From contig JANYDA010000007.1 of NCBI GenBank assembly GCA_025360005.1, positions 62,001 through 126,000 on the forward strand: 64,000 bases of DNA. The letters run 5' to 3'. The notes beneath the pieces are model-generated. The model searched no databases, was not told where the DNA came from, and was given only the letters and a program-made list of their open reading frames with translations. Source of the DNA: Fibrobacteria bacterium. GTDB lineage: Bacteria; Fibrobacterota; Fibrobacteria; UBA11236. Shown here in pieces: positions 1 to 64,000 of the stretch (positions within the stretch are counted from its first letter, which is position 1; every line of letters begins with the position of its first letter). A program made the translations under genes and the position numbers.

Positions 1-572
1 AAGGTGCCGTTGGGAGATTGCGAGAGGGTGGCTTCCCCTCCCGTGATGATGGTTTTCTGCATTTCCGCCAGGCGGTAGAGGCTGGGAGAGTGATCCTTAT
101 GGATGCGCACGCGGGCGGAAGGCCCGGTCAGATCGGCATCGGCCTTGAGCAGGCGCGCGCGCGCGTTGGCCATCCATTGCTCCAAGCGTTCGCGCTGGGA
201 GCTTTCTTCCCTTTCGGCTTCCAGCTTGGCCAGCTTCTCCGCTTCCGCTTCCGCATCCATCTTGGCGCGGATGCGGGAGAAATCATCGGCCAGCGGATCC
301 AGGCCGGGCGCCGCCATCTCCAGGGTGGCCGGATTGTCCGGCTTGCCTTCCGCATCTTCGCGAGCGGGTTCGGCGGGAAACGTTCCCGGTTGGACGTCAT
401 ATTCCTCGGCCAAGGCCTCCGATTCCTCGCGGGGGAGGATCTCCGATCGGGCGCCTGGTGCGACCTCCGCTTCCGGAGGATGGGGAGGGAATTCCGGATC
501 GATGAAACCCAACGGCACGGGATTGGAAAGGTTGTTCCAATCCAGTTCTTCTTGGGGGGATTTATCGATCAT
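1..572 (-). CDS. Unknown protein, 5' part only (runs off the left edge)
   Basis: An open frame starts at the ATG complementary to 570-572 and runs off the window, giving 190 visible codons. The protein is rich in Glu, Pro and Ala near the N-terminus (EAEVAPGARSEI). It then has a charged, probably helical stretch at about residues 95-145 (repeated AEAEAEKLAKLEAE-type sequence) that could form a coiled coil. No signal peptide or membrane segment is visible, so it is probably cytoplasmic. The SD is weak. It faces away from the toxin-antitoxin pair, and 573-815 is the divergent intergenic region. I do not recognise the family, and the C-terminal part that might identify it lies outside the window. 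Confidence 0.55.
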   Translation of the reverse strand, partial: MIDKSPQEELDWNNLSNPVPLGFIDPEFPPHPPEAEVAPGARSEILPREESEALAEEYDVQPGTFPAEPAREDAEGKPDNPATLEMAAPGLDPLADDFSRIRAKMDAEAEAEKLAKLEAEREESSQRERLEQWMANARARLLKADADLTGPSARVRIHKDHSPSLYRLAEMQKTIITGGEATLSQSPNGT

Positions 573-798
573 AGGCGATCCGCTTTTCAACCTAACCGGG
601 CAGTTAGAAGGCAGTACCCCACAAGGTATTAATCCAGGCAGGGAGCCGCAATATCGCTTCCTGGAATTTAAAACTTCAGAGATTTTGCACAGTCTCGCAT
701 GCTCTTTGTATGAGTGCAGTTATTTTCCGCCCTTTGAACTCACGCTCTAAAAACTGAATCGGCATAAGCAGGGTGATGGCTATTTAAACGGAAGAAAT

Positions 799-816
799 TA
801 CGTATACTTATACGTA
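799..816. promoter_or_regulatory. Perfect 8-bp inverted repeat over the vapB start
   Basis: TACGTATA and TATACGTA are separated by CT, and the repeat ends on the A of the vapB ATG. It also contains TATACT (803-808), a good -10 match whose start point would fall at or next to the ATG. RHH antitoxins typically bind such palindromes to repress their own operon, so this is a likely autoregulatory operator. Operator function is inferred; the palindrome is directly visible. Confidence 0.5.
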
Positions 817-1073
817 TGGGTAAATCAAAACGGGCGCAAATCCCCATGAATCCCGAGGAATACGAGCATCTCCGCCTTTTGGCGGAGCGGGAAGGAAAAT
901 CCGTCGCGGAATTGGTACGTGTGGCGGTTGCGGCACGGTATTTCCTGCCAAGCGGTACGGACCAAAAGCAAAAAGCGTTGGCGAATTTGTTTTCCCTGCC
1001 TGCCATCCCGGTCGAGGATTGGGGACTAATGAAAAAGGAATTGTCCGAGCGTTATGGCCCCTCTCTTCCTTGA
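816..1073 (+). CDS. VapB-like ribbon-helix-helix antitoxin
   Basis: 85 aa. The N-terminal half (IPMNPEEYEHLRLLAEREGK then SVAELVRVAV) has the pattern of a ribbon-helix-helix DNA-binding domain: a short beta strand followed by two helices with the G-K/R-S-V turn. The C-terminal tail would be the toxin-neutralising segment. Its 3' end overlaps the PIN toxin by 20 nt, the classic antitoxin-first arrangement. There is no SD at the correct distance from the ATG at 816. With a -10-like TATACT just upstream, a leaderless transcript is possible. Function is inferred from fold pattern and neighbour. Confidence 0.8.
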   Translation: MGKSKRAQIPMNPEEYEHLRLLAEREGKSVAELVRVAVAARYFLPSGTDQKQKALANLFSLPAIPVEDWGLMKKELSERYGPSLP

Positions 1074-1473
1074 CGCGAATGTCTTCCTGTATGCCATGGG
1101 AAGCGAACATGCCGAGAAAGCTCCCTGCCGGAAGTTGCTCGAAATGGTGGCTGCCGGCAGGCTGGAGGCAGTCACCAGTTCCGAGGTGTTGCAAGAAGTG
1201 CTTTATGTCCGCCTAAGAAGGGGAAACCGGAACGATGCCTTGCTGGCGGTCCGCAGTATCCGGGAAATGGTCTCCGAGATCCTTTCCGTATCCGGAGAGG
1301 ACGTGATGTCGGCCTGTGAACTGCTCGCCCACTATCCTTCCCTCGACGCCCGGGATGCCATTCATGCAGCCGTAGCCAAAAGGATTCGGACCTCCGGAAT
1401 CGTTACCGTCGGTAAGGGTTTTGATGGTCTCGAGGGGTTGCGCAGGCTTACTCCGGCGCAAGCGGCGGCCTGA
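1054..1473 (+). CDS. VapC-like PIN-domain ribonuclease toxin
   Basis: 139 aa, normal length for VapC. The acidic PIN residues are visible: Asp in FLDANVF near residue 7, Glu in SSEVLQE near residue 50, and the LDARDAIHAA motif near residues 106-115 carrying the later Asp residues. PIN toxins are Mg2+-dependent endoribonucleases that usually cut tRNA or rRNA, neutralised by the partner antitoxin. It overlaps the RHH antitoxin by 20 nt, implying translational coupling. It converges on the pilB ATPase gene, whose stop lies 13 nt beyond. All key residues look intact, so it is probably active. Confidence 0.85.
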   Translation: MAPLFLDANVFLYAMGSEHAEKAPCRKLLEMVAAGRLEAVTSSEVLQEVLYVRLRRGNRNDALLAVRSIREMVSEILSVSGEDVMSACELLAHYPSLDARDAIHAAVAKRIRTSGIVTVGKGFDGLEGLRRLTPAQAAA

Positions 1474-1486
1474 CGGCGCCGGCGGC

Positions 1487-3661
1487 CTACAACTCCGTGG
1501 TCGCCGCCAATACTTGCTCAATGGTGGTATCCCCCCGCAGCACCAACTCAATCCCCGCCTGCCGCAAGGTCTTCATGCCTTCCTTTTCCGCGCATGCCTG
1601 TATGTCCATGGTGGGCGCGTTCTTGAGGATGAGCTTCTTGATCTCGCGCGAGCAGTTCAGCATTTCGAAAATGCCGATCCGGCCCTGGTAGCCCACGCCG
1701 TTGCAGGTCACGCAGCCTTCGCCCATGTGGAACTTGACATCCGAACCGTTGATGCCGGGCAGGTGGAGCTGATCGATCATTTCCTGCGGCGGCGAATAGG
1801 GGACTTTGCAGCGCGAACAGATCTTGCGGACCAGGCGCTGGGCCACCACCAGGTTCAGGGAAGAGGCCAGTAGCAGGGGCGGGATGCCGATGTCGACGAA
1901 GCGGGCGATGGCGCTGGATGCGTCGTTGGTGTGCAGGGAGGAGAAGACCATATGGCCGGTCAGGGCCATCTTCACCGCGATGTCGGCGGTTTCGTTATCG
2001 CGGATTTCCCCGATGAGGATGGTATCCGGATCCTGGCGCAGGATGGAGCGCAAAGCGTTGGCGAAGGACATGCCGATGGCGGCGTTCACATGCACCTGGG
2101 TCACGCCTTCCATATGGTATTCCACCGGGTCTTCCACGGTGATGATGTTGGAGGTGACGTCCTTGATCTGCTGCAGCGCCGAGTAGAGCGTGGTGGATTT
2201 GCCGGATCCGGTGGGACCGGTCACCACGATCATGCCGTGGGGCTTGGAGATGTTCTCGCGGAAGATTTTGAGCTCATGATCGGTGAAGCCCAGGTTGTAC
2301 ATGCTCTTTTCGTAGGCTTCCTTGTCCAGGATACGCAGCACGCATTTCTCGCCGAAGATGGTGGGCAGGATGGAAACGCGCACGTCCACTTCCTTGAGGC
2401 CTATCTTCACCACCATGCGGCCGTCCTGCGGGAGGCGGCGCTCGGCGATATTCAGATCGGACAGGATCTTGATGCGGGTGATGATGGCCTGATGGGAATG
2501 GCGCGGCGGGGACATGACCCGGCGCAGCTCCCCGTCGATGCGGTAGCGCACCGAGAGTTCCTTTTCCATGGGCTCGATATGGATATCGCTGGCGCGGTCG
2601 CGCACCGCGTTGGCGATGAGCATGTTCACCAGCTTGATGATGCCCAGCTCGGCGCCGGCGCTGGCGGCTTCCTCGACGCCCATCTCCTCTTCGACCTTCT
2701 TGATGTACTGCACCTCGGTGGCGAGGTCGGCCATCAGATCGGAAGCGCTGCGATGGGAGGCGATGTCCCGGTAATAGCGGTCGATGGAGACGGTGATGTC
2801 TTCCAGCGTGCCCAGGATGGGCGTGATGCGCAGATCGGTCTGATCGCGCAGGTTGTCCAAAAGGCGCAGGTTAGAGGTGTCCAGCATGGCCACGGTAAGC
2901 TCGTCATCGGCCTTTTCCAGGGCGATGCAATGGTATTCCCGCGCCACGCGTTCCGGGATCAGGGCCACCACGTTCAAGTCCGCGGAGGCGAACTGCTTCG
3001 GCGTCGCCACGGGCACGCCCAATTGGCTGGCCAGGAAATGCGTCTTCTGGAATTCGTCGATGAAGCCCAAGGAGACGAGCGCGTCGCCCAAGCGGAGGTT
3101 GGTGGTTTCCTTCTGGAAGTCCAACGCCTTCTTAAGCTGCACGGAAGTGATGATGCCGTTCTCCACCAGGATGGCGCCCAGGGCCTGCGCCTTCTTGGAG
3201 AAATCCATGCGCAGGGATTTCTTTTTATGCTCGATGCGCAGGGACGCGACGTAGGTCTTCAGGATCTTGCCCAACTCCTGGGGAGGCAGGGGCAGGTAAA
3301 GGATGTCGTCCGCGGCGAGCTCGGTCTTGGCCTCGGATACCTGGGCCATGCCGCCCTCGTTGACCACGGCCAGCAGGCAAGGCACCTTGGCGATTAGCTT
3401 TAATGTCGCTACGTCGTGCACAAAGGATTCCAGGGAATCCCCGGGGCTGAAAATCGCCAGGGCCATCTCGCATTGGAGCTTGTCGGAATGCCCGAAATTG
3501 CCGGCGAAGAGCTGGAGGAATTGCCCGACATCCGCCGACTTCAGGAGTTGCGCGAATTGCTGGAGCGACTCCTTGCGATAGGCCAATAGGGTGGTTTTAA
3601 GTGGAGCGAGATTTTCCACGACAGGTCCTGCTTCGGCTGCGGTTCTGGTTAAGGTCGTCAT
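1487..3661 (-). CDS. pilB: Type IV pilus extension ATPase, PilB/GspE family, with receiver-like N-terminus
   Basis: 724 aa. This hexameric cytoplasmic ATPase powers pilin polymerisation. Residues about 155-300 resemble the MshEN/GspE N-terminal region (LGAILVENGIIT, LGVPVA). The T2SSE ATPase core follows, with Walker A GPTGSGKST, an Asp box (ITVEDPVEY), RQDPDTILIGEIRD, and HTNDASSA. A zinc-binding tetracysteine (CSRC...GCVTCNGVGYQGR) is near the C-terminus. The first ~150 residues look like a receiver domain lacking the acceptor Asp and the conserved Lys. The start has SD AAGG 5 nt upstream. It lies apart from the main pilus operon at 8.7-21.5 kb. The family is PilB rather than PilT, judging by the MshEN-like region and Cys motif. 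Confidence 0.93.
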   Translation of the reverse strand: MTTLTRTAAEAGPVVENLAPLKTTLLAYRKESLQQFAQLLKSADVGQFLQLFAGNFGHSDKLQCEMALAIFSPGDSLESFVHDVATLKLIAKVPCLLAVVNEGGMAQVSEAKTELAADDILYLPLPPQELGKILKTYVASLRIEHKKKSLRMDFSKKAQALGAILVENGIITSVQLKKALDFQKETTNLRLGDALVSLGFIDEFQKTHFLASQLGVPVATPKQFASADLNVVALIPERVAREYHCIALEKADDELTVAMLDTSNLRLLDNLRDQTDLRITPILGTLEDITVSIDRYYRDIASHRSASDLMADLATEVQYIKKVEEEMGVEEAASAGAELGIIKLVNMLIANAVRDRASDIHIEPMEKELSVRYRIDGELRRVMSPPRHSHQAIITRIKILSDLNIAERRLPQDGRMVVKIGLKEVDVRVSILPTIFGEKCVLRILDKEAYEKSMYNLGFTDHELKIFRENISKPHGMIVVTGPTGSGKSTTLYSALQQIKDVTSNIITVEDPVEYHMEGVTQVHVNAAIGMSFANALRSILRQDPDTILIGEIRDNETADIAVKMALTGHMVFSSLHTNDASSAIARFVDIGIPPLLLASSLNLVVAQRLVRKICSRCKVPYSPPQEMIDQLHLPGINGSDVKFHMGEGCVTCNGVGYQGRIGIFEMLNCSREIKKLILKNAPTMDIQACAEKEGMKTLRQAGIELVLRGDTTIEQVLAATTEL

Positions 3662-3931
3662 ATCGCCTTGAAAAAAGGTTGGAAAAACATAGCACTATTC
3701 CCAATTCGCGCCTAAACGCTCTTTGGGCGGGTTGAGAACGTATGGAGTATGATATCCATCAAATCCGGTTCAGGCTGCTTGCGGGTTTGGACTTCCCGGG
3801 GCCAGGATCCGTAATCCCGGATTCGACTCCCCCTTCCAAGCCGAAAACCCCCTTCCTTTCCACGAAGCAAAAATAGCTTTGAATTCGGCTGCGCGCGCGC
3901 GCCGATTCCCTATATTTATAGGAAAATCGCC
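3662..3931. other. Divergent intergenic region pilB / TIGR02147 gene
   Basis: 270 bp that must hold promoters for pilB (leftward) and for the regulator-lipoprotein pair (rightward). It contains an alternating GC tract at about 3890-3903 close to the regulator start. No convincing -35/-10 pair or palindrome was found by eye. Confidence 0.35.
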
Positions 3932-4771
3932 ATGGTCGACCTTTACCAATATACCGACTACCGGAAATATCTTCGTGATTATTACGAAGCAAAAAGGACC
4001 TCCTTCAAGGAGTTCACGCATCGTCATATCGCCCATGCCATGGGCTTCAAGTCTACAGGCACCTTCGCCCAGATACTGCAAGGCAAAACCAACATCTCGC
4101 CGCAAACCATCCTGCGCTTTGTGCAATTGCTGGGACTGAAAAAAGAAGAGGCGGATTATTTCGAATTGCTGGTGCTCTTCAGCCAAAGCAAGGGCCACGC
4201 GGAGAAGAAGCGCCACTTTGAAAAGATCCTGTCCTTCCCCAAGTCCAATCTCAAGCAGGTGGACTCGACGCAGTACGCCCTCTATGAGAAATGGTATTTC
4301 AGCGTCATCCGCGAAGTGCTCGCCTTCCACCCTTTCGTGGACGATTTCCGCGAATTGGGGCGCATGCTCACGCCGTCCATTTCCACCGTCGAAGCGCACA
4401 AGGCCATCCGCCTGCTGGAAGAATTGCAACTGATCCGGAAGAACGAGGCCGGCGTTTACGAAAAATCCGATCCCGTCATCACTTCCGGCTACGACACGCG
4501 TTCCCTGGCCGTGAACCAATTCATCGTGGAGACGCTGGATCTGGCCAAGGTGGCTTTGGATCAACTGCCGCGCGATGAGCGCAGCCTGTCGGCCCTGACC
4601 TTGAGCATGCCGGAGGAAGGCTACGCCATGATCGAAGAAAAGGTGAAAGCCTTCCGCCGCGAACTGCTGGAGCTGGCGCGCAGCTGCACGGATCCCAAGC
4701 GCGTCATCCAGGTCAATTTCCAGATTTTTCCGGTCACGCGGAAGCTCGATGAGGCGAATCATGACGCTTAA
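3932..4771 (+). CDS. TIGR02147/DUF4423 family protein, putative regulator (copy 1)
   Basis: 279 aa. Members of this family are abundant in Fibrobacter. The N-terminus has the typical YxDYRxYLRDYY opening, then a helix-turn-helix-like region at about residues 28-65 (IAHAMGFKSTGTFAQILQGK, ISPQTILRFVQLLGL). A long C-terminal DUF4423-type region ends in QVNFQIFPVT. No signal peptide or membrane segment is present, so it should be cytoplasmic. The function is not established; the HTH-like segment suggests DNA binding. SD-like AGGA lies upstream of the ATG. Its 3' end overlaps the DUF2341 lipoprotein start by 11 nt. A paralogue with the same partner lies at 37816-38700. Confidence 0.85.
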   Translation: MVDLYQYTDYRKYLRDYYEAKRTSFKEFTHRHIAHAMGFKSTGTFAQILQGKTNISPQTILRFVQLLGLKKEEADYFELLVLFSQSKGHAEKKRHFEKILSFPKSNLKQVDSTQYALYEKWYFSVIREVLAFHPFVDDFRELGRMLTPSISTVEAHKAIRLLEELQLIRKNEAGVYEKSDPVITSGYDTRSLAVNQFIVETLDLAKVALDQLPRDERSLSALTLSMPEEGYAMIEEKVKAFRRELLELARSCTDPKRVIQVNFQIFPVTRKLDEANHDA

Positions 4772-6500
4772 CAAGCAAGCTCCTGGCAAGCAAGCCTTCG
4801 CCCGGCTGTCCCTGGGCGTCTGCGCGGGAGCCCTGGCGCTTTTGGCATTCGCGCATTGCGGCAAGAATCCCATCGAAGCGACGAAGGGCGGCGGCGGTTC
4901 CGAGGCTGTGGCGCTGGTAGGCGCTTTTGAATACCCGGATCACAGGCCCGCCATCGCGGCGAGCGTGCGCTTGCGTCCCAGGCTGTTCCTTTCCGATACC
5001 GCCGGCGCGGGGGCCACCGCTCCCCTACCCGGTTCGGTTTCCGGAGGCACCATTATCGATGCCGTTACCGACAACACCGGCGCTTTCCGCATGGACTCCG
5101 TCAAGCGCGGCGATTATTTCCTGGAGATCAAGGACAGCGCTTCGCGCGGGCTCCTGATCCCCTGCACTTTGACCGGGGATTCCTCGGAGGTGAAACTGGC
5201 GTCCGCGGCCCTGCAGCCTACCGGATCGGTGACCGGGTCGATAGTTGCGCCGGAGGGCTTCGCCGGACGCACCTACGTGCAGGTGTACGGATTGGACCGC
5301 CAGGTGAAGACGGATTCCGCCACAGGCAAGTTCAATCTGGGCGATCTGCCCCAGGGAACCTACACGTTACGGGCGGTATACAGCGCCCCCGCCGTGGATC
5401 CCCGCGAAATCGACAGCGTGAATTCCGTTTCGGATTCCTCCACCGACATAGGCGCGGTACGGCTGGCCAGCTTCGAGAACGAAAACTATGCGGCCTGGCC
5501 CCAGTCCCGCCTCATCTACATCAATACCACCGCCTCGGGCGCCAACGTGGCCGGCAACGTGGCCGATTTCCCGCTGCTGGTGCGCCTGGATAAAAACAAC
5601 TTCGACTTCTCCCAAAGCCGGGGTTTGGGCCGGGACATCCGTTTCGCGGACGCCAAAGGGAAACGCCTGCGTTACGAGGTTGAGCGTTGGGACTCGGCCG
5701 GATCGGTGGCGGAGCTGTGGGTGCGCCTCGATCGCGTGAACGGGAACTCCAACTCGCAATTCATCACCATGCATTGGGGCCTGGCCGGCGCAGAGGATCT
5801 CACCGATTCCCGCCAGGTGTTCGGCGCCGATGCCGGTTATGCGGGCGTATGGCATTTGAACGAGGACGCGCCCGATACCTTGTCGGCGGATCTCTATAAG
5901 GATGCGGTAGGCTATGATCCCGCGGCCGATAGGGTAGCCTCTGCCAACCGGGACGGCGTGATCGCCCACGGCGCTTCTTTCAACGGCAGCGACTACATCA
6001 CCGTGCCGGTGGCCAATCCGCTTTTGCAGCCGATAGCCATGGTCACGGTTTCCGCCTGGATGCGGGCGGCCAGAACAGCTTCGTTGGGGGGCACCCTGCT
6101 TTCCATGGGCGACACCTACAACCTGCGCGTCAATCCCGGCGGGACCGGGCGCTTCTCCTACTACGATGGAACCACGGTCCGGGGAGTGGAAACGCCCGCC
6201 TCCGTCAACCTGCTCGACTCCGCCTGGCATCAATTGGCCGCGACCTTCGGCGATGGCGTCATGTCGATTTATGTGGACGGGAAATTTTCCGCGAAGGTGG
6301 GCGTGAAGGACGCCTTCGACTACCGCTTTTGGCCCGCCTTCGTGATTGGCCGGCACGGGAACCGCAAGCCGGGATACGATTTCTACGGGAACCTCGATCA
6401 AGTGGAGGTTTCCGGGGACGTATCGCGCTCGGCGGATTGGATCAAGCTCACGTTCGAGAACGAACGGATCGGGTCCAAGTTGACGGAGTTGCGGCCATAG
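4761..6500 (+). CDS. DUF2341 / LamG-like surface lipoprotein (copy 1)
   Basis: 579 aa. I chose the ATG at 4761 rather than the in-frame ATG at 4749 because GAGG at 4751-4754 gives a proper SD. The N-terminus is a hydrophobic signal ending in AFAHC, a non-canonical lipobox (His at -1). After two carboxypeptidase-regulatory-like beta modules (about residues 55-135 and 150-235) comes a DUF2341 domain (about 250-360: FPLLVRLDKNNFDFSQS, YAGVWHLNED). A concanavalin-like LamG fold follows at about 390-575 (WHQLAATF, IYVDGK). These folds bind carbohydrate or protein at the cell surface. It is translationally coupled to the TIGR02147 gene, and its paralogue is at 36120-37823. The ligand is unknown. 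Confidence 0.85.
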   Translation: MTLNKQAPGKQAFARLSLGVCAGALALLAFAHCGKNPIEATKGGGGSEAVALVGAFEYPDHRPAIAASVRLRPRLFLSDTAGAGATAPLPGSVSGGTIIDAVTDNTGAFRMDSVKRGDYFLEIKDSASRGLLIPCTLTGDSSEVKLASAALQPTGSVTGSIVAPEGFAGRTYVQVYGLDRQVKTDSATGKFNLGDLPQGTYTLRAVYSAPAVDPREIDSVNSVSDSSTDIGAVRLASFENENYAAWPQSRLIYINTTASGANVAGNVADFPLLVRLDKNNFDFSQSRGLGRDIRFADAKGKRLRYEVERWDSAGSVAELWVRLDRVNGNSNSQFITMHWGLAGAEDLTDSRQVFGADAGYAGVWHLNEDAPDTLSADLYKDAVGYDPAADRVASANRDGVIAHGASFNGSDYITVPVANPLLQPIAMVTVSAWMRAARTASLGGTLLSMGDTYNLRVNPGGTGRFSYYDGTTVRGVETPASVNLLDSAWHQLAATFGDGVMSIYVDGKFSAKVGVKDAFDYRFWPAFVIGRHGNRKPGYDFYGNLDQVEVSGDVSRSADWIKLTFENERIGSKLTELRP

Positions 6501-6552
6501 GTACAAAAACGATGCGCACGCGGTGGTGGATGGCGGATCCTGCGATGGACAC

Positions 6553-6633
6553 GGGGCCGGAGTTCCCGGACCCCGGCCCCCAAGGTAACGTGGATGCTAC
6601 GGGTAGGCGGAGCTTGCCGCCGCCCACCCCTTT
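6553..6633. terminator. Two stem-loops between convergent genes (candidate terminators)
   Basis: First hairpin: GGGGCCGG (6553-6560) pairs with CCGGCCCC (6573-6580). Second: GGGTAGGCGG (6601-6610) pairs with CCGCCCACCC (6620-6629) with one G-U pair, followed by CTTT. They lie between the lipoprotein stop (6500) and the CHRD gene stop (6643). T-tracts are weak, so termination is probable but not proven. Confidence 0.45.
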
Positions 6634-6642
6634 ACGGACGGA

Positions 6643-8508
6643 TTACTGACGGAGGAAGCGGGCGCTGGAGCGATGCCCCTTTTCCGCCCAAGCCGCGATG
6701 TACATGCCGGACCGCAAGCCGGAGAGATCCAAAGCATCGGTGATGCCGGAAGCGTTCACGCTTAAGTCCGCCCTGGTCTCAATCTTGCCGTCCAGAGCGA
6801 GGATTTTCACGCGCAGGCTTCCGCCGGCCGCGCCCTGGAAACGGATCGCCGATCCCCCCATGGAGAGAAGGGGCCGGGAATAAAGGCCGGAAGCCCGCAG
6901 TGACGGGCCCGCGATGCCGACCGGAATCGCTTTCACGTCGGCGAGCTGCCCGCGGATGGCGCCGCTCTTGTTCCTGGCGGTGTGGATGTTGATATAGAGG
7001 CTGTCCATCAGAAGCGCGCTGCCCAGGACTTTGGTGAAGGGCGTGACATCGGTTCTGGCGGTCCAGAGTCCCTGCGCGTATAACCCGGTCATGCTATCCG
7101 CATTCATGGTGAACGTCTTGCCGATGTCCAGGACCACGCTTCCGGCCGTGCCAGCTACCTGTTTATGGAAATGGGCCGCGGTGAAAGTGGAGTCCAGGCT
7201 ATCCGCCACCACGGTATAGCGGACATTGGCGCTGTCCATATCCATGGTGACCAGGCCCGCGCCGAAGGCTTTGGTGGCCACAGAGGGAGTCTCCTGGGAG
7301 CCTTCCAAACGGAAAATCCGGCCGCTGCGCGCCGGCAGCATGGCGGTTCCGCTGATTTCCCCGGCCGTATGGGCGGCGGTGTGGACGTTCAGGTAGACGC
7401 TTCCCGAGAGCAGATCCTTTATGAATTGATCTTTTGAGAACCCCGCCGTAGCCACGGTGGAAAGGTTTATGGCCGCGGTGATCCCGGTCGCCGAAATACT
7501 CGCGCTGTCCAACGGCACCACTATGTTCGCGCCCTTATGGAAATGGGCCGCGATGACCGGGCCCGTCAGTCCCGCATAGGCCGTTTTAACGGAAAGGGTA
7601 TTATTGTCGGAGGACAGCTGGAAAATCCCCAGGCCTTTCCCGGTGATCCCCGTTGCGCTACCTATTAATTTCGCCGCGAATACCCTTTCCTGGCTGGGCA
7701 CCAATTGGCCGCGCATCAGTCCCGATCCATGCGATTTGGAATGGAAATTGATGTAGACGCTGCCCTTCTTCAGGGAATCCAGGAAGGCGACGCTGGTGAT
7801 GTTGTTGAGCGGGGCGGAAAGGAGCTTGTGCGCGGAAATCATGCCTCCCGAAGTATCGGCCGTGAGGTTTATCGCCACGTCTCCATTCATGCCGGCCGGC
7901 CCGATATGGAAATGCGCCAAGGTTATGGTATCGTGCTCGGCTTCCGCCGGTTGGGAATAAACCACCCACGTGGTCAAGGTGGAATCATCCGGCGATAATT
8001 GGAAGAACCCCATGCCGTTGGCGGCCGTGGTCACCGGCGTGCCCTCGCTGGTTCCCTTGATATCGGCCGTGAATTGCATGTCCCTTTCCAATTCCAACTG
8101 CCCGCGGATCTCCCCGTTCGGATGCGCCGCGGTATGCACGTTCACGTAAAAGAGGCCTCTGAACAAGCTGTCGAGAGTGGATTTGGCGATTCCGGTCCAG
8201 ACCATGGAAACGGAATTTCCCCGGATCCAGGTGGTGATGGGCATGGAGGGCGGATTGCTTACGCCTCTCAATCCGGGATGGAAATGGGCGGATGTGACGG
8301 GTCCCGTCAAATTTGTGAAGGCCCCGTACACCCAAGCCGAATCCATGGCGTCATTCAGCTTGATGCCGAATACGCCCTTGGCTTTGACGGAATCCAAGCC
8401 TTCCTGATGGCCGTCCAGCCATGCCGAGAAAATCATGCCTGCCGATGCCTTGCCGCCGCATAGCGCCAGGCACCCCGCCACCATTGATATCTTAATCCCC
8501 TTATTCAT
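6643..8508 (-). CDS. Secreted protein with four CHRD domains and a sorting-tail-like C-terminus
   Basis: 621 aa from the ATG at 8508, which has a strong SD (GGAGG). An upstream in-frame ATG at 8541 is poorer. A Sec signal ends near KASA. Four CHRD domains follow, each marked by an AHFH motif and a later N(V/I/F)H...G.(I/M).G signature (AHFHPG, AHFHIG, AHFHKG, AHFHKQ). CHRD domains occur in chordin and in many bacterial exported proteins; their bacterial role is not established. The last ~75 residues (VKILALDGK, LRSGMYI) resemble type IX-type sorting tails of FCB bacteria. It lies downstream of pilQ on the same strand, about 240 bp away, so it probably has its own promoter. Confidence 0.82.
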   Translation of the reverse strand: MNKGIKISMVAGCLALCGGKASAGMIFSAWLDGHQEGLDSVKAKGVFGIKLNDAMDSAWVYGAFTNLTGPVTSAHFHPGLRGVSNPPSMPITTWIRGNSVSMVWTGIAKSTLDSLFRGLFYVNVHTAAHPNGEIRGQLELERDMQFTADIKGTSEGTPVTTAANGMGFFQLSPDDSTLTTWVVYSQPAEAEHDTITLAHFHIGPAGMNGDVAINLTADTSGGMISAHKLLSAPLNNITSVAFLDSLKKGSVYINFHSKSHGSGLMRGQLVPSQERVFAAKLIGSATGITGKGLGIFQLSSDNNTLSVKTAYAGLTGPVIAAHFHKGANIVVPLDSASISATGITAAINLSTVATAGFSKDQFIKDLLSGSVYLNVHTAAHTAGEISGTAMLPARSGRIFRLEGSQETPSVATKAFGAGLVTMDMDSANVRYTVVADSLDSTFTAAHFHKQVAGTAGSVVLDIGKTFTMNADSMTGLYAQGLWTARTDVTPFTKVLGSALLMDSLYINIHTARNKSGAIRGQLADVKAIPVGIAGPSLRASGLYSRPLLSMGGSAIRFQGAAGGSLRVKILALDGKIETRADLSVNASGITDALDLSGLRSGMYIAAWAEKGHRSSARFLRQ

Positions 8509-8745
8509 ATAACCTCCGCGCTGTTGAAAAGGAAATGCCAATCCCGCAGGGAAGATAAAGGATGGTCAAATGGGAAGCAAGCTTTATAATCAGGCTAGAT
8601 TTTGGTGCTAAATCAGGAGTATTCTACGCCGCTGAAAAAGGATATGAAATAAGCGAGGGTACGATCGAAATATATGCGATCGCGCACTTGCACCGAATGC
8701 CGAACTATTGGACAAGAAGAAAGCCTAGATAAGACCTTGCGGGGC

Positions 8746-10143
8746 CTACTTCGTCGTGCCCGAGTCCGCCTTCACCCCTCCGGCCTCGTACTCCAGATCG
8801 GAAGATTTGCGGATGATCTTGGGCTTAATCTCGATGATGAGGTTGGTCTTGGTCTTGACCAGCAGGCGATGGGTGAACAAAGCCCCGATGAGGGGGATCT
8901 GGCCCAGTACCGGCAGCTTGCGGAGTTCTTCGGTTTCTTCTTCGGACATCAATCCCGCCAGGAATACCGTCTGGCCGTCGGCCACGCGCACCGTGGTCTT
9001 GGTGGTGCGGATTTTCACCAAGGGCAGATCCGAGTTGGGGCCCTTGAAACCCGTGATGGAGCTGACTTCCGGCTCCAGGTTCAGGGTTATTTCCGAGTCT
9101 TCGTTCACGTGCGGCATCATCTTGATCTTGACGCCCACGTCCTCGTGCTGCACCTGCTGGTTGGCGCCCCCGCCCGCCGTGGCCGCAGAGTTGTAGGACT
9201 GGATGACATAGGGGATTTTCTGGCCGATGAGCAGGCTGGCTTCCCGGTTGTTGGTGGTGGTGAGCTTGGAGTTCATCAGCACGCGGGCGTCGCCGTTCTG
9301 AATCAGCATGTCCAAGAGGATGTTGAGGCTGATGGGGCCGCGCGAGCCGCCTTTCAGCAGGTAGCCGTCGCTCACGGGAACCTGGGGAAAGGCGATGCCG
9401 GCGGAGACGGGGGACAGCGCGCCCCAATCGATCCCGTATTTGTCGGTGTTGTCCACGGTAACTTCTATGAGACGGGTCTCCAGCAGCACCTGCGTATGGG
9501 GATGATCGATGGAGCGCACGATGCGTTCGATTTCATTGATGACGCGCGGGCTGGCGTAAGCCACCAGGCGGTTTCCGCCCCGGTCCACCTTGATGTTCTT
9601 GCTGAAGTCCGAAAGCAAGGTGGCCACTTCGTCCGCGTCCGCGTAGTTGAGGGCGATGACGTAGCCGGATTGCCCCACTTCGTCCTTGAGCTTGCCGGGT
9701 TCGCCGATGAGCACGGAGTTGCCGATGATTTCGTAGGAGAGGCCCGCGGCGCGCACGATGAGATCGATGGCCTCCGCCACCGGCGTCTTGTTGAGGATGA
9801 TGGAGATCTTGGCCTTCTGCACGCCTTCGCCGGCTACGAAGTTCATGCTGGAGCGGTCGGCCATGACCTTGAGGATTTCCGACAGGTTGGCGTCCTGGGC
9901 GTTGAGGGAGATGGTCAGGCGCAGCAAGGGATTGGGATCCTTGGTGATGATGGGGGATTCCGCTTTCGGCTCCACGGCCGTCACGGCCACGGAACCGCCG
10001 GATAACGCGCTGACGGACGCGGCGGAGGAATCCGCCACGCTGAGGCAAAGGATAGAGAGCATCGCCAGGCGCGAGGCAAAGGCGGTGAGAAGGGCGCTGG
10101 GAAGGGCGTCGTGAGGTCCGGTCCCGGTTGGGTTGGCATGCAT
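8746..10143 (-). CDS. pilQ: Type IV pilus secretin PilQ
   Basis: 465 aa from the ATG at 10143, with SD AAGGCGGA. The open frame extends further upstream into pilP, but that start would overlap it. PilQ forms the outer-membrane ring through which the pilus passes. A signal-like hydrophobic segment lies at residues ~20-40. A secretin/TonB N-terminal (STN) domain follows (LRLTISLNAQDANLSEIL), then a secretin N1-type domain (YVIALNYADADEVATLL, VINEIERIVRSIDHP). The secretin core includes QVLLETRLIEV, GQKIPYV, VRVADGQTVFLAGL and a final IEIKPKII. It is shorter than proteobacterial PilQ because AMIN domains are absent. It is the last gene of the pilMNOPQ block, 13 nt after pilP. Confidence 0.93.
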   Translation of the reverse strand: MHANPTGTGPHDALPSALLTAFASRLAMLSILCLSVADSSAASVSALSGGSVAVTAVEPKAESPIITKDPNPLLRLTISLNAQDANLSEILKVMADRSSMNFVAGEGVQKAKISIILNKTPVAEAIDLIVRAAGLSYEIIGNSVLIGEPGKLKDEVGQSGYVIALNYADADEVATLLSDFSKNIKVDRGGNRLVAYASPRVINEIERIVRSIDHPHTQVLLETRLIEVTVDNTDKYGIDWGALSPVSAGIAFPQVPVSDGYLLKGGSRGPISLNILLDMLIQNGDARVLMNSKLTTTNNREASLLIGQKIPYVIQSYNSAATAGGGANQQVQHEDVGVKIKMMPHVNEDSEITLNLEPEVSSITGFKGPNSDLPLVKIRTTKTTVRVADGQTVFLAGLMSEEETEELRKLPVLGQIPLIGALFTHRLLVKTKTNLIIEIKPKIIRKSSDLEYEAGGVKADSGTTK

Positions 10144-10156
10144 GTCTTGGTCCGCC

Positions 10157-10747
10157 TTATTTTTTCTGGAAGTTCCGGTTGCCGGACAAATCGTAGCTGT
10201 AGATGCCGGTATCGTCTTCCATCGTGATCTCTTTGCTGGTGATCCTGGATACTTTGCGCGCACCCACCATATCGCCCACGTCCACGGACTTGGAGCGCTC
10301 GCCGTCCATGACGATGGCGGTATGCTGGCCATAGTCGTCGGCGATGATGGCGGTGAGCTTTACCTTGTCCTCGGGCTCGGCCGGGGCCGCGGGCAATTCG
10401 TCCGCATCCGCTTTGGCCGCGGGGGTTTTCTTGGGCGCGGCGCCTTTGGCGGCGGCCACGCGGCGGGGCGCGGACGCGGCGGGGCCCGCGTTGGGGCTGG
10501 CCACTTCGCGGCGGCGGCCCGTCATGGGATCCCGTCCTCCCGGGTAGGAGAAGCTGGCGCGGATAGTCAGCACTTCCTCCATATGATCCACAAGATCGAT
10601 GAACTTCTGATCATAGCCTTCGGTGGTGGCCAGGGATTGATTGACTTCGTGGCGGAACCCGCTATTCTGCGAGAAGACGCGTAGGGCAAGGCCGAAGGCC
10701 AGGACCATGGCCAGGACGGCCGCGACAGTGAAGGGGTTAAAGCGCAT
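10157..10747 (-). CDS. pilP: Pilus assembly protein PilP-like
   Basis: 196 aa. One N-terminal transmembrane helix (about residues 7-25) is followed by the SYPGGRDPMTGRR segment, matching the RDPF-type motif of PilP lipoproteins. An Ala/Lys/Pro-rich linker (about 85-120) leads to a small beta domain (KLTAIIADDYGQHTAIVMDGE, VDVGDMVG) of the PilP/GspC homology-region type. PilP links the PilN/PilO inner-membrane complex to the secretin. Unlike classical PilP there is no lipobox, so it is membrane-anchored by the helix. It lies between pilO (2-nt gap) and pilQ (13-nt gap). Sequence is divergent; position supports the call. Confidence 0.78.
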   Translation of the reverse strand: MRFNPFTVAAVLAMVLAFGLALRVFSQNSGFRHEVNQSLATTEGYDQKFIDLVDHMEEVLTIRASFSYPGGRDPMTGRRREVASPNAGPAASAPRRVAAAKGAAPKKTPAAKADADELPAAPAEPEDKVKLTAIIADDYGQHTAIVMDGERSKSVDVGDMVGARKVSRITSKEITMEDDTGIYSYDLSGNRNFQKK

Positions 10748-10749
10748 CT

Positions 10750-11331
10750 TCAGCCTTTCTTCACTCGAAAGGTATCGAGGTGAAACTTGATGGATGCGCT
10801 CCGGCCGCCGGAGACCCGGACAGGAGCCTGCCCCTTGCCTCCTTTTTCCGGAGCAATGCTGGTGACGGGTTTGGCATTTTCCGTGACTTCAAATGATGTT
10901 AAAGCCAGTACCCTGCGGCTGTTTTCCAACTTGGAACAGAATTCGCCGAAGCTGAAGAAATCGCCTTCCAACTGGATCTCATAAGAGTATGTGGTCACGC
11001 GCCCCTCGACCGTGGGCGGAAAGGGGCGGAGCGAAACCAGGCGCATTTTCAAATCACCGACGCAGGTGGTCAGGAAATCGAAGAGAACGGATTCCTGGGA
11101 GGCGGAATCCTTCTGGCCGGCGAATTCCATGTTTCGATAAACCAGATCCCGGACATGGTTGAGGTTTTCCGACACAATCTTAGCGGTGGCCAATTGATTT
11201 GAAATGATGATACGCTGCTTTTCCACTTCCTTGAAGCGGGGAACGAATCGCGATGTGTAAAAGATGTCCGCCGGAATCACGCCAATGGCGGCAATGGCCA
11301 TGGCAACGAGCAAGGTTTCGCCGGTTTTCAT
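10750..11331 (-). CDS. pilO: Pilus alignment protein PilO
   Basis: 193 aa. The start at 11331 overlaps the pilN stop as ATGA and has SD GGAAG 5 nt upstream; the longer frame to 11565 lies inside pilN. A short N-terminal transmembrane helix (TLLVAMAIAAIGVIPADI) is followed by a periplasmic coiled coil (FKEVEKQRIIISNQLATAKI). A ferredoxin-like domain (TYSYEIQLEGDFFSFGEFCSKLE) then follows, as in PilO. PilN and PilO form the inner-membrane alignment complex of the pilus machine. Confidence 0.83.
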   Translation of the reverse strand: MKTGETLLVAMAIAAIGVIPADIFYTSRFVPRFKEVEKQRIIISNQLATAKIVSENLNHVRDLVYRNMEFAGQKDSASQESVLFDFLTTCVGDLKMRLVSLRPFPPTVEGRVTTYSYEIQLEGDFFSFGEFCSKLENSRRVLALTSFEVTENAKPVTSIAPEKGGKGQAPVRVSGGRSASIKFHLDTFRVKKG

Positions 11332-11918
11332 TGCCGCTTCCATTTCGCGGTATAAGCGGAGAAATCGAAAGCGACCCGTCCGCCCTCCTCTTTGCTTTCC
11401 GTCAGGTTCAGTTGGGTTTTGATGAATGTGTCCGAAAAACTGGTGTCGCTTCGGAGCAGGTTCAGATATTGGTCCAGGATCACGAGCTGATCTTGGCGGG
11501 AATTCGCGTACCCGAATCCGCGTACGTTCAGCGCGTTGTTCATGAAGGAAAAACCCGTAATCCAATAATTGTCGGGAAGATGCTTAGCCAGTGAGGCCAG
11601 TTTCCCTGTCCAGAAAACGCCTTTGTTTTGGAGGCTGTTCAACAGCTCAATGTCCGATTTGTCGACGATCAGTTTCGCTGCCGTGTATTTCCGGTATTCG
11701 GTTTGGAGCCTGGCCACCTTTTCCTTCTCGCCGGCGAGGACGCTCTCCATCTGAAGAATGGTCAGGCTTGAATACAGGATGGAGATGATGAAGAAGCCGA
11801 AGCAGCCGAGGCCCAGGATCACAATAAGGCGATGCCGCCTTTCCGCCAAGAGTTCTCGTTCGCGCAGTTCCCGGATCAGGTTGAGGCGGTAAAAGGATAG
11901 TCCGGATTTGGAAATCAT
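11328..11918 (-). CDS. pilN: Pilus alignment protein PilN
   Basis: 196 aa. The short cytoplasmic N-terminus (LSFYRLNLIREL) resembles the INLLP-type motif by which PilN docks in PilM. A transmembrane helix at about 32-52 and a periplasmic coiled coil plus ferredoxin-like domain (YWITGFSFMNNALNVRGFGYANSRQDQL) follow. Start and stop both overlap the neighbouring genes by 4 nt (ATGA), indicating tight translational coupling of pilM-N-O. Confidence 0.85.
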   Translation of the reverse strand: MISKSGLSFYRLNLIRELRERELLAERRHRLIVILGLGCFGFFIISILYSSLTILQMESVLAGEKEKVARLQTEYRKYTAAKLIVDKSDIELLNSLQNKGVFWTGKLASLAKHLPDNYWITGFSFMNNALNVRGFGYANSRQDQLVILDQYLNLLRSDTSFSDTFIKTQLNLTESKEEGGRVAFDFSAYTAKWKRQ

Positions 11919-12868
11919 GTTCCTCCCCTGAGGGCCAGCGCCACCGCCAAATCGAATCGGCCGGGAAAGGCTTCGCGGGGAGACCCGAGTTGGCCGGCAA
12001 GATCCATTTTCTTGAGCGGTAGGCCGGTGCCCTTTTGGATCGCTTCAATCAATTGATCCTGAGCGAGGTATTCGCCCAGTATGAGGATTTCCAGGAACCC
12101 GGATGTCTGCGCGCTCTTTTCATAGAAGACCAGGGAACGGGCGATGTCTTCCGCCAGGGCGCGGATGCGCTTGTCGCGATCCCCTGAGGATGGGTCGAGC
12201 GCAAACACGTCTTCCGCGGCGAAATATAGGTTGCGGTTGAAGAAGGGAGAGAGTTCTCCATCGATGACAATGGTGGAAACCTGCGGTCCAATGTGCAGGG
12301 CTACCAAGGGGTGATCCCCTTCCCGGCCGACTTTCCACGCCCAGAGCGCATTCGCTACCGCCACGGGAAGCACGTCCACGGCAACCGCCTTTAGCCCGGC
12401 TTTTTCCAGCAGACTCAGATGGCGGGTGAGCAGTGAATTGGCCGCCAGCGCCACCATCACCTGCGCGACTCCACCCGTGGATCCTTCGTCTTCATCCAAT
12501 ACTTCGTAATCCATGGTCGATGTGGCCACCTCGAAATGAACGCTTTTCCGGAGCTCCAGGCGGAGAGCCTGTTCCATTTCATCACCCGCCAGCTTCCGGA
12601 ACGGAAGTTGGGTCGCGAATACCTGTTTTCCAGACAGGCAAGACACCACCGGGTCCCGTGTTCCGATGTCGAGCAGGTTCCTGACTTTGCGCAAGCCGTC
12701 CAGCAAACCGACGTCCTCGGAATAATCGCCTTTGATCTCTTCCAGCTTATCCACGGTATACCCGCTGCGGCCATCGGTAGAGATCCGAGCCGCACGGATG
12801 GCCAGGTGATCATGTTCGATGCCGAATATGAACCCGGGCTTGGAAGTTTGGATGCTGCGCTTCACCAT
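11915..12868 (-). CDS. pilM: Pilus assembly actin-like ATPase PilM
   Basis: 317 aa. I chose the ATG at 12868, 10 nt after the preceding minor-pilin gene, because the longer frame overlaps that gene. PilM is a cytoplasmic actin/FtsA-fold protein that binds the PilN N-terminus. Visible hallmarks are the first phosphate-loop region (FIFGIEHDHLAIRAARI), a middle region AVDVLPVAVANAL, a second nucleotide-binding strand (ALHIGPQVSTIVI) and the C-terminal EILILGEYLA. It overlaps pilN by ATGA. Confidence 0.88.
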   Translation of the reverse strand: MVKRSIQTSKPGFIFGIEHDHLAIRAARISTDGRSGYTVDKLEEIKGDYSEDVGLLDGLRKVRNLLDIGTRDPVVSCLSGKQVFATQLPFRKLAGDEMEQALRLELRKSVHFEVATSTMDYEVLDEDEGSTGGVAQVMVALAANSLLTRHLSLLEKAGLKAVAVDVLPVAVANALWAWKVGREGDHPLVALHIGPQVSTIVIDGELSPFFNRNLYFAAEDVFALDPSSGDRDKRIRALAEDIARSLVFYEKSAQTSGFLEILILGEYLAQDQLIEAIQKGTGLPLKKMDLAGQLGSPREAFPGRFDLAVALALRGGT

Positions 12869-12878
12869 GCTCGCCTTA

Positions 12879-13388
12879 TTACAAAAAATTGTACGGGTCG
12901 TAAATCTCTTTCCAATTGGCACGAACAGGATTGCAACGGAGAGGATCTCCAGGCTCAATATTGACACCTACAATATCCCAGCTGATTTTCAGTACCCCCC
13001 GATTGACCCCGTCCCTGGCGCGGACCTGCAATCGATGCAGAACTTCCGGCCCCGCACCCGCGATGGGAGGCTTGAGCATGACCACCTTGACCTGGAAGCC
13101 ATCGATGTTTTCCCAACCGTCGGACAACGGGCCACGAGTTATCGTCGTGGTGTCCGGGGTCGGCCAGGTATTGTCGGCAATTTTCACGGGAGCGTAATTT
13201 CTCGCCCAGCACACGCCCAACAGCGCCCCGGCTTCCGCGGCGTAATGCAATTGGAGATCCGCCCCGGAGGAGATTTCCGCGATGGAGGTGTTGGCGCTCA
13301 TGGTGATCAAGCCCGCCGCGGCCAAGGTCATGACCAGGGAAAGCGCGATGACCCCCGCCAGAACGGATCCTCTTTGTCCCCGCATCAT
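12879..13388 (-). CDS. PilX-like minor pilin / pilus assembly protein
   Basis: 169 aa from the ATG at 13388, which overlaps the preceding gene's stop as ATGA. The short basic N-terminus (MMRGQRGSVLAGV) and hydrophobic helix (IALSLVMTLAAAGLITM) are typical of PilX-type proteins, which carry G-S-x-L rather than the G-F-T-L-x-E prepilin motif. The helix is followed by LHYAAEAGALLGV, matching the A-E-A-G segment of PilX/GspK-like proteins. It probably acts in pilus priming with the three adjacent minor pilins. Confidence 0.7.
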   Translation of the reverse strand: MMRGQRGSVLAGVIALSLVMTLAAAGLITMSANTSIAEISSGADLQLHYAAEAGALLGVCWARNYAPVKIADNTWPTPDTTTITRGPLSDGWENIDGFQVKVVMLKPPIAGAGPEVLHRLQVRARDGVNRGVLKISWDIVGVNIEPGDPLRCNPVRANWKEIYDPYNFL

Positions 13389-13936
13389 TTGTTCCGGCAC
13401 AGGACGGTTTCCTCGATGGAAGGAAAAGTATAGTCTTTATCGGTATGGATGCGACAAGCGATTTGGAAGGTGACGCCTTTCCTGCCGGCCAAGACTGCGA
13501 ATCGGGAGTTTGCCGTATCTACGTGCACGGTGTCTTCTCCGACTTTGAAGGGATTGTAGCCCCCGATTTCCCTATGCCATTCTTCCAGGGTCAAGTTCTG
13601 CTTATTGATGCGGTATCCGGAAAAACAATCCCCGTCCCGGTCACAGAAATATATCCCTTGCAGATTCGAGGCAATGGGGTCATCGTCGGGATTTACATCG
13701 AAGGGGGCACTGCGATCCTCTACCTCCGACGCCTTGGGGCCGAATGCAATGCGCGCATCGTTGCGTAGCTGCTCGGAGACAGCGGTTTGGATTTGTCCCA
13801 GCCTTTGGTTGGAAGCGCTTTCCTTGATCAAACTGTTGGTGATGGAAAGAACCGAAAGCAGGGCTCCGGCGACGATAGTGGAGACGACGCCGGCGGCCAT
13901 GATCTCGACCAAGGTGAAGCCTTTTTGGGAAAGCAT
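13385..13936 (-). CDS. Minor type IV prepilin, PilW-like
   Basis: 183 aa. It has a six-residue leader and prepilin-peptidase site (MLSQKG then FTLVEIMAAG) with Glu at +5, followed by the hydrophobic assembly helix. The C-terminal domain has several Cys residues (FCDRDGDCF, IACRIH, VLCRNK) that could form disulfides. The 3' end overlaps the PilX-like gene by 4 nt, and the start is 2 nt from the previous minor pilin. By position and size it is closest to PilW. Confidence 0.82.
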   Translation of the reverse strand: MLSQKGFTLVEIMAAGVVSTIVAGALLSVLSITNSLIKESASNQRLGQIQTAVSEQLRNDARIAFGPKASEVEDRSAPFDVNPDDDPIASNLQGIYFCDRDGDCFSGYRINKQNLTLEEWHREIGGYNPFKVGEDTVHVDTANSRFAVLAGRKGVTFQIACRIHTDKDYTFPSIEETVLCRNK

Positions 13937-13938
13937 GG

Positions 13939-14400
13939 TCAGGGTATTTCCGTAATGGTTTTTACCAAGGTGACGGTTTCGCTATGCCCGTCCAAGGTCC
14001 AGCTCACCTGGGCAGTGATGGTTTTATAGGCGACAGAGACAGGGACAGAACTTCCTTCAGCATCCGCTAGGGCCCAGGTCGTGGCCGGAGAGACTGTAAC
14101 AGCCAGTGTGGCGGGGAGTGGCGGGGCTCCCTCGCGACTTGCTTTGAGGGAGGTATCAGGACTCGCCGGCCAGGGCCCTGCTCCTGGGGTAAGCCCGTTG
14201 TAATTGGAGAAATGGTAAGCGGGCTGCTCCAAGGTACTGGCCGCGATCATTCTGGCCTGGCGCCGGAAACCGCCATCCGTCTCGACAGCCACACCCACTC
14301 CAAGCAAGGTCATGACTCCCGTGATGGAAATACCTAGGATAAGAGCAGCGGCCATGGTTTCGATCAGGGTGAAGCCGGAGTTTTCGCGGAGTTGCAGCAT
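13939..14400 (-). CDS. Minor type IV prepilin, PilV-like
   Basis: 153 aa. Leader MLQLRENSG is followed by FTLIETMAAALILG, a prepilin N-terminus with Glu at +5. The rest is a small beta-rich domain ending KTITEIP without the usual pilin disulfide loop. It lies 20 nt downstream of the next prepilin and 2 nt before the PilW-like gene, all in one direction. Probably a component of the pilus tip-priming complex. Confidence 0.8.
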   Translation of the reverse strand: MLQLRENSGFTLIETMAAALILGISITGVMTLLGVGVAVETDGGFRRQARMIAASTLEQPAYHFSNYNGLTPGAGPWPASPDTSLKASREGAPPLPATLAVTVSPATTWALADAEGSSVPVSVAYKTITAQVSWTLDGHSETVTLVKTITEIP

Positions 14401-14420
14401 ACATTCAACCCGAAGGATCC

Positions 14421-14822
14421 TTACCTGTCATATATTGCGGTCTGGACAATATCGTTATGTTCCAGATCCGTCACCGTGACCTTGCGAGTGAGCCTTTCGG
14501 TGACGTCAATATCGATGCTGTACTGGGCTGGATCGGGAAGGAAGATGTTGAGCAATGAAATGCATGTGAGATCATGGCCCGCGCCGCAAATGGGAGGAGC
14601 CCCGGTACGGCGTTCAAATATTCTCGCCGCGGCAGCGGTGGATCTGGCGATATTTTTCGCCAAGTCTTCCCGCTGGGAATGGATGAAACCGGTATACAAT
14701 GGAATCGCACCGACGGCCAGAATGGCCACGATGGAGCCCACAACCAGGATTTCAACTAGAGTGAATCCTGATGCAGGATGACTGCTGCGCGTTTCCTCTG
14801 ATTTTTCAACATCACTGGTCAT
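14421..14822 (-). CDS. Type IV prepilin-like protein, GspH/PilE type
   Basis: 133 aa. A 19-residue charged leader ends in PASG, followed by FTLVEILVVGSIVAILAVG. The globular part contains a Cys pair (PPICGAGHDLTCISL) that probably closes a disulfide. The segment AIPLYTGFIHSQREDLAKN resembles that of the pilin at 14937-15365, suggesting the two are diverged duplicates. It follows that gene after a 114-bp spacer. Confidence 0.8.
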   Translation of the reverse strand: MTSDVEKSEETRSSHPASGFTLVEILVVGSIVAILAVGAIPLYTGFIHSQREDLAKNIARSTAAAARIFERRTGAPPICGAGHDLTCISLLNIFLPDPAQYSIDIDVTERLTRKVTVTDLEHNDIVQTAIYDR

Positions 14823-14936
14823 GGCACCAAAACACGTGTTACGCGTTCCTAAGAATAAATGAGCGCACCCAGTTTTTATATGGACTTTGAAGGATACCAG
14901 TAATAATTCCTTTCGTTAATAGGTCCACCCTCATTA

Positions 14937-15365
14937 TTATTTTGTAGGTGCAGCAGTCTGGAACGTGAACGGCGGGGATGGAGCTCCACCCTTTATGTGT
15001 TTACCCACCACAGCGTTTGTGCCAGACAAAGCCACATTAATATCAGTTGGGACCACTAGTGAAGCGATTAATGGCCCGGTGGCGATTCCATCATTACACG
15101 TCACAGCAACGGAGCCATCCGCCTGTCCCGTCAAGCCAGTAGCATCCACCAAGTTGATCACTCCGCCACGATTGACACATGCCGCCGAGAAAGAAGCAGT
15201 AGACCCGGCCGCATTCGCCGCCGCATTCTCCCGCGTACCATTGATATATCCCAGATACAACGGAATGGACACTCCCGCCAGGATGGCTACTATGACCGCC
15301 ACCACGATGACTTCCACCAAGGTGAAGCCCTTTTGGACTTTTCCAATAAGTTTACGATACGTCAT
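14937..15365 (-). CDS. pilA: Candidate major type IV pilin
   Basis: 142 aa from the ATG at 15365, with SD GGAG 6 nt upstream; the longer frame to 15440 lacks an SD. Leader MTYRKLIGKVQKG precedes FTLVEVIVVAVIVAIL with Glu at +5 and IPLYLGYINGTRENAAANAAGS, as in PilA/PilE. Two Cys residues (AACVNRGG, VTCNDG) could close a loop. It is flanked by unusually long gaps on both sides (about 140 and 114 bp), consistent with its own transcript. By eye the area is less GC-rich than its neighbours. Called major pilin on sequence and spacing; a minor role cannot be excluded. Confidence 0.78.
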   Translation of the reverse strand: MTYRKLIGKVQKGFTLVEVIVVAVIVAILAGVSIPLYLGYINGTRENAAANAAGSTASFSAACVNRGGVINLVDATGLTGQADGSVAVTCNDGIATGPLIASLVVPTDINVALSGTNAVVGKHIKGGAPSPPFTFQTAAPTK

Positions 15366-15504
15366 GATTTCTCCTTGAATGCAGATTGAATGTGAAAGCG
15401 GACACGCGAGGCTCTTGCGCCGGAACGCCCCGGCGGGCATGCGGCAAAATGGATGGAATCCGATTCGGGGAGTCCGGATTGCTTATGGGCATGCGTTCCT
15501 CCCT

Positions 15505-16743
15505 TCATTGGATGAATTTCCCGATGCTGAAAATCGGCAGGTAAAGCGAAATCAGAATGGCGCCCACGATGGCGCCCAAAACCACGATCAAAACCGGTTC
15601 GATGATCTGCGACAAGGAGTCCACGATGTTGCGCAACTCCCTTTCGTAGAACTCGGCGGCCTTTTCCAGCAAGGCATCCACCTTGCCGGTGGTTTCGCCG
15701 GTGGCGGCCAACTGGATGACCAGCACCGGAAACAATCCGCTCGCTTCCATGGCATCGCTTAACTGATCGCCTTTGCGCAGATTGGCGAAAATCTGTTCCT
15801 GTCCCTGGGAAAAGTAGGCGTTATCGACCGCGGCTCCGGCGATTTCCGTGGCCTTCAGGATTGGCGTGCCGGCGCCCATGAGCAGGGACATGGTCCGGCA
15901 ATAGGTTCCCCAGATGTTCTTCTGGAGGATGCCCCCGAAAATGGGGACGCGCAGGATATTCCGCTGCACGGCGATCTTGAAGCGCTCCTGCGTCATCAAG
16001 GCCTTATAACCCAGGAAGACCGCGATCAACAGGACGAGCAGGATGGGGAATTGATGCCGGAACAATTCGGAAACCTGGATGAGGATCCGGGTGGGCAAAG
16101 GGAGATTGGCGTTCAGGCCCGAATAGATTTTCTCGAAGGTGGGCACCAGTTTCCATAGGATGCCGATCATCATAAAGGAAACGAAACCGGCGATGAAGAT
16201 TGGATAGCGCATGGCGGTGCGGACCTTGCCCCGCATGATTTCCACGCTTTCCATGTAATTCGCCAGGCCATCCAGCACCTTGTCCAAGGCGCCGGCCACC
16301 TCTCCCGAGTGGACCACGGCCACGAACATGGGGCTGAACGCGCCCGGATGCCGGCCGATGGCGTCCGAAAGCGTGAAGCCGGTGGCGATATCATCGGCGA
16401 TTTGCCGGATGATTTTATGGAAAACGGGTTTTTCCCCTTTGGTGAGCTGATCGAGGGCCTTGGAAAGGGGAACGCCTTGGCCCACCATGGTGGCCAGCTG
16501 CCGGGTAAAGAAAACCACGTTTTTGTAAGGGACGCGGTTCTTGTTCTGCTTCAGGCCCTCGGCGAATTTTTGCGCGAAGGACGTTCCCGTTCCGGACTCG
16601 CTTTCGCTCAGCTCCCTGATCATGATGGGCAGGAAATCCTTTTGCGTAAGCCGCTCCAGCACCTCGTCGGCGGTCACGCCATCCATGGTGCCCAGCACCA
16701 CGCGGTCTTCCCTATCCCTCACCTTGTAGCTGAACTTCGCCAT
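15505..16743 (-). CDS. pilC: Type IV pilus inner-membrane platform protein PilC
   Basis: 412 aa, the usual length. Two GspF domains are visible: the first starts near FFTRQLATMVGQGVPLSKAL with the FSPMFVAVVHSGEVAGALDKVL motif, the second near TYCRTMSLLMGAGTPILKATEI with FPVLVIQLAATGETTGKVDALL. Three hydrophobic membrane segments lie at about 175-200, 225-245 and 380-402. PilC couples the cytoplasmic ATPase to pilin insertion. The gene starts 7 nt after the barrel-protein gene, so it belongs to the operon led by the Ig-repeat lipoprotein. Confidence 0.95.
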   Translation of the reverse strand: MAKFSYKVRDREDRVVLGTMDGVTADEVLERLTQKDFLPIMIRELSESESGTGTSFAQKFAEGLKQNKNRVPYKNVVFFTRQLATMVGQGVPLSKALDQLTKGEKPVFHKIIRQIADDIATGFTLSDAIGRHPGAFSPMFVAVVHSGEVAGALDKVLDGLANYMESVEIMRGKVRTAMRYPIFIAGFVSFMMIGILWKLVPTFEKIYSGLNANLPLPTRILIQVSELFRHQFPILLVLLIAVFLGYKALMTQERFKIAVQRNILRVPIFGGILQKNIWGTYCRTMSLLMGAGTPILKATEIAGAAVDNAYFSQGQEQIFANLRKGDQLSDAMEASGLFPVLVIQLAATGETTGKVDALLEKAAEFYERELRNIVDSLSQIIEPVLIVVLGAIVGAILISLYLPIFSIGKFIQ

Positions 16744-16750
16744 ACGTCCG

Positions 16751-17572
16751 CTATTCTATTTCCTTGGCCATCTGCTTCTGCCGATCCCGCATTTTGGAAA
16801 AGTCGGGAAAATATTTGGAAGAGTCCGCGCCGGCACCCGTTTCCTTTTTCCAGCCCAGCAGCGCGCCGAAGGAAATCCCTACCTGGGCTTCGCGCGGGCC
16901 ATGGGACCAATCCGAATCCAAATCCGGAGAGACATCCAGATCCAGGCTGAGGAAAGCCCCTTCGGCCGGCGTCTTCAAAGTGAACGCCAGGTATCCGCGC
17001 ACCATATCCTGGTTGGAGAACGGTTTGTTTACGCCGCCGGGACCATGCATGGTGCCGTCGATGTAATGCATGCGCGCCCCGGCTTCGAAATCGAAATATC
17101 CGGACGGGGAAACCACGGCCCCCAGAAAGGGGCCGGCGATCAAACCGGAATAGCGGAAGCCGTTGCCGTCCTCGCTGTTCAGGTAAAGCGCGCGCGCGCC
17201 GGCCACCACCCGCACCAGGTCGGCGGCGAAGTAGGGCGAGGTAAGGACCAGGCCGAAAGTGGGCGAGAATCCGAAATCGCCATGGAAGCGGACGGATTTG
17301 TTGCTTTCCACTTCCAGGCGATCCAAGCCCAGGCCGGCTTCCACGGCCAGGTACGGGACGGGGGCATAGGCCAGGCCCAAGGTATGGATGGTCTCGTGGG
17401 AAGGCACGGCCGCGGCGGTGATGTTCTGGCCGCGGAAGGCCAGGCCGTATTGCAGCCCCAGGCTGCGCGGGGTCATGTCCTCGATGGGGAAGGCCGCGCG
17501 CGCGGTGGCGGCGAGCGCGAACACGCAGGCGAACGCGGAGAGGGTAACCTTCATGTTATCCATGGTTTCCAT
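16751..17572 (-). CDS. Exported beta-barrel-like protein in the pilus operon
   Basis: 273 aa. A Sec signal ends near ATARA. The remainder consists of alternating aromatic/hydrophobic strands with glycine (LGLQYGLAFRG, YLAVEAGLGLDRL, YFAADLVRVVAGARALYL), typical of an 8-12-strand outer-membrane barrel. The C-terminal part is charged (KMRDRQKQMAKEIE), which is unusual for a barrel. Possible starts are ATG 17572, 17563 or 17554; the last has GGA 5 nt upstream. The gene lies 8 nt after the giant lipoprotein and 7 nt before pilC. I do not recognise a named family. Confidence 0.6.
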   Translation of the reverse strand: METMDNMKVTLSAFACVFALAATARAAFPIEDMTPRSLGLQYGLAFRGQNITAAAVPSHETIHTLGLAYAPVPYLAVEAGLGLDRLEVESNKSVRFHGDFGFSPTFGLVLTSPYFAADLVRVVAGARALYLNSEDGNGFRYSGLIAGPFLGAVVSPSGYFDFEAGARMHYIDGTMHGPGGVNKPFSNQDMVRGYLAFTLKTPAEGAFLSLDLDVSPDLDSDWSHGPREAQVGISFGALLGWKKETGAGADSSKYFPDFSKMRDRQKQMAKEIE

Positions 17573-17580
17573 TCAGGTGC

Positions 17581-20500
17581 CTATTTGATCTGGGGAAGCA
17601 GGAAGCGCTCCCCATCCTTGTCGCGTATGCCGTTGGCTTCCGCGTTCACGTTCACGAACAGACGGCGCGCGAATTGGCGGGGATAGCGCAGGTGCGCATG
17701 AGCCACGCCGTCCTTGGTGACGGCGGAAACCTCGATGGCCACGGCGAAGTCGTTGTTGCGGAATTGGATGGCCGGCAGGTAATCGCGGGTTTCCCAATCC
17801 GCATAGGGATAATCGCCGCTGGCCGGTTCATCGCAAACGCCGATGGCGCCGCGATCGACCAGGATCTCGCTGGGATTGCGGATGCCGTCCCCGTTCAAAT
17901 CGGCATAGATGGTCTTGCCGTTCACCACCACGGTATCGTTTTCGCCCGCTCCCGGATCGCATTTCCCGTTGCCGTTGAAATCGAACCAGGTATCGTGGAT
18001 GGCGGGGTTCCAATCGAAGACGCCGTCCCCGTTGCGATCCTCGCCGCGGCTGAGCACGGATGGGTTCCCGTCCAGATCGAGATCGATGCCGGGATCGAAT
18101 TTAAGGTTGTTGTTGATGTCCTCGAAGGGCAGGTCATGGAGGACCGTGCGGTACACCGCCTTGGTGGTGGTGGTGGTGGTCCCCAACCCGTCCCAATGAT
18201 CGAGCACACGCGTTCCAAAGGCCAGGCCCGTGACCACGGCGCTGAAATGGACCTCGGTCCCGTCCGCCACGGCATTGCCGTTGATGTCCTGGACCACGGC
18301 CCCTTCGTAGAATTCGAAAGTGGTTTCGTCGACGATACCGCCTTTGCCCACCGGCACAGAATCATCTTCCGGCCGGGACACGGTCACGATGTAGGCCGGG
18401 CCGGAAATGGTCAGCTTGGAGGTATCCGCCAGGTTACCCAGGGACGCCACCACCAGAGTGCCGCGGTAGCTGCTGGTCACGCTGCCGGATTGGAATTGGC
18501 TGATGGCCACGCCCGCCTGCGTTTGCACCACGGGCTTGAGGATGGCCTCGCCGCCGCCGGGACCCTTGAGGAGGCGGAAGTTCACGTATTCGCCGGAGAC
18601 CAGGTTGCCCTGGAGATCCGCCACTTCCGCCCGCAAGGTGGCGATCCCGCCGTTGACGGCGATATTGTCGGCCGTTACCGTAAGCTTGATGGTCCGGGCC
18701 GCCGCGGCGCGCATGTCCACGGAAATCTTGGCCGTGCCCTGGGCGGCGGTGGCTTGCACCGTGGCCGTGCCGGAAAAGTCCGCGCTGACCAGGCGGGTGG
18801 TAACCTTGCCGTTACCGTCGGTGGTCCCCGTCGGGTCCAGGATGACGCCGGCGTTGGTGGCGAAGGATATCCTGGAGTTGTTGTCCGGCGATCCATCCCC
18901 CTTGAGGTAGGTGGCCGTGATGACGGCGGTATCGCCGCCTCCCGCCAACAGGGAGGTTTTGTTGCTGGCCAACCGCAAGGTGTTGGTGCTGTACTTGAGC
19001 ACCAGCGAATCCGCCGTATTCAATGCCGAAGCCCGCGCCACCACGGTGCCGGCCGCGGAAGCGCTCACGCGCACCAGCGCCCTGCCGTTGGGGTTGAGCA
19101 CGGTGGCGTAGGAGGTGTTTCCGTTGTCGAAGGCGCCCGGCCCGGTCAAGGTGAAGCTCACCGGATCCCCGCCGATGGCGTTCCCGGAGGCGTCCTTGAG
19201 GAAGGCTTCCAGGCTGGCCAGTTCGCCCACCTTCAGCTCCGTCTGATTGGCGGCCAATTGCAGGGTGACTCCGCTGAACTGGACTTCCGTGGCGGCGGAG
19301 AGGTTGCGGCCCACGGCGGTAGCGGTGACCTTGCAGACGCCGTTGACGGGCGCGCTGTGCAGGAGCACGGAGGCGCGTCCGGAACTGTCCACGGTGGCGG
19401 ATTGCCCGATGATGCCCAGATCGCTGGTGAACCGCACGGTTTCGCCCGCGGCGGGATTGTTATTCTCGTTGGTGAGTATCACGGTGATCACGGCGAAGTC
19501 CGAGTTGTCCGCCCGCAATTGCGAGCGGGATGAGAAGAGGCGCAGGTTGCGGATGCTGGACACGGTGTTCTCGCCCTTGGTGGGCAATACGCTCCAGAAG
19601 TCCACGTAGTTGCTGTCTTCCGCGCCCAGCGCCTTGGCGGTGATGGTCACGCGTTTCTGCGTGCCGCTGGTCACGGCCGTGTGGTAGATGCCTTCCCCGT
19701 CCGTGGTGCCCTGGCCGGGATTGCCGTTGAAGAGCACGGTGGCGTCCGGGACCGGGTTGCCGGAGCCGTCGATGATCTTGATCTGCACCGGCACGGTGCG
19801 GTTGAGGAGCGCGTCCGTAAGGGAAGGGACCACGTCGATTTGCAGGCCGGAGAGGGTGATGGTGGTGAAGACGGAGAGGGAGGAATCCTCCACGCTCATG
19901 GAGGCGGTGATGCGCGCGTCCACGTTGATGGGCACGGCGCGGTAGGTGGCGGTGGCCTCGCCTTTATCGTCCGTGCTGTCCGTGGCGGTGATGATGCCCT
20001 GGTTGGCCGTGAAGCGCACGGGGCGGCCCGCCAGCGGATTATTGAATTTATCGAAGGCCACCACGCGCACGGTGGTCTGGTCCGAGTTGCCCGCCTTGAG
20101 TTGCGAGCGATCCACGAAGATGCGCAGGTTGCCCACCGCGGCCTTGGAGACGATGGAGGAAGTGGGGAGATCCGTGAGGTAGGTGATCTTGGCGCTGTCG
20201 GAAGCGCCCAGCGCGGAGGCGCCCACAATGATGGTCTGCTCGCTGTTGCTGACCACGGTGGCGGTGGCGGTTCCGGAGCCGTTGGTGCGCAAGGAGGATT
20301 GCAGCGCGCCTTTCACCGTTACCTGCACGTCCGGCAGGGCATTGCCCTTGGCATCGCGCACGCGGAGGGAAACCGGCGTGGTATCCCCCAAACGGGCCTC
20401 GCCGTTGGCGGGCCGCACTTCGATTTGGATGCCGGCCATGGTGACGGCGGTGGTGGCCTTGCGGGTGGAATCGCCCTGCTGATACGAGGCTGTGATGATC

Positions 20501-21507
20501 GCGTCCGCGTTCTGGGCGAAACCCTGGAAGGTGGCGGTGGCCTCGCCGTTGGCGTCGGTGGTATCCGCGGGGGTGATGAGCCCCAGGCTGGCGGAGAAGG
20601 CCACGCGCTTGCCGGCGATGGGATTGTGGTTGTCGTCGTAGAGGACGGCCCGTATCTTGGAGGTTTCCCCGTTGGCGGCGGCCATGCGGGTGGGGTCCGC
20701 GAAGATGAGCAAGGTGCGCGAGCGGGTTCCCGGCGGGGTGGACCAGAAGCCGATGGTGACTTCGCTGGAGGCGCCCAAGGCGCCGGCAGTCACCTTGACC
20801 TGGCCTTCCTTATCGCTTTTCACGCTGGTGCGGAAGGTCCCTGCGCCGTCGGTAAGGCCTTCGGCAGCGGCGGCGCCTTGCAATTTGACGGGCGCGGCGG
20901 CCACGGGTTCCCCGTCCCCATCCGCGACGGTGATGGTCAGCGGCACGCTTTGATCGATGAGGGTATCGGGAGAAAGCGGGACGATGGTAACCGTGAGGCC
21001 CTGCAATTGCACCGACGTGCCCACCGACGCGATGGAATCGCCCACGTCCGCGAAGGCGAGTATGCGCGCTTCCGCATTGCGCGGAACGCCCACGAAGGAG
21101 GCGGTGGCCTTGCCGTCGGCGTCCGTGGTATCTTGGGCGGTGATGGTGCCCAAGGAGGCGCCGAAGCGCACCAGCCGGTTGGGCAGGGGATTATGGTTGT
21201 TGTCGAAGACCAGCACGGTAATGGTGGCCAGCGCCTTGTTGCCGGCCTTCAGGGTTTGCGGGGAGGCGAAGATGCGCATGTTTCCGGAGACGGAGTCCCG
21301 CGTCCAGTTGGCGGTATCCAGGGAGCCGGTACCATTCACGGGACCGATGGGCGCGTCGCCCAGATTGCGATCGCTGACGTTGCAGGAGAGGAGGCAAGCG
21401 GCCAGGCCGGTGGCCGCGGCGATGACCCAGGAACGGAGCGCGCTTTTCCGGGGGAAGCGGCTTGGACGCGGCGTCGGGCAAGTCTCGTAACCTTTGTTTA
21501 CCGGCAT
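17581..21507 (-). CDS. Giant lipoprotein with tandem bacterial Ig-like (Big_1) domains and calcium-binding-like loops
   Basis: 1308 aa from the ATG at 21507, chosen because AGAGGAAA precedes it. A signal with a canonical lipobox (CLLSC) predicts outer-membrane attachment. By eye there are five tandem units of about 190 residues, each apparently two Ig-like folds. Each unit starts with a strand such as RIFASPQTLKAGN and contains a FDNNHNPL..R.VRF.A.LG.I pattern typical of invasin-type Big_1 domains. The C-terminal ~250 residues hold four D-x-N-x-D/N-x loops (INNNLKFDPG, RNGDGVFD, FNGNGKCDPG, LNGDGIRNPSE) resembling calcium-binding loops. As first gene of the pilus operon it is a candidate surface adhesin. 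That role is inferred. Confidence 0.8.
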   Translation of the reverse strand: MPVNKGYETCPTPRPSRFPRKSALRSWVIAAATGLAACLLSCNVSDRNLGDAPIGPVNGTGSLDTANWTRDSVSGNMRIFASPQTLKAGNKALATITVLVFDNNHNPLPNRLVRFGASLGTITAQDTTDADGKATASFVGVPRNAEARILAFADVGDSIASVGTSVQLQGLTVTIVPLSPDTLIDQSVPLTITVADGDGEPVAAAPVKLQGAAAAEGLTDGAGTFRTSVKSDKEGQVKVTAGALGASSEVTIGFWSTPPGTRSRTLLIFADPTRMAAANGETSKIRAVLYDDNHNPIAGKRVAFSASLGLITPADTTDANGEATATFQGFAQNADAIITASYQQGDSTRKATTAVTMAGIQIEVRPANGEARLGDTTPVSLRVRDAKGNALPDVQVTVKGALQSSLRTNGSGTATATVVSNSEQTIIVGASALGASDSAKITYLTDLPTSSIVSKAAVGNLRIFVDRSQLKAGNSDQTTVRVVAFDKFNNPLAGRPVRFTANQGIITATDSTDDKGEATATYRAVPINVDARITASMSVEDSSLSVFTTITLSGLQIDVVPSLTDALLNRTVPVQIKIIDGSGNPVPDATVLFNGNPGQGTTDGEGIYHTAVTSGTQKRVTITAKALGAEDSNYVDFWSVLPTKGENTVSSIRNLRLFSSRSQLRADNSDFAVITVILTNENNNPAAGETVRFTSDLGIIGQSATVDSSGRASVLLHSAPVNGVCKVTATAVGRNLSAATEVQFSGVTLQLAANQTELKVGELASLEAFLKDASGNAIGGDPVSFTLTGPGAFDNGNTSYATVLNPNGRALVRVSASAAGTVVARASALNTADSLVLKYSTNTLRLASNKTSLLAGGGDTAVITATYLKGDGSPDNNSRISFATNAGVILDPTGTTDGNGKVTTRLVSADFSGTATVQATAAQGTAKISVDMRAAAARTIKLTVTADNIAVNGGIATLRAEVADLQGNLVSGEYVNFRLLKGPGGGEAILKPVVQTQAGVAISQFQSGSVTSSYRGTLVVASLGNLADTSKLTISGPAYIVTVSRPEDDSVPVGKGGIVDETTFEFYEGAVVQDINGNAVADGTEVHFSAVVTGLAFGTRVLDHWDGLGTTTTTTKAVYRTVLHDLPFEDINNNLKFDPGIDLDLDGNPSVLSRGEDRNGDGVFDWNPAIHDTWFDFNGNGKCDPGAGENDTVVVNGKTIYADLNGDGIRNPSEILVDRGAIGVCDEPASGDYPYADWETRDYLPAIQFRNNDFAVAIEVSAVTKDGVAHAHLRYPRQFARRLFVNVNAEANGIRDKDGERFLLPQIK

Positions 21508-21900
21508 TTTCCTCTTGGTTCTCGTCAGATGGTTTCTCTGTCCGGCGGATGCTTTGGGAAGCAATCCGAGGGCCGTCCCGCCGAGACGCCGGGACGCTCG
21601 AAAAGTAGTAATAGGGCTCCGTGATTCACGCGGATGGGGCGCTTAACCCCTTGGAAATCCTTGTCTTCAAGCATCTGAGGCAGGTAAAATCCGGGGCATT
21701 TGTAAGTTTTTTCGACAGGAACGCCGATTTTCGACACCCGATCCTCTCCGGCGAGAGGGGGGTTCCCGCACAGGCGGGGGCTGACGGAGAGCGGCGGCAA
21801 GCGGGGCCGCAGCCGGCCTACCGTAACGTACAAGTTACCTAGCGGGGTTAAAAAAGGTTCCGGGGAAAGGGTTTTGCATTTATTTTAGAACGGAACCACG
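21508..21900. other. 393-bp divergent intergenic region (pilus operon / tamB)
   Basis: This region must carry the promoter of the long minus-strand pilus operon and that of the plus-strand tamB-tamA operon. Short overlapping open frames are present on both strands, but none has an SD or protein-like composition, and I reject them. The part next to tamB (about 21840-21895) is AT-richer and is the most likely tamB promoter area. No clear operator palindrome was found by eye. Confidence 0.4.
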
Positions 21901-24900
21901 ATGCGAAAATGGATGAAACGGCTTTTTGCCGCATTGGGGGTATTGGTCCTGGTTCTGGTGGCGGCCGTCTATTTCGGCGGACGCTGGGCGGCGGGGAAAT
22001 ATCTGGCCCGGGATCTGAAGGTCGGAGCCGGGACCATGCGGCTGGTTTCGCCGCAATTCCGATGGAGCCTGGATCTGAGCGCGGATTCGCTGCTCTACAC
22101 GGGTCCCGGGCTGGCCGTCGCCGCGGGGCGCACGGTGGTCTCGGTGGAACTCTTCAAAAGCCTCTTGCGTTTTTCCCCCTCGCTTTCCCTGGACGTGGAT
22201 ACCCTGGCCTTGCGCTTATCCCCCACCCCACCGCCGGACACCGTAAAGCCCAGGCCGGACTCCATCGCCTTTCCCGCCGTTAAGATCCCCGCCGTGGTCC
22301 GCGTGCGCGCCGGCCGCATCCTGGTTTCCGACAGCGTGGGCGCCTTGGCCCGCTGCGATGGCCTGGAGTTGGGTACGCAAGGGCCGCAAGGGATAACCCT
22401 GTCCATCCGCGACGCCGAGGTTAGGCAGTTGGGATCGCTGCGGCAAACCTTGGCGGCTTCGGCGGTTTGGGAAGGCCGGGAGGTTGCCGTGCGGCTGGCC
22501 TGGCGGCGCGGCCACGACAGCATCGCCCTGGATGCCAAGCTCCCCAAGGCCAACATCCTGCGCGCTTCCGCGGCCTTGCGCTTGCGCGTTGCCTCATCCG
22601 TTCCCTACGCATCCGCCCTCAAGCTGCCCCCCGGCCTGCCCCGCGTGGAAGGATTGGCGGCGGACCTGCGGGCTTCGGGCGGGAAAACCCTGCTCCTGGC
22701 AGGCTCGTTGCGCGCGCAGGCGTCCGGATTTTCCGATTCGCTTCCCTTGAAGCTGGGAACGCAGCAATTGGCCGCGCGGATCGACTTCAAGGATTCCGCC
22801 GGGTCCTGGTCGCTCGGCAGCAAGGGGGCGCGCGGCGAGGACGTATCCCTCCAGGGTAACCTGTTTGCTACGGGGCGGGATTCCCTGGCGGACCCCCTCT
22901 GGCTTATCCGCCACCTGGGGGCCACCGCGCAGGGCCACTTGCGCGGCTTCGCGGTCACGGCGGGCGGCAAAAGCGGGAAAGCCGATCTGGAGCTGAAGGA
23001 CCTGCGCGCCACCGGGGCCGCCATCCGCGTTGATGTGGCCAGCGGGGACGGCACTTCCATCCAGGCCGATTTGCGCAAAGGGAAGGGCCCCAAGCCGGAT
23101 TGGAACGGGACGTTTTCGGCGCGCATCGCGCCCGGGGAAAGATGGCTGCTCGCGTTCACGGATACCAATGTGGCTTTCCGCAAGCTGCAGGTGACCGGCC
23201 GGATCGAAGGCGGGGAACTGGCGGCCGTGGCGGAAGCCGCCGGACTGAAGGCTTATGGATTGATGGCCGATTCCCTGCGCCTGGATGGCCGTTACGGCAA
23301 AGCCGGCTTCGTCCTGCAACCCTCCCATCTCTATTGGCGCGGCAACGATTGGGTCTTAGCGGGAAGCGTGGGGCTCGCCAAGCCCGGCCGTCCCATGGAA
23401 ATCCACCTTGGGAATGCCCGCTTCGGCTCCTTGGACGCATCCATGCAGCATGCCGATCTGATGGAAGCGCGGGCGCGCGATCTGGCGGTGGATCAACTCC
23501 CCTATAAAGGCTTGGATGCGCTGAAGGCCAATCAACCGCGCGTCAGCGCGGATTTCCGCTGGGACAAGCGGGAGCGGGCCGGATTCGCGGACGTAAAGGC
23601 GGAAGGGCGCTTCAAAGGCGAAGCCTTGCGGATCCACGCGCGCGCCGACTGGGACAAGGAGCGGCTCATCCTCAAGGACACGCGCGCCTCCCTGGCCGGG
23701 AATGAAATCGGGGCGCAGGCCAAGGTCCGCCTGCGCGGGCGCCAGTTCTACGAGGTAGCCAAAGCCAAGCAGGAGGATTTCGAATCCGTGGAACTCAGCG
23801 CGGACAATTTCGATCTGGCCAAGGCGCTCAAAGCGGCTATGCCGGAACCGCCCCTGAAATCCGGAACCAGCGCGGGCCGTATCGCATACGCCACGGGCGC
23901 GGGATTCTCGGGAGTCTATGTGCTGAAGGATATCCATTTCAGCGGGGAAGAGGAGAAGTTCTTCGTCAAGGAAGTTGTCATCCAGGGCAACGGGGAAACC
24001 CTGGCGGTGCGCGCGGTAACGGAATCGGGGGTGGAGCCGCTGTACCGGGACTCGGTTAACCTGGCGGTTACCGGTATCCTGGCCAAGACGCAGACGATCA
24101 CCGTCACCGCGCGCGCGGGCCTGGATATCTTCCTGGACTTCCGCGGCACCATCTCAGAGTACAAGGCGCTGGAAGGCCGGCTGGGACTGCATGGAAACGT
24201 GGTCCTGCCGCAGGCATCGGGCGAACTCCGCAACGTGAAGGTGGCGGCCTCCGTATCCTTGCCCTTCAAGGAAGGCCTCAAGGGCCTGCGTCTGCAGGCG
24301 GATACCCTGGGCGGCGAATACGTGGTGGCGGGATTGGATACGCAATCCTTTTCCGCGCCGGTGCGCATGCAGGGCGGCAAGATCACCGTGCCCGATCTCT
24401 CCATGAAGGCCAGGAGCGGAGCGGAGCTGCACGGCCGCCTGGAATTCGATCCTCCCTCCAAGCGTTTTTCGGCGGACATCTCCGGAAGCAGCCTGGCCGC
24501 GCAAATCGGGGCCGGGAACAAGCTGCAACTGCGCGATTTGCGGGTGCAGGCGCAGGGGGATTCCACCTTGATGACGGTGCAAGTGGGGGTGGGATCCGGA
24601 TCGGTGGAGTACATCAAGGCGCCCATGCGGGTGACGGCGGATGTGTCCCGGCTGGCCGTCTTCTACCGCGCGCCCATGGGCAAGCCGCGGACGGAGTCCG
24701 GCACCGGCGGAGCCCAGATCCCGCTCCTGCGCGTGAACGCGGTGCTGGACAGTTCGCAATTGCGCTACCGTCTGCGCAGCCTGGAAACCCTGACGAGCAT
24801 CTTCAAGAAGGAAGGCAATAAAAGGCGCATCGCGGTGCGGCGCGCCAAGCCCATCCAGTTGCAGCTCAACCTGGAGACCGCAGGCCGCGGCAACAGCATC

Positions 24901-25881
24901 GAGACCGACGTGATCCGGCTTTCTTACGTGGGCAACGTTTCCATGGCCGGCATCTATCCTTACGCCCTGATGCAAGGCCGCATTTCCTCCAGCAATGGCA
25001 GCTTGGGCCTCAAGAAACAAGCCTACGCCATCAAGCAAATGGAAGTGAAATGGCTCAACGCGCCCCTGGAAGAAGGCGAGCTGAGCCTGACCGCCCAAAA
25101 GACCCTGGCCCGCACCTGCGAACCGGACGTGAAGGATTCCTGCGCCATCCGCATGGATCTGACCGGGCAGTTGAACGATATCAAGTTCGCTTATGACAGC
25201 GATTGCCGCGGCGGCTACGGCACCGGCACCGCGGACGTGGCCGCCTTGATCTACTCGGTGCGGCGCGGCTGCTATTCCCCGGGAGCGCAGAGCGGCGTGG
25301 CCGGCCTTTCCTATCAGGAGCAGGCGCTGGGGATGCTGGAACCCTTGGCCAGCAATTACCTGAGCGAGGCCGCGGCCAAGCTTAGCGGCCATTGGATCGC
25401 CAGCGCCCAGGTTTCCGGGCTGGGAGCCTTCGCCCAGGACAAGAAGAGCGTTTCGGAAACGGACACGGCGGCCGCGGGCCGCGATGCCCTGGCCGTGGAA
25501 ATCCTGAGCCGGGAATTCTGGCGCCTCCGCCTGCGCGCCCGCTCCGCTTATGATCTGCAGAGCGCGGACGGCTTCAATCCGTGGACCTATCGGGTGGGGG
25601 TGGAATGGCAGCCGCCGATCTTCCGCTTGATCGAGGATCCCAAGTGGAAGGAACGGGTCAAGAATAAGATCACCGTCGACGCATCCGTGTTCACCGATCC
25701 GGTGCATGATCCCACCCACCTGGATGATCCCTTGCGGCGGCGGCTGGGGCTCAATTACAACTACGATTGGTGGGGATACTGGTGGAAAAAAACAGTTCCC
25801 TTCGGGGCCGCCAAGGATAAAGCGGCGGATACCGCGGCCGCCAAGCGAAAGCAGGTCGCGGGACGGGATTCCGCGCCATGA
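21901..25881 (+). CDS. tamB: TamB-like (DUF490/AsmA-type) envelope protein
   Basis: 1326 aa. An N-terminal transmembrane anchor (residues ~8-25) is followed by a very long beta-rich periplasmic region of the AsmA/TamB type that would form a hydrophobic groove bridging the membranes. The last ~400 residues match the TamB C-terminal domain pattern (LNLETAGRGNSIETDVIRLSYVGNVSMAGIYPYALMQG, VAALIYSVRRG, YRVGVEWQPP). TamB works with TamA in outer-membrane protein or lipid transport. The start has GGAA 5 nt upstream. Its stop overlaps the following Omp85 gene as ATGA. Gene order is tamB then tamA, the reverse of E. coli. Confidence 0.82.
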   Translation: MRKWMKRLFAALGVLVLVLVAAVYFGGRWAAGKYLARDLKVGAGTMRLVSPQFRWSLDLSADSLLYTGPGLAVAAGRTVVSVELFKSLLRFSPSLSLDVDTLALRLSPTPPPDTVKPRPDSIAFPAVKIPAVVRVRAGRILVSDSVGALARCDGLELGTQGPQGITLSIRDAEVRQLGSLRQTLAASAVWEGREVAVRLAWRRGHDSIALDAKLPKANILRASAALRLRVASSVPYASALKLPPGLPRVEGLAADLRASGGKTLLLAGSLRAQASGFSDSLPLKLGTQQLAARIDFKDSAGSWSLGSKGARGEDVSLQGNLFATGRDSLADPLWLIRHLGATAQGHLRGFAVTAGGKSGKADLELKDLRATGAAIRVDVASGDGTSIQADLRKGKGPKPDWNGTFSARIAPGERWLLAFTDTNVAFRKLQVTGRIEGGELAAVAEAAGLKAYGLMADSLRLDGRYGKAGFVLQPSHLYWRGNDWVLAGSVGLAKPGRPMEIHLGNARFGSLDASMQHADLMEARARDLAVDQLPYKGLDALKANQPRVSADFRWDKRERAGFADVKAEGRFKGEALRIHARADWDKERLILKDTRASLAGNEIGAQAKVRLRGRQFYEVAKAKQEDFESVELSADNFDLAKALKAAMPEPPLKSGTSAGRIAYATGAGFSGVYVLKDIHFSGEEEKFFVKEVVIQGNGETLAVRAVTESGVEPLYRDSVNLAVTGILAKTQTITVTARAGLDIFLDFRGTISEYKALEGRLGLHGNVVLPQASGELRNVKVAASVSLPFKEGLKGLRLQADTLGGEYVVAGLDTQSFSAPVRMQGGKITVPDLSMKARSGAELHGRLEFDPPSKRFSADISGSSLAAQIGAGNKLQLRDLRVQAQGDSTLMTVQVGVGSGSVEYIKAPMRVTADVSRLAVFYRAPMGKPRTESGTGGAQIPLLRVNAVLDSSQLRYRLRSLETLTSIFKKEGNKRRIAVRRAKPIQLQLNLETAGRGNSIETDVIRLSYVGNVSMAGIYPYALMQGRISSSNGSLGLKKQAYAIKQMEVKWLNAPLEEGELSLTAQKTLARTCEPDVKDSCAIRMDLTGQLNDIKFAYDSDCRGGYGTGTADVAALIYSVRRGCYSPGAQSGVAGLSYQEQALGMLEPLASNYLSEAAAKLSGHWIASAQVSGLGAFAQDKKSVSETDTAAAGRDALAVEILSREFWRLRLRARSAYDLQSADGFNPWTYRVGVEWQPPIFRLIEDPKWKERVKNKITVDASVFTDPVHDPTHLDDPLRRRLGLNYNYDWWGYWWKKTVPFGAAKDKAADTAAAKRKQVAGRDSAP

Positions 25882-27938
25882 TGCGAAGGGTCCCGCTATT
25901 CCTGATGATCGCGTGGTGCTGCGCGCGGTCCGACATCAATATCGGCATTGCCGGAAACTCCGGCCTGCACAAGCGCAAGCTTTTGGAAGTGATCAGTCCG
26001 GAACCGGAGTCTTACGATAAAGAGGGCTTGCGCGCCTGGCGGGAAGACGCGGAATTCTACCTGGCGGATCTCTACCGATCGCTGGGTTATTTCGAAGTGC
26101 AGATCAAAACCGAATTGAAGCGGCACGGCGATAAGCCCAAGGATTGGGATGCCCTCTTCACCATCCAGGAAGGACCGCGTTACAATTTCGATGCCGTGCG
26201 CGTGATAGGGGCGGATTTGGGCAAGCGGGAACAGACCCCGCCCGCGGCCGTCCCGGGCGCAAAGACGGATTCCGGCTCACTGGCGAAAGGGAAAGAACCG
26301 CGAGCGGATTCCGGGGCGCTTAAAACCAGTTCGACCGCGATCGCGAAGGCCGATACCGCCCGCGGAGCCAAAACGGATCCTACGGCCGCGGCGAAAGCGG
26401 ATTCCGCCCGGGCGCGGCCTCCGCCCGGCCCCACCATCGATTCGACGGATTTGGCGGCGCGGCGGGGAAAGCCCTATAAGGACGACGCGATGTTGAAGGA
26501 TCGCCGTTTTCTGCTGAGGCAATTCGGCAACTCCGGATTCGTGCGGGTGGAGGTGGACGACAGGCTCGATGTCCGCCCGGCGACCAAGACGGTGGCGGTG
26601 GATTACCTGGTGGATGCGGGCCTGCCGGTGGTTTTCGATACCGTTTTGATCCTGAACCAGCGCGCGCCGCCCATGGACACGCTGCCCGGGCTCACCCGGC
26701 CGGGCATCCTCAAGTCGCTGATGCCCTATCGCCGCGGGGATACCGTCAGGGTTTCCGGCAACGACAAGGTGGTGGAAAAGCTCCAATATACCGGGGCGTT
26801 CAACTACGTGCGCATCAAGGACAGCCTGAACCAGGACACTTCCGGCCGCAGCACGCTCTACCTGTACACGGAAGAGCACGTGCCCGGCAACCTGCGCTCC
26901 TCCGTTTTCTATGAAACCCAATACGGGCCCGGCGTTTCCCTGGATGCGCGCCACAGTAACGTGGCGGGTACCCTGAACGAATTGCGCACCGGCTTTTCCT
27001 TCGCCCAGGATCGCCAATCCATGTACGGCGGTTTCGGGTCCCCGCTTACTTTCGGCTTCCTGATCCGCTTCGACGACGACGTCACTTTCGATTGGTACCA
27101 GGATCAGCCCATCCATGCCGGCCTGGGGCCGTTCCAGGGCGATTTCCGCTGGGCCAATTCCGCACGCCTCACCTGGCCATGGTCCTATTGGCTGCGCGTG
27201 GTGGGGGACGCGGAGCTGGAAGCGCAAAGCCGGATGGTGGAAAACAACCTGCGCGAACGCGACCTCAGCCTGAACTTCATCCAGACCGCCTTCCTCACCT
27301 TCGTGAACCAGCCGATGGATCCCACCCGGGGCGTCCGCTTCGCCTTCACGTGGGGCAACGGCGGGCCTCTCCAGCAACACGACGTATGGCGCTTCACCGA
27401 GTACCGGCACAATTGGCTGGAGGCGCAATCGGCCCAATATTATTACCTGCCCACCTTCAGTATGATCAAGCTGGCCACGCGCCTGGATGGGGGCCGTTTC
27501 TTCGGCGACGGCGGCCCCAACTCGCAACGCTTCTTCCTGGGCGGCTCCCGTAACGTGCGCAGCTACCTCTTCCAGGATCTGTGCCCGGAACGATCCGATT
27601 CCGCCCAGGTCTGCGTGGGCCAGAAAGAAGAGCTGGCCTATTTCCTGGCCTCGGCGGAGCTGAGGCTGGAGCCTTTCTGGTTCCTGCGTCCGCAGAGCAA
27701 ATTGAAGGCGCTCATCCCGCTCCAAGTGGTGCCCTTCACCGATTTCGGAAAGGTGTGGGATCTGCCGCGCGGTTTCGCGCTCAGGGAGCCGGACGGTTCG
27801 CTGCCTCCCGGCGAAGGCTATGCCAACGGCCTGGGCCTGCGTTATCCCCTGCTGGGCATTTTCAACCTGCGCCTGGATTGGGCTTTCTGGGGCTCGGGAC
27901 CCAAGATATTCTGGCTTGATCTGGCGCAAGCCTTTTAA
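25878..27938 (+). CDS. tamA: TamA/BamA-family (Omp85) outer-membrane assembly protein
   Basis: 686 aa. After a short hydrophobic N-terminus come POTRA-like segments (HKRKLLEVISPEP, YRSLGYFEVQIKTELK and later KSLMPYRRGDTVRVSGNDKVVEKLQYTG). The first is separated from the rest by a low-complexity Lys/Ala/Asp/Thr/Ser insert at about residues 118-195. The C-terminal ~370 residues are a 16-strand-type barrel with FLGGSRNVRSY near residue 555, the Omp85 motif region, and a terminal aromatic residue (LAQAF). Translation is coupled to tamB (ATGA). The tamB neighbour favours TamA over BamA. The substrate is unknown. Confidence 0.85.
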   Translation: MMRRVPLFLMIAWCCARSDINIGIAGNSGLHKRKLLEVISPEPESYDKEGLRAWREDAEFYLADLYRSLGYFEVQIKTELKRHGDKPKDWDALFTIQEGPRYNFDAVRVIGADLGKREQTPPAAVPGAKTDSGSLAKGKEPRADSGALKTSSTAIAKADTARGAKTDPTAAAKADSARARPPPGPTIDSTDLAARRGKPYKDDAMLKDRRFLLRQFGNSGFVRVEVDDRLDVRPATKTVAVDYLVDAGLPVVFDTVLILNQRAPPMDTLPGLTRPGILKSLMPYRRGDTVRVSGNDKVVEKLQYTGAFNYVRIKDSLNQDTSGRSTLYLYTEEHVPGNLRSSVFYETQYGPGVSLDARHSNVAGTLNELRTGFSFAQDRQSMYGGFGSPLTFGFLIRFDDDVTFDWYQDQPIHAGLGPFQGDFRWANSARLTWPWSYWLRVVGDAELEAQSRMVENNLRERDLSLNFIQTAFLTFVNQPMDPTRGVRFAFTWGNGGPLQQHDVWRFTEYRHNWLEAQSAQYYYLPTFSMIKLATRLDGGRFFGDGGPNSQRFFLGGSRNVRSYLFQDLCPERSDSAQVCVGQKEELAYFLASAELRLEPFWFLRPQSKLKALIPLQVVPFTDFGKVWDLPRGFALREPDGSLPPGEGYANGLGLRYPLLGIFNLRLDWAFWGSGPKIFWLDLAQAF

Positions 27939-27976
27939 TTTTATTTTCATGGGGACCTGTCCCGGAGCCTTTGCCA

Positions 27977-28918
27977 ATGCCTATCACCCCCGATCGAGCC
28001 CATCCCGTGGATACCCCGTCCCCGCCTTCCCGGGCACGCAAGACTTCTTTCCCCGCCCATGTGCGCGATCTGGTTAAGGAAACATTTTCCGAATGGAGCA
28101 AGGACAAAGCTTCCCGTCTGGCCGCCGCGCTGTCCTACTACACCATCTTCTCCGTGGCTCCGCTGCTCATCATCGCCATCGCCGTGGCCGGGCTGGTGTT
28201 CGGCCGCAAAGCGGCCACGGATCAATTGGTGGGGGAGATCCGCGATTTGGTGGGCAATGACGGCGCCCAAGTGATCCAATCCATCCTGCAGAACGCGAGC
28301 AAGACCACCTCCGGCATCCTGGCCACCCTCATCGGCCTGGCGACCTTGCTGGTGGGAGCCTCCGGCGCCTTCGGGCAATTGCAGGATTCCCTCAACACCA
28401 TCTGGGAGGTCAGGCCCAAAGCCGGCCGCGGCGTCAGAGGCGTGCTGCGCGATCGTTTCCTCTCTTTCTCCATGGTGCTCTTCATCGGCTTCCTGCTGAT
28501 GGTCACCTTGCTGCTCAGCGCCTTCCTTTCCGGCATCGGGAAATACCTGGCCGATCTGCTCCCCATGTCCTCCCTGGTTCTGCAGGCCATCAACTTCGCC
28601 ATCTCCCTGGGGGTCACCAGCTTCCTTTTCGCGCTCATCTTCAAGGTGCTGCCGGACGCCTATATCCGCTGGCGCGATGTCTGGGTGGGAGCCGCGGTCA
28701 CGGCCCTGTTGTTCTCGCTGGGGCGGTTCCTGATCGGCCTCTATCTGGGTCGCAGTTCCATCAGCTCCGCCTACGGCGCGGCGGGATCCTTGGTGGTATT
28801 GCTATTGTGGATCTACTACTCGGCCCAGATCCTGTTCCTGGGCGCCGAGTTCACCCAGGTCTACGCCCGGAAATTCGGGCAAGAGATCACGCCCAAGCCC
28901 AACGCCGAGCGGCTTTAA
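27977..28918 (+). CDS. YihY/BrkB-family inner-membrane protein
   Basis: 313 aa from the ATG at 27977 (GGAG 9 nt upstream); an in-frame TTG at 27971 is less likely. Six hydrophobic segments are visible. Family hallmarks include AAALSYYTIFSVAPLLIIAI near residues 45-65, LVGASGAFGQLQDSLNTIWEV near 115-135 and YGAAGSLVVLLLWIYYSAQI near 260-285, ending with a GAEFTQVYAR signature. The family is often annotated as ribonuclease BN or virulence factor BrkB, but its biochemical function is unsettled. It follows tamA by 38 bp on the same strand and may be co-transcribed. Confidence 0.92.
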   Translation: MPITPDRAHPVDTPSPPSRARKTSFPAHVRDLVKETFSEWSKDKASRLAAALSYYTIFSVAPLLIIAIAVAGLVFGRKAATDQLVGEIRDLVGNDGAQVIQSILQNASKTTSGILATLIGLATLLVGASGAFGQLQDSLNTIWEVRPKAGRGVRGVLRDRFLSFSMVLFIGFLLMVTLLLSAFLSGIGKYLADLLPMSSLVLQAINFAISLGVTSFLFALIFKVLPDAYIRWRDVWVGAAVTALLFSLGRFLIGLYLGRSSISSAYGAAGSLVVLLLWIYYSAQILFLGAEFTQVYARKFGQEITPKPNAERL

Positions 28919-28925
28919 CCGCCGA

Positions 28926-28962
28926 ACCGGTTTCCTAAGCGAAGAATCGGTTTCCTAACCGA
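28926..28962. repeat. Short tandem duplication at a convergent gene junction
   Basis: Two imperfect 17-nt copies sharing CGGTTTCCTAA (28926-28942 and 28946-28962) lie between the BrkB-family stop and the stop of the next, convergent gene. That gene's TAG is inside the second copy. It looks like a local duplication; no role is evident. Confidence 0.5.
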
Positions 28963-29530
28963 CCATTACCCGATAGCCGCCGCCCTTGCGAGGCGTGTTC
29001 AGCGCTTGCAAAAGCAGCACCAGGCCCGCCCCGCAGAGATAACCGCCGGCCAGGAAATCCGCGCCATCGAGGATGCCCGTATCCGGGAAGGTGAAGTTGG
29101 CCAGGATGAAGGCCAGGTAGATCATCCAGTTGAACGGAATGCTTTGGGGCGCCTTGATCCCCAACACCAGCAAATGTCCCGAAAGCAGAGCGATCAAAGC
29201 CACGCGCCCGTACAAGAGCGGTTCGCCCATGCCCGCCACCACATACAAGGCGGCCAGGGAAAAGCATCCGGCGATCAGTTTGGCGCGTTCATAGCGGCGC
29301 GCGCGCAAAATGAAAAGCAGAGGGCTGAACAGGCCGGGCATGAAAACCAGAAAGGCCATGAGGATATCGATCCACACCCGCGGACCGATGGCCACCGGAC
29401 GGAAGGAAGCGAGAGGATGCAAAGCGGAGAAGGTCCACGCTTCCACGCTGGGAAAGCAGAAGAACATGGAGATGGCGAAAAGGTAGCAGAAGAGGGCGAA
29501 GGAAAAACCCAGTGCTTGCTTGATGTTCAT
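28955..29530 (-). CDS. Multi-pass membrane protein of unknown function
   Basis: 191 aa from the ATG at 29530 (GGTGA 4 nt upstream); an upstream in-frame start at 29581 adds a Pro-rich stretch with no SD. About five or six hydrophobic helices are visible (for example ALGFSFALFCYLFAISMFF, LMAFLVFMPGLFSPLLFIL, MIYLAFILANFTF). The only charged cluster is a basic loop RARRYERAK. I do not recognise a family or catalytic motif. It is preceded by the zinc-ribbon gene on the same strand. Confidence 0.6.
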   Translation of the reverse strand: MNIKQALGFSFALFCYLFAISMFFCFPSVEAWTFSALHPLASFRPVAIGPRVWIDILMAFLVFMPGLFSPLLFILRARRYERAKLIAGCFSLAALYVVAGMGEPLLYGRVALIALLSGHLLVLGIKAPQSIPFNWMIYLAFILANFTFPDTGILDGADFLAGGYLCGAGLVLLLQALNTPRKGGGYRVMVG

Positions 29531-29745
29531 TTTCACCAGAATGATAATTGGAAATTTTTGATCCGGCGGGGGGAAAGGCATTCCCTATTCTATCAAACGG
29601 GGGAGCAAAAATCCCGCATTAACCCCGTCCCGCCTGGGCTGCGGGGCAGAGGGCGCTTTTTTAAAGCGCCAGGGGCAGTTGGAGTCCGCGGCGCTTCCCC
29701 CGGACCCGCGAATCGGAAAGAAATCCGACACGGGCCATACCGATC

Positions 29746-30192
29746 TTACGTCTGTCCTGCGGGAGCGGGCGCGTAGGCCGCGGCGAAAACATAGCCGCCT
29801 TCGCCGTCCGGCGTGAGGGAGGTGGACCACACGGCATCGGACACGCCCTTGCGGTGCAATTCCCAAAGCTTGGCTCCCATCTTGTCGCCCACCATGCGCG
29901 AGAAGGCTTGCGAATCGCGCAACAAGGCCGCGCTTACCGGCACTTCCACCAGTCCCGGTTCCATGGGCGCATCCGGTCCCTGCTTTTCCCCCGCCAGGAT
30001 GATGTTCCCGGGCTCGAAGGATTTTTCCCCTACGGCAATCTGGATCAGGCTCTTCACTTCTTGCGCGCCCAGCACCTCGAAACAGTTGCGGCAGACGAGC
30101 ACGTCGCCCCAATGGGCCGTCTCCAGGTTTACGGGAATGCGGGTAAGGGAAACCTGATCCTGGCCGGTCTGGCAGACTAGGCAATTTTTCAT
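29746..30192 (-). CDS. Small zinc-ribbon-like hypothetical protein
   Basis: 148 aa from the ATG at 30192, which has a strong SD (AGGAGG) about 5 nt upstream. Residues 4-7 (CLVC) and about 34-37 (CRNC) form two CxxC knuckles, consistent with a zinc ribbon. The rest is a mixed alpha/beta domain with no motif I know. Likely cytoplasmic. The product could bind nucleic acid or protein, but nothing in the context defines this. Confidence 0.6.
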   Translation of the reverse strand: MKNCLVCQTGQDQVSLTRIPVNLETAHWGDVLVCRNCFEVLGAQEVKSLIQIAVGEKSFEPGNIILAGEKQGPDAPMEPGLVEVPVSAALLRDSQAFSRMVGDKMGAKLWELHRKGVSDAVWSTSLTPDGEGGYVFAAAYAPAPAGQT

Positions 30193-30302
30193 GGAGCCTC
30201 CTGGAGGAGGCAAAACTAGCCATTTTGCGGAAGCGAAGGAAGGAGTATGTGCGGGCTCCGGAAACGAGAACCGATCCGGGAGTAAGGTTTTTTGGAAGCC
30301 GG

Positions 30303-32249
30303 TTAAACCGTTTCCTTATACAACTCCAAGTCGGCTTTGATCTTCCGCAGCAGGCGGCCCTTGAGGCGCGGCGAGCGCAGGTCGTCTTCCGGAATGGGTT
30401 TCCATTTCCCGGGAATCAGGACTTGGGAATCGATGAAGGCGTCCACCGCGTCCTGCAACTCGTCCCAGGCGATGGGATCCTTGGCTGCCCTGTCCTTCAT
30501 GGCCATGATTTCGCCGATGATCCACACCAGGCCGTCGCCGGTGAGGCGGTGTTCCATGTTGATGACGGCGGAGCGCTCCGCCACGGCGCGAATCGTATCC
30601 TCGTCCCTTCCGTTGGCAGCCCGGTTTTCAGTTGCCCGGCTCTCATCCGGCCGGCCCTCGGCGGCCCGTATGAGCTTGCGGTAGCGATCCTGGAACTCGC
30701 GCACATGGGCTACGCGGGAAGGCGTCAGCTCCAGGTCTCGCTTGCCCGCGTAGGAGGCCGCCATGATGCGGCAGAAGGTTACCGGATCCATGTCCGCCGC
30801 CAGGCCGGCCGCGTTCCCGGCATAGAAGCGGGGCAGTTCCCGCAGCAGGTTGCGGATGAGGAATACCGGGCGATGGGTGATGCCGTCGGGAAGCTTTTCC
30901 GGGCCCTTGGCCACCTTCAGATCCTCGAAGTAGGCGAGCGCGCGGCGGAACCCGGCGATATCCTCCCGGGATTTCTCCATCAGCTTTTCGATATGCGGCC
31001 GCGTGAAGCCGAAGCGCCACAGCAGGCGCCGATCGCGTTCATCGCGGAATTCCTTGTCGAACTCGGCCAGGCAGGCGGCCTCGCGGAAGGCACGCAATTT
31101 CTTCTTCTCGCCGGTCAAAACGAAATCGGCCGATTGGGCGAAGGCCTGTACCATCAGCCGGGCCCAATAGCGCTGTTCGCCCAGGCTGGTGGAAAAGCGA
31201 TCCACGTCCTCATAGCGGTACTTGTTGGACTTGGCGGCGAACTGGCGGATGGATCCGTAGTCGAGGATGGAACCGTCCGCGAGCACGTTGTCGCCGTCCC
31301 AGGAAAGCCAGTTGAAGATGTATTCCTCTTCCATCACCGCGGCCAGCTTGCCGTAGGAGCGCCCGATCTGATCCAAGCCGCGCGCCGAGCGGCCGGCGGG
31401 ATCGGCGGGCAGCTTCCAGAACCCGTTCTTTTCCTGTCGATCCAGGAAATATTCCATGGCGCGCTTTAGTTCTTCATGGCGGCCCATCTTGAGGTAGCGG
31501 AACAGATGCGCGGGCCGCACCAGGTTGGGCGCGGTGCGCACGCCCACGGAGGATCCGTCGCCGTAGTCGATGACGGTGAGGCAGCGTTCCGTGGGGATGC
31601 CTTCGCGGTAGAAGATCTCGGACATGATGGCGGATCCCAGCATCTCGTCCAGATCGGCCGTTCCGGAAGCGTAGCCGTAGCGCGTTTCCCCCGTGGCCAG
31701 CGGCCGATTGGCCTGCGAGGCCCCCGGGCTCAAGATGGTCGCGCCCGTGCCGCGGCTGGACACGTCGAAACAAATGCCGTTGGCTTCGAGGGTGCCGTTC
31801 CAGATGCTGCGGCCGTCGCCGGATGTGCGCCCGCATTTGTCCTTGTGCTGCAATTGCAGGTAGCGGGTGGCCATATAGGCGTTGGGCTTGAGGCGCGCGC
31901 CCTTGAGTCGCAAGGGGTGGGCCAGATCGTATTCATTGATGATCTGGATCGAGAAGGTGTCGAGGATGATCGCTTCCAAGGCCGCATTCATCCGGTCCCC
32001 ATGGTCGGGGGGGATCAGGCCCAATTCCCGCGCCAGCGGGAAATTGAAATACAGCACGCGGCCTCCCGCGCGCAGCCGCACGGGATAATCGATATAGCCG
32101 TCCGGAGCGGTATCCCGCCACGGATGAGTGCCGTCCAGCAATTGGAAGCGATGATAAGGCGCTGGCGGCGCCTGCGACATGGATGACGCACGATCGGCGG
32201 CGCCCGCTCCGGGAAGGCTTCCGGCGGAGGTGATCTTTCCAGGCGGCAT
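30303..32249 (-). CDS. SelO/YdiU-like (UPF0061) pseudokinase, divergent
   Basis: Up to 648 aa. SelO proteins are pseudokinases that transfer AMP to Ser/Thr/Tyr residues. By eye the order of SelO motifs is kept: CGRTSGDGRSIWNG (compare GQLGDGR), SSRGTGATILSPG (compare LKGAGxTPYSRxG), SEIFYREGIPTERCLTVID (compare SEAMxxLGIPTTRALS), RTAPNLVRPAHLFRY (compare RVAPSHLRFG), and DGDNVLADGSILDYG (compare NTDNMSxxxxTxDYG). The Lys of LKGAG appears to be Arg, and the following Glu seems lost, so nucleotide handling may differ. It is longer than typical SelO. Start is uncertain: 32249 or ATG 32180, neither with a clear SD. Confidence 0.6.
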   Translation of the reverse strand: MPPGKITSAGSLPGAGAADRASSMSQAPPAPYHRFQLLDGTHPWRDTAPDGYIDYPVRLRAGGRVLYFNFPLARELGLIPPDHGDRMNAALEAIILDTFSIQIINEYDLAHPLRLKGARLKPNAYMATRYLQLQHKDKCGRTSGDGRSIWNGTLEANGICFDVSSRGTGATILSPGASQANRPLATGETRYGYASGTADLDEMLGSAIMSEIFYREGIPTERCLTVIDYGDGSSVGVRTAPNLVRPAHLFRYLKMGRHEELKRAMEYFLDRQEKNGFWKLPADPAGRSARGLDQIGRSYGKLAAVMEEEYIFNWLSWDGDNVLADGSILDYGSIRQFAAKSNKYRYEDVDRFSTSLGEQRYWARLMVQAFAQSADFVLTGEKKKLRAFREAACLAEFDKEFRDERDRRLLWRFGFTRPHIEKLMEKSREDIAGFRRALAYFEDLKVAKGPEKLPDGITHRPVFLIRNLLRELPRFYAGNAAGLAADMDPVTFCRIMAASYAGKRDLELTPSRVAHVREFQDRYRKLIRAAEGRPDESRATENRAANGRDEDTIRAVAERSAVINMEHRLTGDGLVWIIGEIMAMKDRAAKDPIAWDELQDAVDAFIDSQVLIPGKWKPIPEDDLRSPRLKGRLLRKIKADLELYKETV

Positions 32250-32332
32250 GCCGGGGAGGGAAGGTTTCCCCCTCCGCGTGCGCGCCGGAGGGAGCGGACG
32301 GCGTTTGCGATCCGGATGTCCGATCGGGCCGC

Positions 32333-32710
32333 TCAGGGGGGGTCCCCCAACACCTGCCGCACCGTGTGCTTCAGCAAAGTGGGATTAAAGGGCTTGCCCA
32401 GGAATTGCGCGTTCAACAGGCAAAGATCGTTGCGCAGGTCGTCGGGTTGTTTGTTTCCCGACATGAAAAGCACCTGGGTCTCAGGGCGGTAGAGCAGCAT
32501 CTGCTCCGCCAGCTCGGGACCGCTCATGGGCGACATTTCCACGTCCGTCAGGAGAAGGTGGATGGGCCCGTGGTGATTGGTGCTCAGGAACAGGGCGTCC
32601 ACCCCGTTGTCCGCGTCCATCACGTCGTAACCCGAATGTTCCAGGAAAAGCTTCATCACCGATCGGAGCGATCCTTCGTCTTCAACCAGCAGAATAGTCT
32701 CGAAATGCAT
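32333..32710 (-). CDS. Stand-alone response-regulator receiver protein
   Basis: 125 aa from the ATG at 32710 (AGGG 4 nt upstream); the longer frame to 32884 adds sequence without protein character. A single CheY-like domain: acidic pair VEDE near residue 9, phospho-acceptor Asp in LLLTDVEMSPMSG near residue 53, switch Ser in VLFMSGN and Lys in LGKPF. No output domain is present, so it acts through protein contacts, or as a phosphate sink. No kinase gene is adjacent. Confidence 0.85.
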   Translation of the reverse strand: MHFETILLVEDEGSLRSVMKLFLEHSGYDVMDADNGVDALFLSTNHHGPIHLLLTDVEMSPMSGPELAEQMLLYRPETQVLFMSGNKQPDDLRNDLCLLNAQFLGKPFNPTLLKHTVRQVLGDPP

Positions 32711-32950
32711 AATCCCTTGAATAGCCCGTTTTCGCTCCCCATCATCGTGCGGAATGACGGAACCCCAAGCGGCGCTAAACCGCCAGGTAGTCCCATTGTA
32801 GGGCAAAGCGCATGCCGCGTCAAATACGCGTTTCCGCGACGCCGGGGGGATTTGGGGCTTTTGGGGCGGACCGGGAATTCCCACGCCGGACCCGGGGCGC
32901 CGGTGGGCGCCGCCGCAGGGAGAATGATCCGTGTTACGGTAACGGGTATG

Positions 32951-33406
32951 CTACCTGGGGTCGTCCGAGAGCGCGGCGACCACGGGTTTGCCGCCGCGAT
33001 CGATTGTCAGCCAGGCGCTGTCGAAACGCACGGGAGCGTAGCCGTCCCGGAAGGCGCGCGCATGCCGGTATTTGGCGGGAATGGCGAAGGAGCCCAGCGA
33101 ATCGATGTACCCGAAACGGCCGGAATCCAATACCACCGCAAGCCCTTCGCTGAAAGAATCGGCCCCATCGAACCGGGGGGCTATGACCACCTTGCCGGCC
33201 GCATCCACGTAGCCGTACTTCCCACGGATGAGCAGCGGCCGCAGGCTCTTTCCGTCCCTGCCGCGCGTACCGGGGTTTTCCAACTGGGCGGAGCCGGAGA
33301 TGGCCGTGGCCACCAGACCGGCCAAAGCCCCCAGAACCAATAGGGCTCCCAGCCCCATTAAGCCATTCAGGAAGGAGAAGGGGCTTTTGGGAATGAGGCT
33401 GAACAT
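32951..33406 (-). CDS. Membrane-anchored WG-repeat protein
   Basis: 151 aa from the ATG at 33406, the only ATG that gives a normal N-terminus; the frame extends to a TTG at 33484. A hydrophobic helix (GLMGLGALLVLGALAGLVATAI) anchors it. The outer part has two clear WG repeats (KYGYVDAAGKVVIAPRFDGA and RFGYIDSLGSFAIPAKYRHA) and a partial third (WLTIDRGGKPV). WG repeats form beta structures in exported bacterial proteins of mostly unknown function. Transcribed away from the receiver gene at 33729. Confidence 0.72.
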   Translation of the reverse strand: MFSLIPKSPFSFLNGLMGLGALLVLGALAGLVATAISGSAQLENPGTRGRDGKSLRPLLIRGKYGYVDAAGKVVIAPRFDGADSFSEGLAVVLDSGRFGYIDSLGSFAIPAKYRHARAFRDGYAPVRFDSAWLTIDRGGKPVVAALSDDPR

Positions 33407-33728
33407 CGGCGTTAGACGTTGATCAACCGAGATCAGGTAATTCCATCGCAGAGGATTTTTCCATAACCGGATCCCTGTTGGCAAACAGGTAGTTTTCGAG
33501 GGAACATGCGATACAATTTACCATAATTTAACCATCCAGACCCTGAGAAATTCAGCGCCGGATGAGGCGACACTGAGCAGGGTTTTTGGCTTCCCCAGAC
33601 CCGAGACTGGTTTTCCGGCCGCAAGAGTCCTAGCGATGGAGAGTAATGAAAATAATACTACCGGGCGGCGAAAAATATAGTTTTCAGCGTGACGCCCCTG
33701 GTTGGAAGCGGAACGCGGACGCATTGCG
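33407..33728. other. 322-bp divergent intergenic region
   Basis: This lies between the WG-repeat gene (leftward) and a receiver gene (rightward). It includes an AT-rich island at about 33508-33535 and a TATAGT hexamer at 33676-33681 about 50 nt before the receiver start. No -35 partner, hairpin or supported open frame was found. Confidence 0.35.
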
Positions 33729-34130
33729 ATGGGTACGGAAAAACAACCTACAATCCTGGTGGTGGATGATGTCGCCTCCAACCGCACCCTGGTCCGGGAA
33801 ATCCTTAAAATCCACGACTACAATGTGCTGGAGGCCGCCGACAGCGAAGAGGCGATGCGCGTGAGCGAAGCCCACGCCGGCCATATCGATCTCCTGATCG
33901 CGGACTTGGTGATGCCTAAGACCAATGGCATGGTGATGGCCCGCCTGCTGCGGAACAAAAGGCCGGGCCTCAAAGTGCTCTACATCTCGGGTTATAATGC
34001 GGACGTGAACGTCCAAATAGAGGTTTGGGATGCCGTGGCAAGCTTCCTCCCCAAACCCTTCAGTCCCAACGGACTGCTGCAAAAGGTCTGCGATCTCCTG
34101 GATCCCTCCATGTCCGACAAGGATCGCTAG
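33729..34130 (+). CDS. Stand-alone response-regulator receiver protein
   Basis: 133 aa from the ATG at 33729; an in-frame TTG at 33702 is less likely. A CheY-like domain: VVDDVASNR with the acidic pair near residues 12-13, acceptor Asp in LLIADLVMPKTNG near residue 58, the switch residue in VLYISGYN and Lys in FLPKPF. It is most similar to the receiver domains found in hybrid kinases, but no output domain follows. It converges on the inositol-monophosphatase gene. The partner kinase is unknown. Confidence 0.87.
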   Translation: MGTEKQPTILVVDDVASNRTLVREILKIHDYNVLEAADSEEAMRVSEAHAGHIDLLIADLVMPKTNGMVMARLLRNKRPGLKVLYISGYNADVNVQIEVWDAVASFLPKPFSPNGLLQKVCDLLDPSMSDKDR

Positions 34131-34167
34131 ATCTCCACGCCGACCGGAGCCGCAGCTCCGGAGCCCC

Positions 34168-34229
34168 TAACAGGGTGTTGGAAAAGTCCCGTTGGCCGGC
34201 CGACGCGTTGCCATTCCAATACCCTGTTA
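34168..34229. terminator. Long imperfect hairpin between convergent genes
   Basis: TAACAGGGTGTTGGAA (34168-34183) pairs with TTCCAATACCCTGTTA (34214-34229), 15 of 16 positions matching. The 30-nt loop contains a smaller GGCCGGCC palindrome. It lies directly between the receiver gene stop and the inositol-monophosphatase-family stop, whose TAA is in the right arm. It probably works as a bidirectional terminator. The left arm recurs at 58858. Confidence 0.6.
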
Positions 34230-35036
34230 ACCCAATTGCAGGACTTTTAGGATGGAATCGTGCAGGATGCCGTTGCTGAAAAGCGCGTCCTGACCGTCGA
34301 TGGAAAATGGCGCGCCGTTGAGATGCGAGGTCCTGCCGCCGGCTTCCGTGACCAATAGACTGCCCACCGCCACGTCCCAGGGCTTCATGGCCAGCATGCA
34401 ATAGGCTTCCATGCGCCCCGCGGCCACGAAAGAGCCTTCCACCACGGCCGAGCCAAGGCATTTCACGCGTTGTAAGGCCGCCGCCGCGCGCCCGCGGGAT
34501 TGCAGGTTGCGGGCGTTCATCTCCTGGCGCTGTGCATCGGTATTGCCGATGTTGAAATCGCCATGCGAAATGATGGCCTCCTGCATCTGGTCCACGGCGC
34601 TGACCTGGATTCTCTTGCCATTGAGATAGGCTCCTCCGCCCAGGGTAACGGTGTACATCTCTTCCAGGGCGGGCAGCCAGATGCATCCCGCGATCATGTT
34701 TTCGCCCTTGCGCAGGCCGATGGAAACGCCCCAGAGCGGGAAGCCGCGCGAGTAGTTGACCGTACCGTCGATGGGATCCACGTACCAGGTATATTCGCTG
34801 CCGCGCTCGACGGCTTCTTCTTCTTCGGTGATGAGATTATGGCCGGGATAGGCGGACGACAGGTGCTTGCGGATGGCGGCATCGCAGGCGAAGTCCGCTT
34901 CCGTGACCACGTCTTTCTCGCCTTTGAACCGGATGTCGCGCAGCGCATGCTGCATAGAGCGCGCCATGCCGCCCGCTTCTTCCGCCGCGCGGATGGCGAC
35001 GCCCAGGAACTCGCCGTATTTATCCTTCATTTCCAT
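34227..35036 (-). CDS. suhB: Inositol monophosphatase-family phosphatase
   Basis: 269 aa, normal length. The metal-binding motifs are intact: VTEADFACD near residue 45, ITEEEE near 70, WYVDPIDGTVNYSRG at about 84-98, and the C-terminal KPWDVAVGSLLVTEAGG. The family hydrolyses phosphate esters such as myo-inositol 1-phosphate in a Mg2+-dependent reaction; the true substrate here (inositol phosphate, sugar phosphate or PAP-type) is unresolved. Two Met codons (35036 and 35030) are possible starts. Downstream of the SAM hydrolase on the same strand, about 200 bp away. Confidence 0.9.
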   Translation of the reverse strand: MEMKDKYGEFLGVAIRAAEEAGGMARSMQHALRDIRFKGEKDVVTEADFACDAAIRKHLSSAYPGHNLITEEEEAVERGSEYTWYVDPIDGTVNYSRGFPLWGVSIGLRKGENMIAGCIWLPALEEMYTVTLGGGAYLNGKRIQVSAVDQMQEAIISHGDFNIGNTDAQRQEMNARNLQSRGRAAAALQRVKCLGSAVVEGSFVAAGRMEAYCMLAMKPWDVAVGSLLVTEAGGRTSHLNGAPFSIDGQDALFSNGILHDSILKVLQLG

Positions 35037-35233
35037 AAGATATTACTTTTCCCCGCAATGGGTGTCAGGACAATCCGGCAGGAACGATCGGCTGGGCGAT
35101 GCTGCGAGGTGAAAAGCGTTCCCGGCTTCCAAAAAAAGCGCGCTCCGCGCCAATCGGCGGGACGACGGGGTGCCGGGGTGCCGGGGTTTTGCGGAACGGC
35201 ATAAGGTTCCCAAATGGCACTCCACCGCGGCGC

Positions 35234-36079
35234 TCAGGCTAACTTGACCGTATCTCCCCGCTTCAAGCCGAACTTGCGGGCGGCATTGCCGCCATTGACG
35301 GAAAGCTCCAGAAAACCGGAGGATCCGGGCACGGACAAGGGTTTGCCCAGCGCGGCCTGCGCATAGAAACCCGCCAGGGGAAAAGCCTTGCCGCGCACCT
35401 TCAGGATTAGGCCCTTGGCGGCGCTTTTGCCGGGAACGCCTTCCAGATCGCGCGGCGTCAAGTTGGTGATGGCATTGCCGAAACGATCCACGTGCACGAT
35501 TTCTCCGGACACCGTCCCCCGTAACTTGTAGGGTACCGGGAAGGCGAGCTCCTGGAAATCCTCCTTGCGCTTGCCGAAGGATCCCATGGTCTTGCCCAGG
35601 CTCAGATGGGCCGCGGCCGGCGCGAATACATCCCGGCCGTGGAAAGTGGATCCCGCGTCCGGCAGGCGGTAGGCGGGATTCTCGATCACGCGGATGCGGC
35701 CCACGGCGTCCGGAGAGGCCGGCTTAAGGGCGGACGCATGGTGGCGCGCCCCGCCCGTGCCGGGAGGCCCTCCGGCCAGGGCATAAGAGAGCAAGCCATT
35801 GTCGGGCCCGATGAAATGGCGGCCATGGGCTTCCGCCAGCAGGGCTTCGCGCGGACCTCCCACCCCCGGATCCACCACGGCCACGAAAATGGTGCCGCGC
35901 GGGAAGTACGGATAGGATGCGAGCAATCCGAAGGCGCCGGAGCGGATGTCCCCGGGCGGGATGTCATGGCAGAGATCGATGACATGGGCCTTGGGGTTGA
36001 TGGAGGCGATGACGCCTTTCATGGTTCCCACGAACCAGTCTTCCGTTCCGAAATCGGTGAGCAGGGCTATGCAGGACAT
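35234..36079 (-). CDS. SAM hydrolase / DUF62 (SAM hydroxide adenosyltransferase) family enzyme
   Basis: 281 aa from the ATG at 36079; the open frame continues upstream into the lipoprotein gene but is not coding there. DUF62 enzymes split S-adenosylmethionine into adenosine and methionine using water; relatives are chlorinases and fluorinases. Hallmarks are IALLTDFGTEDWFVGTMKGVI at the N-terminus, VVDPGVGGPR, FIGPDNGLL and FHGRDVFAPAAAHLS. The C-terminal barrel holds HVDRFGNAITNL and FLELSVNGGNAA. The Asp-Arg-His-type features of the hydrolase branch are present. It starts 40 nt after the DUF2341 lipoprotein. Confidence 0.92.
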   Translation of the reverse strand: MSCIALLTDFGTEDWFVGTMKGVIASINPKAHVIDLCHDIPPGDIRSGAFGLLASYPYFPRGTIFVAVVDPGVGGPREALLAEAHGRHFIGPDNGLLSYALAGGPPGTGGARHHASALKPASPDAVGRIRVIENPAYRLPDAGSTFHGRDVFAPAAAHLSLGKTMGSFGKRKEDFQELAFPVPYKLRGTVSGEIVHVDRFGNAITNLTPRDLEGVPGKSAAKGLILKVRGKAFPLAGFYAQAALGKPLSVPGSSGFLELSVNGGNAARKFGLKRGDTVKLA

Positions 36080-36119
36080 GGTGCAAAGATAGTATCGCCC
36101 GCGCTTCCGCGTCCGCAGG

Positions 36120-37823
36120 CTAAGGCGCGATGCGCACCAGGGTGGATCCGGGCTTCTGGGTTTCGTAGTCCAAGCGGATCCGGAACGCATTCCAAGGGGA
36201 CAGGGAGACGCGCGGCTCGTCCAGCGTACCCCGGAACCAAAGGTCGGCGGGCGAATAATCCAAGGCCATGTAGTCGTAGCCGAAGCGCCAGAACCCGGCA
36301 TAATTCGATCCGCGGGTGGTGCCGGGATCGGAAGCCAGCTCGCGGCCGTCCACGAACAGGAATTGCCCCTGCGGCGACAAGCGGGCGGTGACCTGGTGCC
36401 AGGCCCCGTCCGTATAGGCGGCGGCGCTGGAAAGGATTTTGCGCGTGCCCGGGACGGATTGCCCGCCGCTAGGGACGAAAACCCCGAAGTGCAGGATGCC
36501 GGCATTGTCCAACCAGATATGCCGATCATTGTGGACGCTGGGGCCGGTACGCTGCGAGCCGAATCCCGCCAACTTGCCCGAGGCGCCCGCCTGCGCGCGG
36601 AACCAAAGCGAAAGCGAGAAAACGTTGGGGTTGAAGTAGGCGCGCGTGGCGGAGACCGCCTGATCCTTGCCGTTCAATTCCAGCCCCTGGTCGCTGATGC
36701 CGTCGGCGAATCCCGCATGGTCCAGCCCCGTGCCGATGGCGGGATTACCCTCGCCGGAAGCGTCCGGGAAGCGCGTCTCCCCGGTGGCGGCCGTTTCCCT
36801 TTGCAGGTGCCACGCGCCGGCATAGCCGTCGGCGGTGTCGAATACGGAAGCGGAGGCGGATTGGCCCGGAGCCCCGGGCTTGTTCCAATACATCTTCAGG
36901 AATTGGGCCGAGTCGCCGGGACGCAGGGTATCGGCGCGCACCCATACGGAGGCCTTGCCCGCCAAGGGATCCCAGCTTTCCACCTCGTACGCCAGGCCCT
37001 TGCCCGCGGCGTTGGCGAAGCGCAGGTCCAGGCCGGTGGATTGGGTGAAATCGAAATTGGATCGATCGAGGCGCAGCAGCAGGGGGTAGCCGATAGCCAA
37101 TCCCGTATCTTGTATGTTACGCGTATCGACCAGGATACGGGCCGAGTCCCCCCAGGCCTCATGCTTTTCGGATCCGGGGGCATGCGCCATTTCCAGATCG
37201 CCGAGGTAGGCGGGCGCATCCGGCACTACCGTCACGCCTATGACCTCCTTTTCCGCCACTGTGGGCGAAGCGGCGATCATCTTGAGGCTGAACTGGCCGG
37301 CCGGCACCTGCGGGATCAGGAAGACCCCGGAAGAGTCGGTGCGCACGCCTTTTTCCAGGCCGTACACCATAACGTAGGCGCCGCCCGTTGTCCCGGCAGG
37401 CAAAACGATCCGGCCCTGCACGTTGGAAGTGGCGCCCATGGCGGTGGTGCCCAGGTCCAGGTTGTCGCTGCTTCCGTTGACGCTGGCGCGCCGAATGGCC
37501 CCGGTCCGGCCCGCAGCGGCTTCCAGGGCATAATCGCCCAGGTAGACAGAATCGAATCGAAAGGCGCCGCGCGCGTCCGTACGGGTATCGTCCAGCAGGC
37601 GCAGCGATCCCTTGGCCAAAAGTCGCGAAGTGTCCTGTAGATAATCGGCCGGGCGCAGGCGCACCAGCACGTCCGCCGCGGGAGAGCCGTCCGCATTGGC
37701 AATGCGGCCGGCCACGGTGGCTTCCGTTTCGGAGGCGCCGCCCGCCAACCGCTCCGGGCCCTGGCAAGCGGCCGCCAGCAAGGCCGCCGCAAGCAGGAAT
37801 CGGGACGCTAAGCGATCAGCCAT
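36120..37823 (-). CDS. DUF2341 / LamG-like surface lipoprotein (copy 2)
   Basis: 567 aa. The signal ends in a good lipobox (ALLAAAC). Two carboxypeptidase-regulatory-like modules (about 30-115 and 120-200) precede DUF2341 (about 225-335: YPLLLRLDRSNFDFTQS, GYAGAWHL). A LamG-type domain follows (about 365-560: LSLWFRAQ, WHQVTARLSPQGQFLFVDG). The domain order and many segments match the lipoprotein at 4761-6500. Its start overlaps the stop of the TIGR02147 gene by 8 nt, so the two proteins are made together. A role in binding a surface polymer or a partner protein is inferred from the folds only. Confidence 0.87.
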   Translation of the reverse strand: MADRLASRFLLAAALLAAACQGPERLAGGASETEATVAGRIANADGSPAADVLVRLRPADYLQDTSRLLAKGSLRLLDDTRTDARGAFRFDSVYLGDYALEAAAGRTGAIRRASVNGSSDNLDLGTTAMGATSNVQGRIVLPAGTTGGAYVMVYGLEKGVRTDSSGVFLIPQVPAGQFSLKMIAASPTVAEKEVIGVTVVPDAPAYLGDLEMAHAPGSEKHEAWGDSARILVDTRNIQDTGLAIGYPLLLRLDRSNFDFTQSTGLDLRFANAAGKGLAYEVESWDPLAGKASVWVRADTLRPGDSAQFLKMYWNKPGAPGQSASASVFDTADGYAGAWHLQRETAATGETRFPDASGEGNPAIGTGLDHAGFADGISDQGLELNGKDQAVSATRAYFNPNVFSLSLWFRAQAGASGKLAGFGSQRTGPSVHNDRHIWLDNAGILHFGVFVPSGGQSVPGTRKILSSAAAYTDGAWHQVTARLSPQGQFLFVDGRELASDPGTTRGSNYAGFWRFGYDYMALDYSPADLWFRGTLDEPRVSLSPWNAFRIRLDYETQKPGSTLVRIAP

Positions 37824-38700
37824 GCTTGGCCCCGGATTTGGAAAGCGGGAACAATTGCAGGTTGAGCTGGTAGACGGAATCGGCGCCCTTTTCCTTTTCG
37901 ATGTCCTTCATGAGCTCGCGCCGGAAGGAGCGGATCCGCTCTTCGTAATGCTTGTACCGCGACCGGGGTATGCTGAAGGTTACTGTGGACAGGTTGCGCA
38001 CGTCCGCGCGGAAGCGATCGATGGCGCCTTTGGCGAGGTCCAGACCCTCCAGCACGAAATTGTTAGCTTGCAAAGCCGCATTGCCGTAGCCGGTGGTGAT
38101 GAGCGTATGCTTCACCTTGTATTTCCCCGCCGGCGTCCTCTCCACGAATCCCAGCTTCTCCAACAGTTCCACTCCCATCCTGGCTTCTTGGGGCTTGATG
38201 GGCGGCTCCAGCAGCTTGCCCAGCTTCTCCGCATCGCCATCGTAGTCCTGGCAAACCAACAGCTCCCGCAAGGCCGAATAATACCATTTGCTGTAGAACT
38301 CGTACTGATGCAACTCCACCGGCTTGACCTCGGTCTTGCGCAGGGCCATCAGCTTCTCGTAATAATGCTTGCGCTCAAGATGGGAAGGCGCCTGATTGAA
38401 CAGCACCAAGTTCTCGAAATAGGCGGATTGCTTTTTATCCAGCTTGAGGATGGCTGACAGCTTGAAGATCATGGACAGGGAGATGTCGCGCTTGCCCTTG
38501 ATGATCTTGGAAAACAGCCCAGGATCGAAGCGGCCTTCCCGGCCGATGAAGCGGTGCGAGAATTTCTTATCGACTGCTTTGCGGCCGCGGTAATACGCGT
38601 CCAGGTATTGGCGGTAATCCAGGAAGGCGAAGATGTCGGCGCCGGCCGTGTTTGCCGGGTTGGTTTTGTGGAAGGGATCCGCGGGTTCGGGCTTGCTCAT
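37816..38700 (-). CDS. TIGR02147/DUF4423 family protein, putative regulator (copy 2)
   Basis: 294 aa. It has the same architecture as copy 1 at 3932-4771: FLDYRQYLDAYY opening, an HTH-like region (HRFIGREGRFDPGLFSKIIKGK, ISLSMIFKLSAIL), a YFENLVLFNQA segment, the KWYYSALRELL motif and a C-terminal LNLQLFPLS. Its N-terminus is about 20 residues longer. No signal or membrane segment is present. It overlaps the DUF2341 lipoprotein start by 8 nt. A hairpin repeat at 38786-38808 lies upstream. Function is inferred to be regulatory from the HTH-like part. Confidence 0.85.
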   Translation of the reverse strand: MSKPEPADPFHKTNPANTAGADIFAFLDYRQYLDAYYRGRKAVDKKFSHRFIGREGRFDPGLFSKIIKGKRDISLSMIFKLSAILKLDKKQSAYFENLVLFNQAPSHLERKHYYEKLMALRKTEVKPVELHQYEFYSKWYYSALRELLVCQDYDGDAEKLGKLLEPPIKPQEARMGVELLEKLGFVERTPAGKYKVKHTLITTGYGNAALQANNFVLEGLDLAKGAIDRFRADVRNLSTVTFSIPRSRYKHYEERIRSFRRELMKDIEKEKGADSVYQLNLQLFPLSKSGAKHG

Positions 38701-38785
38701 TTCGGTTCCGGCGGCCTCTTCCGGTCAGGGGAGGCGGACTAAGGGTAAATGTAGGACAGGATGATCGCAACCGCCGCCGCAATCC

Positions 38786-38808
38786 TTCCGTAGACGTTTT
38801 GGCTACGG
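38786..38808. repeat. Dispersed 23-bp hairpin repeat, copy A
   Basis: Arms CCGTAG and CTACGG flank the loop ACGTTTTGG, preceded by TT. It matches copy B at 43035-43057 at 22 of 23 positions. Both lie in gaps between same-strand genes, which suggests a REP-like intergenic repeat. Confidence 0.6.
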
Positions 38809-39265
38809 TAGGCGGGCCCGCGCACGGTTCCGCCCCAGTCCGCTCCCGGCATCGCCATCGTCCAGTTGGCGCAGGAAGGCGGCCAATTGCCTTTTTTCCT
38901 CCCCGCTCAATTGCGAGGTCCTGCCATGCCTATCCTGCGGGTTGGCCTGGCCGAGTACCGCTTCCAAGGTGGGCGCGGAGCCGTCGTGCAAATAGGGGCC
39001 GGATTCCCACAGGCCCTTCAGGGTAGGCGTGTCCAAGCCCGGCAGGGTGTCCCCAGGCGGTGGCCGGAAGAGGCTTTAAGCGTTCCCACGTCGTGCAACA
39101 GGAAGCCCTGCGCCGTGAGGACATCCCCGTCCTTTAGATTGCCGGCGGAGGCTGCGCCGCTATTGCCGCCATCGCCGGTTTCCCCGGACAAAGCGGCGGC
39201 GGGCAAATGCGAATCCGTATAGGCGGGAGCGATATGGTTCCGGTTTTCCGTAGTCTGGAATTTAG
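38803..39265 (-). pseudogene. Remnant of a diheme cytochrome c peroxidase-type protein
   Basis: Reading leftward from about 39265, one frame gives KFQTTENRNHIAPAYTDS and later VLTAQGFLLHDVGTLKASSGHR. Coding then moves to another frame after a GGGG run near 39060 and continues as LPGLDTPTLKGLWESGPYLH, DGSAPTLEAVL and HGRTSQLSGEEKRQLAAFL. That ending is typical of the C-terminal heme domain of MauG/CcpA-type cytochromes. There is an in-frame TGA just upstream of the first segment, with no start codon. The N-terminal region and CxxCH heme sites are missing. So it is both 5'-truncated and frameshifted. A sequencing error could explain the frameshift but not the truncation. Confidence 0.7.
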
Positions 39266-39361
39266 TTAGTCAACTAACAATAACTGAAGGCAAAAAAAAC
39301 GTCAACTCGCCCTGGGTCGGTGAACTTCGCCAAGCTCCAGGGGCGGGACCCAATGGCATCA

Positions 39362-40963
39362 TCAGCGCGCCGCTTCCGCGCCGTCCAGGCGATACGCCGG
39401 CACCGGGCTCAAGCCCGTCGCGGGTTCCCCGACCACGAAAGGTCCATGCGACCCGTACAGGAACCTTCCCCCCTTGCCTGCCCGGGTCGTCGGAGCCACC
39501 CTACCAGCGGACGTGGATATCAGGGCCACAGCGCCCGCCAAGTTGCCGTCCCGTTTGTGCCAGATTGCAAAGGGACTCGTGAGAGGACCGGACTGGATTT
39601 GGATGGGGGCGATCAGCCGGTATCCCGAAACATCGGAATCAAGGAGAATTCCGGGACGCGAGTCCTGGCCGGCGACGCTGAATTTCACTCGGGTCAGGGT
39701 CAGATTCCGGACATGCCGGGCATACAGGCCATAGGCGGGCATGTTCGTCTTGAACATGTCGGCTTGGGGATATGCGCTCTCGTATTCGGGTGGAACCGAA
39801 TTCGCAGCGCCCGCCCCGGTAACTCCGCCCTTGTACTGGATATCGATGTCTTCCAAGGTCACTCCGTCGATCATATGGCCGGGCACCCCGCTGAAAAAGG
39901 ACCCGACAGAGTTGGTGGTGCCGGTAGCCCGGATGTTCCGGAAGACGATGTTGCTCATGCTTCCTGTCTGGAGTCCCGTCATGCCGCGCAGGCGCGAGCC
40001 CAGGCGCAGGCTGAGTGGCGTGGCCGAGGCCTTGATGACGATGTTCTCGAAGGTCACATTGTCGACCACGGCCCCATCCACGGTAAAAAGGCACAAGGCG
40101 CCCGAGGAAGTCCGGTTCACGACGCAATTGCGGATGGTGACGTTCTTCATCCCGCCGTAGGTCTCCGTGCCCAGCTTGAAGGCTGACCAGCGGGTGTCCT
40201 CGACCACGCAATCGGATATGAGGATGTCCTCGTTGGCATCTCCGACGGCCATGGATTTGAAGCAGATGGCGTCGTCGCCGGAAGTGAAATGGGAGCGGGT
40301 CATGACCATGTGCTTGCAATCATCGATGTCGATGCCGTCCTGGTTCACCTGCCCGTTCTGGCTATTGACGATGAGGCTGTCGATGGCGATATGCCGGCAA
40401 CCGGACAGGAAGGTGGTCCAATAGGCGGAATTGATGAAAGAGACATCGCGGATGGCAAGGGTGTCGCAGTCCATGAAACGCGCCAACCGCGGCCGCTGGC
40501 CATCGTTGCCGGGCCAATGGAAGCTCGTTGAGGTATTTCCGTCCACGGTGCCTCCTCCGGTCACGGAGATGTTCTTCGCCCCTTCCGCGAACAGGAAGCT
40601 GTAGGGCTCGGAGCAACGGTAACATTTACGTTTCCCCGTGATGGCGGGATAGTCGGCCTTGTTCCGGCTTCCCAGCAGCACGGCGCCCTTTTCAATCCGC
40701 AATTCGATCCCGTCCTTAAGCGTCACGGTGCCGGACAGGAAGGTCCCGGAGGCCAGTTTGACCGTGCCTCCCCCGGATTGGGAACAATCGTCGATGGCCT
40801 TCTGGATGGCGGCGGTATTCATGGTCCTGCCGTCGCCTTTGGCTCCGTAGGCAGTAACGTCACAGACCTTGCCGGCCGACTGCGAAAAGACCACGGCAGG
40901 GCCCGCACCCGAAAGGAGAGCGCAGTGGATCAAGATCATGGCAAACCGCTGGCGGGAACCCAT
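39362..40963 (-). CDS. Secreted GH28-like polygalacturonase / pectin-active hydrolase
   Basis: 533 aa from the ATG at 40963, which opens a good signal peptide (cleavage near VFSQS). An in-frame TTG at 41005 overlaps the previous stop and could allow coupling. The right-handed beta-helix opens with CDVTAYGAKGDG and AAIQKAIDDCSQSGGGTV. GH28 catalytic motifs follow: NQDGIDIDDC (NxD), SGDDAICFKS (DD) and FKLGTETYGG, where GTE replaces the common GHG, as in some exo-acting branches. The C-terminal ~80 residues are outside the catalytic fold. It probably cleaves galacturonan or a related plant or microbial polysaccharide; exact specificity is not readable. Confidence 0.82.
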   Translation of the reverse strand: MGSRQRFAMILIHCALLSGAGPAVVFSQSAGKVCDVTAYGAKGDGRTMNTAAIQKAIDDCSQSGGGTVKLASGTFLSGTVTLKDGIELRIEKGAVLLGSRNKADYPAITGKRKCYRCSEPYSFLFAEGAKNISVTGGGTVDGNTSTSFHWPGNDGQRPRLARFMDCDTLAIRDVSFINSAYWTTFLSGCRHIAIDSLIVNSQNGQVNQDGIDIDDCKHMVMTRSHFTSGDDAICFKSMAVGDANEDILISDCVVEDTRWSAFKLGTETYGGMKNVTIRNCVVNRTSSGALCLFTVDGAVVDNVTFENIVIKASATPLSLRLGSRLRGMTGLQTGSMSNIVFRNIRATGTTNSVGSFFSGVPGHMIDGVTLEDIDIQYKGGVTGAGAANSVPPEYESAYPQADMFKTNMPAYGLYARHVRNLTLTRVKFSVAGQDSRPGILLDSDVSGYRLIAPIQIQSGPLTSPFAIWHKRDGNLAGAVALISTSAGRVAPTTRAGKGGRFLYGSHGPFVVGEPATGLSPVPAYRLDGAEAAR

Positions 40964-41001
40964 CGCCAGGCGGCCCCGAAGTGGACAAGGAATATTGGGA
41001 T

Positions 41002-41352
41002 TCAATTCAACCCCCCGCTTAAGATTAATATGGGATTGCGGGGATTGCTGATGTCCCAGAACGACAACCCGCCCCCGCGCACGCCGCTATCCCTGGCGTA
41101 GATGACGAAGAGGTAGCCATCGTACATGGTCACGTTCCCGTGCCCGCAATCCTTGCTTGCGATGGTGCTGATGGGTTTGAATAAATCCCCGCTATGGAAA
41201 GCCATGCGGGGCATTCCCGGACCGGTGGCTGCGGAAGCGGTCACGGTGGTTGCCAGGATAGAAAAGGCGACAACCGAGGTAACGGCGGCCGCGGCCGCAG
41301 AGACCGCCGCGGCCGGACTGGATGCGCTTGCGCGTAGGCTTGGTGATCTCAT
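41002..41352 (-). CDS. Short exported protein, probably truncated beta-propeller-type
   Basis: 116 aa. A long Ala/Ser-rich signal ends near TASA. The mature part (CGHGNVTMYDGYLFVIYARD and GGGLSFWDISNPRNPILIL) resembles the first blade of LVIVD/YVTN-type propeller proteins, which are normally several hundred residues. It stops shortly after a run of G residues near 41015. It is coupled at both ends: ATGA with the GSDH gene upstream and TTGA with the earliest GH28 start. It may be a decayed gene or a genuine short secreted protein. The family assignment is tentative. Confidence 0.45.
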   Translation of the reverse strand: MRSPSLRASASSPAAAVSAAAAAVTSVVAFSILATTVTASAATGPGMPRMAFHSGDLFKPISTIASKDCGHGNVTMYDGYLFVIYARDSGVRGGGLSFWDISNPRNPILILSGGLN

Positions 41353-42941
41353 GGCAGCTCCGTTGGGGAAGAAGAGGACGCGGTAAAACCACCCGCGGAA
41401 AGGATCATGCGATGGGTCCAGGCATGGCCTTGGCCCTGGATGCGCACCAGCACCAACCCTTGCGCCGATGCGGGCGGCCGGTATTCGAAGCGGTTCCGCA
41501 GGCTTCCCGCGGACAGCAGCTTTCCGTCCATGGAGGTTACCGTAACACCGTAGTTACCCTGGCCTCCCGTGATTTCCAATCCGCCCGCCAAGGCGCGCAG
41601 GGAGAACGGTTCTTGGCGCAGGATCTGGGCCGTCGTTTCCGTGGTGGAGCAAGCGGCCTTGGTAGCCGGGTTGGCCAATTTCTGGATGCGGGTATCCTTA
41701 CCCAAGAGCAGGATGTACAGTTCGTTCTTCGCGTCCGTGCCGAAGGATGTCACCCCGTTCTTGTGATGGTCGCCGGGAAAGGGCAGGGTCAGCAGATCTT
41801 CCACGCCTTTGCTTTCCGCGCCCTTGTCAGCCTGGGGCGCGAAGCTGAGGGCGGAAACCTTGTTGCTGACGAAATCGGCGAAGATATATTTTCCGCCCAA
41901 GGCGGCCTGATTGGCGCAGCCGCGGTAGACGTACCCGCCGATGATGGCGGCGGGGCCGCCGTTGTGGAGGTATTCATAAATGGGGTTGGTCCAGATGCCG
42001 GGGGCATCCGCCGGGGCTGGGTTCTTGGCGGTACCTTCTTCGCGGATCCATTGGAAGTTGGCGGCCTTGCGGACCACGTTGACCTCTTCCTTGAAATCGC
42101 CGCCCACCTCGCCGATGAACATCAGGTCGCTTTGCGCATCGTAGGTCATGCGATGTGGGCTGCGCAGCCCCAGGGACCAGAATTCCTCCAGCGCCTGCTG
42201 CCCCGTGAAAGGGTTGTCGTTGGGGATGAAGTAGTTGGCGGTCCTGCCGTCCACGGGCTGGCGCCGGATGGCATGGCTGACGTTGCCGCCACGCATGTCC
42301 ACATCCAGGCGCAGCACTCCCGAGAACAGGCTCTTGTCCAGCCTTTGCGTGTTCCCGCAATTGCAGCCTTCATCGCCGTTGGTCAGGTAGAGGAAGCCGT
42401 CCTTGGGATTGAACAGCAGTCCGCCGCCGTTATGCCAGGTATCCTTGTCCTTCTGATCGATGAGCACCAGTTCGGATTTGGGATCGAAGACCAAGGCCCC
42501 GTCCGGCAAGGTGAACCGGGACAGGCGATCGTAAGTGGGCGAGGTGTCCGGGATTTTCACCGTGGGGGAAGTGGGCAATACGGGATTGGCCGCGTAGTTG
42601 TAATACACGTAGAGGTAGCCGCGGTTGGGCGAGCCGGGCTTGCCGAAATCCGGATGGAAGGCCATGCCCAAAAGGCCGCAATCCTCCAGGCCGAAGCCGC
42701 CTTGGGTCTGCGCGGAAATATCCAGCAGCAAGCTTTTCTGCGCGGCCGCAGGCGAGTTTTCAAAGGCGTAGATGCGGCCTTCCTGCTCAGCCACATACAA
42801 GCGGCCGTCGCGGGGCGCCTCCACCAGCGCGGTGGGATTGGTGAAAGCCAGGTTGGGGAAGGCCGCTTCCGCTTTCCATTGGGCCCGGGCCGACGCCCAT
42901 GGCCAAACGCATAGCGCCGCCAAAACCATTTTCACACCCAT
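41349..42941 (-). CDS. Secreted glucose/sorbosone dehydrogenase (GSDH, PQQ-type propeller)
   Basis: 530 aa from the ATG at 42941, which has SD GGGAG 5 nt upstream. A Sec signal ends near SARAQ. The six-bladed GSDH fold is indicated by PTALVEAPRDGRLYVAEQEGRIY, GLLGMAFHPDFG, HNGGGLLFNPKDGFLYLTNGD, NPFTG with LEEFWSLGLRSPHRMTYD, and FIGEVGGD. Family members oxidise sugars such as glucose using PQQ. The last ~80 residues (YGVTVTSMDGKLLSAGSL, GLVLVRIQG) resemble a type IX-type sorting tail, like that of the CHRD protein. First gene of the GSDH-fragment-GH28 operon. Confidence 0.85.
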   Translation of the reverse strand: MGVKMVLAALCVWPWASARAQWKAEAAFPNLAFTNPTALVEAPRDGRLYVAEQEGRIYAFENSPAAAQKSLLLDISAQTQGGFGLEDCGLLGMAFHPDFGKPGSPNRGYLYVYYNYAANPVLPTSPTVKIPDTSPTYDRLSRFTLPDGALVFDPKSELVLIDQKDKDTWHNGGGLLFNPKDGFLYLTNGDEGCNCGNTQRLDKSLFSGVLRLDVDMRGGNVSHAIRRQPVDGRTANYFIPNDNPFTGQQALEEFWSLGLRSPHRMTYDAQSDLMFIGEVGGDFKEEVNVVRKAANFQWIREEGTAKNPAPADAPGIWTNPIYEYLHNGGPAAIIGGYVYRGCANQAALGGKYIFADFVSNKVSALSFAPQADKGAESKGVEDLLTLPFPGDHHKNGVTSFGTDAKNELYILLLGKDTRIQKLANPATKAACSTTETTAQILRQEPFSLRALAGGLEITGGQGNYGVTVTSMDGKLLSAGSLRNRFEYRPPASAQGLVLVRIQGQGHAWTHRMILSAGGFTASSSSPTELP

Positions 42942-43034
42942 GATGTCTCCCAAGGTATCCAAGGGCTGCCAAAGGCTCCCGTGGGCCAAACGATAAGCGC
43001 GGGCGGATAACGGGGGATGAGGAAGGGGCTACAT

Positions 43035-43057
43035 TCCGTAGACGATTTGGCTACGGG
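43035..43057. repeat. Dispersed 23-bp hairpin repeat, copy B
   Basis: Same element as at 38786-38808 with one substitution (loop ACGATTTGG). It lies between the caspase-barrel stop (43150) and the GSDH start (42941). It may be a REP-like sequence or a weak processing hairpin. Confidence 0.6.
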
Positions 43058-43149
43058 GCGCGACGGGATTCCGGATGGGAATGGCCATGATGCGCCATGG
43101 GCCGGCTCCGCCCGGGTTATCATCGCGTACAGTAATATATGAGTTACGC

Positions 43150-44742
43150 TTAGAAATGCACGCCCATGCCTAAAAGGAAGGGCTGGGTGCGGATTTCATG
43201 CTTTTCCCTCCGCCAGATTTTCCCGTACTCCATTCCGACGGAGGCGTCCAGGGAGAGCATCGGGAATATCCAATAACGGATACCGAAGGAAGCTTCCCAA
43301 AGATCGAAGAAGGTATGCTGCCGGAATACCTCTGCGGACGGGGAATTGCACGTGCCGTTGTCGCCCTGCACGCATAAGTCGATGACCCCTTTCTCGCGGA
43401 CGAAACCGGGGCGGTACCCCCAGCTATAGCCCGCGCGCAAGCTGAGCTGTAAGTCCCGGGAGGAGGCGAAGCGATGGAATTCCAGGCCCGGTTTGAAAGC
43501 GTAGGTCCGGCCATTGCCCGCGTCCGCCATGTTCAGGAAAAAATAGCGGAAGTCCAGCGCCAGGGGCGGTAGAAAGGTGTAGTTCGCCCCAACTTCGCCG
43601 GCGAAGCTTTGCTCGCTCATCAGTCCCACGTAGACGGAATACGGGCGTTGCTGCGCGGCATCCCGGCTGTCCACTTCCGTCGGTTTTTCCCCGCCGCCCT
43701 TGGTATAGTTGGCGTAGAGCGTACCGCGTCGCAATCCCTTCTCGTCGAAAACGGTTATCCGCCCCTGCGCGATTTCCGTTTCCGCGTGCCGCAGGTTCTT
43801 ACCGTCCTTCTTGAATACCGTGTAGGTTCCCGGCCCCAGGGCCAGGAAGATCTCGCGTTTGGCTTCCTTCTGGAACTCGGCCATGATGACGGAATTGCGA
43901 TCGACGATCAGGAAGTTGCCTTCCACTTCCGGCGGGAAGCGGATGCCGCCGTCCCCGGAGGTGAGATCGGTAAGGATGATATCGCCTGCTACGTCCATCT
44001 GGAAGCGCGCGTTGGGATGCTGGATGCCGCCCGTGGTGCCTTCCGTATTGACTACGGTTTTTTGGAAAGCGTATTGGTAGGCTTCCATCAGCGAGACATG
44101 CTTGTCGCCGCTAAGGTCGGCCGGTCCGCGCAGGCCACTGAGCCAATGATGGGTGAAGAAAGATCCCTGCAGGTTTTCCGATTCCTGCGAATTCTCGTCC
44201 GCGGAACTAGAGGTGATAAGGATGGTCCCGTTGCCGTTGGTCTCCTGCTCCAGCACCAATGGCTCAACGGCCTTGCCCCCCTTGAGGTGCGTTATGGAAC
44301 CGCTTTGGCAGGCGTCGAACACGCCGATGCGGATCTTGGCGGGCAGGCTGTCTATCAGGCCGCGCAAATCCTCCAAGGGAAAGCCCTGGGCGCCTAGCTT
44401 GATCCTGGCCTTGTCCCCGTGGCCGGAAAAATAGAAGTAAAAGATGACATCATCTTTCCCGGCCAGGGCCTTGGCCTTGCGGGTCAGCTCGCTGAAGGCG
44501 CAGCGCAGCAGCGCCGGGGTGGGGGATTTCAGGAGGATGATGTTATCCTGGTCCAGGCCGCCGATTTCCGTCAGCAGGCTGGAGAACCTGTCCGCATCCG
44601 ACTCCGCGTACTTGAGGGGAATGTCCTGGGGCTCCCCGTGATTGTGCCCGGCCACGATGGCCATGCGCACGGTGCGGGCATGGGGCGCGATAGCCGCGCC
44701 CAGGCAAAGGCCCGCGATTGCGGCTAGCAACCCGGGCTTCAT
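43150..44742 (-). CDS. Exported caspase-like (C14) peptidase fused to an outer-membrane barrel
   Basis: 530 aa. A Sec signal (residues 1-22) precedes a C14 caspase-like domain at about 25-260. The catalytic dyad is visible: His108 in YFSGHGD and Cys145 in VFDACQSGS. A beta-rich linker follows (about 270-360: PEVEGNFLIVDRNS, GPGTYTVFKKDG). The last ~170 residues have alternating barrel strands (YSVYVGLMSEQSF, LALDFRYFFLNM, LQLSLRAGYSWGY) and end in a terminal aromatic (GMGVHF). The caspase would therefore face the periplasm or surface, tethered to the outer membrane. Its ATG overlaps the DUF4384-like gene stop (ATGA). Substrate unknown; arginine preference would be usual for bacterial relatives. 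Confidence 0.85.
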   Translation of the reverse strand: MKPGLLAAIAGLCLGAAIAPHARTVRMAIVAGHNHGEPQDIPLKYAESDADRFSSLLTEIGGLDQDNIILLKSPTPALLRCAFSELTRKAKALAGKDDVIFYFYFSGHGDKARIKLGAQGFPLEDLRGLIDSLPAKIRIGVFDACQSGSITHLKGGKAVEPLVLEQETNGNGTILITSSSADENSQESENLQGSFFTHHWLSGLRGPADLSGDKHVSLMEAYQYAFQKTVVNTEGTTGGIQHPNARFQMDVAGDIILTDLTSGDGGIRFPPEVEGNFLIVDRNSVIMAEFQKEAKREIFLALGPGTYTVFKKDGKNLRHAETEIAQGRITVFDEKGLRRGTLYANYTKGGGEKPTEVDSRDAAQQRPYSVYVGLMSEQSFAGEVGANYTFLPPLALDFRYFFLNMADAGNGRTYAFKPGLEFHRFASSRDLQLSLRAGYSWGYRPGFVREKGVIDLCVQGDNGTCNSPSAEVFRQHTFFDLWEASFGIRYWIFPMLSLDASVGMEYGKIWRREKHEIRTQPFLLGMGVHF

Positions 44743-45545
44743 AGCGTTCCCCCGCCCTTAGCGATGCGGAAGGTGGCTATGCGCGCTTCCGGAAGGCCGA
44801 TGCGAGCGGGGCGGGGGCTGAGGCCGGAAACCCGGCGGCCGTTCTCTTCCCAGGCGCGGCGCAATTCACCTTCCAAGACGCGGTGATCCGCAGGGGTGGA
44901 CGTGCGCACGGCGATGAAAAGTTCCGCGCCGCGGCTATCGTCCAACTCCACGGCAAAGGGCAGGCTGCGTCCTTGGCCGGGCGGGCTGGCTGCGCCCGGG
45001 CCTTCCCCGGAGTAGCTGGAAACCGTGCCCGCGTTATCGATGGAAAAAAGGGAAATGTAGCCTGCGCGCGCCGAGGAATACAGGGGCTGGAGCTTGTCGC
45101 CGGCCTGGAAGGCTTCCCCTTCGCCCACTTCCCTTAAGGCGACGCCGTTACCGGCCAGGAAAGCGATCCGGAACTCTTCGCCTTTGATGCGGGTGGGGCC
45201 GGAATCGGACCTTTGGCCGGGATCGATCCGTTCCGCGCGCCATACCAGGATGCCCGCGGCCAAAGCCAGGCAGGCCAGGGAAACGCCCAGGTTACGTAGG
45301 CCAATCGGCGGGGACAGGAGGCGGCAAAGCCGTTCCCATCCCGCAGCCAAGGGGCCGGGCACCGTAACGCCGAAGCTACCGGGAAGCGGGCGGGAGCCGC
45401 GGGCGGCGGTGGGGGCCGTTTCCGCTTCGGCTGCCGGGGCCAGGCCCGACATCACGCGACGGGCGAAGCCTTGCGAAGGGTTCCAGTCGAGTTTGCGGGA
45501 GGCGGCGAAGGCCTCCAACAGGTTTTCCGGATCAGGGTTTTGCAT
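44739..45545 (-). CDS. Putative membrane anti-sigma factor with DUF4384-like domain
   Basis: 268 aa from the ATG at 45545 (SD GAGGAAAAA), overlapping the sigma-factor gene by 14 nt. A cytoplasmic N-terminal region of about 85 residues contains a helix-rich start (ENLLEAFAASRKLDW, FARRVMSGL) of the kind that holds sigma factors. One transmembrane helix follows (LGVSLACLALAAGILVW). The periplasmic part resembles DUF4384 (FQAGDKLQPLYSSARAGYISLFSIDNAGTVSSYS), a domain often found near caspase-like peptidases. Topology and overlap with the ECF gene suggest an anti-sigma role; no canonical zinc anti-sigma HxxxCxxC motif is seen. Confidence 0.65.
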   Translation of the reverse strand: MQNPDPENLLEAFAASRKLDWNPSQGFARRVMSGLAPAAEAETAPTAARGSRPLPGSFGVTVPGPLAAGWERLCRLLSPPIGLRNLGVSLACLALAAGILVWRAERIDPGQRSDSGPTRIKGEEFRIAFLAGNGVALREVGEGEAFQAGDKLQPLYSSARAGYISLFSIDNAGTVSSYSGEGPGAASPPGQGRSLPFAVELDDSRGAELFIAVRTSTPADHRVLEGELRRAWEENGRRVSGLSPRPARIGLPEARIATFRIAKGGGTL

Positions 45546-46113
45546 TTTTTCCTCCTGCCTCTGCTTCCTGCCCCAGTACGGTCCGGCGCAAGGCCTCACG
45601 GGCGCGATTAAGGCGCGATTTCACGGTTCCGGTGGGGCAACCCAGCACTATGGCGGCCTCTTCCAGGGTCAGGCCTTGCGCGCATACCAAGGTGAAGGTT
45701 TCCCTCTGCTCCCGGGGCAAGGCATCCAAAGCTCTTTCCAGGCGGATGAACACCGCTTCCTTGTCGCGGGGGGGATAGGAGGCTGCCTGCGCATCCTCCA
45801 AACCCTGCAGCCCGCTCCGCACCAGCGACGGCCGCCGCAATTCATCGATGCAGCCGTTGCGGGCGATGGCGAACAGCCAGGTGGAGAAGGCCGCCCGCGC
45901 GGGATCATGGGTGGCCAGGGCCCGGAAGGCCTTGATGAAGGTCTCCTGGCCTATGTCCTCCACCCTGTCAGGCTTGCGGAGCAAAGTGTGGATAAAGCTC
46001 AGCAAGGGTTTTTGGTAGCGTTCCACCAAAGGCCCGAAAGCCTGCGTATCGCCGGCCAGAGCCCTGGCGATGAGCGCTTCTTCCTGGCTGCGTGTCAATT
46101 CCATGGCGGGCAC
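45532..46113 (-). CDS. ECF-family RNA polymerase sigma factor (RpoE-like)
   Basis: 193 aa. Sigma region 2 (FGPLVERYQKPLLSFIHTLL, DIGQETFIKAFRAL, FSTWLFAIARNGCIDELRR) and region 4 (LDALPREQRETFTLVCAQGLTLEEAAIVLGCPTGTVKSRLNRAREALR) are intact. No region 1.1 or 3. The strong SD AGGAGG at 46122-46127 fits GTG 46113 (8-nt spacing) or TTG 46116 (5-nt), but is too far from the ATG at 46104, so a non-ATG start is likely. It overlaps the putative anti-sigma gene by 14 nt and lies 66 nt after the NtrC-type regulator. It probably directs transcription of this cluster or envelope genes. Confidence 0.93.
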   Translation of the reverse strand: MPAMELTRSQEEALIARALAGDTQAFGPLVERYQKPLLSFIHTLLRKPDRVEDIGQETFIKAFRALATHDPARAAFSTWLFAIARNGCIDELRRPSLVRSGLQGLEDAQAASYPPRDKEAVFIRLERALDALPREQRETFTLVCAQGLTLEEAAIVLGCPTGTVKSRLNRAREALRRTVLGQEAEAGGKNAKP

Positions 46114-46132
46114 CAACCTATCCTCCTGGGGG

Positions 46133-46161
46133 TTATACGGGCATGGACCCGGGAGGGTTCC
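46133..46161 (-). promoter_or_regulatory. Possible ECF-type promoter before the sigma gene
   Basis: On the minus strand GGAACC (46161-46156) and GTATAA (46138-46133) are separated by 17 nt, similar to ECF promoters that use a GGAAC -35. It could give autoregulation. A difficulty is that the predicted start point falls inside or next to the SD at 46122-46127, so the call is weak. Confidence 0.28.
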
Positions 46162-46179
46162 AAAAAAATCCCGCGCCCT

Positions 46180-47547
46180 TCAGGTCTCGGCGGCCTCCTC
46201 CGACCCATAGCCGCGGATGCCGTGGGTATGCATCTTGGAATACAGGGCCCGGCGCGTGATGCCGAGCAGTCCCGCCGCCTTGGTCTTGTTGCCGGAGGTC
46301 ATGTTCAAGGCCTGCAGCAACAGGCTTTTTTCCAACTCGTCCAGGGACAGCCCCGTTTCCGGGAGGCGGAAGGCGGACGGGGTTTCCAACACTTTCTTCT
46401 GGCGGATGTGCTCGGGCAGATGCTCCGTTTCCAGAGGCTTGCCGGAGGCGATGATGACGGCCCGTTCCACACAGTTCTCCAATTCCCGCACGTTGCCGGG
46501 CCAGGAATACTCCATCAGTTTGGACAGCACTCCGTCCGCCATCCCGGCGGTATGGCCGAAGCGGGGCAGGAAGGCGTCCACCATGGCGGGGATGTCCTCG
46601 ATGCGTTCCACCAGGGAAGGCACGTAGATGGGGAATACATTGAGGCGAAAATAGAGATCCTCGCGGAACACGCCTTTCTTGACCTCTTCTTCCAGGTTGC
46701 GATGGGTGGCGGCCACCACGCGCGCCGGCGCGCGGATCACGCGCGTTCCGCCCACGCGGGTGAATTCGCGTTCCTGCAATACGCGCAGGAGCTTGACCTG
46801 CATGCCCGGGGAGACGTCTCCGATCTCGTCCAGGAAGATGGTGCCCGCGCCGGCCCGCTCGAAGAAGCCGATCTTCTGGGCATGGGCACCGGTGAAGGAT
46901 CCCTTCTCATGCCCGAACAGTTCCGACTCCAGCAAGGTTTCCGGGATGGCGCCGCAGTTCACGGCCACGAAGATCTCACGCCCGCTTTCCGCATGGATGC
47001 CGCGCGCCACCAGTTCCTTGCCCGTGCCGCTTTTGCCGCGCACCAGCACGATGGTATCCCGCTTGGCCACCATCCTGGCCTGGCGGATGAGTTCCTGCAT
47101 GGGCTTGGAATCGCCGATGATGCGATCGAGGTGGTAGCGGCCCGTCTCGCGCCCGCGCAGTTCCGCCACTTCGTCCCGCAGCCTTCCCTTTTCCAGGGCC
47201 GAACGGATAAGCAATACCATCTCGTCCATCTCGAAGGGCTTGGTCACATACTCGAAGGCACCGTTGCGCATGGCTTCCACGCCCGTGCCCGCGTCCGCAT
47301 GCGCCGTCATCACGATGCATTCCAGGCCCGGCCGCTCCCGGCGCGCGCGCTTGACCAGGTCCAGTCCGGACATGCCGGGCATACGCACGTCCGTGACCAT
47401 CAGCGAGAACGCGTCCCCGCGGCCCAACACGTCCAGGGCGGATTCCGCGGAGTCCGCTTCCGCGACGTCGATACCCTCGACGGAGAGCGCCATCGTCAGC
47501 AGCGCGCGCAATTTCGGTTCATCGTCCACAATCAATATCCTGGCCAT
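46180..47547 (-). CDS. NtrC-family sigma54-dependent response regulator
   Basis: 455 aa from the ATG at 47547, with AGGAG upstream; the longer frame overlaps the kinase gene. A receiver domain (ILIVDDEP, LMVTDVRMPGMSG, VTKPF) precedes an AAA+ sigma54-activating domain at about 135-370 with Walker A GKSGTGKE, where Lys replaces the usual Glu of GESGTGKE. It also has GSFTGA (sigma54 contact loop) and FLDEIGDVSPGMQ (Walker B). A Fis-type HTH ends the protein (NKTKAAGLLGITRRALYSKM). It is paired with the histidine kinase 25 nt upstream. Targets must have -24/-12 promoters; none was found in the window by eye. Confidence 0.94.
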   Translation of the reverse strand: MARILIVDDEPKLRALLTMALSVEGIDVAEADSAESALDVLGRGDAFSLMVTDVRMPGMSGLDLVKRARRERPGLECIVMTAHADAGTGVEAMRNGAFEYVTKPFEMDEMVLLIRSALEKGRLRDEVAELRGRETGRYHLDRIIGDSKPMQELIRQARMVAKRDTIVLVRGKSGTGKELVARGIHAESGREIFVAVNCGAIPETLLESELFGHEKGSFTGAHAQKIGFFERAGAGTIFLDEIGDVSPGMQVKLLRVLQEREFTRVGGTRVIRAPARVVAATHRNLEEEVKKGVFREDLYFRLNVFPIYVPSLVERIEDIPAMVDAFLPRFGHTAGMADGVLSKLMEYSWPGNVRELENCVERAVIIASGKPLETEHLPEHIRQKKVLETPSAFRLPETGLSLDELEKSLLLQALNMTSGNKTKAAGLLGITRRALYSKMHTHGIRGYGSEEAAET

Positions 47548-47572
47548 CTCCGCTCCTCCGCCCCCGGTTCGA

Positions 47573-48967
47573 TCAGGGGGCTTCCGTTCTTCCATTATAG
47601 GCTTCACCCGGCCTGGTCCCGGTTTCGCCCGTGCTCTCCGCTTTGGAAGGCGGGGTAATCTTTTGCCGGGGAATCCCTACCGCGAAACAGGTCGGCTTGC
47701 CGTCCGCGCCCGCGTCCGATTCCAACGCGATGGTCCATCCGGACCTTTCGCACAGGCTTTTCACGATGGCCAATCCCAGCCCGGTGCCGGTCTTGGATCC
47801 GGAAACGAAGGGCTCGAACATGCGCCCGCGCATCGTCTTGGGGAACCCCGGGCCCGAGTCCGTGAAGAGCATGGCCCCGCCGCGTCCGCGCGCCTCCCAG
47901 GTAACTCTAACGTTACCCTTGCCGTTCATGGCGTTGGAAGCGTTGCGGCCCAGGTTCTCGGCCAATTGGCGGAAGGCGTCCCGATCGCCCACCAGGGTCA
48001 GGTCCTCCGGCAAATCCAAGCTCCATTCCACGCCCGGGAAATCCAGGCGTTGGACCTCGCGGGCCTCCTGCAAGGCTCCCAAAGGCCGGAACGGTTTCGC
48101 CACCAGCGGGCGGTCCTTGGAAAACCCCAGGATGTTGCCGATCATGCGCGAGAGCCGCATCACCTCTTCCGAGAGGTAGCCGAAAGCGGCGTGCTCGCGG
48201 TTGGGATCGAACTTGTTCCGCAGTACGTCCACGGAAGCCTTCATGATGGCGAGCGGATTCCTCAGCTCGTGCGCCAGCTCCGCGCTGGTCCTGCCCAGGA
48301 AGGCCAAATGCTCGTTGCGGCGGGACACTTCCAGCGCGGCCTGGAATTGCCGTTCCAGGAAGAACAGGCCGGCGGCCAGCACCGCGAAGAGGGCCATCAG
48401 GAACAAGGAGGCGAACCACAGATAGTTGCGGAACTGCTCCACATAGGCGATGAAATTCTGATCCGATTCCAATACCACCATATGGCGCGTGTCGCGCAGC
48501 ATGAAAGGGAAGTATAGGGACTGGAAATGCACGCCGTCGATTTCGGACAAAGGCGTGAAGATGGGGCGATCCGATTGGGCGGCCAGCAGGAACAGTTCGC
48601 GATCCACCAGATACGGGCGTATCTCCTCGCCGCTGGTGATGAGATTCTGGCTGCTGGCGTAGACCAGGCCGGCGGAATCCGTGATCACGGCGCGCTCCAG
48701 CCCCGTAGCGCGCGTGAGACGGCTCAGCCATTCGCCTTGCTGATGCGCGTAGGACTCCGGGAACTGGGATGGCTGGAACTCGAAGGGGAAGGAAAAAATG
48801 TCTTCCTTGAGATGTTCGGCGATATAAACGGCCAACCCGGTCATCCGTTCCTCGGATTTCTGCCGGGCCTGCCCCATGTTGCGGGATAACATCCAAGCCG
48901 AGAATCCGAACAGGAGTATCAAGGCCAGGCCTGCGCCCACCATGGCGCCCACTAGCGGACGTCTCAT
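47573..48967 (-). CDS. Membrane sensor histidine kinase
   Basis: 464 aa from the ATG at 48967, which overlaps the previous stop as ATGA. Transmembrane helices at about 7-27 and 195-220 enclose a periplasmic sensor domain of about 165 residues, PAS/CACHE-like (ERAVITDSAGLVYASSQNLI). The cytoplasmic part has the HisKA phospho-acceptor (SAELAHELRNPLAIMK), N-box (NLGRNASNAMNGKGN), G1 (DSGPGFP) and G2 (GTGLGLAIVKSLCE). It should phosphorylate the adjacent NtrC-type regulator. The coupling to an outer-membrane barrel gene upstream suggests the signal is an envelope state. Confidence 0.93.
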   Translation of the reverse strand: MRRPLVGAMVGAGLALILLFGFSAWMLSRNMGQARQKSEERMTGLAVYIAEHLKEDIFSFPFEFQPSQFPESYAHQQGEWLSRLTRATGLERAVITDSAGLVYASSQNLITSGEEIRPYLVDRELFLLAAQSDRPIFTPLSEIDGVHFQSLYFPFMLRDTRHMVVLESDQNFIAYVEQFRNYLWFASLFLMALFAVLAAGLFFLERQFQAALEVSRRNEHLAFLGRTSAELAHELRNPLAIMKASVDVLRNKFDPNREHAAFGYLSEEVMRLSRMIGNILGFSKDRPLVAKPFRPLGALQEAREVQRLDFPGVEWSLDLPEDLTLVGDRDAFRQLAENLGRNASNAMNGKGNVRVTWEARGRGGAMLFTDSGPGFPKTMRGRMFEPFVSGSKTGTGLGLAIVKSLCERSGWTIALESDAGADGKPTCFAVGIPRQKITPPSKAESTGETGTRPGEAYNGRTEAP

Positions 48968-50517
48968 GGGAATCTCGAGGTGAGGCCCAGCGACAGGGAC
49001 CGCATGTTCTGGATGCGCCCCTGCAAGGGGCCCACGTCGCGCGCGGCGGACAGCATGGCGGAGAAATCCACTTCGATCCAGGACCTGATTTTCCAGAATA
49101 GATCGCAGTTCAAGCTTATCCCCTTGCTGGAGCCCACCGTATACTCGGGGGAATGGGCTACCCAGTTCTCCTCGTAGTCGGCGGATAGGTTGAAAAAGAT
49201 AGCTTTCGTCAGGATGGTCACGCCCAGCACGGGCTTCCAATCATCGTTGGATTCCTCCAGGTATTTTGGCGTCTGCAAATCGAAGCCGTCCACCTGGGTG
49301 AGGATGGGAAAGCGCGACTGCGTATAGGCCAGCGAAAGCGTGGTGGAGACGGCCGGGCTCCAATCCGCTATCAACTGGGGCTGCACCATCCAGCTCGAGC
49401 CTTTCAATTGGTAGGACGCCAGGATGCGCGTAAAAATGGGGATGTAGACGCTGTCCTGATAGTCCCCCACCTCCGTGTTCCCGGTGGTGCGGATGCCGGC
49501 CCGCAGCCAGCTCCAGGTCCGCACGAAAGCGCCGCCGCGGGTTTCCAGTTCCTTGAGGCGGTAGCGGGAGGTGTCGCGGAAAAACTCCGTGGTCTGGAAG
49601 CGCGTTTCCCCGTCGAAGGTCACGCGGTTCCCGTACCACTCCGCCGATGCCACCGGACCGTTGCGGAAATTGCCGTCGCCATGCGCCTCCGGGAAATCCA
49701 TGTTGCGCAGCTCCCAGGAAAGCAGCAGGGACTTGCGCAAATCCTCGGAGATGGCTTCCAGCCCGGGCGTGGCGCCCAATACCCGGTAGGATTCCGATCC
49801 GAACCGTCCGTGGCGGTATTCCTGCACCTCGCCGAAAACGGGGGTGACGATGGAAACGGGCTTGCCCAAGGCGCGCGTATTGCCTTCCAACCGCGCTTGC
49901 AGGTAGACGCGATCCAAGGAGTCCCGGTAGGCCTGCCCCAGCATCTTCTCCGCCTGCGCGGTGCCTTCGAACTTGAGCATCCGCCGCCAGGCTGCGCCCT
50001 TGGCGGAGACGTCGAAATAGGCATTGCGATCGGAGCCTTGGAACATGCTGCTAATCCTGTCCACCAGGCCCTTGGGATCCCAATCCAGCTTGGCCCGCAC
50101 GCGGCCGGAAACCAAGGTGTCCAGGCCTTCCCACTCATCGTAGTCCACGCCGGTCTGCGCATAACCGGAGAAGGAGGCCGGCAAGGGATGGGAGGCGTAG
50201 GACGCGGCGGCAGCGGTATCCACGTTGAAGTCCGAGTCCCAGTCCGCCTTGGCGGTTTCCGGATTCTCCAAGGAGAAGATCAGGTCCAGAGCTTCGGCAT
50301 AATAACCATCGCGCGCCAAGTCCTCGGCCGCCTCCAGGATCAGGGTGGCGCGCTCATCGGGGTTGTGTTCCAGCACCTGGCGGCGTTTGGCGATGAAGGC
50401 CAGGGAATCGGCGGGCCCAACGGATTCAACCGCATGGGCGCCCATGGCCAGGCATAAGAAAAAGAGGAGCTGCAGGGGGAGGAACTTTTTTTGTGCCAAG
50501 CAGTTAAAAGCTATCAC
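48964..50517 (-). CDS. Exported outer-membrane barrel-like protein, unknown function
   Basis: 517 aa from a GTG at 50517 with no convincing SD. A signal ends near MGAHA. A short alpha-helical segment (NPDERATLILEAAEDLARDGYYAEALDLIF), TPR-like, precedes a long region of alternating strands (YAYFD-type, LLLSWELRNMDF, TTLSLAYTQSRF, IFFNLSADYEENWV) ending LSLGLTSRFP, consistent with a large barrel. Its stop overlaps the kinase start (ATGA), so it is made with the two-component system and could be part of its sensing chain. A terminator-like hairpin lies directly before its start. Confidence 0.65.
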   Translation of the reverse strand: MIAFNCLAQKKFLPLQLLFFLCLAMGAHAVESVGPADSLAFIAKRRQVLEHNPDERATLILEAAEDLARDGYYAEALDLIFSLENPETAKADWDSDFNVDTAAAASYASHPLPASFSGYAQTGVDYDEWEGLDTLVSGRVRAKLDWDPKGLVDRISSMFQGSDRNAYFDVSAKGAAWRRMLKFEGTAQAEKMLGQAYRDSLDRVYLQARLEGNTRALGKPVSIVTPVFGEVQEYRHGRFGSESYRVLGATPGLEAISEDLRKSLLLSWELRNMDFPEAHGDGNFRNGPVASAEWYGNRVTFDGETRFQTTEFFRDTSRYRLKELETRGGAFVRTWSWLRAGIRTTGNTEVGDYQDSVYIPIFTRILASYQLKGSSWMVQPQLIADWSPAVSTTLSLAYTQSRFPILTQVDGFDLQTPKYLEESNDDWKPVLGVTILTKAIFFNLSADYEENWVAHSPEYTVGSSKGISLNCDLFWKIRSWIEVDFSAMLSAARDVGPLQGRIQNMRSLSLGLTSRFP

Positions 50518-50526
50518 GATCCGCCG

Positions 50527-50553
50527 AAAAACAAAAGCCCCCGGGTAGGGGCT
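50527..50553 (-). terminator. Rho-independent terminator-like hairpin
   Basis: On the minus strand AGCCCC pairs with GGGGCT around a 6-nt loop (50536-50553), followed by a T-rich tract TTTGTTTTT (50527-50535). It lies after the helical-protein gene (stop 50582) and only about 10 nt before the next gene's GTG start at 50517. Confidence 0.7.
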
Positions 50554-50581
50554 CGATGGGCTTCTCGGTTGAAAAGGTTTG

Positions 50582-51835
50582 TTATCGGCCCGAGGACCGG
50601 GCTATATCCACCGCCTTCGCGGCGAGTTTGAGCGCGATATCCATTTCCACTTCGGCGCGAGCGGCTTGGCCGTCGGCCTGGTTGTGCTGGGCCCGTTCCA
50701 GATGTTCCTGGCCCTTTTCCAGGATCTTGGCGGCCTTGTCGCTCCCGGAAGAAGCCACGATCTCGGCGGCCCGGTCCAGCTTGGCCTTGAGGCGCTGCCA
50801 CGCGGCGGGCGTCAACCGGTCGCCCCCGGGGGAAGAAACCGTTTTCCGCAAATCCGGGAGCAGGCTTTCACCCTTGAGGCAGAATTCCTTGGCCGCTTCC
50901 GGTTGGCCGTTGGCCAAGGCTTCTTTGGCCTTGTCCAGGAAATCCTGGAGGCGCGCCTTCACGGTTGCGGACTTGGGATCGTCGCTCCCCACGGATTGCT
51001 CGGTGAGCCGTGTGAACCGTTCTACCAAGCGATGGTAGGTTTCCGAGGCCTGGACCAGGGCTGCCTGCGCCGAGGGTTGCTGATCGTCGCAAGCGCCGTG
51101 CGAGGGAGCGGAAGAACCCTGCTTCTCGGAATTGGAACTTTCCTGGGTCAAGCGTTGAAGGTCCGGCGTCAGGGCCTCGGCTTGGGTCAGATAGATGCGC
51201 GAGTTGGCGGTGCGATTGGCGCGGATTTCGAGTTGAGCTTTGTCCAGCAATCCCTTGACCTTATCCAATACATCGGCGGCGCAGGGATTCTTGCCCGCGC
51301 CCAGGCGCTGGGAAAGCGAGGCGAAACGCTCGGAAGCCCGTTCATAATCCAGCTCGGCCTGAGCTTGCATGTCCTGCCGTATCCGGTTTGAATCGGCACC
51401 GCCGCCGGGACCGGGATTGGATCCGTTTTCCGTGCGGACGCGGTTCCTTTCCTTGAAGAAAAGATCCCCGATGCGTTTGTCGATTTGCGCGCAGATCTCA
51501 AAAACGGAGGCATTGTTGCCGCCGGCCAGGGCATCGCGCGCCTTGGTGATCATATCCTGGATGCCCCACAGTTGCGAAGCGGCGTCCGGCGAGTTCTGCA
51601 GGCTCGAGAGGGACTGTAGACGGGAAAAGTTTTCCGTGACCTGTTCCAGCCTTAGCTTGGCGGCTTCGGGGGAGTTCACCCCGCCGGATTGCCCCTGGCC
51701 CCGATCGGGTTGGGGAATGCCTTGTTTGCCCGTGCCTCCCGGTCGCGCGGATGCGCTGCCGGCCAATCCCGCCAACAATAAGCCCATCGCCAACAAGGCG
51801 GTAGACAGGGGAGCGATAGTGGGGCGCGCGTGCAT
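50582..51835 (-). CDS. Periplasmic helical-repeat protein, unknown function
   Basis: 417 aa. A signal peptide ends near SASA. The rest is almost wholly alpha-helical. At least three related units occur, each with a YHRL/FARL.QR.G-type helix and a LL.KA...L..G....A....L..AE/GE..LP.L pattern (about 60-120, 150-240, 270-340). This suggests a repeated helical-bundle scaffold. Isolated Cys residues occur at similar places in each unit (EICAQ, NPCAA, GACDD, EFCLKG). I do not recognise a family. No SD is visible before the ATG. Confidence 0.6.
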   Translation of the reverse strand: MHARPTIAPLSTALLAMGLLLAGLAGSASARPGGTGKQGIPQPDRGQGQSGGVNSPEAAKLRLEQVTENFSRLQSLSSLQNSPDAASQLWGIQDMITKARDALAGGNNASVFEICAQIDKRIGDLFFKERNRVRTENGSNPGPGGGADSNRIRQDMQAQAELDYERASERFASLSQRLGAGKNPCAADVLDKVKGLLDKAQLEIRANRTANSRIYLTQAEALTPDLQRLTQESSNSEKQGSSAPSHGACDDQQPSAQAALVQASETYHRLVERFTRLTEQSVGSDDPKSATVKARLQDFLDKAKEALANGQPEAAKEFCLKGESLLPDLRKTVSSPGGDRLTPAAWQRLKAKLDRAAEIVASSGSDKAAKILEKGQEHLERAQHNQADGQAARAEVEMDIALKLAAKAVDIARSSGR

Positions 51836-51970
51836 ACTATTAAAATAAGAATAGGTATGGCTTTACAGGAGCGAAAAACATACCACAGTATCACGCAAAT
51901 CCCGGACAAAACGCAAAGGTTTCGGGACGGCCGTGCGGGTTTTCGTTCTGGCGGGTACTATCGCGTGGGA

Positions 51971-51992
51971 GCGCGTACCAAATGGTACGCGC
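51971..51992. promoter_or_regulatory. Perfect 10-bp inverted repeat with 2-nt centre
   Basis: GCGCGTACCA and TGGTACGCGC flank AA, just after the TPR-barrel gene stop (51999-51997) and about 140 nt before the helical-protein start. The short centre and absence of a T-tract argue for a protein-binding site rather than a terminator. The binding factor is unknown. Confidence 0.45.
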
Positions 51993-51996
51993 AGGT

Positions 51997-53334
51997 TCAA
52001 TAGGAGAGCGAAAATCCCGCGTCCAGGCCGTAAACGGTCTTGCTGGTATAGGCGAGGGTTTGCAGACGGTTGTTGAAATCGTATCCGAAGGAAAAACTCG
52101 CCGCCAACCGACACCAGGATCGCAAATCATAACTGTAGGATGTGGTTTCCGTGAGGCTATGCTGCCACTCGGAATCCGGCCCCCGGTCCGCGCCCGTTGC
52201 TATGACATAGTGCATCCGCGACGCGTAGTAGGTTCCTCCCACCCCCAAGGAATGCCGTCCCCGGGAAAAGTACGGCGTGAGGCTGAAGCTGAAGGTCAGC
52301 ATGCCGTCCAGATTGGGTTCTTGCGTTTGGCCAACCTCCGGGTCCGGCGTGATCCAATGCTTCTGCAAATCCAGGTATCCGATAAGGATAAAGTCCGTGA
52401 AGAGGATACTTTGCGAATGGTTGAGGCCCAGCACGCGCCAATCCGGTGAGGCTTGGTAGAAGCTGGCGTTCCCCGCCAGGTTCCAGCCGGTATTGGTGGT
52501 ATAGGAATATCCCGCCGCCAGCCGGCCCTGCTTGAAATTCCAATTGGAGTCCGCCAACAGGGATTGCGCGCCATTGGTGAAGATGATGGAAGAGGCATCG
52601 CCGCGGGATTCAAAACCGGCGCCCCAATCCGCTTCCAGGGAAGCGCCTTTGCGTTGGTACTCGGTGCCCAGATTGGCCTGGAACCCCTGGAAGAAACGCT
52701 GGTCCCATTTGGATTTCATGGACATGGAACCGGTCTCGCGCACCATGCCTCCCGCCCACTTCTGGCCTATCTCCCCGCTGAGACGGTTGGTCAGGATGTG
52801 ATTCAGGTAGGGGGTCCGCGTGCCTGCCCAGGCGGCCTTGGACGAATAGCCCCAGGACCAGGTATGCGCGGAAGCCGGTACCGATTTCCATTGGTCCAGG
52901 ATCTCCAGCAGGAACAAAGAGCTGGGATAGCGCTGGTGCAATTCCAGCGTGAGCCGTTCCATCTCCTGATATCGATCCAGCTTTTGGTAAACGGTCCAAA
53001 GATGGTACAGGATCTCCTCGTCCCTGGGGCCCCCTATGTCCCGCGCGGCGGTGAGGAAATATAGGGCCTCTTTCCAGGCGGAGATAAACAGGAAACCGAT
53101 GCCTTGGTAGTAATAGGCCTGGTAGAGCCGGCTGGAATCGCATTTGGCGGCGGAGAAGTCCCAGGTCAGGTAGGACGGATCCCCGGCCTCGTAGAGATGC
53201 GCCAGCGAGTCCGACATGATCTTGCAATCCATGCGCGGCTGGGTTCCCATTCGTTTGGCGGGACGGCCAGCCTCCGATGGCGAAAACGCCGTCGCCAGGA
53301 AGAGAACCAAGGGAATGTATCGGAAACGGATCAT
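51997..53334 (-). CDS. Exported TPR-plus-barrel protein, unknown function
   Basis: 445 aa. A signal ends near SPSEA. Residues about 60-150 form TPR-like helices (YQAYYYQGIGFLFISAWKEALYFLTAARDIGG, LYHLWTVYQKLDRYQEME). The C-terminal two thirds is barrel-like with aromatic-rich strands (LAAGYSYTTNTGWNLAGNASFY, SLGVGGTYYAS) and ends AGFSLSY with a terminal aromatic. The architecture resembles the protein at 48964-50517, so they may be distant paralogues. No SD precedes the ATG, which is immediately after a terminator-like hairpin. Confidence 0.65.
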   Translation of the reverse strand: MIRFRYIPLVLFLATAFSPSEAGRPAKRMGTQPRMDCKIMSDSLAHLYEAGDPSYLTWDFSAAKCDSSRLYQAYYYQGIGFLFISAWKEALYFLTAARDIGGPRDEEILYHLWTVYQKLDRYQEMERLTLELHQRYPSSLFLLEILDQWKSVPASAHTWSWGYSSKAAWAGTRTPYLNHILTNRLSGEIGQKWAGGMVRETGSMSMKSKWDQRFFQGFQANLGTEYQRKGASLEADWGAGFESRGDASSIIFTNGAQSLLADSNWNFKQGRLAAGYSYTTNTGWNLAGNASFYQASPDWRVLGLNHSQSILFTDFILIGYLDLQKHWITPDPEVGQTQEPNLDGMLTFSFSLTPYFSRGRHSLGVGGTYYASRMHYVIATGADRGPDSEWQHSLTETTSYSYDLRSWCRLAASFSFGYDFNNRLQTLAYTSKTVYGLDAGFSLSY

Positions 53335-53340
53335 TTTTTT

Positions 53341-53371
53341 GGAAAGAAAAAACCCGGGAAAAACCCGGGTT
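53341..53371 (-). terminator. Rho-independent terminator after the OmpA-family gene
   Basis: AACCCGGG and CCCGGGTT (8-bp arms, 53351-53358 and 53364-53371) flank a 5-nt loop. On the minus strand a T-rich tract (TTTTTTCTTTCC) follows. It lies 57 nt after the OmpA-family stop and directly before the next ATG at 53334. Confidence 0.82.
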
Positions 53372-53427
53372 GAAGATAGCGAATGCGGAGCCGGCTGGGA
53401 AGGGTCCCTCCCGGCCGGCTCGGCGGC

Positions 53428-55281
53428 TTAGTTGAGGCGGTTGAGCTCCACGCGACGGTTAAGCGCCCGGCCTTCGGCAGAGGTGTTGGGGCTGATGGGA
53501 CGGGAAGGCCCGTAGCCGATGACCTTCAAACGCTTGGGGTCCACGCCTTTGCCGATGAAGTAATTGGCCACCGATTGCGCGCGCGCTTGCGAAAGCATCT
53601 GGTTCTTGGTGGCGTTGCCGCGGTTGTCCGTATGGCCTGCCACCTCGAACTGGATTCCCTGGTTGGCCTGGAGCTGGGGAACGATGTCGTCCAGCACGCG
53701 GTAGGATTCCGTGGTCAGTTCCGCCGAAGCGGTCTTGAAGTTCACGCCCTTCAGCACCATGGTCTTGACGATTTCCTTCACTTCCACCTTGTCCGGGCAA
53801 CCATCCTCATCCTCGAAACCGTTGAAGGTTTCGGGCGCGCCGGGGCACTTGTCCTTGATGTCCGGAATGCCGTCCTTATCGTTGTCCGGATCCGGGCAGC
53901 CGTCCTCGTCTTCAAAACCGTCCTTGTCCTCGGGTTCGTTGGGGCATTTGTCCAGCGCATCCGGAATGCCGTCGCCGTCCTTATCCAGATTGGGACAGCC
54001 GTCCTTGCCGTTGGGGCCTTGCGGATCGTTGGGGCACTTGTCCTTAATGTCGGGAATGCCGTCCTTGTCATTGTCCGGATCCGGGCAACCATCGTTGTCT
54101 TGGAAACCGTCTTTGTCCTCGGGCTCATTGGGGCATTTGTCCAAAGCGTCGGGAATGCCGTCCTTGTCATTATCCAGGTCCGGACAGCCATCCGCGTCTT
54201 CAAAGCCATCCTTGTCTTCGGCTTGATCCGGGCATTTGTCCAGTGCGTTGGGAATCCCGTCCCCGTCGTTGTCCTGCTTGATCACGAATCCGTTCCAAGT
54301 GATTTCAAAGAACATGGAAAGGTCCGGGCTGCCTTTGATGGAAAAGGTATGCGAGGTGTTGCCGTTCTCGAACTGGTATGCGACGGGGATGTAGCCGTCG
54401 TTGAAACCGATGACCAAGCCGGCGTAGAAATCCAGACCGACCGGGGTTTGCGCCACGCCACCCAGGGTCAAGGTGGTGGGCTCCGTGGAGAACTCATTGT
54501 CCCCGAGCTTTTTGAAGCGGGCCTCATGGTAGAACTCGGTGAAAAAGCGGATGAAAGAACTGGCCTCGTACTCCGCCGCCGTGGACCAGAACAGAATGTC
54601 GTCGAAGGGGGGCTGCTTGCTGATGTTGGTCTTGCGGACCCCGAGATTGAAATGCCAGAGGAATTGGAATTTCTGGGCTATCTGGCCCAGGTCAAGGGTC
54701 AGGCCCAAGCCCGCCAGGAAGGTGGGGCGTCCCGCCCCGAAAGGCGAAGAGCCTTCGTTGAATTGGGAAGGATCATCGGTCATGTACTCCAATTCGCGGG
54801 GGACCACGCCCCGGTTGTCGAATTGCGTGGGCACGCTTCCGCCCAACAGAACGGCGACGTTGAGGACCTGGATATCGTTGAAGGGAACCTGTATCTTGAG
54901 CCGATAGCGCAAATCCCCCTGGTATTGCTCGTCCATATTGAGCCCGCCATTTTCGCTCTTGAACTTTTCGTAATAGAGCGGTAGGGCCAGGCCGATATCG
55001 GTATAGGGGCCCAGCCCCATCCCCAGGAAAATGCTCGAGCTCAGACTCAGGTAATCGCTCAGTTGGCTTTTTGCCTGGCCGGATCCGTTCCCCACGTTGA
55101 TGACGCCGTCTTGCAATTGCTGGGCGTCATCGATGATTTGCGAGTGGATTCCGATGGCCAGTTTCCCATGGTGCAGGGTTTGCGCCGAGAAGGTCTTATT
55201 GATTCCCGCCACGCCGTCCCTGTCGATGGTTGCGGCCAGCGCGGTGGAAGCCAACAAAGCGGGGAGAATGAGCTTCTTCAT
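53428..55281 (-). CDS. OmpA-family outer-membrane protein with thrombospondin type 3 repeats
   Basis: 617 aa from the ATG at 55281 (AGAGG 5 nt upstream); the frame extends to 55407 without SD. A signal ends near STALA. An N-terminal barrel of about 320 residues is followed by five calcium-binding TSP3 repeats (DNDGDGIPNALDKCP, DNDKDGIPDIKDKCP and similar; about 350-500). An OmpA C-terminal peptidoglycan-binding domain follows (about 510-615: FEVAGHTDNRGNATKNQMLSQARAQ, RALNRRVEL). It tethers the outer membrane to the cell wall; such proteins are abundant in Fibrobacterota and Bacteroidota. A terminator follows, so it may be monocistronic. Confidence 0.92.
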   Translation of the reverse strand: MKKLILPALLASTALAATIDRDGVAGINKTFSAQTLHHGKLAIGIHSQIIDDAQQLQDGVINVGNGSGQAKSQLSDYLSLSSSIFLGMGLGPYTDIGLALPLYYEKFKSENGGLNMDEQYQGDLRYRLKIQVPFNDIQVLNVAVLLGGSVPTQFDNRGVVPRELEYMTDDPSQFNEGSSPFGAGRPTFLAGLGLTLDLGQIAQKFQFLWHFNLGVRKTNISKQPPFDDILFWSTAAEYEASSFIRFFTEFYHEARFKKLGDNEFSTEPTTLTLGGVAQTPVGLDFYAGLVIGFNDGYIPVAYQFENGNTSHTFSIKGSPDLSMFFEITWNGFVIKQDNDGDGIPNALDKCPDQAEDKDGFEDADGCPDLDNDKDGIPDALDKCPNEPEDKDGFQDNDGCPDPDNDKDGIPDIKDKCPNDPQGPNGKDGCPNLDKDGDGIPDALDKCPNEPEDKDGFEDEDGCPDPDNDKDGIPDIKDKCPGAPETFNGFEDEDGCPDKVEVKEIVKTMVLKGVNFKTASAELTTESYRVLDDIVPQLQANQGIQFEVAGHTDNRGNATKNQMLSQARAQSVANYFIGKGVDPKRLKVIGYGPSRPISPNTSAEGRALNRRVELNRLN

Positions 55282-55405
55282 TGGGACCTCTGCTAATCGT
55301 GGATTCAAGACGGGGCGAAATCCGTGATTCCGGCCGCGACAAAATATAACATCGGAATGCACTATATTTATCGGAACCGATGAAACCGTTTTCCCGGCAG
55401 GAATC

Positions 55406-56296
55406 ATGAACCGGAATATGGGATTCGAGATAAAGTCGTTCCTCTCGCACCTGAGGCTTCATTACCAATTCCTGATCCTCTCCGGCGCTTTCGTTTCCGG
55501 CGCCGTGTTCGCGCGCGCGCCATGCTCCTCCGCGCTTTTGATCCAGTTCCTCTCCGTGCACGTACTTCTCTTCGGCGGGGTTACGGTATACAATTCCTAC
55601 TGGGACAAGGATACCGGTCCCATCGGCGGGCTGCGCGCTCCGCTTCCGCTGGCGGCGTGGACCTTGCCCGCCTCATGGGTATTCCAGGCCGTGGGATTGT
55701 CGCTTGCGCTCCGCGTCTCGGCGATCTCGGCGTCGGTACACGCGATCTCCATGCTTTTTTTCTGGTTGTACAGCGGGCCGCGCGCGCGCTGGAAGGGCCG
55801 GCCCTGGCTCAGCCTGGTCGCCATCGGCATCAGCACCGGGGTGGGCGGGTTCCTTCTGGGTTACCTCCATGACGGGCGGAAAGCCGTGCCCCTGGTTTGC
55901 TGGGCGGGCGCCATCGGCGTGGCCTGCCTCATCGTCAGCCTGTTCCCCATGTCGCAGGCATTCCAGGTGGAGGAGGACTTGGAGCGGCGCGATCTGACCT
56001 TCACCGCCAGATACGGCCTGGCCGGAGTCAAACGCTGCTACGCCATCCTGTTCCCGCTGGGAGTAGCCGTCTTGGCGGCGGCCATGGCTTCCCTCGACGC
56101 GCGCCTGGGCGGCGTGTTCCTTGTGCTGGGCGCGACTTCCGGGTTGGGGGTATGGCGCGTGATACGGGGCTTGCGGATGGCTCCGGGGGAATACGGCCGC
56201 ATCATGGCCGTGAAATACGTTTCCTCCGGCCTGTTCCTGGGCTTCCTGGGCGCGGTGCTGGTGCTGGAATGGCTGGGAGCATTGCCGGGCAAGTAG
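55406..56296 (+). CDS. UbiA-family prenyltransferase
   Basis: 296 aa with about eight or nine hydrophobic helices. The first Asp-rich site is visible as VYNSYWDKDTGPIGG near residues 61-75, and the second as VEEDLERRDLTFTARYG near 190-206, matching the two metal-diphosphate-binding motifs of UbiA enzymes. It would transfer a prenyl group to an aromatic or other acceptor in the inner membrane (quinone, heme or lipid pathway); the acceptor cannot be read from sequence. The gene diverges from the OmpA-family gene. AGGA lies close upstream of the ATG. Confidence 0.82.
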   Translation: MNRNMGFEIKSFLSHLRLHYQFLILSGAFVSGAVFARAPCSSALLIQFLSVHVLLFGGVTVYNSYWDKDTGPIGGLRAPLPLAAWTLPASWVFQAVGLSLALRVSAISASVHAISMLFFWLYSGPRARWKGRPWLSLVAIGISTGVGGFLLGYLHDGRKAVPLVCWAGAIGVACLIVSLFPMSQAFQVEEDLERRDLTFTARYGLAGVKRCYAILFPLGVAVLAAAMASLDARLGGVFLVLGATSGLGVWRVIRGLRMAPGEYGRIMAVKYVSSGLFLGFLGAVLVLEWLGALPGK

Positions 56297-56319
56297 CGGC
56301 AGGGCGCAGGGAGCCGGGC

Positions 56320-56643
56320 TTACTCTTCCGGTATCCGCACCATCACTTGTTTGCCGCCGCCGTCGCGATCGAAGGAGATCCGCACGTCGAACCCATCCAC
56401 CTTTCCCCCGTCCGGAGTGCCCCAGTGCCATCGCCCTTGCTCAAGCATGGCTTCGAAATCATCTTGCCGGAACGGACGCTTGCCGTATGTTTTCTGGCAG
56501 CGATCATTGGCCAACCGCGCGGCGAGCGCGCTTGCGGAAACCGGTGACAGCGGGGGATGGCGGGCGCACGCCGACATCAGGGACATGGCGGCGATTGCCG
56601 CCAGGAGGCGAAGTCGGAACAAGATGGGGAAGCGCCCGCGCAC
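56320..56643 (-). CDS. Small lipoprotein, unknown function
   Basis: 107 aa from a GTG at 56643, chosen because GGAG lies 8 nt upstream; a GTG at 56673 in the same frame has no SD. A signal with lipobox LMSAC predicts membrane attachment. The mature part is short and charged, with DRCQKTYGKRPFRQDDFEAM and DVRISFDRDGG. No known domain. It converges on the UbiA gene, with only 23 nt between the stops. Confidence 0.6.
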   Translation of the reverse strand: MRGRFPILFRLRLLAAIAAMSLMSACARHPPLSPVSASALAARLANDRCQKTYGKRPFRQDDFEAMLEQGRWHWGTPDGGKVDGFDVRISFDRDGGGKQVMVRIPEE

Positions 56644-56737
56644 GATACCGCTCCGGGATAGGGACGATTCCACTATAGCATGCGGAGCGACCGGAAGGAA
56701 GGCCGACGCGGCGCCTATTCCCCTTTTCCCCTATCCC

Positions 56738-57583
56738 CTATTGCGCCGCCACTTTGCTGTAGGGATCCCAGGTGCCGGGCTCAAATCCGAAAACGGAGCT
56801 CATCATCTCGAAGGAGGTATCGCTGACCGTTTTCAGGCGTTGGATGGAATAACCATCCAATGGGGACCAGGCCCCCAATGTCTTGAGGGAGTCGATTTGC
56901 CGATACCGGTTCTCCTCGGCAATCAGGAAGGTCCCCACTTGGTGGTACTTCGCGCTGGCCTGGTAGGAGAGCACCTTGGACTGGGTGACGCTGTAGGTGA
57001 AGTCGGTGTTGGAAAGATCGATGACGAATTGCACCGTATCCGGCACCGAATCCACTACGGTGGCCCGCTTCATGAAATAGCTGCCCTCCTTCACCCGGGT
57101 GGAATTCCGCCGGGTGTAGGTGATCCAATAGGGCTTCTGCCGGAAAGGCGTGTATTCACGGCGCTGGAAGGACGTGTCCGTGACATTGAGGATTGCGTTC
57201 GTGTCGTTTTCGACGGGGGCCAAGGTATAGAAAACCCCGTCATTGGAAACGTTGCAATCCTTGGTGCCGCTGAAATAGAAGGCGGAGTCCTTTTGGAACC
57301 AGTTCCCGTTTTGATCGTAGAACGCATTGTCGGAGAAAACGTAGAAGAAGCGATAGCTCCCGTTGGCATCCAGCAGGAATTCCGAGCTTAGTCCCTGCCT
57401 GGCGGTATCTATCCAATCATAGGCGCCCACATACAATCCAGGGGTGATCTTTTTCGCCTGCGGCAAGCTATCCTTGACCTGGGTATTCTCTTTGGTTATG
57501 GTAGTGGGGGAGTCCGATTCGCAGCCGAAAAAGCAACCCGCGATGACCAGGACGGAAACGAAAAAGAATAACATTCTGCACAT
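56738..57583 (-). CDS. Lipoprotein, unknown function
   Basis: 281 aa. A hydrophobic signal with lipobox VIAGC (a second Cys follows at FFGCES). The mature protein is beta-rich with short aromatic strands (YRFFYVFSDNAFYDQNGNWF, QFVIDLSNTDFTYSV), resembling lipocalin-like or META-type lipoproteins, but I cannot name a family. No SD is evident before the ATG. It is transcribed away from the oxidoreductase gene, with a 273-bp divergent spacer. Confidence 0.65.
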   Translation of the reverse strand: MCRMLFFFVSVLVIAGCFFGCESDSPTTITKENTQVKDSLPQAKKITPGLYVGAYDWIDTARQGLSSEFLLDANGSYRFFYVFSDNAFYDQNGNWFQKDSAFYFSGTKDCNVSNDGVFYTLAPVENDTNAILNVTDTSFQRREYTPFRQKPYWITYTRRNSTRVKEGSYFMKRATVVDSVPDTVQFVIDLSNTDFTYSVTQSKVLSYQASAKYHQVGTFLIAEENRYRQIDSLKTLGAWSPLDGYSIQRLKTVSDTSFEMMSSVFGFEPGTWDPYSKVAAQ

Positions 57584-57856
57584 GAAATACCGTTCGCTTG
57601 ATGTGAATGCCGATTTGAAGTCTCGAGGTTCCCGGCCAAGGAACCTTTCGGAAAATTAACTTATTTATCCTTTTTTTGTCCGGATATTCACGCTTCATAC
57701 GCAATCCGGCGCACCGCCACCGGTCTTATGAACTCTCGGCAGGGCCTCATTTCCGTGTGATTTCTGTCCGAAAAGATGGCAAAAGAAGAAAGTCGTTTTC
57801 GCCGCGACGCAAAAGGTTCCCGGAAGTAAATTCCGATTGCGAAGGGGGCTGGAAAA

Positions 57857-58852
57857 ATGGAGATTGCCGCGCGGACCGCGAATTCCCTGCGTTGGGGCAT
57901 CTTGGGGCCGGGAGGCGTAGCCCGCAAATTCGCGCGGGACCTGCTCTCGCTTGGCATCCAGGTTAGGGCCGTAGCCGGCAGGGACGCGTCGCGCAGCGCC
58001 GCCTTCGCCGCCGAGATGGGAATCCCCCAGTCACATGCCGGTTACCAAGAACTGGTGGACAGCCCGGATGTGGATGCGATCTATGTCGCGCTTCCCAACC
58101 ACATGCACGCCGAATGGAGCATCCGCGCGGCGCGGGCGGGAAAGCACGTGCTATGCGAAAAACCCGCCGCCGTGGACCGGGCGGAATGCGAGGCCGTGAT
58201 CAACGCCGTCGCCAAAGCCGGTGTGTTCTACATGGAAGGCTTCATGTACCGCTGCCATCCCGTCTGGGGCATGGTGGCCGCCTTGATCGAGGACGGCCGG
58301 GTGGGCGAAGTGCGCGAACTGAAATCGTCCTTCTGCTACGACATGGGGTTCAAGCCGGACAACATCCGGCAAAGACGTGACGCTGTTGGCGGCGCGCTCA
58401 CGGACGTGGGCTGCTATTGCCTTTCCTTCAGCCGCCTTATCGCGGGCGGTGAGCCCACCGGTTTTTCGGCCGAAGCGCGCCTGGGAGACGAAACGCGCGT
58501 GGATGAATTCACCTCGGTCCGGCTGGTTTTCCCCGACGGCCTGCGCGCGGAGTTCCAATGCGCCCTGCGCGAAGCCCGTCCGCATGCGGCCGTCATCATA
58601 GGCGATAGGGGCCGCATCGAGGTCCCCACGCCCTGGCATCCTTCCGGGGAAGGCGCTGAGGTGAAGCTGTTCCCGGCCGGAGACGAAGTGGAAGTCTACC
58701 GCGCCGGCGACGGATTGCCCTTGTTCGGCCGCGAGGCATTGCAGGTATCGGAATTCCTGCGCGCCAAGCAATGCCCGTCCATGACCTGGGAAGATACCTT
58801 GGGCCAGGCCAAAGCCCTGGAGGCCTTGCGCCGGGCGGCGGGATTGCTGTGA
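57857..58852 (+). CDS. Gfo/Idh/MocA-family NAD(P)-dependent oxidoreductase
   Basis: 331 aa. The Rossmann domain starts with WGILGPGGVARKFARDL, and contains AIYVALPNHMHAEWSIRAARAGKHVLCEKPAA with the EKP motif whose Lys is catalytic. The C-terminal alpha/beta domain holds EGFMYRCHPVW and GGALTDVGCYCLSFSRLI, the G-x(6-7)-H-type region here with GCYC in place of the usual GxH, so the third catalytic residue is altered. Family members oxidise sugars, inositols or dihydrodiols. SD GGAAAA precedes the ATG. The substrate cannot be inferred from the neighbours. Confidence 0.88.
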   Translation: MEIAARTANSLRWGILGPGGVARKFARDLLSLGIQVRAVAGRDASRSAAFAAEMGIPQSHAGYQELVDSPDVDAIYVALPNHMHAEWSIRAARAGKHVLCEKPAAVDRAECEAVINAVAKAGVFYMEGFMYRCHPVWGMVAALIEDGRVGEVRELKSSFCYDMGFKPDNIRQRRDAVGGALTDVGCYCLSFSRLIAGGEPTGFSAEARLGDETRVDEFTSVRLVFPDGLRAEFQCALREARPHAAVIIGDRGRIEVPTPWHPSGEGAEVKLFPAGDEVEVYRAGDGLPLFGREALQVSEFLRAKQCPSMTWEDTLGQAKALEALRRAAGLL

Positions 58853-58857
58853 CGGCT

Positions 58858-58900
58858 TAACAGGGTGTTGAAAAAGTCCGGGGCCAGGCCCCGGTCTTTT
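58858..58900. terminator. Bidirectional terminator with recurring leader sequence
   Basis: CCGGGGCC and GGCCCCGG (58878-58894) form a strong GC stem between convergent genes. TCTTTT follows on the plus strand, and CTTTTT on the minus strand. The upstream portion TAACAGGGTGTTG plus AAAAGTCC repeats the sequence at 34168. Confidence 0.78.
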
Positions 58901-58925
58901 CCGTTTTCATGCTCCGAAGGTCCGA

Positions 58926-60287
58926 TCAGAAATCCAGCATGCGCCCCAGCGACAGGTTGGTCTTCTTGGGTATGATGGCGGCGGAAGCCCAGCGTTCGGC
59001 GCGGAAGATATCCTTGATGGCCAGCTTCACGTCCGCGGAAGAAACCTGATCCAGGCGATGCAGGATCTTATCGATGCTTTCGCCTTTCTCCCCGTACATC
59101 ATCTGCCGGGAGAGATTGGCCATGCGGGTGTTGCTGGATTCCAGACCCAGCAGAATGCTGCCGCGCAGGTTGGCCTTGGCGAAATCCATCTCGTCCCGGG
59201 TCAGCCCGTGTTTCTTGAGGAGGCCCAGCTGCTTGTTGATTTCCTTGACCGCCTTGCCCATGTCCTTGGGTTCGGTGGCGAACCCGATGGCGTAGACGCC
59301 GGCGTTGATCATGAAGTCCGGGCTGGAATAGATGGTATAGACCAATCCCAGCGCCTCGCGCACGCTCTGGAAAAGCTTGGAACTCATGCCGTCGCCCAAG
59401 ATGGTATTGAGCAGCAATAAGGCGTAGCGATTGGGGTGGGCCCAGGCATAACCGGGGCCGCCCAGCAGCGCGGTGACCTGCTGCACGGGGCGCTTCTGGA
59501 TCAGATGGCGCGGGTTATGTTTGGCGCCGGGACGCGGAGCGGCTTTGCGAACCATCGCTTCCGCGGCGGCAAGCGCGCTGCGGGCGGAACCGGCGCGCCC
59601 GCCGGTACCCGAAGCTTTGCGGGCCGGGATTTTTCCCAAGCCGAAAGCCTTGCGGGCGATGGCGACCACATCCTCATGAGAGACCCGGCCCACCGCGGTC
59701 ACGAACACGGGCAAGGTGGCCGCCGCTTTGCGCTGATGATCCAACAGATGCTCGCGGGTCAGCCCGCGTACCGTCTTCTCGTCGCCGGCGATGGGGTAGC
59801 CCAGACTGTGCTCGTCGAAGAAGGCTTGCGAGAACAGGTCGTAGATGTAATCCTCGGGATTATCATTGCCGCCCTTGATCTCCTCGATGATAACGTCTTT
59901 TTCCTTTTCCAATTCCGCCTTGTCGAAGGTGGATTCCAGTACCATCTCCAGCAACATGGACAGGCCGGAATTGACTTCCGTGTCCACCACCTTGGCGTAG
60001 AAGCAGGTTTGCTCTTTGGAGGTATAAGCGTTGATCTGGCCGCCGGTGGCCTCGAAGCATTTCACGATTTCCAGCGCGCCGTGCTTGGGCGTGCCCTTGA
60101 AGACCATATGCTCGAACAAATGGGCGAGTCCATTCGTTTTCGGGACTTCGTCCCGGCTTCCGATATCGAGATAAACGCCCAGGCTTGCCGAGCGGATGTT
60201 GGGTAGGGATTCCGTGGCCACCACCACGCCGTTTTCCAGGCGGGTGGTTTTGATGTCCATGGACAGTCCGGGATTTTTAGCAGGCAT
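58926..60287 (-). CDS. M16 family zinc peptidase (processing-peptidase-like)
   Basis: 453 aa from the ATG at 60287 (alternatives GTG 60296 and ATG 60260; no clear SD). The inverted zinc motif is present as HLFEHMVFKG near residues 55-65, with the downstream Glu in EKEKDVIIEEIKGG. The second domain has the R/Y-type segment (LFQSVREALGLVYTIYSS). A Lys/Ala/Pro-rich insert lies at about 215-260 (RKASGTGGRAGSARSALAAAEA). These enzymes are usually cytoplasmic or periplasmic peptidases of small or unfolded proteins, and commonly occur near pnp, as here. Confidence 0.92.
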   Translation of the reverse strand: MPAKNPGLSMDIKTTRLENGVVVATESLPNIRSASLGVYLDIGSRDEVPKTNGLAHLFEHMVFKGTPKHGALEIVKCFEATGGQINAYTSKEQTCFYAKVVDTEVNSGLSMLLEMVLESTFDKAELEKEKDVIIEEIKGGNDNPEDYIYDLFSQAFFDEHSLGYPIAGDEKTVRGLTREHLLDHQRKAAATLPVFVTAVGRVSHEDVVAIARKAFGLGKIPARKASGTGGRAGSARSALAAAEAMVRKAAPRPGAKHNPRHLIQKRPVQQVTALLGGPGYAWAHPNRYALLLLNTILGDGMSSKLFQSVREALGLVYTIYSSPDFMINAGVYAIGFATEPKDMGKAVKEINKQLGLLKKHGLTRDEMDFAKANLRGSILLGLESSNTRMANLSRQMMYGEKGESIDKILHRLDQVSSADVKLAIKDIFRAERWASAAIIPKKTNLSLGRMLDF

Positions 60288-60354
60288 ACGGAACACCGGT
60301 CCGGGTAAAGGAATTGGGGTAGAGAGGCGTCGCTCTCGTCTGAGGGATCACGCC

Positions 60355-60422
60355 GGGCGCAGGGCGACGGGCGCAGGGCGTAAAATGCATAATGACTCTC
60401 ATTGTTCCTTGCATTTTACGCC
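60355..60422. repeat. Direct repeat and perfect 13-bp hairpin downstream of pnp
   Basis: GGGCGCAGGGCG occurs twice (60355-60366, 60369-60380). GGCGTAAAATGCA (60377-60389) pairs perfectly with TGCATTTTACGCC (60410-60422) around a 20-nt loop. It may stabilise or terminate the pnp transcript; there is no T-tract. Confidence 0.55.
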
Positions 60423-60520
60423 ATCGCCCGACGCCGAAGCGCGGACACCCGACCGCGGCGCGCAGCGCCTTAGGCCATGGAACACGCCGTACGTCCGACG
60501 AACGGGGGACAGACCGAACC

Positions 60521-62602
<2,082 letters not shown>

Positions 62603-62623
62603 GGAATTTCTATGCTCCCGGGT

Positions 62624-62643
62624 AGCGCGGCCCTCGCCGCGCT
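62624..62643. promoter_or_regulatory. Perfect hairpin in the rpsO-pnp spacer
   Basis: AGCGCGGC and GCCGCGCT (8 bp each) flank a 4-nt loop, 21 nt upstream of the pnp ATG. In E. coli a hairpin in this spacer is cut by RNase III and mediates PNPase autocontrol. An equivalent role here is inference. A T-run lies on its upstream side in the minus-strand transcript, the wrong side for a terminator. Confidence 0.45.
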
Positions 62644-62683
62644 CGGTTGGTTTTGGAGGGAAAAAAAGCGGAGAGAAGGATTA

Positions 62684-62956
62684 TCAGCGACGGAGATCAA
62701 GGGTCTTGATGAGGCCGCGATAGCCGTTCAAGTCCGTCTTCATCATGTAATTGAGGAGGCGGCGGCGGTAGGCGACCATGGTGGTCAGGCCGCGGCGGGA
62801 GTGCTTATCCTTCTTATGGATCTTAAGGTGCTCGGTGATCTCGGCGATGCGATGCGTTAGCAGGGCCACTTGGACTTTCGGGTTTCCGGAATCCTTCGGG
62901 GTCTTGCCGAAATCGCTGATGGTTTTCGCCGCAATTTCCTTGGTCATGGTTGCCAT
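62684..62956 (-). CDS. rpsO: 30S ribosomal protein S15
   Basis: 90 aa. The conserved S15 core is clear: GNPKVQVALLTHRIAEITEHLK, HKKDKHSRRGLTTMVAYRRRLLNYM and the C-terminal YRGLIKTLDLRR. S15 binds 16S rRNA early in 30S assembly and bridges to the 50S subunit. ATG 62956 is used; ATG 62947 is an alternative. It precedes pnp as in most bacteria. Confidence 0.98.
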   Translation of the reverse strand: MATMTKEIAAKTISDFGKTPKDSGNPKVQVALLTHRIAEITEHLKIHKKDKHSRRGLTTMVAYRRRLLNYMMKTDLNGYRGLIKTLDLRR

Positions 62957-63237
62957 AATGCTTCGTCTTTCTGCTTCTTTTTACTAATCGAAATCTGTTC
63001 TGAATTTTCTCTATCGAATTGCCACTCTATTGTCATCTTGCAAACTTTGCAAACACATAAACGGACCGGCCCTTACTTGAGGGGAGCCTATTTAAGAGGT
63101 GTGGAATAATAGCTTTACGCGGCCGGTTTGGCCATTTTTTTCCGGCTATCCGGGAGGATTTCCGGCCCAGTCCCGGAATTTGCCGGGATTTGGAGAACGC
63201 TTCCGGGTCGAATCGAACCGGAAAGCGCGCTGCATTC

Positions 63238-63363
63238 TTACCAAAGCCAGGACGTGGTAGGCATAAATAAGCCGGCCACCAGGAGCACCAGCACCACCAC
63301 CATACCCACTATCATCAAAGGCACGATGAAGCTTTTTTCCTCATCCGCTAATCCGTTATCCAT
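63238..63363 (-). CDS. 41-aa single-span membrane peptide
   Basis: I chose the ATG at 63363 because AAGGAAA lies 7 nt upstream; the frame extends to 63456 with non-protein-like sequence. The peptide has an acidic/polar N-terminus (MDNGLADEEKS) and one hydrophobic helix (VPLMIVGMVVVLVLLVAGLF), ending PTTSWLW. It lies between ribF and rpsO on the same strand. About 95 nt upstream TATATTTG (63461-63454) matches the TAnnTTTG -7 element used in Bacteroidota, a weak promoter hint. Function unknown. Confidence 0.55.
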   Translation of the reverse strand: MDNGLADEEKSFIVPLMIVGMVVVLVLLVAGLFMPTTSWLW

Positions 63364-63562
63364 TTTGTTTCCTTTCTCCGCGCGGCTTTCCCTACCATCC
63401 CTGCCCACTTTTGCAGGTTCCGGCCCCTCGGGTTTATCCTCGCGTCGTGGGTTCAAATATATTCTTTATCCCGGGCAATCCTCTCCTGGGACCCCGTTAA
63501 TGCGGGATTTTCTTGACCTCAATTTGACAAGTTGAAGAGCGCTGGGGTTATTTGAGGGCGGA

Positions 63563-64000
63563 TTAGGGGCGATTCAGGATCAGACGGGTTTGCGCGATAT
63601 CCTTTTCCACCTGGGCGCGGAGCTCTGCGACCGACGGGAATTTGCGTTCCGGCCTGACATGGAACAAAAGGCCGAACTCCACCACCTCGTCATAAATATC
63701 CTGATCGAAATCGAGCAAGTGGACTTCGATTTTCAAGGCTTCTCCGCCGAAGGTGGGATGCTTGCCGATGTTGGCGATGGCGGAAACCTCCCGTCCCCGC
63801 ACCCGGGCCTCGCCTCCGTAAACTCCCAGCGCGACCATGGCCTTGAAGGCATAGCCCGGGTCCAGATTGGCGGTGGGGAACCCCAATCCCCGGCCCCGGC
63901 CATCCCCGCGTACCACCTTTCCGGAATAGCTGAAGGGCCGGCCCAAGAGGCGATTGGCCGCTTCGATGCGCGCGTTTTCCAAATGGATGCGGATGGCGGA
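63563..64000 (-). CDS. ribF: Riboflavin kinase / FAD synthetase, C-terminal part (runs off the right edge)
   Basis: 146 codons visible, open to the window end. RibF phosphorylates riboflavin to FMN and adenylates FMN to FAD. The riboflavin-kinase domain is recognised by ANRLLGRPFSYSGKVVRGDGRGRGLGFPTANL, then GVYGGEARVRG, AIANIGKHPTFGG, EVHLLDFDQDIYDEVVEF and FLLHVRPERKF-type ending with VEKDIAQTR. The N-terminal FAD-synthetase domain is outside the window. Its position upstream of rpsO-pnp matches the common truB-ribF-rpsO-pnp order. Confidence 0.95.
   Translation of the reverse strand, partial: SAIRIHLENARIEAANRLLGRPFSYSGKVVRGDGRGRGLGFPTANLDPGYAFKAMVALGVYGGEARVRGREVSAIANIGKHPTFGGEALKIEVHLLDFDQDIYDEVVEFGLLFHVRPERKFPSVAELRAQVEKDIAQTRLILNRP

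Follow-up and report, generated by a model that had tools for sequence, protein, structure and literature searches.

A preliminary description of the window, by which we mean the whole 64,000-nucleotide stretch of Fibrobacteria bacterium DNA that was analysed, noted that a gene of the TIGR02147 family is twice followed by an overlapping lipoprotein gene. TIGR02147 (Fsuc_second; Pfam DUF4423) is a regulator family without an assigned function. The arrangement had been read as a duplicated unit, as one functional module, perhaps made of a regulator and its surface effector, and as a route to the function of the family. Is the lipoprotein a true partner of the regulator and, if it is, what might the regulator read?

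Two regulator-lipoprotein cassettes in the window

In cassette A, on the forward strand, the gene for a 279-aa regulator (3932-4771) overlaps by 11 nt the gene for a 579-aa lipoprotein starting at ATG 4761 (4761-6500); the overlap would be 23 nt if the alternative ATG at 4749 were used. Cassette B is on the reverse strand and comprises a 294-aa regulator (37816-38700) and a 567-aa lipoprotein (36120-37823), with an overlap of 8 nt. Both regulators are clear members of TIGR02147 (290.9 bits for A and 257.4 bits for B, whole-protein, curated cut-off 50) and of DUF4423 (PF14394; 104.4 and 103.3 bits, gathering cut-off 30). Both lipoproteins contain carboxypeptidase-regulatory-like, DUF2341 and Laminin_G_3 domains, the first being sub-threshold in A. 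Lipoprotein A is built of two beta modules, DUF2341 and LamG (AF2 model, pLDDT 84.5), and lipoprotein B has the same domain order.

The claims of two regulator-first pairs with overlaps of 11 and 8 nt, and of a DUF2341 and LamG layout shared by the two lipoproteins, thus held for this locus. The claim of duplication failed in the form of one recent event. Sequence identity between A and B is only 33% for the lipoproteins and 37% for the regulators and the genome contains approximately 31 cassettes, so a single recent duplication was rejected and A and B are regarded as two members of this larger set.

Pairing across the Fibrobacterota

The 5.0 Mb genome from which the window comes has 34 TIGR02147 matches, nearly all followed by a lipoprotein gene, giving the approximately 31 cassettes that include the two described above. 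TIGR02147 is present in 114 of 121 sampled Fibrobacterota genomes. The highest number of matches per genome is 85, in a congener, with 63, 56 and 54 in others and 34 in a genome from another family of the same class. A profile scan of genome contigs with the regulator alignment (A2) gave matches only in Fibrobacterota and relatives, and a tblastn search against plasmids gave no match.

The pairing was evaluated for 419 unique full-length Fibrobacterota regulators with readable downstream DNA, with flanks taken from many genomes. A lipoprotein gene is immediately downstream of 402 of these (96%), of which 396 were recognized by an automatic rule and six (L005, L139, L159, L160, L286 and L493) by reading the 23 failures. 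Another of the failures, L414, has a downstream partner that is membrane-anchored and not a lipoprotein. There is no intergenic gap in 306 of the 396 pairs, and in 198 the overlap is the 4-nt ATGA. As background, 845 kb of the window's genome contain 228 other pairs of close genes on one strand, and the second gene encodes a lipoprotein in 9 of these (~4%). Regulator and lipoprotein are thus paired in a near-obligate manner in the Fibrobacterota.

Within single genomes, distances between regulators and distances between their lipoproteins are correlated (Mantel r = 0.53, 0.47 and 0.25; P = 0.0005-0.0035), and we therefore conclude that cassettes diverge as units. The preliminary description had proposed counting the co-occurrence of TIGR02147 genes with lipoprotein genes and comparing the trees of the two families. 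The co-occurrence held and is near universal across the phylum, and the distance correlation agrees with joint divergence; together they support the reading of a regulator and a surface effector as one functional module.

About 4% of the regulators have no adjacent partner, and several of these retain the candidate contact residues described below. Some may act on distant partners and others may be decaying. In L056 (1523-2470 of contig C30, in the window's genome) the regulator frame continues into VGTSSDSGNPVD, which resembles the lipoprotein motif. A true regulator-motif fusion was considered and rejected in favor of a decaying cassette, in which VGTSSDSGNPVD is probably what remains of the motif of a lost lipoprotein. 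An apparent regulator-lipoprotein fusion in L344 (open frame of 849 aa) was rejected because of an assembly gap of Ns.

A short motif shared by the partner lipoproteins

Partner lipoproteins in the window's genome are 230-908 aa in length. Carboxypeptidase-regulatory-like domains were found in 16 of 30 partners, LamG in 8 and DUF2341 in 7; others have LRR, PKD or nothing recognized. Given these low counts, DUF2341 and LamG were rejected as the defining feature of the partners, and the emphasis first placed on them is not general. What the partners have in common is a short N-terminal motif that had not been reported. Separately, the NCBIfam model for the TafC family fimbrial protein is matched by 5 of the 30 partners (alignment A3; best E 2.5e-6).

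The motif is approximately G-[GT]-x-[TS]-[ED]-[TAV]-[GET]-N-[GTP] and mostly starts 5-10 residues past the lipid cysteine. Its information content is 16.7 bits, compared with 10.3 bits for a control segment and 7.7 bits for shuffled sequence. In lipoprotein A, the putative lipidated cysteine is residue 33 (4857-4859, forward strand), which is invariant in partner alignments A3 and A4, and the motif is GGGSEAVA (4890-4913, forward strand). In lipoprotein B the motif GGASETEA (37719-37742, reverse strand) begins 8 residues after Cys20, and scores 20.5 with a motif model trained without the window's genome.

Exclusivity was evaluated over 845 kb of the 5.0 Mb genome, using a motif model built from other genomes alone. 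All 42 lipoproteins not adjoining a regulator scored 5.9 or less, and the three regulator-linked lipoproteins that passed a strict lipobox filter in the same 845 kb scored 20.5, 20.2 and 6.4. Phylum-wide, a score of 5 or higher is reached by 202 of 224 linked lipoproteins, and most of the others show a shifted or degenerate form. These results establish the motif and, over the 845 kb covered, its restriction to regulator-linked lipoproteins. The membrane-anchored partner of L414 also retains it, as AGGSATGNAL.

Codon use at motif sites is the same as genome usage, and therefore the constraint acts on the protein. On these grounds a DNA element within the lipoprotein gene was rejected as an explanation of the motif. 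In the AF2 model of lipoprotein A, residues 35-47, which lead from the lipid cysteine towards the first strand, have pLDDT <50, and the motif core is at the end of this stretch, in or just past the predicted disordered tether. The motif is thus predicted by the model to be a linear tag rather than part of the fold.

Architecture of the regulator

In the AF2 model of regulator A (pLDDT 90), five helices form the N-terminal domain, and a helical connector carrying the conserved residues W121 and R127 leads to a winged-helix-like part and then to a C-terminal part (residues 183-268; helix/extended, with helices at 192-211 and 228-251). The five-helix domain corresponds to an XRE-like helix-turn-helix (HTH) part (residues 1-85; 3932-4186, forward strand) for which all matches are weak: HTH_31 at 19.5 bits is under its cut-off of 27, profile matches in the PDB are to HigA, CI and C.BclI, and structural matches have Z of ~8. 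The PDB profile search with the regulator returned nothing stronger than these weak HTH matches. Residues 109-183 align with ArsR/HxlR-type winged helices (VIA-align, Z 8-9). Because these Z scores are modest (8-9), we treat the resemblance to XRE/HigA and ArsR/HxlR proteins as likeness and not as membership. Foldseek alone gave no match with E <0.001, and there was no TPR regulator in the fold-search list, an absence that does not exclude one. The Pfam DUF4423 match spans residues 107-268 (4250-4735, forward strand). No signal peptide is evident in the regulator sequence.

Covariation between the motif and the regulator

We analyzed covariation in 299 non-redundant pairs, using regulator A residue numbering and motif positions counted from 0. 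Motif divergence is best explained by the C-terminal part of the regulator (standardised coefficient 0.245); the coefficients of the winged-helix part, the HTH and the connector are 0.128, 0.114 and 0.039, respectively. For residues past the motif and for the signal peptide, no comparable pattern of divergence with the regulator was found in these pairs.

A phylogenetic null was generated by simulating each motif position along the regulator tree, with binarised traits; the tree is a single FastTree estimate. The mean covariation Z is near zero, as the null expects. Residues 182-270, which hold 34% of cells, contain 24 of the 36 outliers with Z >4 and 12 of the 16 with Z >5, none of the latter being in the HTH. 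When all segments were binarised by one automatic rule, residues 182-270 contained 25 of the 39 outliers for the motif, compared with 8 of 33 for control segments (Fisher test, P = 0.0009). It should be noted that the signal-peptide controls also gave a few high values, with a maximum of 10.2.

Several of the covarying residues have matched chemistry. Arg242 pairs with Glu4, and Lys242 shifts the preference towards Asp4. A non-basic residue at 242 goes with loss of the motif acid at position 4 (211/44 vs 8/36) and, on the regulator tree, the motif is non-acidic at 14 of 16 inferred losses of basic 242, where the baseline is 0.23. The charges are reversed in L133 (Glu242 with Lys4), and L414, with Ala at motif position 4, has Gln at 242 and is again matched. 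Gly2 is found where 182 or 246 is Phe or Leu, and Ser/Thr2 where these residues are smaller or polar; Asn7 pairs with Asp218 and Arg217, and Thr5 with Gln198. The strongest covarying positions on helices 118-128 and 239-252 are ordered antiparallel to the motif, but this order is sensitive to the Z threshold (P = 5e-5 above 4.4, 0.015 above 4.0 and 0.14 above 3.5).

The covariation is clearly present and strong, but it is computational, rests on sequences without the coordinates of the model, and cannot alone prove contact. A binding site for the motif in the DUF4423 part is thus a proposal made from covariation, and direct contact is inferred. A first run was limited to 137 pairs and was made without a tree, and several settings were run overall. 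Permutation within 160 very fine clusters gave no signal, due to low power or to another cause.

Operator-like repeats upstream of the regulators

Upstream of 135 diverse cassettes, TATATT is the most enriched 6-mer (62 seen, 31.6 expected), and other highly enriched words include TGTTC and its repeats. In the clade with the motif VTDTGNT (Fibrobacter-group), GTGTTC occurs ~2.6 times per 160 nt of upstream DNA, compared with 0.06 expected, and always in one orientation. In the clade with the motif TEAEST, GTGTGGAC is found upstream in place of GTGTTC. The tandem GTGTTCYC..GTGTTC is nearly unique per genome and, in 7 of 8 genomes, is located ~110 nt before the start of the VTDTGNT-clade regulator. 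A second conserved tandem GTGTTC site (GTGTTCTCTGGACACAAGGTGTTC) is located away from the regulator (G019:C1:191142, G047:C1:741044, G080:C1:697128 and G099:C74:2186), and could be either a second target or a coding coincidence.

In cassette A, a candidate operator element, TTTCCACGAAGCAAA (3857-3871, forward strand), is similar in three orthologous loci; the support is weak, as the upstream alignment has four sequences only (L001, L221, L222 and L223). A candidate -10 element, TATATT (3911-3916, forward strand), is conserved in the orthologues. The clade-specific direct repeats before the regulators are a plain result and look like operators, but this role is inferred from sequence and there are no DNA-binding data. 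They fit the prediction of paralogue-specific autoregulation without proving binding.

A proposed self-regulating operon

We propose that the cassettes are operons that each regulate themselves. From the first gene would come a cytoplasmic one-component regulator, with an XRE-type DNA-binding domain and a DUF4423 sensor, whose targets would be the direct repeats immediately before that gene, serving as operators. The second gene, whose translation is coupled to that of the first, would encode a lipoprotein with a tag of approximately GGxTETxN in the disordered N-terminal tether of the mature protein. The DUF4423 part would bind the tag of its own partner while the partner is still a cytoplasmic precursor; as the regulator has no signal peptide, binding would precede export. 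Tag binding would alter the grip of the regulator on its operator, so that lipoprotein synthesis follows export. An upstream operator, coupled translation and tag binding would together form an autoregulatory loop that reads the export of the partner. Insulation between paralogues would come from tags and sensors that change in step, and from operators that differ between clades.

On balance we favor this reading, by a narrow margin, as there are no binding, expression or export data. DNA binding and the precursor as the physiological ligand are inferred only, and so is the sign of the feedback. Negative feedback, in which accumulating precursor turns the operon down, is slightly favored over positive feedback because it requires fewer assumptions. 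Under positive feedback, each surface protein would be expressed either fully or not at all. A bolder reading is that these are phylum-wide modules, with dozens of mutually insulated regulators per cell, each binding the tag of its unexported partner, and each component of the surface coat adjusted, or bistably switched, separately according to its export status. We consider this extension tentative and are inclined, slightly, to doubt it.

Alternative explanations

The alternative that survives best is that the motif is a sorting or surface-export signal for lipoproteins that is read by a machine of the envelope, with the regulator only controlling the operon and the covariation arising from co-inheritance. 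Known sorting signals of lipoproteins sit just past the lipidated cysteine, as does the motif, and the regulator and lipoprotein are indeed co-inherited. However, the motif was exclusive to regulator-linked lipoproteins in the 845 kb evaluated and is kept in the non-lipoprotein partner of L414. Moreover, the covariation is above the simulated phylogenetic null and is focused in one region of the regulator, with no such concentration for post-motif residues or the signal peptide. We consider this explanation unlikely.

Less likely still is that the regulator senses, between or within cells, a pheromone-type peptide cut from the exported tether and re-imported. A short, disordered and variable linear motif with matched receptor residues would suit a peptide ligand, and lipoprotein-derived peptide pheromones are known in enterococci. 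Known lipoprotein pheromones derive from the signal peptide, however, and the signal peptide here lacks a comparable covariation pattern. The tag is between a lipid anchor and a folded domain, so its release would need two cuts, and the cassettes examined have no evident linked importer or protease. Finally, a DUF4423 protein that is mainly an export pilot or chaperone holding the precursor by its tag, with DNA binding secondary or absent, would suit the tight translational coupling and one-to-one recognition, but is very unlikely given the XRE-like domain and the clade-specific operator-like repeats before the genes.

Comparison with known systems

The self-regulating operon that we favor resembles several known systems and differs from each in some respects. 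Regulators of the PrgX/PlcR/Rgg group are HTH proteins of similar length in which a C-terminal part binds a short peptide of an adjacently encoded exported protein. In contrast to these, the cassette sensor is modeled as a winged helix plus a C-terminal part with no evident TPR array, and its ligand would belong to the tether of a large mature lipoprotein instead of coming from a signal peptide or a small pheromone gene. In SecM, in type III chaperone-regulator circuits and in FlgM, a cytoplasmic control element responds to the product that has not yet been exported, and expression follows export. The cassettes differ in having one dedicated HTH regulator per lipoprotein, a short N-terminal tag, and dozens of apparently insulated paralogues per genome.

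The Bacteroidota LES is also a short motif past the lipid cysteine of surface lipoproteins, but it is an acidic signal directly after the cysteine and marks surface lipoproteins generally. The cassette motif does not qualify as an LES, as GGxTExxN is 5-10 residues past the Cys and, in the 845 kb evaluated, is found only in regulator-linked lipoproteins; it is also kept in the non-lipoprotein partner of L414. HigBA toxin-antitoxin and ECF sigma/anti-sigma pairs are likewise two coupled genes, one of them for a DNA-binding protein, with proposed action on each other and on their own promoter. The cassette partner, however, is an exported lipoprotein, where those pairs have a small toxin or an inner-membrane anti-sigma factor, and its length of 230-908 aa in the window's genome excludes membership of HigBA-like systems, in which the toxin is small (an RNase of ~100 aa).

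TIGR02147 is not mentioned in the literature searched, nor is a lipoprotein partner, a motif or covariation for TIGR02147/DUF4423; most subscription journals were outside this search, and the absence is not proof of novelty. A Bdellovibrio proteome table names a DUF4423 protein (PMC12546842). The F. succinogenes genome paper reports few regulators near cellulase genes, and the passages searched there do not describe regulator-lipoprotein pairs (PMC3079729). Cell-envelope proteomics papers report many uncharacterised lipoproteins (PMC6851124, PMC4619616), and a phylogenomic study of the Fibrobacteres counts other paralogous families (PMC4704652).

The hope that the locus would be a route to the function of TIGR02147 is met in part: the cassettes supply a partner and a candidate ligand, and the function itself remains inferred. 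Candidate operators and named candidate contact residues are further gains for this very large regulator family without a function. If the proposal is true, the Fibrobacterota have a large undescribed family of self-regulating surface-protein switches, with up to ~85 copies per genome. This bears on the control of a large set of surface proteins in Fibrobacter, for which few regulators of attachment to plant fibre are known. Matched tags and sensors are also candidate orthogonal peptide-recognition pairs.

Genes surrounding cassette A

Cassette A is flanked by genes like those of type IV pilus or type II secretion systems, namely a GspE/PilB-like ATPase (1487-3619) and, on the reverse strand at 8746-12868, genes that by inspection are secretin- and PilM/N/O/P-like. 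Convergent with the cassette is a gene for a protein with four CHRD domains (6643-8541, reverse strand; 246 bits). A short protein followed by a PIN-domain-like protein, encoded at 816-1473 on the forward strand, resembles by inspection a VapBC toxin-antitoxin pair.
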